Source: a virus | Length of the DNA stretch: 24,027 bases | Virus record (IMG/VR): IMGVR_UViG_3300030419_002553 | Location: 1-24,027 of that record | Direction: 5' to 3' (one strand) | Program-made: the position numbers and the translations under genes | In this document: in pieces, positions 1-24,027 of the stretch | How positions within the stretch are numbered: the stretch's first letter is position 1 | Layout: each line of letters begins with the position of its first letter | The notes under the pieces: generated by a model | The model's database searches: none | The model's input: the letters and a program-made list of their open reading frames with translations, nothing else | What the model was told of the DNA's origin: nothing

Positions 1-534
1 AACATCTACGTTGTCAAGGACTCTGCTAATCCAGAGAATGAGGGAAAAGTATTCCTCTATCGGTTTGGTAAGAAAATCTTTGACAAGATTATGGAAACCA
101 TGCAGCCTGCATTTGAGGATGAGTCTCCTATCAATCCATTTGATTTTTGGGAAGGTGCAAACTTCAAGTTGAAGTTGCGTAAGGTTGATGGTTACTGGAA
201 CTATGACAAGTCAGAGTTTGACTTGCCATCTGCACTATCTGATGATGATGCAGAACTTGAGGCACTTTGGGGAAAGCAGTACTCTCTAAAAGAGTTTACT
301 GAGCCCACTAACTTCAAGTCCTATGATGAGTTGAAGAAACGTCTTGACGTTGTTCTATCTGGAACAACCACAGTTGGTAATGTCACTGAAATGACCACTG
401 CCAAGTCTTTTGATGACTCACCAGAAACCGTATCTGTCGTTGATACTCCAGAGGAACCAGCTCCCACAGTATCAGTATCAGATGACGATGATGATACCAT
501 GTCATATTTTGAAAAACTTGCAGAGGAAGGTTGA
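1..534 (+). CDS. 32: gp32 single-stranded DNA-binding protein, C-terminal part (5' truncated by window)
   Basis: The frame is open from base 1, so the gene begins upstream of the window. The translated part (177 residues) carries the conserved gp32 core stretch with PENEGKVFLYRFGKKIFDKI and PFDFWEGANFKLKLRKV, close to T4 gp32 in wording and order. It is followed by a low-complexity linker and a strongly acidic tail (DDDDDTMSYFEKLAEEG). In T4 the acidic tail recruits replication and recombination partners such as gp59, gp43 and UvsX, while the core coats ssDNA; both parts are visible here. The N-terminal LAST motif and most of the zinc-binding part lie outside the window. The stop is 3 nt before the next start codon, so the two genes are probably co-transcribed. 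Confidence 0.95.
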   Translation, partial: NIYVVKDSANPENEGKVFLYRFGKKIFDKIMETMQPAFEDESPINPFDFWEGANFKLKLRKVDGYWNYDKSEFDLPSALSDDDAELEALWGKQYSLKEFTEPTNFKSYDELKKRLDVVLSGTTTVGNVTEMTTAKSFDDSPETVSVVDTPEEPAPTVSVSDDDDDTMSYFEKLAEEG

Positions 535-537
535 TTG

Positions 538-1014
538 ATGAAAAACTTTGTTATGACCGCAATGGCAGTAGCACTCTTTAGTGCTACTGCTAACGCAAAC
601 ACTATTTCAGTTAGATGTAGTGATGATGTTCAACGTGGAACAGTTAAACTTACTAATCCACCAACTATGAACTGTGCTGATCTTGAACTTATACAAAAAT
701 ATATTGGTTCTGGTGTAACGGTGGGCCCTGATTCAAAAGTAAACGAATTAGTTTCTGCGATTGAAAACATTCAACCAGCACCAAAAGCACAACCTGTAAC
801 AGAAGTTACAGAAACACCATTTGAAGATGGTGGTATGGAAATCAGACGCAATGAGTTAGATGATTTTACACGTAAAACCTTTCCTGGCCAAAATAGAAAT
901 GGTAATAGGAAGTGGTTTTCTGAAGAAAAATCTTCACAATGTCAGGGTTGGATAGACCTTAATGATATCCTTAGTGGTAAGTGTGGTTCTGTACAAGTCA
1001 ATATGACTAGATAG
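538..1014 (+). CDS. Small exported protein of unknown function
   Basis: 158 residues starting at the ATG; an in-frame TTG directly before it is less likely. The N-terminus has a lysine, a hydrophobic core (FVMTAMAVALFSATANA) and an Ala-x-Ala signal-peptidase I site, predicting cleavage after ANA and a periplasmic mature protein of about 138 residues. Cysteines occur in the mature part (RCSDD, NCADL, SSQCQGW, GKCGS), an even number suited to disulphides. The middle is a Pro/Ala/Thr-rich linker. I do not recognise a family. It follows gp32 directly and is the last gene before the bidirectional terminator. Confidence 0.75.
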   Translation: MKNFVMTAMAVALFSATANANTISVRCSDDVQRGTVKLTNPPTMNCADLELIQKYIGSGVTVGPDSKVNELVSAIENIQPAPKAQPVTEVTETPFEDGGMEIRRNELDDFTRKTFPGQNRNGNRKWFSEEKSSQCQGWIDLNDILSGKCGSVQVNMTR

Positions 1015-1030
1015 ATCAAATACTATGACC

Positions 1031-1064
1031 AAAGAAAACCCCTGTAGGAATACAGGGGTTTTTT
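1031..1064. terminator. Bidirectional intrinsic terminator between convergent genes
   Basis: A perfect 8-bp stem CCCCTGTA / TACAGGGG around a GGAA tetraloop (1039-1058) is followed by six T on the plus strand and preceded by an A-rich run (1031-1038) that gives a U-tract on the minus strand. It lies between the plus-strand gene ending at 1014 and the minus-strand gene ending at 1077, as expected for a shared terminator. Confidence 0.9.
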
Positions 1065-1076
1065 ATTAACTGCCGG

Positions 1077-2837
1077 TTAACCTCGTACCTTTGATAATTG
1101 ATCATATGTCATGCTTGGGTTATAAAGTGATCCGTAACCACCGCCAACATTGGTAGTTTTATCCGCTTTAATATTATTAGTTTGAATTGGTGCGGTAACA
1201 ATAGAATTTCCTTGTGCCTTTTTTTCTAGTTCTTGTATTCTTTGTTGCATCCTCTTTAACTCTTCACCAGTGCTAGTTTGTATTTTTCTTCTCAACATGG
1301 TCATTTCACGAAGTTCTCTGAAAGACATTTGAGATTTACCTACTGCTGAACTTGGGTCTTTTGCCTCTTTGAGAGCATCAACACGTTTTATAATTTTTCT
1401 GCTTTCATTTTTTGCAATTTCTCTCATCGCCAATTCGCCGATTGGTGAAGTAAGCAAAGCACTTCCTACTTTTTCTACAACATTCTCTGTTTTAGCAAAT
1501 CCTATCATCCCACCAAAAGTGCCAGGCCTAAACCCTAACTCTTTTCTTAGTTGGGCTTTGGCTTGGTTTTGAAGCTCAATATCTTTAATATTATCTGTTG
1601 GACTGAAAAGGCCAGGGTCAATTCCTGCTTTCTTTCGGAGTTCTGCTAATATTTCTTCATATCTTCTTTTGTTCCTATTTACTTCTGTTTTTATTCCAGA
1701 TACTAGACCACCACCTTCCATTTGTGATTGGCGTTGTGCATCTGTCATCGCTGTATCAGAGACTCCTGGCGTTCCACCAATACGCTCAAGTTTACCAATT
1801 TTCATAAAGTCTGGAAGTCCTTTAGTGTTGTTTATTTGATCAATTACTTTGTTTACAGCATCAATCATCATGTTTGCCATTGCTTTTTTGAGTCGCTCAA
1901 CCGTACCACTTAGAGCTGCAAACATTGAATCTTTTGAATCGTAACCAAGAACTCTTGCTGCAAATTTTAGAAATGAGTCTCCTAAATCTTTTCCAAGTTG
2001 GACAGTATTACCAAAAGTAATATCTCCCTTTAAAAACTTTTTAAAATCCTCTACAATATCTCCACCTAATTTTTTTAAATTTTTTCCAAGTGGCACCAGA
2101 ACATTCGTATAAAAATCTGCAACGTATGGTAAAATATCATTCCGAATATATTCCACTATTTTTTTGAAGTCTTTTCCTTTCATAAAATTAATTAAAAAAA
2201 GTAAAGCACCACCAAGTAAAAGTTTACCAAAAAAACTAAGACCGCTTTTACCTATAGATTTTGCTTTTTCAAAGAGTGATCCTGCTATATTTCTAATACC
2301 TCTTCCCATGGCTCGTATAGGCGTCATTAATCTTGAAAATCCAGTTTGAATACTTTTAACAAGTTTAGAATTTGCAGCATCTGTTAGTTTTTGTCTGAGT
2401 TCTTTTCTTTTTTCAAGAAAATTTTGTCGCTTAAGAAGATCAGTGTGTCCCTGAGCAAAACTAACAAGTTTTTCAAGGGACTCTGACATATCAAGTCTTT
2501 GTTTAAAACTATCTATTTTTTCTCTTATGATGTCTTTGTCAATTAAACCTAAAAATGAATTGGACTTTTTCTGTTGCTTAAATTGTTGGTCATAATATCT
2601 CAAATCTTTGGCATTTGACTTTTCTTCTCTTTTGGTTCGTTTTACTTCAGCTTTTTCTACTCTGTCACCTTGTTCTATAGATTTTTTTGAAAATCTTCTT
2701 TGACTTAAAATAGAAATAAATTCTTCTTTTAGAAATTTGGAAGGATCAGGTTTACCATCTGCAATTGTTTGTTCACGAATAGCTAGAGTTACCTGTTGTA
2801 AACCTTTTGTTACATCTGTTAAAGTTGCTTCAGCCAT
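1077..2837 (-). CDS. 29: Putative tail tape-measure / baseplate hub protein (gp29-like)
   Basis: 586 residues, almost the length of T4 gp29 (590), which sets tail length. Residues 1-150 are highly charged and probably helical, rich in Lys/Glu/Gln. Around residues 195-220 there is a glycine-rich hydrophobic segment (GKLLLGGALLFLINFMKG), which is common in tape-measure proteins. The rest is helical and ends in a coiled-coil-like region (RMQQRIQELEKKAQ) and a Gly/Tyr-rich tail. The sequence alone is not diagnostic. The assignment rests on length, composition and position: it is the last gene of the block gp54, gp26, frameshifted gp51, small membrane protein, this gene, which matches the tube-G-GT-H order of lambda. 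It ends at the bidirectional terminator. Alternative: another large virion structural protein. Confidence 0.6.
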   Translation of the reverse strand: MAEATLTDVTKGLQQVTLAIREQTIADGKPDPSKFLKEEFISILSQRRFSKKSIEQGDRVEKAEVKRTKREEKSNAKDLRYYDQQFKQQKKSNSFLGLIDKDIIREKIDSFKQRLDMSESLEKLVSFAQGHTDLLKRQNFLEKRKELRQKLTDAANSKLVKSIQTGFSRLMTPIRAMGRGIRNIAGSLFEKAKSIGKSGLSFFGKLLLGGALLFLINFMKGKDFKKIVEYIRNDILPYVADFYTNVLVPLGKNLKKLGGDIVEDFKKFLKGDITFGNTVQLGKDLGDSFLKFAARVLGYDSKDSMFAALSGTVERLKKAMANMMIDAVNKVIDQINNTKGLPDFMKIGKLERIGGTPGVSDTAMTDAQRQSQMEGGGLVSGIKTEVNRNKRRYEEILAELRKKAGIDPGLFSPTDNIKDIELQNQAKAQLRKELGFRPGTFGGMIGFAKTENVVEKVGSALLTSPIGELAMREIAKNESRKIIKRVDALKEAKDPSSAVGKSQMSFRELREMTMLRRKIQTSTGEELKRMQQRIQELEKKAQGNSIVTAPIQTNNIKADKTTNVGGGYGSLYNPSMTYDQLSKVRG

Positions 2838-2845
2838 AACTTACC

Positions 2846-3196
2846 CTACTTCTTTACATTTACTTCTGAATCTTTGCTTCTAACGTAAGCTTCCTTACCA
2901 AAGAATGCTGCAACTATTGCTGCAACCGATACAAAGTATGTTGGGGCCATATCACCCAAAACAGTTGATGCCTTTTCTATACCAAACCAAGAGGATAACA
3001 CCACTAACGCTGGATATAACAACATACCCCATAATGCAAACCATGCCATGTGACGTTGAGCATCTTCTTTTGCATCCTCGTTTTCTAGTCTTATCATTTT
3101 CTCTTCCATTGCCAATTCCTCATCTGTCACAATTCCATCACCATCAAGATCATACTTATTATATTGACTGCCAGGTTCTAACTTCTTTTGAGCCAT
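2846..3196 (-). CDS. Small membrane protein with an EF-hand calcium-binding loop
   Basis: 116 residues. Residues 16-27 (DLDGDGIVTDEE) form a textbook 12-residue EF-hand loop, with Asp at positions 1, 3 and 5, Gly at 6 and Glu at 12. Residues of about 50-71 and 84-102 are hydrophobic and likely membrane-spanning, followed by a charged tail (KEAYVRSKDSEVNVKK). Two helices and a charged C-terminus recall small holins, but no holin family is recognised. A strong ribosome site (GGGGGAG) lies 5 nt before the ATG, and a late-promoter-like AATAAATA lies just upstream. It sits between the gp51-like gene and the tape measure, so it is likely expressed late with tail genes. Role unknown: holin, virion membrane-contact protein or assembly factor are all possible. 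Confidence 0.8.
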   Translation of the reverse strand: MAQKKLEPGSQYNKYDLDGDGIVTDEELAMEEKMIRLENEDAKEDAQRHMAWFALWGMLLYPALVVLSSWFGIEKASTVLGDMAPTYFVSVAAIVAAFFGKEAYVRSKDSEVNVKK

Positions 3197-3219
3197 TGTA
3201 CTCCCCCAGATAGTTTCTT

Positions 3220-3402
3220 TTATTTATTTCTCTCCATTGCTTCTTTTTCTTCTTCCAAAAGATTAATTAATAAACCTACGTATATGTCCCTCTCCCAAGG
3301 TATTAAGTTTTCTATGTCTCTTAAATTCCAGTGATGATGTTGTATCAACGCAAAATTTGTTTTATAGTAATTAGTTAAATCGTCATGAGAGAGGGCTATT
3401 AG
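3220..3402 (-). CDS. 51: gp51-like tail/baseplate hub assembly chaperone, expressed by -1 frameshift from gp26
   Basis: An open frame of 60 sense codons with no ATG or GTG at its head. It contains NYYKTNFALIQHHHWNLRDI and ENLIPWERDIYVGLL, which resemble the short gp51-type proteins encoded after gp26 in T4-like phages. The frame is -1 relative to gp26 and is entered exactly at a canonical slippery heptamer on the last two sense codons of gp26. The first possible initiator is a TTG at codon 19, inside the recognisable region, which argues against independent initiation. The expected product is a gp26-gp51 fusion of about 290 residues, analogous to lambda gpGT. The gp51 family match is from memory and moderate; that the frame is coding is more certain than its name. 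Confidence 0.7.
   Translation of the reverse strand, partial: LIALSHDDLTNYYKTNFALIQHHHWNLRDIENLIPWERDIYVGLLINLLEEEKEAMERNK
3221..3228 (-). promoter_or_regulatory. Possible late promoter (AATAAATA) for the EF-hand membrane gene
   Basis: On the minus strand AATAAATA fits the NATAAATA late-promoter form described for marine T4-like phages. It overlaps the last codons and stop of the gp51-like frame (AAT AAA TAA) and lies 24 nt before the next ATG, which leaves a short leader containing the GGGGGAG ribosome site. Because it also encodes Asn-Lys-stop, it could be coincidence. Confidence 0.4.
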
Positions 3403-4091
3403 AAAAAACTTGCAACTCCATCAATAACCACTTCACCTTTCTTTTTTGTTTTTGGATTTGTCACCTCTACTACGTGTTGAACTTTCGGCATACTGTCAAA
3501 AAAATCTGTTACCTTATCAAACTGATCAGATGAAAGACTATCGACAAATTCTACTAATTCTTTTTCAGACATATCCACTTTATGATAAACTTTTTTACCA
3601 TCATGAATTTCATGAACGCAACGGTAAACCATCTTAAATATATCATCTACTTCATCTGCGCCTAACATATCATCAAGTCTAGGATATCTCATCACCATTT
3701 TTATCTTGTCTGTAATTACAATCTCATTGGTGTGTCCCTCTTTCATGATTACATCAACGTCCTCTAATTTGATAGTTTTTTTAACTTTTGTTTCTTCATC
3801 GTCTGGACACAATAAATTTAAATCTACGCTCTCTCCTACAGATTTACCACGTATCCTTAAAAATAATAGTTCAACATCAAATAGAGGAATATCAAATGGA
3901 TTAATTTTCTCAAATGTGCATTGAGAAATAACATCTGCCATTGCATTTTTGATACTGTTTTCGTCTTCAGATTCTTGAGCCATCATCAGTTGTTTTTGTT
4001 CTTTAACTAAGAATGGTCTGTATTTTATCATTTCACCTGTAGAAGGCTGTTCCAACTCATAGGTTGGACTGTTAAGTTTTGGTAATGCCAT
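3399..4091 (-). CDS. 26: gp26 baseplate hub / tail assembly protein
   Basis: 230 residues (T4 gp26 has 208). The N-terminus LNSPTYELEQPSTGEMIKYR followed by PFLVKEQKQLMMAQESED is characteristic of the T4 gp26 family (Pfam T4_baseplate). gp26 acts in assembly of the central baseplate hub, and its layout next to gp54 and the tape measure suggests a chaperone role like lambda gpG. The gene is followed without spacing by the gp51-like frame and ends at the slippery heptamer, so two products are predicted: gp26 alone and a gp26-gp51 fusion. An AAGGATG ribosome site precedes the ATG. The minus-strand late block includes gp54 just upstream (17-nt gap). Confidence 0.85.
   Translation of the reverse strand: MALPKLNSPTYELEQPSTGEMIKYRPFLVKEQKQLMMAQESEDENSIKNAMADVISQCTFEKINPFDIPLFDVELLFLRIRGKSVGESVDLNLLCPDDEETKVKKTIKLEDVDVIMKEGHTNEIVITDKIKMVMRYPRLDDMLGADEVDDIFKMVYRCVHEIHDGKKVYHKVDMSEKELVEFVDSLSSDQFDKVTDFFDSMPKVQHVVEVTNPKTKKKGEVVIDGVASFF
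3402..3408 (-). promoter_or_regulatory. Programmed -1 ribosomal frameshift site (T TTT TTC)
   Basis: Read on the minus strand in the gp26 frame, the sequence is AGT TTT TTC TAA TAG. T TTT TTC is a perfect X XXY YYZ heptamer placed on the two final sense codons before tandem stops. A -1 slip gives TTT TTT CTA ATA GCC and enters the 60-codon gp51-like frame. No convincing downstream stem or pseudoknot was found by eye. Confidence 0.7.
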
Positions 4092-4108
4092 AATTTTTTC
4101 ATCCTTTA

Positions 4109-4831
4109 TTATAAATTACGTCCAAGTTTATTCAATACTCTGGGAATGTTTCTAGTTAGATTTCTCTCCGCACTATTGACAACGGTTGTTAAAACTTTAT
4201 CGAAGATGTTGATGCCTGGATTTTGACTTTGATCTAAACTTGTCCAATATCTAAAACTAAAGCTCACTCCTGTCATGAACAATTGGTCATTTGCGTCATA
4301 TGCTAATGCAGTTGGATTTATAGTTTTTGGAAAAACTTCCCACAACTTGACTCCGTATCTCCTTTGGTTCTGTTGATCTAAAATGTAAATTTCTAAAAAA
4401 CCAGTGTAGTCATCATAGTACTGCACGTTCCATGTATTTTGATCAAATGCTTGTTGTTGCCAGTTCTCAAAAAAAACTCTCTCCGATAATCCAGATGTTG
4501 ATTGAAACTCAATGTCAATATCATCAGCGTAAGTAACACCTTCTACAATTTCTCTGTTTGGCCCGTATATATTATCATCTGTTCCAGTTGCTAAACTTCT
4601 GCCAGGCAGAGTGACACTCTGTGCTTTTAGAGAAATTTTTCTTAAATCAGACAATCTCTCTGTTCCGCCAAACATATTTGATTGATTTCCACCACCTCTT
4701 TTTGTGGGGGGAATAATTACTATCTCATATTTGTTTGGTTGTGCGTACCCATTGTTATCATGAAATAATGATACTAGATCATTCAATACACCAAAAGCTG
4801 TACCTTCTATAAAATTAGGAATTTTTACCAT
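4109..4831 (-). CDS. 54: gp54-like baseplate tail-tube initiator
   Basis: 240 residues. It has the tail-tube fold signature shared by gp19, gp48 and gp54: an early strand YEIVIIPPTK, then SLKAQSVTLPGRS, a middle block around FFENWQQQAFD, and the late FLEIYILDQQNQRRYGVKLW and EVFPKTINPTALAYD stretches. It is shorter than T4 gp54 (320) and longer than gp19 (163). Because a longer gp48 homologue is present at 5878, gp54 is the better assignment here; a second tube-like protein is the alternative. gp54 sits on gp48 at the top of the baseplate and starts tube polymerisation. The start overlaps the stop of the upstream gene (TAATG), indicating translational coupling. Confidence 0.75.
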   Translation of the reverse strand: MVKIPNFIEGTAFGVLNDLVSLFHDNNGYAQPNKYEIVIIPPTKRGGGNQSNMFGGTERLSDLRKISLKAQSVTLPGRSLATGTDDNIYGPNREIVEGVTYADDIDIEFQSTSGLSERVFFENWQQQAFDQNTWNVQYYDDYTGFLEIYILDQQNQRRYGVKLWEVFPKTINPTALAYDANDQLFMTGVSFSFRYWTSLDQSQNPGINIFDKVLTTVVNSAERNLTRNIPRVLNKLGRNL

Positions 4832-5388
4832 TAGATCATACCCCTAGAGTCTTTCCATACCTCATTCGCACTTGCTTTCTTGAATCTTTGCACTGGCAAA
4901 AGAGTTGCAATAGTGAATTCATCTGCATCTATTCTACGAAACTGTGACCTCACCTGTCCAGCCAAATATTTGTGTATAGTTGGTTTTACTAGTCTTATTT
5001 TCTTTACTTTTTGATATTCAACTATCAATCTTGTTCCTTCATCAAAATCTTTATCATTAGAAAAATCCACTAAACGGTCAAGTAATCCTATTCTTAATGG
5101 TATAGGCAGATAGTGCATATTGATTCCAAGAAATCCATCACTGTATTTTTCTAATGGTAACACTAGTGGAAACGTGTCATAATATGGTAGTGTTTTCTTA
5201 AACTTAGGATCATAGATAAACATATTCAATCTGCCGTAAAAAGGCCGGGTGTTTCTTTTTCCATCACGAATTAAATCCATAGCACCAGGCGTGCCAAACT
5301 CTTTAATCTTTTCTCTGTACCATTGAGTTGATTTTGGTCTGCCTCCAGCTGCATCCAAAACACTCTGAATATATTTACTTTGTGCCAT
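4831..5388 (-). CDS. Conserved virion structural protein of marine T4-like phages (function unknown)
   Basis: 185 residues. It contains YDPKFKKTLPYYDTFPLVLP and DGFLGINMHYLPIPLRIGLL, wording I associate with a conserved protein found beside structural genes in marine T4-like phages, but I cannot name a T4 counterpart with confidence. There is no signal peptide, membrane segment or catalytic motif. It is encoded between gp4 and gp54 and its stop overlaps the gp54 start, so it is very likely a late head-tail or baseplate component. A gp2-like DNA-end protector or a neck/baseplate protein are possibilities suggested only by its neighbours. Confidence 0.75.
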   Translation of the reverse strand: MAQSKYIQSVLDAAGGRPKSTQWYREKIKEFGTPGAMDLIRDGKRNTRPFYGRLNMFIYDPKFKKTLPYYDTFPLVLPLEKYSDGFLGINMHYLPIPLRIGLLDRLVDFSNDKDFDEGTRLIVEYQKVKKIRLVKPTIHKYLAGQVRSQFRRIDADEFTIATLLPVQRFKKASANEVWKDSRGMI

Positions 5389-5392
5389 AATA

Positions 5393-5836
5393 TTATTTAT
5401 AACGAATACCTAATTCTTCCTCTGTAAGTATCTTGAATTCCATGTCATTAGTCTTACACCATTTGGTTGCGTGTTTCCACTTTGCTTCATTTATACTATA
5501 GGTTTTAATCTCGTTTAACCATTTTTTAGTTTTTCTAGTCACAGGTTTCGGTGGTCTAGTTTGTTTTTTAGGTTTAACCTCTATGATGAACTTTTTTATG
5601 TTACCAGACGATTGTTTTACCTTAATATAAAAATCTGGAAAATAACGATGGATTTTACCATCCCAAGGAGATAAATAAGGTATAATGATCTCTTCACTTC
5701 CCCACTCAAGTATATTGTCGCTATTATCACAATACACCATAAACTTTCGCTCCCATAGAGAACGATAGATTATGTTGTGATAATCTCCTTTATACTTTTT
5801 AGGATTTTTGGGAGTGTATCTACCTTTGTATGCCAT
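5393..5836 (-). CDS. 4: gp4 head completion protein
   Basis: 147 residues, close to T4 gp4 (150). The N-terminus GRYTPKNPKKYKGDYHNIIY, then RSLWERKFMVYCDN, EEIIIPYLSPWDGKIHRYFP and DFYIKV, match the gp4 (gene 50/65) head-completion family. These carry the E...D...K pattern of nuclease-like folds (SEEIIIPY, FPDFYI, EVKPKK), so a restriction-endonuclease-type core is plausible. In T4 gp4 acts late in head maturation before tail joining. It is the first gene of the leftward late block, divergent from gp48 across a 41-nt gap. No clear ribosome site precedes the ATG. Confidence 0.9.
   Translation of the reverse strand: MAYKGRYTPKNPKKYKGDYHNIIYRSLWERKFMVYCDNSDNILEWGSEEIIIPYLSPWDGKIHRYFPDFYIKVKQSSGNIKKFIIEVKPKKQTRPPKPVTRKTKKWLNEIKTYSINEAKWKHATKWCKTNDMEFKILTEEELGIRYK
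5394..5401 (-). promoter_or_regulatory. Possible T4-type late promoter (TATAAATA) upstream of the 185-residue virion gene
   Basis: The minus strand reads TATAAATA, the exact T4 late consensus, five bases before the next ATG (5388). It overlaps the last codons of gp4 (TAT AAA TAA, Tyr-Lys-stop). A start about six bases downstream would make the transcript leaderless or nearly so. Coding constraint could explain it, so confidence is limited. Confidence 0.4.
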
Positions 5837-5840
5837 GATG

Positions 5841-5848
5841 TATAAATA
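5841..5848 (+). promoter_or_regulatory. T4-type late promoter (TATAAATA) for the gp48-gp53-gp27 operon
   Basis: The exact late consensus TATAAATA lies 29 nt before the gp48 ATG in the divergent gap between gp4 and gp48. This leaves room for a start near 5854 and a short leader with an AAGGAT/TAGG ribosome site. No -35 element is seen, as expected for promoters read by the phage sigma factor (gp55 type). Confidence 0.75.
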
Positions 5849-5877
5849 ATTAAAAGTGTTTTACAAGGATATTTAGG

Positions 5878-7089
5878 ATGGGTGTTACAAACTATGTAAA
5901 ATTCAATGCAGCACAAGTTGCCACTGGTATTGCTGCTGGTGTTGTTAATAGAGCGGTAAAAGATTTTGCAGATGGAGTGAGAAGAGGTATAAACGGTAGC
6001 GTTTCACCAAAAGCGTTCTCACAAGCTCGAGGTCGTAAGAATACTGAAATTCTAGCATATCCGTTCAATGTTGATGAGGACAATCAACAAGGACATTATA
6101 TAATGTTCAATATCTACCTTCATGGTAAGGGAAAACTAGTAACACCAAAAACTGCTAAACAGAAGGCACAAGAAGCACAAGAAAAATTAATTGCTGAGTA
6201 TAGCCTTAATGAATTTCAATCTCGTGAACAACAGGAAGAGGCAGTTGCACGGCAAGCAGCGACTATGGTAGATGATTACTCAGGAATTGTTCAAGCTGAT
6301 ATAAACCGAGCAAACAGGGAGAATTTTGTTGGTGGTGGTGCGGGAGGAAGAATCAATAGATCAATACAAATGAGTCAATTGGGAATCAGACAAAAACAAA
6401 AAACCATTGCATTGTATATGCCTCCAAGTGTAGACGTTAGTTACAATGTAAATTACGGTGATGAAGAAATTGGTAATTTAGCAATGTTTGGAAATGAAGT
6501 AATTCAAGGATTTATGGGTGGCACAGATGTTTTGTCTAAATTACAAGGTATGATTAATGATAAAGCATTACAGGCAGGTGGAGAAGCTCTCCAAGCGCTT
6601 GTGCAAGCGTCAGCAGATACATTTGCTAGCGGTGCTAAAGCTCTCTTTGAAATCAATAGAGGGACAGTGATTACTCCACGTATGGAATTAATGTTTGATG
6701 GAGTGGGTAGAAGAAACTTTAGTTTCACTTTTAACTTCATACCAAAAAATCAAGATGAGTCTAGAACAGTGGAAAACATAGTTTATTATTTCAAAAAATT
6801 CATGATGCCAGAATACTCTGACCCAAATACAAGAAGGGAGATGAATATCCCTGCCACTTTTGATATCGACTACTATTATAAAAATACACAAAACGATTTT
6901 CTTAACAAAATTTCAACGTGTTTTCTTAAATCAATGGATGTAAAATATGGCGGTGATCGTTACACCACATATCCAGCCACATTTACTGAGAGAGGTAAAT
7001 TTGGACTTCCACCACAAAAAACTCAGATGACATTACAATTCTCAGAATTAGAAGTGTTGAGTCGTCAGCACATTGAAGAGGGCTTCTAA
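5878..7089 (+). CDS. 48: gp48 baseplate tail-tube cap protein
   Basis: 403 residues (T4 gp48 has 364). The C-terminal half has the tube-like pattern MELMFDGVGRRNFSFTFNFI, PKNQDESRTVENIVYYFKKF and MMPEY, matching gp48, which binds the hub and nucleates tube growth with gp54. The N-terminus is Ala/Gly-rich and helical, with an inserted Gln/Glu/Ala-rich region (about residues 80-140) that may explain the extra length. It is the first gene after the late promoter, followed after 2 nt by gp53 and then gp27, so one late operon supplies baseplate parts. Confidence 0.8.
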   Translation: MGVTNYVKFNAAQVATGIAAGVVNRAVKDFADGVRRGINGSVSPKAFSQARGRKNTEILAYPFNVDEDNQQGHYIMFNIYLHGKGKLVTPKTAKQKAQEAQEKLIAEYSLNEFQSREQQEEAVARQAATMVDDYSGIVQADINRANRENFVGGGAGGRINRSIQMSQLGIRQKQKTIALYMPPSVDVSYNVNYGDEEIGNLAMFGNEVIQGFMGGTDVLSKLQGMINDKALQAGGEALQALVQASADTFASGAKALFEINRGTVITPRMELMFDGVGRRNFSFTFNFIPKNQDESRTVENIVYYFKKFMMPEYSDPNTRREMNIPATFDIDYYYKNTQNDFLNKISTCFLKSMDVKYGGDRYTTYPATFTERGKFGLPPQKTQMTLQFSELEVLSRQHIEEGF

Positions 7090-7091
7090 TA

Positions 7092-7619
7092 ATGTATTTC
7101 GGAAATTTCCCCACCATACTATATGATTCTGTAGGAAATGGTGACTTGAAGATAGTCACTAATCTTCTAAAACGTGTTGCCCTTCGAGCAAAAGTGAAAA
7201 CTAACACCTTACTTTTTGATACATATGACGTTCTAGAGGGTGAAACACCAGAGATGATTGCTCACAAACTTTATGGTGAATCTGATTTGCATTGGGTCAT
7301 TTTATACGTTAATAATATCACAGATAGATATCATCAGTGGCCCATGTCAGGAGGACAGTTTTTATCTTTTCTAAATGATAAGTACTCTAATCCAGATGCA
7401 ACACATCATTATGAGATAACACAAACCTCTGGTGATACTACGATAAGAATAGATATAGGGGCAGATAACACTGATCACTCTGATGCCACAGAGATAACTA
7501 ATCGTGAATTTGAAGAGGAGAGACAGGACACTTTACGTAAGATTCGTTTACTTGATCCAGCATATCTTGATCAGTTTGTAGGAGAGTTTGAGACTCTAAT
7601 AAAAGAAAGCGTATTGTAA
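7092..7619 (+). CDS. 53: gp53 baseplate wedge protein
   Basis: 175 residues (T4 gp53 has 196). The N-terminus has the gp53 pattern: YFGNFPTILYDSVGNGDLK, then FDTYDVLEGETPEMIAHKLY and GESDLHWVILYVNNI, a LysM-like segment with the typical 'walk to the next residue pair' GES-DLHWVIL. It also has YHQWPMSG, comparable to YYGWITS in T4. gp53 clamps the wedge-hub junction during baseplate assembly. It starts 2 nt after gp48 and its stop overlaps the next start (TAATG), indicating coupling. A GAGGG ribosome site lies just upstream. Confidence 0.85.
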   Translation: MYFGNFPTILYDSVGNGDLKIVTNLLKRVALRAKVKTNTLLFDTYDVLEGETPEMIAHKLYGESDLHWVILYVNNITDRYHQWPMSGGQFLSFLNDKYSNPDATHHYEITQTSGDTTIRIDIGADNTDHSDATEITNREFEEERQDTLRKIRLLDPAYLDQFVGEFETLIKESVL

Positions 7620-9067
7620 TGACTGAAATTAGAGCAGCAGGGGATTTTAACCTGGCCAGTGCTGAAATTTTAACTTCATCTGGCACTCTCATTAATATCA
7701 AAACAAATATATCACAAATCAATCTTTTTGAGGATGTTCAAAGAAACAGCGTAAGTGGTCAGATGTTGATGCACGATGCTGGTGGGTTTGTAAGTGTTGG
7801 ACCTATTATTGGTCAGGAGTATCTAAGTTTAAAACTACAAACATCATCTCTTTCAGATGAGAATGATGTAATTGATTTTACAGAAAACGTATTTCTAATC
7901 AACTCCATAGAAAATAGGACTGAAATTGGTAACAATGTGTCAGTATATCTAGTAACTTTTACCTCATCTGAACTTGTAAAAAACCAGAGAACGAGAATAA
8001 ACAAATCACTTGTGGGTTCTTTTTCAGATATTGTAAAACAAATGTTTGAAACCGTGAACTGCAAAAAGAAAGTTTTTATAGAGCCCACACGTGGCGTAAA
8101 GAGAATGGTTCCCCCCAACATATTTCCGTTTGATGTTATTCAAATGGCTGCAAAACAAGCAACATCTAACTTTAACGTAAACTATTCACCAAATTATTTG
8201 TTTTTTGAAACATTCAAGGCATATCATTTTAGAAGTTTGTCTAGTTTATATGCTCAACCTATAGTGCAAACGTATGATACATTTATACCCGGCACTCAAT
8301 CAAATTTATTTGCCGGTTCTAAATCAGGGAAAAAAGGATATATCTCTATTGAGAGAGAATTAGCAATGATACTTGGATATGAGATTATTGAAAACAATGA
8401 CAGTCTATTTAGTTATAGCACTGGTGTTCTAGGTTCTAAACTTATATCTCACAATATATACACTAAATCTTTTACGAGATATGATTATAATTATTTTGAT
8501 AATTTTGGTAAAGAGGATCATATTGAAAAATATCATGGTAAAGAGCAACATCCTATTTTCAGTGACGTTTCAATAGAGGAAGGGGGCTTAAGAGGTTCCG
8601 ACTTCCCCTCTAGAACATTTCTCACTTCAGTTTCAAAAGATGAAAAGGATGTAAATAACACCACTGTAAATAATACTGAACCATATGCTGCACCTGATCC
8701 AGAAAATTCTTTACAAGAAAGAGTGTCTAATTTAAATCAACTTAACAAAGGACTTTTACTAAATATAATAGTACACGGTAATACGTCAGTAAATGCTGGA
8801 GATATTGTGAAAGTAGATATTCCCCTTACATCAGCATACAAAGTTCCAGAACAAGAGGGTGTTGATAGGTTTTATCAAGGAGCTTTTCTTGTGAAAAGAA
8901 TTAAACATAGTTTTGATTTTGGGGAGAAGAAACATAAATCAATTTTGACCTTGGTAAAAGATTCTCTACCAAAAAAATTAGATGGACCTAAAAATCAAGT
9001 AGAACCTAAACCAAAAAAATCAATAAATGTCATATCTCGTAAAGAGGCATTTTATCCACAGCTATAA
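7619..9067 (+). CDS. 27: gp27-like baseplate hub protein
   Basis: 482 residues, longer than T4 gp27 (391). It has the general layout of gp27/VgrG-type hub proteins: an N-terminal beta domain (SAEILTSSGTLINIKTNI, QINLFEDVQRNSVSGQM), a middle helical part with FDVIQMAAKQATSNFNVNYS and YLFFETFKAYHFRSL, and a C-terminal barrel (GLLLNIIVHGNTSVNAGDIV, KVDIPLTSAYK, GAFLVKRIKHSF). The extra length is in a linker around residues 310-365 and a basic Pro/Lys-rich tail. gp27 forms the trimeric hub linking the central spike to the tube. It is translationally coupled to gp53. The identity is inferred from remembered motifs. Confidence 0.75.
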   Translation: MTEIRAAGDFNLASAEILTSSGTLINIKTNISQINLFEDVQRNSVSGQMLMHDAGGFVSVGPIIGQEYLSLKLQTSSLSDENDVIDFTENVFLINSIENRTEIGNNVSVYLVTFTSSELVKNQRTRINKSLVGSFSDIVKQMFETVNCKKKVFIEPTRGVKRMVPPNIFPFDVIQMAAKQATSNFNVNYSPNYLFFETFKAYHFRSLSSLYAQPIVQTYDTFIPGTQSNLFAGSKSGKKGYISIERELAMILGYEIIENNDSLFSYSTGVLGSKLISHNIYTKSFTRYDYNYFDNFGKEDHIEKYHGKEQHPIFSDVSIEEGGLRGSDFPSRTFLTSVSKDEKDVNNTTVNNTEPYAAPDPENSLQERVSNLNQLNKGLLLNIIVHGNTSVNAGDIVKVDIPLTSAYKVPEQEGVDRFYQGAFLVKRIKHSFDFGEKKHKSILTLVKDSLPKKLDGPKNQVEPKPKKSINVISRKEAFYPQL

Positions 9068-9135
9068 GAAAGGAGAAGTGTATCAAAACAAAAATACCCA
9101 ACAAATTGAATCTGAATTTAGAAAGGAAAAAACCA

Positions 9136-9309
9136 ATGTCAGAGAAAATGAAAAATCGCATCAAAAAAATGAACTTTCAGAGACAGGAGCGTAGAATTAT
9201 AGACAAACTTTCAGATAATGATAAATACATCATAGAGTTAGCAGGGTATAGAAAAGATACATTACGGAGAAATTATGAAGACCTTCCAAGATTTGCAAGA
9301 GGGACTTAA
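9136..9309 (+). CDS. Small basic protein of unknown function
   Basis: 57 residues from the ATG at 9136, chosen because an AAAGGA ribosome site lies 9 nt upstream; an in-frame TTG 30 nt earlier lacks one. It is rich in Lys, Arg and Asn (MKNRIKKMNFQRQERRIIDK), probably helical. Its 3' end overlaps the kinase gene start by 35 nt, so the two are likely coupled. No family recognised. Confidence 0.55.
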   Translation: MSEKMKNRIKKMNFQRQERRIIDKLSDNDKYIIELAGYRKDTLRRNYEDLPRFARGT

Positions 9310-9958
9310 CGATCCCAACATATTTAAAGCATTCTTTCTAGCTGGTGGACCTGGCAGCGGTAAGTCATACGTTGTCAGGAAAACCACTGGTGGAACTGGA
9401 CTCAAAATTGTAAACTCAGATGACGCATTTGAGAAGTTACTCAAGGATGCAGGTCTTTCTTTGAAGATGCCACCAGAGGAAGAAAAACCAAGAGACATTC
9501 AGCGCAAACGTGCGAAGGAGCTCACAAAGAAGCGACAGGCAAACTATGTCGAAGGTCGTATTGGACTCATCATAGATGGAACTGGTAAGGACTACGATAA
9601 GATTGCAAAGCAATCTATTCAACTAAGACAACTAGGTTATGACACACACATGATTTTTGTGAACACCTCTCTTGATACGGCCTTGGAGCGTAATGCAGCA
9701 AGAGAGAGGTCTGTTCCAGAGAGCATTGCAATCAAATCTTGGAAAACGGTACAGTCCAACATAGGTAAGTTCAGTCAACACTTCAGGCAGAATTTTATTG
9801 TGGTGGATAACAACGATTCAAAGGAAGATGTTATGACGCCAGTGTTCAAGCAGATTCAAGGACTCCTCAAAAAGAAAGTGAAGAGTCCTCTCGCAAAACA
9901 GTGGGTGATGCAACAAATGAAAGATAGAGGTATCACCAAAGCCCCCAAAGGGTTCTAG
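9275..9958 (+). CDS. P-loop kinase / AAA-type ATPase of the polynucleotide-kinase or zeta-toxin fold
   Basis: 227 residues. Residues 24-31 (GGPGSGKS) are a Walker A motif directly after a hydrophobic strand (AFFLA). IGLIIDGTGKDYDKI fits the second strand of small P-loop kinases, and MIFVNTSLDTALERNAARER resembles the lid with arginines. The C-terminus (KSPLAKQWVMQQMKDRG) is basic. Related phage proteins are annotated as polynucleotide-kinase-like or zeta-toxin-like ATPases; the substrate cannot be read from the sequence. The ribosome site CGGAGAAATT precedes the ATG, which lies inside the preceding small gene. The stop overlaps that of a small convergent gene (TCTAGA palindrome). Confidence 0.75.
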   Translation: MKTFQDLQEGLNDPNIFKAFFLAGGPGSGKSYVVRKTTGGTGLKIVNSDDAFEKLLKDAGLSLKMPPEEEKPRDIQRKRAKELTKKRQANYVEGRIGLIIDGTGKDYDKIAKQSIQLRQLGYDTHMIFVNTSLDTALERNAARERSVPESIAIKSWKTVQSNIGKFSQHFRQNFIVVDNNDSKEDVMTPVFKQIQGLLKKKVKSPLAKQWVMQQMKDRGITKAPKGF

Positions 9959-10062
9959 ACCTCAATATCTACCTTTTGTGGTTCGTTCACCCATCTAACA
10001 GTAGAACGTCTATTCACCAGATTGAACACCCATTCATATAGCATACATACTCTGTAGTGCAT
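9955..10062 (-). CDS. Candidate 35-residue gene on the opposite strand
   Basis: A short frame (MHYRVCMLYEWVFNLVNRRS, then TVRWVNEPQKVDIEV) preceded 5 nt upstream by a perfect AAGGAG ribosome site. An extended -10 (TGG TATAGT, 10097-10089) lies about 27 nt upstream of the ATG, although no good -35 is present. It fills most of the only long gap between plus-strand genes. Its stop overlaps the kinase stop. It would be the only leftward gene in the right half of the window. No family is recognised. A competing frame through the same bases lacks a ribosome site. Confidence 0.45.
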   Translation of the reverse strand: MHYRVCMLYEWVFNLVNRRSTVRWVNEPQKVDIEV

Positions 10063-10133
10063 ACAGACTCCTTATCCGATTCTCTCATACTATACCACAA
10101 ATAGATTAATTTACGATTAAGGCCATTTTTTTC

Positions 10134-10162
10134 TTGACAAACCCATCTGGATGTGATAGCAT
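10134..10162 (+). promoter_or_regulatory. Sigma70-type promoter (TTGACA-N17-TAGCAT, extended -10)
   Basis: A perfect -35 TTGACA (10134-10139), 17-nt spacer and TAGCAT (10157-10162) preceded by TGA (extended -10 TGn). It opens the accessory operon that begins at 10186 and is followed by a GA-rich leader (GGAGAGAG) that serves as the ribosome site. The stretch 10063-10133 holds only this promoter region and the weak divergent -10. Confidence 0.8.
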
Positions 10163-10185
10163 TAGTATAGATGATGGAGAGAGAA

Positions 10186-10332
10186 ATGATGATATTTGAG
10201 ATCAGAAATAAGGATGGTGTGACAGTCGCCATTGAGGAAGATTTTGGTAATGCAGCAGAACATGAAATGGTTCTGTCTGAAATGCATCCAGAAGAAAAAT
10301 TCACTATCGTTAAGGTGTTGCGTAAGTCATGA
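10186..10332 (+). CDS. Small protein of unknown function (48 residues)
   Basis: Begins MMIFEIRNKDGVTVAIEEDF and ends KFTIVKVLRKS. The start is the first of two adjacent ATGs, 4 nt after a GGAGAGAG ribosome site and just downstream of a strong promoter. The composition (alternating hydrophobic residues, then an acidic middle) suggests a small beta-rich or mixed fold. The stop overlaps the next start (ATGA), a coupling signal that supports its being real. No family recognised. Confidence 0.7.
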   Translation: MMIFEIRNKDGVTVAIEEDFGNAAEHEMVLSEMHPEEKFTIVKVLRKS

Positions 10333-10568
10333 CTATTAATCAATCAGATGCAGGCAAATGGATACGCCTCAAAGGTAAATCTGGTCACGGTAAAAATCGT
10401 ATTCGTGAACATGGTGATCTTTGGTTGGTTGTCCACGTTGACACAAACAAGGTGATGTTACGGAGTCGTAACAAGACGTTCAAGGCTGGTGATGAAATGC
10501 ACCATGACGGCCGTTGGATTGATCAGGGTGTTGATAAAAACTTTGAGATTGTCGAAATTAACTGTTGA
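10329..10568 (+). CDS. Small basic beta-rich protein of unknown function
   Basis: 79 residues, with GKWIRLKGKSGHGKNRIREH, then DLWLVVHVDTNKVMLRSR and a DGRWIDQG turn. The alternation of strands and Gly/Lys turns suggests a small SH3-like barrel, but no family is recognised. The start overlaps the stop of the preceding gene. Its own TGA stop lies inside the -35 box of the next promoter (TTGACA at 10565), so the end of the gene and the promoter share bases. Confidence 0.7.
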   Translation: MTINQSDAGKWIRLKGKSGHGKNRIREHGDLWLVVHVDTNKVMLRSRNKTFKAGDEMHHDGRWIDQGVDKNFEIVEINC

Positions 10569-10593
10569 CAGATTCTCTCTGGTATGGTAAGAT
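10565..10593 (+). promoter_or_regulatory. Sigma70-type promoter (TTGACA-N17-TAAGAT) for the SprT-like gene
   Basis: TTGACA (10565-10570), 17-nt spacer and TAAGAT (10588-10593) with an upstream TGG (extended -10). The -35 contains the TGA stop of the preceding gene. The leader that follows has AATCAGAGAGAGAG before the ATG at 10621. Confidence 0.8.
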
Positions 10594-10620
10594 TAAATAT
10601 AATCAGAGAGAGAGATTCGT

Positions 10621-11079
10621 ATGATCCACGTTGAAGCCACTGGTGGTCTGAAAAAAGATCGGGAACTTGCAGAAGATGTTATCTGGTTCTGCATGGATAT
10701 CCTCATGCCTCGTATGCGTACATTGTGCATCGACTTAGAGTTTACCAAAACCCTAGAAGATGGTGCAATGGGATTTACTCATATGGGTGATGATGACAAG
10801 GATATGATTATCCAGATTGACCATCGTTTGAGTCGGATTGAGGGTCGAGATAAACTGATTGAGACTGTTGCCCATGAAATGGTTCATGTCTGGCAGATGG
10901 CCACTGGTCGTTTGAAGGATAAGTTTCGGGGTGGATACAAACAGTTGTGGAAGTGTAAGGACGGTAAGTATCGGAACTACAATAAGACTTCCTATGACCG
11001 TCAGCCTTGGGAAACTCAGGCGTATGCTCTGGAAGGAAAACTTGCAGAATTATACGAAATAATGGAAGAAAAAGGTTGA
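10621..11079 (+). CDS. SprT-like zinc metallopeptidase
   Basis: 152 residues. LIETVAHEMVHVWQMATGRL (about residues 79-98) contains the zincin motif HExxH (His85, Glu86, His89). A plausible third ligand is Glu131 in RQPWETQAYALEG, the arrangement seen in SprT/SPRTN-like peptidases, whose cellular members cut proteins cross-linked to DNA. Cys-x-D (KCKDGKY) is present but there is no second zinc-binding C-terminal domain, so this is a minimal catalytic domain. It is transcribed from its own strong promoter. Phage relatives exist; the target is unknown. The TGA stop lies inside the -35 box of the next promoter. Confidence 0.8.
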   Translation: MIHVEATGGLKKDRELAEDVIWFCMDILMPRMRTLCIDLEFTKTLEDGAMGFTHMGDDDKDMIIQIDHRLSRIEGRDKLIETVAHEMVHVWQMATGRLKDKFRGGYKQLWKCKDGKYRNYNKTSYDRQPWETQAYALEGKLAELYEIMEEKG

Positions 11080-11104
11080 CAAACCTTCTTGGATGTCGTA
11101 TACT
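11076..11104 (+). promoter_or_regulatory. Sigma70-type promoter (TTGACA-N17-TATACT)
   Basis: TTGACA (11076-11081), 17-nt spacer and TATACT (11099-11104), five of six matches to TATAAT. The upstream gene's TGA stop is nested in the -35. The leader then reads ATAGTCAAGAGAGAGAGAGA, a GA-repeat ribosome site before the ATG at 11138. It drives the run of small genes from 11138. Confidence 0.85.
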
Positions 11105-11137
11105 ATGAGTATAGTCAAGAGAGAGAGAGAAAAGATT

Positions 11138-11344
11138 ATGAAAGTCAAGATTATCAAAAACACTTGGGGTCACTCCAAAAAGTGTTGGTACATCATTGAG
11201 GTTGCGACTAACATCGCAATGAACTACACTGGTTACACTTCTAAGAAAGCTGCAATGAAGGTTGTTGAGGATGCTGGTGGTGAAGTTGTAGAATTCGGTG
11301 AGAAAGGGTTGTCTTGCAACTGGAAAGGTGAGGTTGTAGAATAA
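11138..11344 (+). CDS. Small basic protein of unknown function
   Basis: 68 residues beginning MKVKIIKNTWGHSKKCWYII. The ATG at 11138 is preferred over an in-frame start at 11093 because the latter lies upstream of the promoter's likely transcription start (about 11111) and the GA-repeat ribosome site. The protein is Lys/Gly-rich with GYTSKKAAMKVVEDAGGEVV, a short helix-turn-strand pattern. The stop shares a base with the next start (TAATG). Confidence 0.7.
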   Translation: MKVKIIKNTWGHSKKCWYIIEVATNIAMNYTGYTSKKAAMKVVEDAGGEVVEFGEKGLSCNWKGEVVE

Positions 11345-11574
11345 TGAAAAAAGGTGACACAATTATCGCAAATTATGGTGCGATGTTTCCTATTGAAGAA
11401 GGTGAAATCATCAGTGTCGATTATGATACCAAGTTGAATGGTGCATATGCCATTGATGTTCTGTTTCATGAGGATGGTGCTGTCAAGAAACTGATGACAA
11501 GTGACATAAACACCAAGAGTGTGAATGGTTCACCTATTGGATATTGGACTGAGGAGGCGTACTATGTGGGCTAA
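11344..11574 (+). CDS. Small acidic beta-rich protein of unknown function
   Basis: 76 residues: MKKGDTIIANYGAMFPIEEG, EIISVDYDTKLNGAYAIDVL, ending GYWTEEAYYVG. Its pattern (KKGDTIIANYG, a turn, EGEIISVDY, then a longer strand) is like a small SH3/KOW-type barrel, but no named family is certain. It is coupled to the preceding gene (TAATG) and overlaps the next gene start by 11 nt. Confidence 0.7.
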   Translation: MKKGDTIIANYGAMFPIEEGEIISVDYDTKLNGAYAIDVLFHEDGAVKKLMTSDINTKSVNGSPIGYWTEEAYYVG

Positions 11575-11782
11575 TAATAATTTGATTGCAAAAGGTTACA
11601 GTCCTTTGGATGGTATAACACCCATATATCTCTGGAGTTGTGGAAAATCCAAATACGAGATTGAGGTTTACAAGAACAAATACCATTCAGAAAGTAAAGT
11701 GTTCGACTCTTCTTATAATAAAGCTCTTGATTTGTTTAAAGAGTTTGTTGGTGACTCATTTGAATATGTGGCTCTGTTATGA
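11564..11782 (+). CDS. Small protein of unknown function
   Basis: 72 residues (MWANNNLIAKGYSPLDGITP, then KSKYEIEVYKNKYHSESKVF). The start at 11564 is chosen because GAGGAGG lies 6 nt upstream; an in-frame upstream start lies inside the previous gene without a good site. It ends in an acidic helical stretch (KALDLFKEFVGDSFEYVALL). The stop overlaps the next ATG (ATGA). No family recognised. Confidence 0.65.
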   Translation: MWANNNLIAKGYSPLDGITPIYLWSCGKSKYEIEVYKNKYHSESKVFDSSYNKALDLFKEFVGDSFEYVALL

Positions 11783-11889
11783 AATACGTTTTTGACATAA
11801 TTCGGTGCATTACCGTAGTCAGTTTTTTCGGTCTAGGTCTGGTTGGTCTAGGTATGATGATTTGGTTCTTAGGAGCGTATGGAGGCTAA
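11779..11889 (+). CDS. Very small single-pass membrane protein (36 residues)
   Basis: A 36-codon frame (MKYVFDIIRCITVVSFFGLG, LVGLGMMIWFLGAYGG) starting at an ATG that overlaps the stop of the preceding gene (ATGA). Residues about 10-33 form one continuous hydrophobic, glycine-containing segment, so it should span the membrane once. The 3' end provides the GGAGG ribosome site of the next gene. The tight coupling on both sides supports that it is translated. Function unknown; small hydrophobic phage proteins of this sort can act as accessory lysis or inhibitory peptides, which is speculation here. Confidence 0.6.
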   Translation: MKYVFDIIRCITVVSFFGLGLVGLGMMIWFLGAYGG

Positions 11890-11890
11890 A

Positions 11891-12217
11891 ATGAACAAAA
11901 AATTAGATGCCCTGTTGGACACTTTGGATGATGTTAAAAATCCCAAAGAAACGGTTTCGGTTGTCCATGCAGCTTTTGAAGAGAAGTCTCGTTTGGTTGC
12001 ATTTGTCGAGGTTGAGAAATCGTGGACTGATACAGAGAAATTGGAACACGCTTTCATGAAGACAAACACCATCAACGAAGCATGGTTCACAAGTAAGGAA
12101 GGTATCGAATACATGGGGCCTGAAAAGTCCTGCCGGTCTACTAGTGTTGGTGACTTTGTATTGATTGGTGCTAAGAAATATGAGTGCATGATGGCTGGAT
12201 GGGAGCTTGTAAAATGA
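11891..12217 (+). CDS. Conserved protein with an RSTSVGD motif, function unknown
   Basis: 108 residues from the ATG at 11891, which has GGAGG 5 nt upstream; an ATG 12 nt earlier is inside that site. The C-terminal half reads KLEHAFMKTNTINEAWFTSK, then CRSTSVGDFVLIGAKKYEC and AGWELV. This 'TNT-I-AW ... RSTSVGD ... Y ... GW' pattern recurs in small phage and plasmid proteins I remember only as uncharacterised. The N-terminal 40 residues are an amphipathic helix followed by strands. The stop overlaps the next start (ATGA). Role not assigned. Confidence 0.7.
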   Translation: MNKKLDALLDTLDDVKNPKETVSVVHAAFEEKSRLVAFVEVEKSWTDTEKLEHAFMKTNTINEAWFTSKEGIEYMGPEKSCRSTSVGDFVLIGAKKYECMMAGWELVK

Positions 12218-12459
12218 TTCGGAAACGAGTAGAGAAGTTTGAAACTATTGTCAATCTGGATGGGCCGGATGGTAATGCGTTTAATCTGATTGGTCTTGCA
12301 GTACGAATCATGCGAGACTCACGAATGACCGAAGAAGAAATTGCTCCGATTGTCGAAGAAATGAAATCTAGTGATTACAAGAATCTGGTCATGACTTTTG
12401 ACAACTACTTTAAGGGTAGTGTCATATTGGAAACAACAAACGAGGAACTTTTGTCATGA
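12214..12459 (+). CDS. Small helical protein of unknown function
   Basis: 81 residues from the ATG overlapping the previous stop. Contains NLDGPDGNAFNLIGLAVRIM, then EEEIAPIVEEMKSSDYKNLV and FDNYFKGSVILET. The GNAFNLIGLA segment resembles a short conserved stretch in several T4-like hypothetical proteins. It is predicted to be cytoplasmic. The stop overlaps the next start (ATGA), so it is part of a coupled chain. Confidence 0.65.
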   Translation: MIRKRVEKFETIVNLDGPDGNAFNLIGLAVRIMRDSRMTEEEIAPIVEEMKSSDYKNLVMTFDNYFKGSVILETTNEELLS

Positions 12460-12740
12460 TGAAAGCGTTGTTAATCGTTTCTGCCCTTGGTGGTGGAATG
12501 GGTTCATATGAGGTAGAGATGCCATCTATGAGTGAGTGTCTAGAAGCAAGAGTTGCTATCATGGAACAAGATAAGGGTGCAAAGACTCTTTGTGTTCCAG
12601 CAGTTGCAGAAACAGACAAGATGGAGAGGTTCTTCTCTATTTTCATGAATATTGTTACACAGATGAAGGAACTTGAAAATGAGCGTGATCTACAAGGAAT
12701 TGGATCGCCTGATTGGCAATGCGAAGATTGCAAGGGCTAA
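12456..12740 (+). CDS. Small protein with hydrophobic N-terminus and Cys pair (two-Cys family, member A)
   Basis: 94 residues; two adjacent ATGs (12456 and 12459) are both possible starts. It opens with a short hydrophobic stretch (KALLIVSALGGGMGSY), then MSECLEARVAIMEQDK and TLCVPAV, giving Cys28 and Cys46. Three other genes in the window (13155, 15045, 18132) share this plan. Here the protein continues into an acidic helix and ends in a CxxC (WQCEDCKG), which the other three lack. Export is likely but the leader is short. The last 62 nt overlap the next gene in another frame. Confidence 0.65.
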   Translation: MMKALLIVSALGGGMGSYEVEMPSMSECLEARVAIMEQDKGAKTLCVPAVAETDKMERFFSIFMNIVTQMKELENERDLQGIGSPDWQCEDCKG

Positions 12741-12819
12741 TGTTAAGTCTGAATGGGGTAAAAACTATTGGGATGAAGTTCTTGCATATTTGTTGAGAGT
12801 TGCAAATCGACTCAACTAA
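12679..12819 (+). CDS. Small overlapping gene of unknown function (46 residues)
   Basis: The frame reads MSVIYKELDRLIGNAKIARA, NVKSEWGKNYWDEVLAYLLR, VANRLN. It starts within the previous gene (62-nt overlap, different frame) and fills the gap before the IscA-like gene. AAGGA lies 9 nt upstream of the ATG. It is a helical, slightly basic peptide with two Trp. Without it the 87 nt before 12828 would be empty, unlike the tight packing elsewhere in this region. No family recognised. Confidence 0.6.
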   Translation: MSVIYKELDRLIGNAKIARANVKSEWGKNYWDEVLAYLLRVANRLN

Positions 12820-12827
12820 ATAGTTCT

Positions 12828-13151
12828 ATGGTTACTGTAACAGACAAGGCCATAGAGTATATGAAAACTATGATCGACTTTCACTCGCCAGGTGCATATG
12901 TCACACTTGCGGTAAAAGGTGGTGGTTGTGCTGGTTTTCAATACGTGTGGGGCTTGACCAGTGATGAGAATCTTTCTCATGTTAAGTGGTCAGAGCCCAT
13001 TGAGGATGTATTAGTTCTTGATCCTCTGGCTGAGATGTATGTTATAGGAAGTAGTGTTGATTATATTACTGAGATGGGTGGAAGTTTTCTTACATTGAAA
13101 AATCCCCAATCAACCAGTATGTGCGGTTGTGGAGAGAGTTTCGGGATATGA
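12828..13151 (+). CDS. IscA/HesB-like A-type iron-sulphur carrier protein
   Basis: 107 residues, the usual size of A-type carriers. The three conserved cysteines are in place: Cys34 in GGGCAGFQY, and Cys99 and Cys101 in TSMCGCGESF, matching the C-x64-C-x-C pattern of IscA. The middle has the usual VLVLDPLAEMYVIGSSVDYI strand-helix. Such proteins hold and deliver Fe-S clusters or iron, and hesB/iscA-like genes are recurrent auxiliary genes in marine T4-like phages. It lies among several iron-dependent enzymes in this window. A late-promoter-like ACTAAATA (one mismatch) lies at 12815 but is weak evidence. Confidence 0.92.
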   Translation: MVTVTDKAIEYMKTMIDFHSPGAYVTLAVKGGGCAGFQYVWGLTSDENLSHVKWSEPIEDVLVLDPLAEMYVIGSSVDYITEMGGSFLTLKNPQSTSMCGCGESFGI

Positions 13152-13154
13152 TGT

Positions 13155-13364
13155 ATGAAGTGGTTCATAATTGTTCTACTAACTGTCAATCCAAATGTCT
13201 CTGCCGATGTCATCACAAAACCTAAATTTGAGACAGAGGAGTTGTGTCGAGAATATGTTGTCAAAAATTATGATAAATTAAATAAACGTGTGAATAAAGA
13301 CCATGACCAACACCAATCTACTCCGAACCTTTATAATTGTGTTAACAATAACCCTGAGCGTTAA
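13155..13364 (+). CDS. Small exported two-Cys protein (family member B)
   Basis: 69 residues. MKWFIIVLLTVNPNVSAD is a plausible signal peptide (Val-Ser-Ala before Asp). The mature part has KFETEELCREYVVKNYDKL and a second Cys in LYNCVNNN (Cys31 and Cys62). It aligns well with the gene at 15045 (KF...E..C.EYV..Y.D.L; second Cys at the same position, 62), suggesting paralogy. The two cysteines may form a disulphide in the periplasm. Its last 62 nt overlap the lipoprotein gene. Function unknown. Confidence 0.7.
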   Translation: MKWFIIVLLTVNPNVSADVITKPKFETEELCREYVVKNYDKLNKRVNKDHDQHQSTPNLYNCVNNNPER

Positions 13365-13629
13365 TGGTTGTGCATTTCTAGGTATTCCTTGGCAACTCTC
13401 AGCTGCAACCACCATTGGAGATATCGCAACCCTTAATAATCATGGGAAAACCATGAATGAGACAGCAGCTTCAATTGCACTTCAACGAGATTGTCAGTGG
13501 TCTAGATTGTGGTTAGGTTGGCCCCCATGTCTTACAAGAGCGGAATGGATAGATATGTTAGTAGAAATGAACTGTGAGACTTATTCATGGAATTTCCTAA
13601 ATAATCCATATTGCAGGGAGAATGATTGA
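13303..13629 (+). CDS. Putative phage lipoprotein
   Basis: 108 residues. LLRTFIIVLTITLSVNGCAF has a hydrophobic signal ending in Val-Asn-Gly-Cys, an acceptable though not perfect lipobox, so lipid attachment at Cys23 is predicted. The rest contains further cysteines (DCQWSRLW, PPCLTRAE, MNCETYSW, PYCREN) and Trp-rich segments (WLGWPPC). Membrane-anchored lipoproteins in phages can affect superinfection or envelope function, but nothing specific is seen. It overlaps the preceding gene by 62 nt and shares the A of its TGA with the next ATG. Confidence 0.65.
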   Translation: MTNTNLLRTFIIVLTITLSVNGCAFLGIPWQLSAATTIGDIATLNNHGKTMNETAASIALQRDCQWSRLWLGWPPCLTRAEWIDMLVEMNCETYSWNFLNNPYCREND

Positions 13630-14000
13630 TGTTTGGGCCAATTACCATACCATACGAATCTGTTATGTTATACAATGTTGCAAGACTCAAGTATGGTGTA
13701 GAATTTGATGAAGTAGAGATGGCCATTGCAGAAATGTGTTCTCTTGTAAAAGAAACTTATCCAGACTTCATTGCTGGCCAAGTCTTTCACTATGCAGGAT
13801 TCATTTCAGAGGAAGGTAGTGTTGGTGGTTGGGGTGATGAAGGTAATCACATTGCAATCGTCACATACTGGAAATCATTTGAAAGTCATGAGAGAAGTCA
13901 TAGAGACAAACCGTTCAAACAAGCATTTTCAAACCTAATGAAGTATTGTGATGATACTAAAGAGTTAGGATACAAATTACTCTGGCAAGGAGAGAAGTAG
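13629..14000 (+). CDS. ABM-like (dimeric ferredoxin-fold) protein next to the oxygenase
   Basis: 123 residues from the ATG at 13629. A C-terminal segment, HIAIVTYWKSFESHERSHRD, then PFKQAFSNLMKYC, follows the strand-helix pattern of antibiotic-biosynthesis-monooxygenase (ABM) and related dimeric alpha/beta-barrel proteins, where 'W.s.e...H..s..f..' is typical. The N-terminal half (YNVARLKYGVEFDEVEMAIA) is less clear. The stop is immediately followed by the Rieske-oxygenase-like gene start, so the two are coupled. An accessory or companion monooxygenase is suggested, not proven; the fold call is moderate. Confidence 0.55.
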   Translation: MFGPITIPYESVMLYNVARLKYGVEFDEVEMAIAEMCSLVKETYPDFIAGQVFHYAGFISEEGSVGGWGDEGNHIAIVTYWKSFESHERSHRDKPFKQAFSNLMKYCDDTKELGYKLLWQGEK

Positions 14001-14348
14001 ATGCCCGCAAGAAAACACACTCAATGGTTGGCCAAACCACATATCGACTACGTAGACTCACGCATATACAGTGATTGGGATATCTACTATGAAGAGATGG
14101 AGAAGATTTTCAAAAAAGTTTGGATACCTATCTGTCACGAATCAGAGATACCAGATATAAACGATTATCGAACCGCTGCGATTGCAGAACAGAATATTGT
14201 GATGGTCAACCTAAAAGAAGGTGTTCGAGCATATGAGAATCCCTACAATTTGTCAGTTGCTGGAAATCTAGATGATACGACATGGTTGATTGACTGTTCA
14301 GAACTTCATTGTGAAGTTAAGTATGGTGGTATGGTCTGGTGCATTTGA
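14001..14348 (+). CDS. N-terminal fragment of a Rieske-type ring-hydroxylating oxygenase, Rieske motif deleted, frame broken
   Basis: 115 residues. DSRIYSDWDIYYEEMEKIFK, then KVWIPICHESEIPDINDYRT and VRAYENPY follow the N-terminus of Rieske non-haem oxygenase alpha subunits closely. In that family the next segment holds the [2Fe-2S] ligands (C-x-H ... C-x2-H). Here it is absent: VRAYEN jumps to PYNLSVAGNLDD, the part just after the second Cys-His pair, so roughly 30 residues appear to be missing in frame. The frame then ends at TGA (14346-14348), while the matching catalytic half continues in the +1 frame. A ribosome site AAGGAG precedes the ATG. Read together with 14323-15042 this is one broken gene. 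Confidence 0.75.
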   Translation: MPARKHTQWLAKPHIDYVDSRIYSDWDIYYEEMEKIFKKVWIPICHESEIPDINDYRTAAIAEQNIVMVNLKEGVRAYENPYNLSVAGNLDDTTWLIDCSELHCEVKYGGMVWCI

Positions 14349-15042
14349 TTGTATTCAATCTGCACTGGATACTGAGCCACTTGAAGTATTTCATTACCAC
14401 AAGGGTATCATAGGAAGTAACTATAAACTATGGCATGATACGAACAGTGAGTTTTATCATGACTTCATGCATTATTTTAATCGGGTAACAGGATTTAACG
14501 AGGATTATTTTGCACGTAAGAATACAGGATTTCCAAACGGCCATGTAAACGTAGGAAGTTTTGAAGTCCAGTACGATAAGTTTGATGGTGCAGATAGGGG
14601 TGCGTTAAGTTTTCCTACACTACCACCTAATCAGTGGTACATGGTAGACCTATTTCCTGGCATGAATATTAATCTAAGAGGAAGCGCATTACGTACAGAT
14701 ATAGTGACTCCTCTTGCACCAAATAAGGTGTTAATTGAGTTTAGAGGATTCGGTCTAAAGAAGGATACACCAGAGGAACGAGCAGAACGGATTAAACACC
14801 ATAACACAATATGGGGCCCTTTTGGTCGCAATCTACATGAGGACTTAATTGGTATTGCTGGACAAGGAACTGCTATGAGGCCAGGCACAGAACATCGTCA
14901 TGTGTTACATGGTAGAAAAGAAAACGATACGATCCACGATGAAGTGGGCATGAGGCATTACTATGAAGAATGGGGTAATTGGATGGGCCGTGATCCTAAA
15001 AATCCTATGAGAGAAAATGCGGTATGGGAGAACAGGGAGTAA
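14323..15042 (+). CDS. Catalytic half of a Rieske-type oxygenase (separate +1 frame)
   Basis: 239 residues if read from the ATG at 14323; a TTG at 14290 is an alternative, and neither has a good ribosome site. After the frame join (about 14330-14345) it carries the mononuclear-iron region GSNYKLWHDTNSEFYHDFMH, comparable to the NWK...E.YH....H motif of Rieske oxygenases, but with three residues between the histidines rather than the usual four. It later has FGRNLHEDLIGIAGQ, where Asp is the expected third iron ligand, and DEVGMRHYYEEWGNWMGRDP. The protein could be a fragment, an independently translated domain, or part of a product made by +1 frameshifting. Substrate unknown. Confidence 0.7.
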   Translation: MVVWSGAFDCIQSALDTEPLEVFHYHKGIIGSNYKLWHDTNSEFYHDFMHYFNRVTGFNEDYFARKNTGFPNGHVNVGSFEVQYDKFDGADRGALSFPTLPPNQWYMVDLFPGMNINLRGSALRTDIVTPLAPNKVLIEFRGFGLKKDTPEERAERIKHHNTIWGPFGRNLHEDLIGIAGQGTAMRPGTEHRHVLHGRKENDTIHDEVGMRHYYEEWGNWMGRDPKNPMRENAVWENRE

Positions 15043-15044
15043 AC

Positions 15045-15287
15045 ATGGGCTGGTTACTGGTTGCTGTTGTCATGTTTGCAGGGTCTACTACACCAGATTT
15101 TAAAATCAATACTGCACTGAAATTTCCTAATGAAAATAGATGCGTGGAATACGTTGAGCTCTATGGAGATAGATTAAAGGGTGGACTACATAGAGCATTT
15201 CCAACTATAGTGCGTTCAGATTTGATTTGTGTCGATTTTAATACTGCAAAAGAAATGCAAGAAAAAATGAAAAGAGAGGGTATATGA
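15045..15287 (+). CDS. Small exported two-Cys protein (family member C)
   Basis: 80 residues from the ATG at 15045, which has AGGGAG 6 nt upstream; an in-frame ATG 21 nt earlier lies inside the previous gene. GWLLVAVVMFAGSTTPDF is a short hydrophobic leader. The mature part KFPNENRCVEYVELYGDRL and IVRSDLICVDF has Cys33 and Cys62 and aligns with the gene at 13155. It ends with a basic helical tail (AKEMQEKMKREG). The stop overlaps the next start (ATGATG). Function unknown; the family is described under findings. Confidence 0.7.
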   Translation: MGWLLVAVVMFAGSTTPDFKINTALKFPNENRCVEYVELYGDRLKGGLHRAFPTIVRSDLICVDFNTAKEMQEKMKREGI

Positions 15288-15724
15288 TGCACACATATAA
15301 ATGCACGATTTTAAAAGTAATTGATGGCGATACGGTGGACGTAGATATTGATTTAGGTTTTGGAGTATGGATGCGTAAAGAACGTATTCGTATTCTTGGT
15401 ATTGACACGCCAGAGAGTAGAACAAGAGATAAAGTAGAAAAGGTTTATGGTAATCTTGCAAAAGAGTTTGTCAAGGATTATCTTCCTGTGGGAAGCACAC
15501 AAACACTACAAACAGAGAAAGATGGTACAGGTAAGTTTGGTCGCATATTAGGTAAGTTTCTAGTATATGATCACCAAACAGACTCACAAATGCATTTGGG
15601 TGATATCATGATTCGTGAACATCTCGCAGTAAAGTATGAGGGCCAGTCCAAAGAGGATATTGCTGAGCAACATATCAAAAATAGGGAGCTATGTTGTCTA
15701 CCAGAAAAAAAGAGTATTGACTAA
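15284..15724 (+). CDS. Staphylococcal-nuclease (thermonuclease) homologue
   Basis: 146 residues, the length of the SNase core. CTILKVIDGDTVDVDIDLGF is the typical N-terminal strand set, and IRILGIDTPESR and KFGRILGKF supply the catalytic positions (Arg36, Asp41, Glu44 and Arg87 by this numbering), with the DTPE calcium/metal site. No signal peptide is present, so it should act in the host cytoplasm, for example on host DNA/RNA or in nucleotide scavenging. SNase-like genes occur in other marine T4-like phages. The start may be 15284 or the adjacent ATG at 15287. It ends at the next promoter. Confidence 0.88.
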   Translation: MMHTYKCTILKVIDGDTVDVDIDLGFGVWMRKERIRILGIDTPESRTRDKVEKVYGNLAKEFVKDYLPVGSTQTLQTEKDGTGKFGRILGKFLVYDHQTDSQMHLGDIMIREHLAVKYEGQSKEDIAEQHIKNRELCCLPEKKSID

Positions 15725-15745
15725 TTTCTCTCACCCATGTACAAT
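15717..15745 (+). promoter_or_regulatory. Sigma70-type promoter (TTGACT-N17-TACAAT) for the gp41 operon
   Basis: TTGACT (15717-15722), 17-nt spacer and TACAAT (15740-15745). The -35 overlaps the end of the SNase gene (ATT GAC TAA). A start near 15752 gives a short leader with AGGAG before the ATG at 15770. Confidence 0.75.
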
Positions 15746-15769
15746 GTAAATCAATGATAGGAGAAGTTT

Positions 15770-16063
15770 ATGCCTGAGAACTATACGTATGTCTCACGTG
15801 GCCAAGAACAGTGGGCATCCATCATGATAACAAAAGGTGAGTATGAGGGAGTCATATACCAATATGGTAGAGTGTCCGTGGCAGAGAAAGAGAACGAAGA
15901 TGGGACTATGCCTCTCTCATTTGATTACAATGTAGTTGATCAAAATGGTCATGACAAAGAGAAACTTGACAACTCTGTAGAATTTAAAAACACACTAGGA
16001 GATATTTTGGTAGAGATACTAGATGAACAACTGGAGGCTGGTAATCTTGAATACAACGATTGA
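15770..16063 (+). CDS. Conserved small protein preceding gp41 (function unknown)
   Basis: 97 residues, acidic. ENYTYVSRGQEQWASIMITK and GEYEGVIYQYGRVSVAE are followed by LSFDYNVVDQNGHDKEKLDN and an acidic helix ending EILDEQLEAGNLEYND. I recall it as a conserved small protein next to helicase genes in marine T4-like phages, with no known role. A strong AGGAG site precedes the ATG and the gene overlaps the gp41 start, which suggests coupled translation. Confidence 0.75.
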   Translation: MPENYTYVSRGQEQWASIMITKGEYEGVIYQYGRVSVAEKENEDGTMPLSFDYNVVDQNGHDKEKLDNSVEFKNTLGDILVEILDEQLEAGNLEYND

Positions 16064-17435
16064 AAGAACAGCACTCACACAACTTGTAACGAATGAGCAG
16101 TATGCACGTAAGGTACTACCATTCATCAAGAAAGACTATTTCTCTGACAAGACAGAGAGAACAATATTTGAAGAAATCACTAACTTTGTTGATAAGTATA
16201 ATAAAATCCCAACTCAAACATCTCTGGAGATAGAGGTATCAAATCGTAAGGATTTGAATGAAACGGAACACAAAAAAGTTGTTGAGGTCATAAAAACATT
16301 AGAGTCTACGGATGTTGACTTTGACTGGCTCGTAGACACAACTGAGAAATTTTGTAAGGATAAGGCAGTATATAATGCGATTGTTGAAGGAATTGGAATT
16401 ATTGAGGGAAAGGATCGAAATAGAGATGCAGGAGCTATACCGAGCATTCTCACTGATGCCCTGGCTGTTGGTTTTGATAATCACGTTGGTCACGACTATT
16501 TGTTGGATTCAGACTCCCGATATGAGTATTATCACACGGTAGAGGAGAAGATTCCATTTGATCTGGATTTCTTCAATCGAATAACCAAGGGTGGATTACC
16601 ACCTAAGACACTGAATATTGCACTTGCAGGCACTGGTGTTGGTAAGTCACTGTTTATGTGTCATGTGGCTGCAAACTGTTTAAGTCAGGGGAAAAACGTC
16701 CTATATATTACTTTGGAAATGGCAGAAGAACGTATTGCGGAAAGAATAGATGCAAATCTCATGAACATCTCTATGGAAGATTTGCACGATCTACCAAAAC
16801 AGATGTTCGACAGTAAGATAGAAAAGATTATCAAGAGTACAAGTGGCAAACTCATTGTAAAAGAGTATCCAACTGCATCTGCGAACACTGCACATTTTAG
16901 AGGTCTAATCAAGGAACTGGCTATCAAGAAATCTTTCAAACCAGATATCATATTTGTTGATTATCTGAATATTTGTGCGAGTAGTAGATTCAAGGGAGCA
17001 ACCAATGTCAACTCTTATATGTACATTAAGTCGATTGCAGAAGAACTTAGGGGATTGGCAGTTGAGACAAATCTACCAATTATGTCGGCAACACAAACCA
17101 CTAGATCAGGTTTCGTTTCCACAGATATTGGTCTTGAAGATACGTCTGAAAGTTTTGGCTTGCCTGCAACTGCTGACTTCATGTTTGCACTCATTTCTAA
17201 TGAAGAACTTGATGAACTTAACCAGATCGCAGTCAAACAACTCAAGAACAGATACAATGATCCAACAATGAACAAACGGTTTGTGATCGGCATAGATCGA
17301 GCCAAGATGAGATTGTATGATGTAAGTATGGATCAACAAGACATAGTAGATGCAAATCAGACAGAGGATTCTTTTTCTGAACCTGTGTTTGATCAAACAT
17401 CATTAGGAAAATTCCTTGGTGATTTTAAAGTGTAA
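16047..17435 (+). CDS. 41: gp41 replicative DNA helicase (DnaB-like)
   Basis: 462 residues from the TTG at 16047, close to T4 gp41 (475). The TTG gives MNTTIERTALTQLVTNEQ and has GGAGG 9 nt upstream; an ATG 24 nt earlier is possible but lacks a good site. GTGVGKS (Walker A, about residues 195-201) follows the strand NIALA. KPDIIFVDYLN is Walker B. MSATQT and the later KNRYNDPTMNKRFVIGIDRA fit the remaining DnaB-family motifs (H3 Gln and the Arg finger region). It unwinds the leading fork as a hexamer with the primase. It is co-transcribed with the preceding small gene. Confidence 0.92.
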   Translation: MNTTIERTALTQLVTNEQYARKVLPFIKKDYFSDKTERTIFEEITNFVDKYNKIPTQTSLEIEVSNRKDLNETEHKKVVEVIKTLESTDVDFDWLVDTTEKFCKDKAVYNAIVEGIGIIEGKDRNRDAGAIPSILTDALAVGFDNHVGHDYLLDSDSRYEYYHTVEEKIPFDLDFFNRITKGGLPPKTLNIALAGTGVGKSLFMCHVAANCLSQGKNVLYITLEMAEERIAERIDANLMNISMEDLHDLPKQMFDSKIEKIIKSTSGKLIVKEYPTASANTAHFRGLIKELAIKKSFKPDIIFVDYLNICASSRFKGATNVNSYMYIKSIAEELRGLAVETNLPIMSATQTTRSGFVSTDIGLEDTSESFGLPATADFMFALISNEELDELNQIAVKQLKNRYNDPTMNKRFVIGIDRAKMRLYDVSMDQQDIVDANQTEDSFSEPVFDQTSLGKFLGDFKV

Positions 17436-17447
17436 GGAGATTATAAT

Positions 17448-18131
17448 ATGACAGAATATCTTAAAGCAGGGGATGCTCTTGATGTAACAAAATTTGGATT
17501 GGGCACTTTTATCGTAAAGTTTGAAATGCCCACAACTTTCATTGACGATATTAATGATTTGTATGAAGGTGCAAAAGATTTACCAGAACATAATCAAAAT
17601 CTTGCTGGTAAAATTAAAGATGAATTACGTGTAACAGAGATTTTAACTGATGAAATGAAAAATTGTTTTTTGACCTGTTTTAGACAATACTTACAAATCA
17701 TACAAAAACCTATCTGGCACTGTTCTCTTGCTGGTGCATGGATCAACGATATGAAGGCCGGAGAATATAATCCTTTTCATTATCATCAGAGCACACAATC
17801 ATATCTTGGATTATCATCTGTTTTGGTTCTCAAACGTCCTAGCACATATGGTGTTGAATACTCAAGAGAGGAAACTCCCTGTAATGGTTGGTTAGAATTT
17901 AGTGGTGGACAACAAGACCCATTATCAATTCCACAGTTGCGTCAAGATGCTCAGGTAGGAAGTCTCTATATATTTCCATACACGTTACTACACGGTGTAT
18001 ATCCTTTTAACGGTACAGATGAAATACGGCGCACAATGTCTTACAACTGTGATCTACTTACGGAACATCAGAAAACGATGAATGATATTGTGGTAGACAA
18101 AACTAAAACTGAAGGTAAAATGTGGAAATAA
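17448..18131 (+). CDS. 2-oxoglutarate/Fe(II)-dependent oxygenase-like protein (2OG-FeII_Oxy_5 type)
   Basis: 227 residues. GEYNPFHYHQSTQSYLGLSS and VLVLKRPS match the N..H.H.....LSg...L..P pattern of the 2OG-FeII_Oxy_5 family. GSLYIFPYTLLHGVYPF and EIRRTMSYNCDL supply the distal His and the 2OG-binding Arg. The double-stranded beta-helix core lies at about residues 95-205. Such enzymes occur widely in marine T4-like phages; the substrate is unknown. It follows gp41 by 12 nt with a good AGGAG site and ends directly at the next start codon. Confidence 0.75.
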   Translation: MTEYLKAGDALDVTKFGLGTFIVKFEMPTTFIDDINDLYEGAKDLPEHNQNLAGKIKDELRVTEILTDEMKNCFLTCFRQYLQIIQKPIWHCSLAGAWINDMKAGEYNPFHYHQSTQSYLGLSSVLVLKRPSTYGVEYSREETPCNGWLEFSGGQQDPLSIPQLRQDAQVGSLYIFPYTLLHGVYPFNGTDEIRRTMSYNCDLLTEHQKTMNDIVVDKTKTEGKMWK

Positions 18132-18317
18132 ATGAAAACTTTACTTATCGCATTATGGTTTACAGGTTATCACACTGTTATAGATGTTGAGAAAATATAC
18201 GGTATTAAAACTATGGAGGCCTGCAACTTTATTCTGAGCACAGTGGTACAAGAATATGGTGCAAAAAGAGGTGCGTGTCTTGAAGGTGATATACTGAATA
18301 GATTGGAAGAGTCTTGA
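18132..18317 (+). CDS. Small two-Cys protein with hydrophobic N-terminus (family member D)
   Basis: 61 residues. KTLLIALWFTGYHTVIDV is hydrophobic, followed by GIKTMEACNFILSTVVQEYG and KRGACLEGD, with Cys31 and Cys49. It follows the same plan as the genes at 12456, 13155 and 15045, with a shorter spacing between cysteines. The start is immediately after the oxygenase stop and its stop shares a base with the next ATG (TGATG). The leader is short and lacks a clear cleavage site, so a membrane-anchored form is possible. Confidence 0.6.
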   Translation: MKTLLIALWFTGYHTVIDVEKIYGIKTMEACNFILSTVVQEYGAKRGACLEGDILNRLEES

Positions 18318-18574
18318 TGGCAGAGTACGAAGACTTTGACCGTTTTGCAAATGAGGTTGCAGAATGGTTGATAGAAAAATATGGAGAGTATCAAGACCCA
18401 ATGATGATGGGTGGGGTTCTTATGCGAGCCACAATGGAACTTTATCTAAGTCGATTGAGTGAGGACGATGTGCATCGTTTACTGGATGTAGTATCAGAAT
18501 CAATACCAATCATAAGAGAGCAACAAATGGCTAGAGGCCAACATTTGCATCAGGGTAACAAAATATTGCATTAG
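18317..18574 (+). CDS. Small helical protein of unknown function
   Basis: 85 residues starting at the ATG 18317 (overlapping the previous stop; a TTG just before is unlikely). Contains DFDRFANEVAEWLIEKYGEY, then MMGGVLMRATMELYLSRLSE and VVSESIPIIREQQ. All-helical, acidic N-terminal half, His-rich end. I recall the pattern as a conserved small protein of marine T4-like phages. It precedes the two glutaredoxin genes. Confidence 0.7.
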   Translation: MAEYEDFDRFANEVAEWLIEKYGEYQDPMMMGGVLMRATMELYLSRLSEDDVHRLLDVVSESIPIIREQQMARGQHLHQGNKILH

Positions 18575-18586
18575 GAGATTTATATT

Positions 18587-18835
18587 ATGTACACGATTTA
18601 TACTGCACCTCTTTGTGGATATTGTTCCGCAGCCAAGAATCTCATGAATACTCATGGTCTAGAGTTTATCGCAGTGGATTTAGATACGCAAGAAAAGAAA
18701 GAGGATTTTAAAGGTAGAACAGGTTTCAAAACTGTTCCTCAAATATATGGTCCCGATAATGAACATATCGGTGGATATGATGATCTGCAAAAATATTTGA
18801 AAGATAGAATGGAGACAATAAAAAATGTCATTTAA
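18587..18835 (+). CDS. Glutaredoxin (CGYC)
   Basis: 82 residues, the normal glutaredoxin length. MYTIYTAPLCGYCSAAKNLM carries the CxxC site (Cys10, Cys13), followed by FIAVDLDTQEKKEDF, the TVP cis-proline loop (GFKTVPQIYG) and the C-terminal HIGGYDDLQKYL glutathione-binding stretch. It reduces disulphides, typically for ribonucleotide reductase or to keep thiol or iron enzymes active. A clear AGGAG site precedes it and it overlaps the next glutaredoxin by 11 nt, so the two are coupled. Confidence 0.92.
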   Translation: MYTIYTAPLCGYCSAAKNLMNTHGLEFIAVDLDTQEKKEDFKGRTGFKTVPQIYGPDNEHIGGYDDLQKYLKDRMETIKNVI

Positions 18836-19241
18836 ATTTATAATTTATACAGTGCCTGATTGCTCTGAGTGCAATGATGCTAAGGAGTTGATATTAAATC
18901 AAGGAATGTCATTTGCAGAGTGCTCTTTAGAAACACAGGAACAAGTTGATGAATTTCACAGACGATACGGACACACCACTGTTCCGCAAGTGTATCTGGC
19001 CACAGAGGAGCAAGAGTATATCGGTAATCATGTAGACTTAGAAAAATTTATACTACAAGCTCTAGACTCAAGAAGAGTGCAAACATTAATGATGGGCACT
19101 GGATATGGGGGTGGAGCTCCAACTGTTCATGTGCGTCAGGGAAAGGATGGATCAACAACTATTTCAGAGGAAGAGGGCGTGAAAGGATATAATATATCTA
19201 TTAAGGAAAAAGAGGAAATGAAGGATATTACCCCACGATGA
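18825..19241 (+). CDS. Glutaredoxin-like protein with a C-terminal extension (CSEC)
   Basis: 138 residues. Residues 1-85 are glutaredoxin-like: FIIYTVPDCSECNDAKELIL has a CxxC (Cys13, Cys16), then FAECSLETQEQVDEF, TTVPQVYL and YIGNHVDLEKFI. The CSEC site is acidic and unusual. Residues about 90-138 form an extension rich in Gly, Lys and Glu (GTGYGGGAPTVHVRQGKDG, then EEEGVKGYNISIKEKEEM) that is not part of the fold. It follows the first glutaredoxin in tandem, and overlaps the next gene by 4 nt. Possible roles are a more specialised disulphide partner or an Fe-S scaffold. Confidence 0.82.
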   Translation: MSFKFIIYTVPDCSECNDAKELILNQGMSFAECSLETQEQVDEFHRRYGHTTVPQVYLATEEQEYIGNHVDLEKFILQALDSRRVQTLMMGTGYGGGAPTVHVRQGKDGSTTISEEEGVKGYNISIKEKEEMKDITPR

Positions 19242-20221
19242 AAAAAATAACAACACCAATTGATTATGGATATAAAGAAACTTTTACAAAATGGAATGGA
19301 AAGTTTTTAGATAAAATTGACGATATAGAAGTAATAAAGGTAACGGATGAAGATGTTGGGATTATGAAACCTGTAAAGCCATTGGATGGTTCAGACGTTC
19401 CCCTTGCGTATGTTATTACAAATGCGTATCCAGAAAACAGTTCTGTACGAAAAGTTCTTATGAATATTGAGGATACATCAGTGATGAGGGCTAATTGCTC
19501 TGGTCCTATTTTAGAAGAGGATATGCTCGCAAAGGGACTTGTCAAAGATGTGGATTATAAGCTTCGATCCCCAAACTCATATCAGGTAAGAAACAAAAAC
19601 GGATCATGGGGTATGATTGCTTATTCTAATGAGATACATTCAGTAATGATCGGATACAAACGTGGAAGATTCACAGGGAGCATTGATGCTTCAGGGTGGA
19701 CAAAGGAACATCCCGAAGAGTGGAAAACTCTACAGGATATTTCCAAATATAATGAAGATGCATTTAAAAAGGCCAATCTAGCCGTATACAACAAACAGAA
19801 AGCATTTTGTGACGCACATATTGAACCAAAATATCGTATTGGTGGTGGCATATTTACAACTCTATCTGCAAACCGATATCATGTCGGACAAAGTGCAAAG
19901 ATGAGTTGTCATGTGGATAGTGGTGATCTTAATGCAGGCTTGACCACAATGAGCTGCATGAGAGAGGGTGACTATACTGGTGCATATCTAACTTTTCCAA
20001 GGTATGGAATTGCGATTGACGCACCAGACAATAGTGTAATCATTGCAGACAGTAACGAAGTGCATGGCGTGACTCCGATTGAGGGTAATGGTCAACGGTT
20101 TACTTGCGTTGCATATTGTGATAATCGACTTGCAACGAAGGGTGTTGCAGGCAAATCGGAAAGAAAGATTGGAAGATTTGCAAAAGAGGAAACTGGTGAT
20201 TTATCAGAGTTTATCTCTTGA
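19238..20221 (+). CDS. TET/JBP-like 2OG-Fe(II) dioxygenase, probable DNA base hydroxylase
   Basis: 327 residues. The C-terminal third holds a TET/JBP-type double-stranded beta-helix: KMSCHVDSGDLNAGLTTMSC gives the HxD pair (His225, Asp227), MREGDYTGAYLTFPRYGIAI matches the 'REG.yTGg.l.fPrY' stretch of JBP1-like enzymes, and ADSNEVHGVTPI supplies the distal His276, followed by Arg287 for 2OG. The spacing from first to distal His (51) agrees with JBP1 (about 50). The N-terminal part has RANCSGP and GRFTGSIDASG, compatible with the family's N-terminal domain. These enzymes oxidise the methyl group of 5-methylcytosine or thymine in DNA. A C5-cytosine methyltransferase lies 2.5 kb downstream, beyond gp43, making 5-methylcytosine the expected substrate. 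No search was run; the family call rests on motifs. Confidence 0.78.
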   Translation: MKKITTPIDYGYKETFTKWNGKFLDKIDDIEVIKVTDEDVGIMKPVKPLDGSDVPLAYVITNAYPENSSVRKVLMNIEDTSVMRANCSGPILEEDMLAKGLVKDVDYKLRSPNSYQVRNKNGSWGMIAYSNEIHSVMIGYKRGRFTGSIDASGWTKEHPEEWKTLQDISKYNEDAFKKANLAVYNKQKAFCDAHIEPKYRIGGGIFTTLSANRYHVGQSAKMSCHVDSGDLNAGLTTMSCMREGDYTGAYLTFPRYGIAIDAPDNSVIIADSNEVHGVTPIEGNGQRFTCVAYCDNRLATKGVAGKSERKIGRFAKEETGDLSEFIS

Positions 20222-20246
20222 CAAATAACTTAAAAGGTGTTATAGT
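20218..20246 (+). promoter_or_regulatory. Sigma70-type promoter (TTGACA-N17-TATAGT) for gp43
   Basis: TTGACA (20218-20223), 17-nt spacer and TATAGT (20241-20246) with an extended TGT. The -35 contains the TGA stop of the TET-like gene. The expected start, about seven bases after the -10, falls on the gp43 ATG (20253). Confidence 0.85.
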
Positions 20247-20252
20247 CAACAC

Positions 20253-22748
20253 ATGAATTTTTACACAAATGTTCTTCAACGTGGAAACAATCTCCATGTT
20301 CGTGCTGTTGTTAACGGTGAACGACAGAACTTCAAGGTTTCATATCGGCCTACTCTATTCTCTCCTGTCAATCAAGAAACTGGATACAAGACATTAGAAG
20401 GAACACCAGTTTTACCAAGACACTTTGACACAATGAAAGAGGCAAAAGATTGGGTTGAGTCCTATGGAAGTCAGCCAGAGTTGGTGTATGGTAGCACTCA
20501 ATACGCATACAACTATATCTCTGACACATATGAAGGCCACATTGATTGGGACTTAGACAGAATACTCATCGTCACGATTGATATAGAAGTTGAATGTGAA
20601 AATGGGTTTCCTGCTGTGCGTACAGCAGAAGAACCAATGTTATCAATCACGGTCAAGAACCACCAGAACAAAAAGATTGTGGTGTTTGGACTTCATGAGT
20701 TTCAGAATGACCGTGATGATGTTACCTACATTCATTGTGAGAGTGAGGTTCACCTACTCAAAGAGTTTCTAGTATTTTGGGAGAGACACCAGCCTGATGT
20801 AATTACAGGATGGAACACAGAGTTCTTTGATATTCCCTATCTCTGTAATCGTATCACAAAACTGTTTGGTGAAGATGAATTAAAACGTCTGTCACCTTGG
20901 GGTGTAGTTTATTCCAAAGATATTTACAAGATGGGCAGAAACCATCAGGTTTATGCGATACAGGGTGTGGCTGGACTTGACTACTTTGACCTATATCAGA
21001 AGTTTACCTATACTGCACAAGAGTCCTATCGTCTGGATCACATTGCGTTTGTCGAGTTAGGTGAAAAGAAAGCTGGTAATCCCTACGAGACTTTTAGAGA
21101 TTGGTATCAGAAAGACTATCAATCGTTTATCGAATACAACATACAAGACGTTGAGATTGTCGATAAGCTAGAGGATAAGATGAAGTTGATTGAACTTTGT
21201 CTCACGATGGCCTATGATGGAAAGGTAAACTATACAGATGTTCTTGGGACTGTCCGTTATTGGGATACTGTGATATACAACTATCTCAAGGAAAAAAACA
21301 TCGTCATTCCACAAAAGAAGCCACATGACAAAGCCAAGCAGTTTGAGGGTGCATATGTAAAAGACCCACAAGTAGGTATGCACAAATGGGTTATGTCTTT
21401 TGATTTGAACAGTCTGTATCCGCACCTTATCATGCAGTACAATATTTCACCTGAGACACTTATTCCCTCTGATGAAGAAGCACCAGAGAAGATGGTAGAT
21501 AAGATTCTTGAGGGTAAGATTACTAACGATACGCAATATTGCATGGCTCCTAACGGTGCGTTCTTTCGTAAAGATAAAAGGGGGTTTCTTCCAGAGTTAA
21601 TGGAGACTATCTACAATGACAGGGTTAAGTACAAAAAACTTCTGTTGGAATCTAAACAGAAATTTGAGGACACTAAGGACAAAAGGTATCTCAAAGATAT
21701 CTCAAGGTATGAGAACATTCAGATGGCCAAAAAGATATCCCTTAATAGTGCGTATGGTGCTATTGGGAATAGTTGGTTTCGGTATTTTGATTTGCGAAAC
21801 GCTGAAGCGATTACAACTAGCGGTCAGTTATCTATACGATGGATTGAAAAGGCACTTAACATATATCTCAATAAACTTCTTAATACTGAGAACGAAGATT
21901 ATGTTGTGGCTTCGGATACGGATTCGGTATACATCACGTTTGAGAAACTTGTTGACAAAGTGTTTAAGGATGGAGCGTCAACTGAAAAGATCGTCAACTT
22001 CTTGGACAAGGTTGCAAGTGAGAAGTTGGAACCATTTATTGATAAGTCTTACTCGCATCTTGCTAAGGAAATGAACGCATATGACCAGAAAATGGTCATG
22101 AAACGTGAAGTGATTGCGGATAAGGGTATCTGGACTGCAAAGAAAAGATACATCCTTAACTGCTGGGATATCGAAGGTGTGCGATATCATGAACCCAAAC
22201 TCAAGATGATGGGCATCGAAGCAGTCAAAAGTTCGACTCCTGCACCATGTCGAGACAAGATCAAAGAGGCCATGAATATTATCATGACCGGCGATGAGAA
22301 AATGCTAAATACCTTTATACAGGAGTTTAGAGAAGAGTTCATGAAACTACCACCAGAAGATATTGCGTTTCCTAGAAGTTGTAACGGTGTGCAGAAATTT
22401 AGAGGTGAACATTCTCTGTATGCAAAGGGTGCTCCTATTCATGTGAAGGGAGCCATACTGTATAATTACCTTCTGGATAAGAAAAAGTTAGGACACAAGT
22501 TTCCTGCCATTCAAGAGGGAGACAAGGTGAAGTTTATAAATCTGAAACAACCAAACATTTATCAGTCAAGTGCGTTTTCTTTTATGACTTCTTTTCCGAA
22601 AGAACTTGACTTGATGGACAAAATAGACTATGATGTACAGTTCGATAAGAGTTTTGTGGAGCCACTAAGGTTTATCACAGATAAAATTAATTGGTTGATT
22701 GATGACAGTTATGGACAGCAAGGATCGTTAGAGGAGTTTTTTAGTTGA
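20253..22748 (+). CDS. 43: gp43 DNA polymerase (family B)
   Basis: 831 residues, slightly shorter than T4 gp43 (898). Exonuclease motif I is at residues about 110-112 (VTIDIEVECENG), Exo II around GWNTEFFDIPYLC (186-198) and Exo III in SFIEYNIQDVEI. The polymerase active site has motif A SFDLNSLYPHLIMQY (Asp384), motif B KKISLNSAYGAIGN (about 493-506) and motif C ASDTDSVYITF (Asp555, Asp557). It is complete and should replicate the phage genome with proofreading. The promoter at 20218 places the transcript start at or very near the ATG, and there is no good ribosome site within reach, so a leaderless message is possible. It lies between the TET-like and methyltransferase genes. Confidence 0.97.
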   Translation: MNFYTNVLQRGNNLHVRAVVNGERQNFKVSYRPTLFSPVNQETGYKTLEGTPVLPRHFDTMKEAKDWVESYGSQPELVYGSTQYAYNYISDTYEGHIDWDLDRILIVTIDIEVECENGFPAVRTAEEPMLSITVKNHQNKKIVVFGLHEFQNDRDDVTYIHCESEVHLLKEFLVFWERHQPDVITGWNTEFFDIPYLCNRITKLFGEDELKRLSPWGVVYSKDIYKMGRNHQVYAIQGVAGLDYFDLYQKFTYTAQESYRLDHIAFVELGEKKAGNPYETFRDWYQKDYQSFIEYNIQDVEIVDKLEDKMKLIELCLTMAYDGKVNYTDVLGTVRYWDTVIYNYLKEKNIVIPQKKPHDKAKQFEGAYVKDPQVGMHKWVMSFDLNSLYPHLIMQYNISPETLIPSDEEAPEKMVDKILEGKITNDTQYCMAPNGAFFRKDKRGFLPELMETIYNDRVKYKKLLLESKQKFEDTKDKRYLKDISRYENIQMAKKISLNSAYGAIGNSWFRYFDLRNAEAITTSGQLSIRWIEKALNIYLNKLLNTENEDYVVASDTDSVYITFEKLVDKVFKDGASTEKIVNFLDKVASEKLEPFIDKSYSHLAKEMNAYDQKMVMKREVIADKGIWTAKKRYILNCWDIEGVRYHEPKLKMMGIEAVKSSTPAPCRDKIKEAMNIIMTGDEKMLNTFIQEFREEFMKLPPEDIAFPRSCNGVQKFRGEHSLYAKGAPIHVKGAILYNYLLDKKKLGHKFPAIQEGDKVKFINLKQPNIYQSSAFSFMTSFPKELDLMDKIDYDVQFDKSFVEPLRFITDKINWLIDDSYGQQGSLEEFFS

Positions 22749-23938
22749 CACGATATAAAAGATATACGCTAGATGACCTAGAAAAAAGTGCATCTCGCAA
22801 AAGATTTACATACATTTCGTTTTTTGCAGGGGGCGGTGGATCATCTGCTGGTTACAAACTTGCGGGCGGAGACTGTCGATTTGTAAATGAGTTTCAACAG
22901 GTCGCAGTGAATACATACCTTGCAAACTGGCCAGAAACTCCTCACATATGCGGCGATATCAAGAGCGTCACTGGTAAACAGATCATGGAGATGACAGGAC
23001 TCAAGGTAGGTGAATTGGATATACTGGATGGAAGTCCACCATGCCCACCATTCTCTATGAGCGGTACAAAACAAAAAGGATGGAAGAAAACCAAAGTCGC
23101 ATACGGTATGAAACAGGAAAATATCGAAGACTTGACATGGGAAATGATACGCATCACAAAAGAAATGATGCCTAAGGTAGTCATATGCGAGAATGTCAAG
23201 GGATTGACAATGGAGTATGCAAAGGGCCACCTTGATCGAATGGTGAAAGATTTTGAAGCACTTGGATACAATACCACATACAAAGTTCTGAACGGTATTC
23301 ATTTCGGTGTTCCGCAAAAACGTCAGAGAGTGTTTATCGTATCCATACGAGAGGATGTTATGGATGATATCGGCATGACATGGATGACTCTTGATCACGT
23401 ATTTCCAGAGGGTGCAAATGAAGAGCCTACTCTGGAAACTGCAATCGGTGATCTAAGACTTGACAACGAGAACGCAGTAGAAGCGATAGAGCTGTGCAAT
23501 GCAATGAAAAAGAGTGCAAAGTACAAGTGGCTAAAGAGGCTACCAAAGAACCCTGACAAAGTAGTATCTGTAGGCGATGACGTTGTGGGGCCATGGTATG
23601 ACAAAGTAATTGCACATAGAGAGAAGTGGGGCAAAACAGTTCCGAAAAAGAAAACTTCATTCTATCAGTCTCGCAGAGTTCCTTGGAATCAAGCATCGCA
23701 CACTCTATCAGAACAGGGATTGCAGACAAGTCTTGCGGTTCACCTTCATGCGGAAGAGGATAGAGTGTATACCACCAAAGAGAGTAAGCGCATCATGACT
23801 CTTCCAGAAGACTATATTCTCACAGGAACACTCAATGAACGCCTTGCAAGAATAGGATTGATGGTTGCACCTATGATGATGAAATACCTTGCAGAGAGCA
23901 TATACGAGAAAGTATTGCAACCATATAATCGCACATGA
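22745..23938 (+). CDS. C5-cytosine DNA methyltransferase
   Basis: 397 residues from a TTG that overlaps the gp43 stop (TTGA), with GAGGAG upstream. All core motifs are visible: I FFAGGGGSSAGY (about 26-37), IV DGSPPCPPFS with catalytic Cys100, VI ICENVKGL (about 147-154), VIII VPQKRQRVFIV (Gln191-Arg195) and motif X near LNERLARIGLMVAPMM. The region between VIII and X is the target recognition domain (about 200-320). It is expected to methylate cytosine at C5 in phage and/or host DNA; the target site cannot be read from the sequence. Proximity to a TET/JBP-like gene suggests a joint modification role. It is translationally coupled to gp43. Confidence 0.93.
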   Translation: MTRYKRYTLDDLEKSASRKRFTYISFFAGGGGSSAGYKLAGGDCRFVNEFQQVAVNTYLANWPETPHICGDIKSVTGKQIMEMTGLKVGELDILDGSPPCPPFSMSGTKQKGWKKTKVAYGMKQENIEDLTWEMIRITKEMMPKVVICENVKGLTMEYAKGHLDRMVKDFEALGYNTTYKVLNGIHFGVPQKRQRVFIVSIREDVMDDIGMTWMTLDHVFPEGANEEPTLETAIGDLRLDNENAVEAIELCNAMKKSAKYKWLKRLPKNPDKVVSVGDDVVGPWYDKVIAHREKWGKTVPKKKTSFYQSRRVPWNQASHTLSEQGLQTSLAVHLHAEEDRVYTTKESKRIMTLPEDYILTGTLNERLARIGLMVAPMMMKYLAESIYEKVLQPYNRT

Positions 23939-24027
23939 AAGTACTATACAATGGCTCCTGTCCCATATGCAGTAAAGAAATAGACCACTACAAAAAACAC
24001 TCTACGAATATAGAGTACGAAGACCTA
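23935..24027 (+). CDS. DCC-family (DUF393) thiol-disulphide oxidoreductase-like protein, 5' part (cut by window end)
   Basis: 31 codons to the window end, still open. MKVLYNGSCPICSKEIDHYK is characteristic of the DCC/DUF393 family, in which the Y-x-G-x-C-P-x-C motif holds a putative redox CxxC (Cys9, Cys12). The ATG overlaps the TGA stop of the methyltransferase (ATGA), so it belongs to the same operon. The rest of the gene, and any neighbour such as a glycosyltransferase, lies outside the window. Confidence 0.75.
   Translation, partial: MKVLYNGSCPICSKEIDHYKKHSTNIEYEDL

Follow-up and report, generated by a model that had tools for sequence, protein, structure and literature searches.

The window, the whole stretch of DNA analysed here, is a 24-kb viral record (24,027 nt) that at the DNA level resembles cyanophages, pelagiphages and Methylophilales phages in patches only. 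The locus lies on its minus strand, an orientation absent from the sequence-only reading that first drew attention to it, and all of its features share that strand:

4109-4831, minus strand: tail tube gene (gp54/gp19-like), upstream of gp26 (phrog_45, E=1e-30)
3399-4091, minus strand: gp26 homologue, short form (TAC-N), 230 aa, zero frame (PF12322 T4_baseplate, E=7e-65; phrog_150, E=9e-69)
3416-3419, minus strand: Shine–Dalgarno (SD)-like GGAG, 7 nt upstream of the heptamer (from the sequence)
3402-3408, minus strand: slippery heptamer T TTT TTC, in frame with gp26 (from the sequence and its conservation)
3396-3401, minus strand: zero-frame stops TAA TAG, which double as the 6-nt spacer between heptamer and stem (from the sequence)
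3386-3395, minus strand: 5′ arm of the predicted downstream stem, CCCUCUCUCA (from the fold; synonymous-codon shuffles give z=-4.4, p=0.005 for the duplex)
3288-3297, minus strand: 3′ arm of the predicted stem, UGGGAGAGGG, in the codons of PWER, a conserved motif (from the fold and the shuffle and tree tests)
3220-3402, minus strand: -1 extension with the gp51 domain, the C-terminal part of the long form, 60 codons plus stop (phrog_634 'baseplate hub assembly catalyst', E=8e-27)
2846-3196, minus strand: 116-aa ORF directly after gp51, with an EF-hand-like loop DLDGDGIVTDEE and hydrophobic (TM-like) segments (from the sequence)
1077-2837, minus strand: 586-aa ORF whose position and length alone make it the putative tape measure (no family match)

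The genes thus run tail tube, gp26/gp51, 116-aa ORF and putative tape measure, the last placed by position and length only; the 116-aa ORF has no match in Pfam, the 586-aa ORF none in Pfam or PHROG. Of the λ order V-G-GT-H first proposed for this locus, the tail tube gene before gp26 stands (phrog_45), whereas the tape measure is not adjacent and is assigned from its position. The genes 5′ of gp26 encode the tail tube, a DNA end protector and a head closure protein. The head closure (gp4-like) protein (5393-5836, minus strand) has a second match, to the TnsA-like endonuclease N-terminal domain (PF08722, E=2e-22). Elsewhere in the window, a plus-strand ORF (19238-20221) resembles queuine tRNA-ribosyltransferase-like phage proteins (phrog_24024, phrog_6059).

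The 3′ end of gp26 reads GAT GGA GTT GCA AGT TTT TTC TAA TAG. The heptamer is formed by the T of AGT and the final two sense codons, TTT TTC, and is followed at once by TAA TAG, exactly as first read (3408-3396, minus strand). The -1 frame, whose first codon is CTA (3402), stays open for 60 codons until its stop is reached at 3220. It is indeed gp51-like (phrog_634, E=8e-27) and indeed devoid of a usable start: when the window's -1 frame is read, no ATG occurs before residue 56 and no GTG anywhere, and the only TTG noted is residue 19, a start at which would lose the conserved N-terminal part. The predicted gp26-gp51 fusion has 290 aa, and its junction peptide crosses SFF and contains DGVASFFLIALSHDD.

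Relatives were gathered by five IMG/VR scans and from phage records, and their junctions were read with gp26 and gp51 profile HMMs; 385 analysable loci gave 262 distinct junctions. An in-frame T_TTT_TTN is present in 258 of the 262 (N = C in 189, A in 40, T in 26 and G in 3), against a background of 60 in-frame T_TTT_TT in 59,408 codon positions of gp26 bodies (∼ 0.1%). At all 257 distinct junctions with a recognised downstream gp51, gp51 lies in the -1 frame; two of the five others (L236 and Menderavirus Ps15) have an open -1 frame with gp51-like sequence. Alignment of the relatives' gp26/gp51 regions, suggested beforehand as a check, therefore finds heptamer and frame overwhelmingly conserved. 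Between the heptamer and the zero-frame stop lie 1 codon in 215 junctions, 0 in 28, 8 in 13 and 2 in 2; given this variation, it is the heptamer rather than the stop that is conserved. For the slippery Phe, 255/255 relatives use TTT, compared with 77% of Phe codons elsewhere. The same layout is found in the isolates S-PM2, P-SSM4, S-SM2, Mosig, Melnitz and phiAS5, as well as in the KVP40-type VH1_2019, Rhizobium AF3, a Desulfovibrio phage and a Variovorax phage. L177 was rejected as a locus lacking the site: close to the end of its contig, shortly ahead of the junction (near 2140-2205), its sequence parts from that of otherwise near-identical relatives, probably because the assembly is chimeric.

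Genes 26 and 51 of T4 are separate, as the sequence-only reading stated, and divergently transcribed. Residues 1-201 of T4 gp51 match PF12322 (E=4e-52) and residues 206-243 align with the window's -1 domain (hhalign, E=1.4e-4); T4 gp51 matches PHROG 634 with E=1e-23. T4 gp51 is therefore a gp26-like domain followed by a gp51 tail, so that T4 gp26 corresponds to the short form and gp51 to the whole long form. The proposal that a frameshifted locus could link the two arrangements had not foreseen this, and the link is stronger than was thought. By these comparisons T4 has paralogous genes for the short and long forms, whereas the frameshift locus encodes both with one copy of the domain. The window has a single locus with a -1 overlap; 44RR has two genes in the T4 layout. 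Besides Kyanoviridae, the frameshift layout is found in Pootjesviridae and others and, among Straboviridae, in phiAS5 and KVP40-type phages; this distribution suggests, without proving it, that the two-gene layout is the derived state. Klebsiella phage CP-p-KP-21068 (L405, 1501-2792) carries tandem same-strand 'baseplate hub' genes, the first with a gp51 tail and the second with a weakly gp26-like C-terminal part; the pair is possibly an intermediate between a frameshift locus and the divergent pair of T4.

An ATG-initiated gp51 in the absence of the heptamer, the arrangement that would count against a shift, was seen only in distant phages: the phiW-14-like Cygsa01 (L169), Ackermannviridae (Dickeya PP35, L171; LHE287, L403) and Vibrio phage K413 (L404). 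These four loci have NTT TTC one codon before TAATG, and the gp51-like ORF in their -1 frame is a weak match, or in K413 was identified by eye. NTT TTC may be a weaker shift site of the U_UUC tetramer type, or the site may serve reinitiation.

Upstream of the heptamer, a purine-rich SD-like motif ending 8-10 nt before it is present in 237 of 255 relatives. Gly stands three codons ahead of the slippery NNT codon in 255/255, and the Glu before that Gly is encoded by GAG in 140/195 (72%) versus 25% elsewhere in gp26, which gives GAGGG-like motifs; this GAG-versus-GAA bias is a strong pooled count across relatives that ignores relatedness. Locus-by-locus tests of SD strength against synonymous shuffles gave no significant result (mean z -0.57, p≤0.05 in 1/49). 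SD-like stimulators of -1 shifts work 9-14 nt upstream according to a review (PMC5009743); the window's motif (GGAG, 7 nt) is weaker and nearer than those of most relatives.

Folding of the downstream RNA, also suggested at the outset, revealed no local hairpin directly after the heptamer in the window. A longer fold gave instead a long-range stem of 10 bp that starts 6 nt after the heptamer (p=0.005), with arms ∼ 90 nt apart and a loop of ∼ 88 nt. The model tested in relatives has 12 pairs at the same offset, in a region that aligns gap-free. With the protein fixed and local codon usage kept, shuffles of 43 representatives at 80% nucleotide identity gave p≤0.05 for the stem duplex in 23/43 clusters (mean z -2.0, Wilcoxon p ∼ 1e-8) and a mean MFE z of -2.65 over 116 nt. 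The stem is paired in 71.9% of cases, versus 37-62% for slid versions.

The clearest covariation is between columns 28 and 127 of alignment A4, third-codon sites 99 nt apart, which pair as C-G in 12 clusters and as U-A in 10. On a tree made solely from the gp26 protein, 8.3 changes went the same way versus 0.5 the opposite way among 14 supported independent pairs (median sign-test p=0.016); a first, smaller tree test of the same columns was underpowered. None of ∼ 45 control columns set against column 28 was comparable, the next best giving 4.9 versus 1.2. The stem pairs 25/130 and 34/121 tended in the same direction on the tree without reaching significance. By covariation score, a partner slid by +2 beats the true stem on both A4 and A2; this score alone is therefore no evidence, and the case is made by the shuffle test, the percentage paired and the tree test. 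Alignment A5 was chosen for good stems and is illustrative only.

The long-range stem is missing from roughly half of the clusters, among which are some with a local hairpin and some with neither structure. In six loci with TTTTTTA (L021, L025, L026, L029, L032 and L036) the place of the long-range stem is taken, ∼ 5 nt past the heptamer, by a local hairpin with 8 perfect base pairs, which in L021 has the form GGGCUCUC-UCAC-GAGAGCCU (z=-3.7). A search of Rfam gave no match. A stable, covarying structure that starts ∼ 5-9 nt past the heptamer is expected of a -1 frameshift stimulator, and the stem, with its 6-nt spacer and 10 pairs, has this placement in about half of the clusters. It is a putative stimulator of frameshifting. 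We rate as an even chance the fuller proposal that the long-range stem is conserved in marine T4-like phages, sets the ratio of short to long chaperone and has given way to local hairpins in some sister lineages. The literature searched yielded no earlier description of the downstream stem, although one may still exist.

Taken together, the data support the -1 frameshifted gp26-gp51 fusion analogous to λ G/GT that had been proposed (heptamer in 258/262 junctions, -1 frame in 257/257), and we are confident that a single recoded gene, comprising gp26 and the -1 ORF, encodes the tail assembly chaperones (TACs) of the phage and is expressed by programmed -1 frameshifting. At the level of sequence the reading is borne out by the heptamer, the open -1 frame and the gp51 homology, by the conservation of all three across phages and by the covariation of the stem. 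Frameshifting itself and its rate, stimulation by the stem and the SD-like element and the chaperone function are predictions from these features. Most ribosomes would stop at TAA and release the 230-aa short form. A minority would pause on T TTT TTC and slip back by one base, the P- and A-site tRNA-Phe re-pairing in the -1 frame, to yield the 290-aa fusion; pausing is probably aided by the upstream GGAG and the downstream stem. U_UUU_UUC is an efficient shift motif in Escherichia coli (PMC4066793). If λ gpG/gpGT is a guide, the tape measure would be coated by many copies of the short form, and the rare long form would bring in tail tube subunits.

We favour the chaperone reading because TACs of T4-like phages have been identified in the literature (as cited in PMC10885494 and PMC12846349) and because of the λ analogy (PMC5009743). 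The source for the former, as given through these two papers, is Vladimirov, Gautam and Davidson (2022, Virology 566:9-15). It is there credited with two points, that T4-like phages can have separate genes for short and long TACs and that poly-T is a known -1 shift signal in their TAC-N genes, and, as these papers relay it, a reading of T4-type gp26/gp51 in the manner of G/GT is not new. A sequence search of solved structures found no relative. The AlphaFold model of gp26 (pLDDT 86.7) has as its top-probability PDB matches listed by Foldseek the HK97 tail assembly chaperone 2ob9 (0.30, 0.25) and the entry 3fgx (0.23), with non-significant E values of 2-5; the weak resemblance of the model to solved tail chaperones is suggestive only.

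Could gp51 instead be a separate protein, made by termination-reinitiation (translational coupling) after the gp26 stop? An ATG lies close to that stop in the gp51 frame at 79/257 junctions, Cygsa01, Dickeya PP35 and LHE287 have TAATG without a heptamer, and database annotators call gp51 a separate gene. The window is not among the 79 and has no suitably placed ATG or GTG. Reinitiation also leaves unexplained a heptamer kept in 258/262 junctions at variable distance from the stop, and T4 gp51 is itself the fused form. None of 12 heptamer-bearing annotated records opened has a joined gp26-gp51 gene. In the annotated records (L163-L172, L397-L404) gp51 stands apart; it is missing altogether from those of S-SSM4 and Syn30, and in Mosig and Melnitz, for example, its annotated start falls within the conserved domain. 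We regard reinitiation as very unlikely.

We think it still less probable that RNA polymerase slips on the T run and so generates the -1 product by transcriptional slippage. The shift site is a homopolymer, long T runs can slip, and 26/258 junctions have T7-T8. Polymerase slippage usually needs about nine or more T, and in 232/258 junctions the run has exactly six, which is short for this mechanism. The conserved phase of the heptamer, the SD-like motif and the downstream stem are moreover features of ribosomal shifting. The idea that a sequencing or assembly error split one in-frame gene, for which nothing speaks beyond the usual prior for homopolymer-bearing metagenome contigs, has a negligible probability, as hundreds of independent contigs, and finished isolate genomes too, show the same frame relation; conservation across relatives rules out both error and chance as the origin of the junction.

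Programmed -1 frameshifting within a single gene thus remains our reading, and it places the locus beside several known systems. With λ gpG/gpGT and the wider class of TAC frameshifts it shares a short ORF with a heptamer at its 3′ end, a -1 extension that has no usable start and, provided that the tape measure is rightly assigned from its position, a location between the tail tube and tape measure genes. It differs from λ in belonging to a contractile-tailed T4-like phage, in its gp26/gp51 families, in using T_TTT_TTC rather than the λ heptamer, in the additional small ORF that precedes the putative tape measure and in the long-range downstream stem. Compared with T4, the window's gp26 belongs to PF12322 together with T4 gp26, and the C-terminal tail of T4 gp51 has its homologue in the window's -1 ORF; T4 has two divergent genes, gp51 carrying its own gp26-like domain, whereas the window has a shared domain and a frameshifted tail. 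The TAC genes of Vandenendeviridae and Andersonviridae myoviruses (PMC12846349) likewise carry a conserved T-run -1 site towards the 3′ end of TAC-N, with a -1 frame open in all members, but they are from other families and their motif is GTTTTT rather than T_TTT_TTN. The -1 signals of E. coli dnaX and IS elements combine an SD-like upstream element, a heptamer and a downstream structure after a short spacer, as here; that structure is a compact hairpin or pseudoknot, in contrast to the ∼ 88-nt loop of the window.

What the window contributes is an unannotated, predicted frameshift TAC locus and a downstream stem, the latter with no description found in the literature searched. The locus exposes a systematic misannotation of gp51. 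One of the ocean's most abundant phage groups, related to cyanophages and pelagiphages, seems to frameshift for its tail chaperones where T4 uses two genes, and since the two arrangements are homologous, the switch between them is open to study. The covarying downstream stem is a specific, testable candidate for the stimulator; if the proposal made for it is true, the long-range stem would be a new type of stimulator for the frameshifting of phage tail chaperones.
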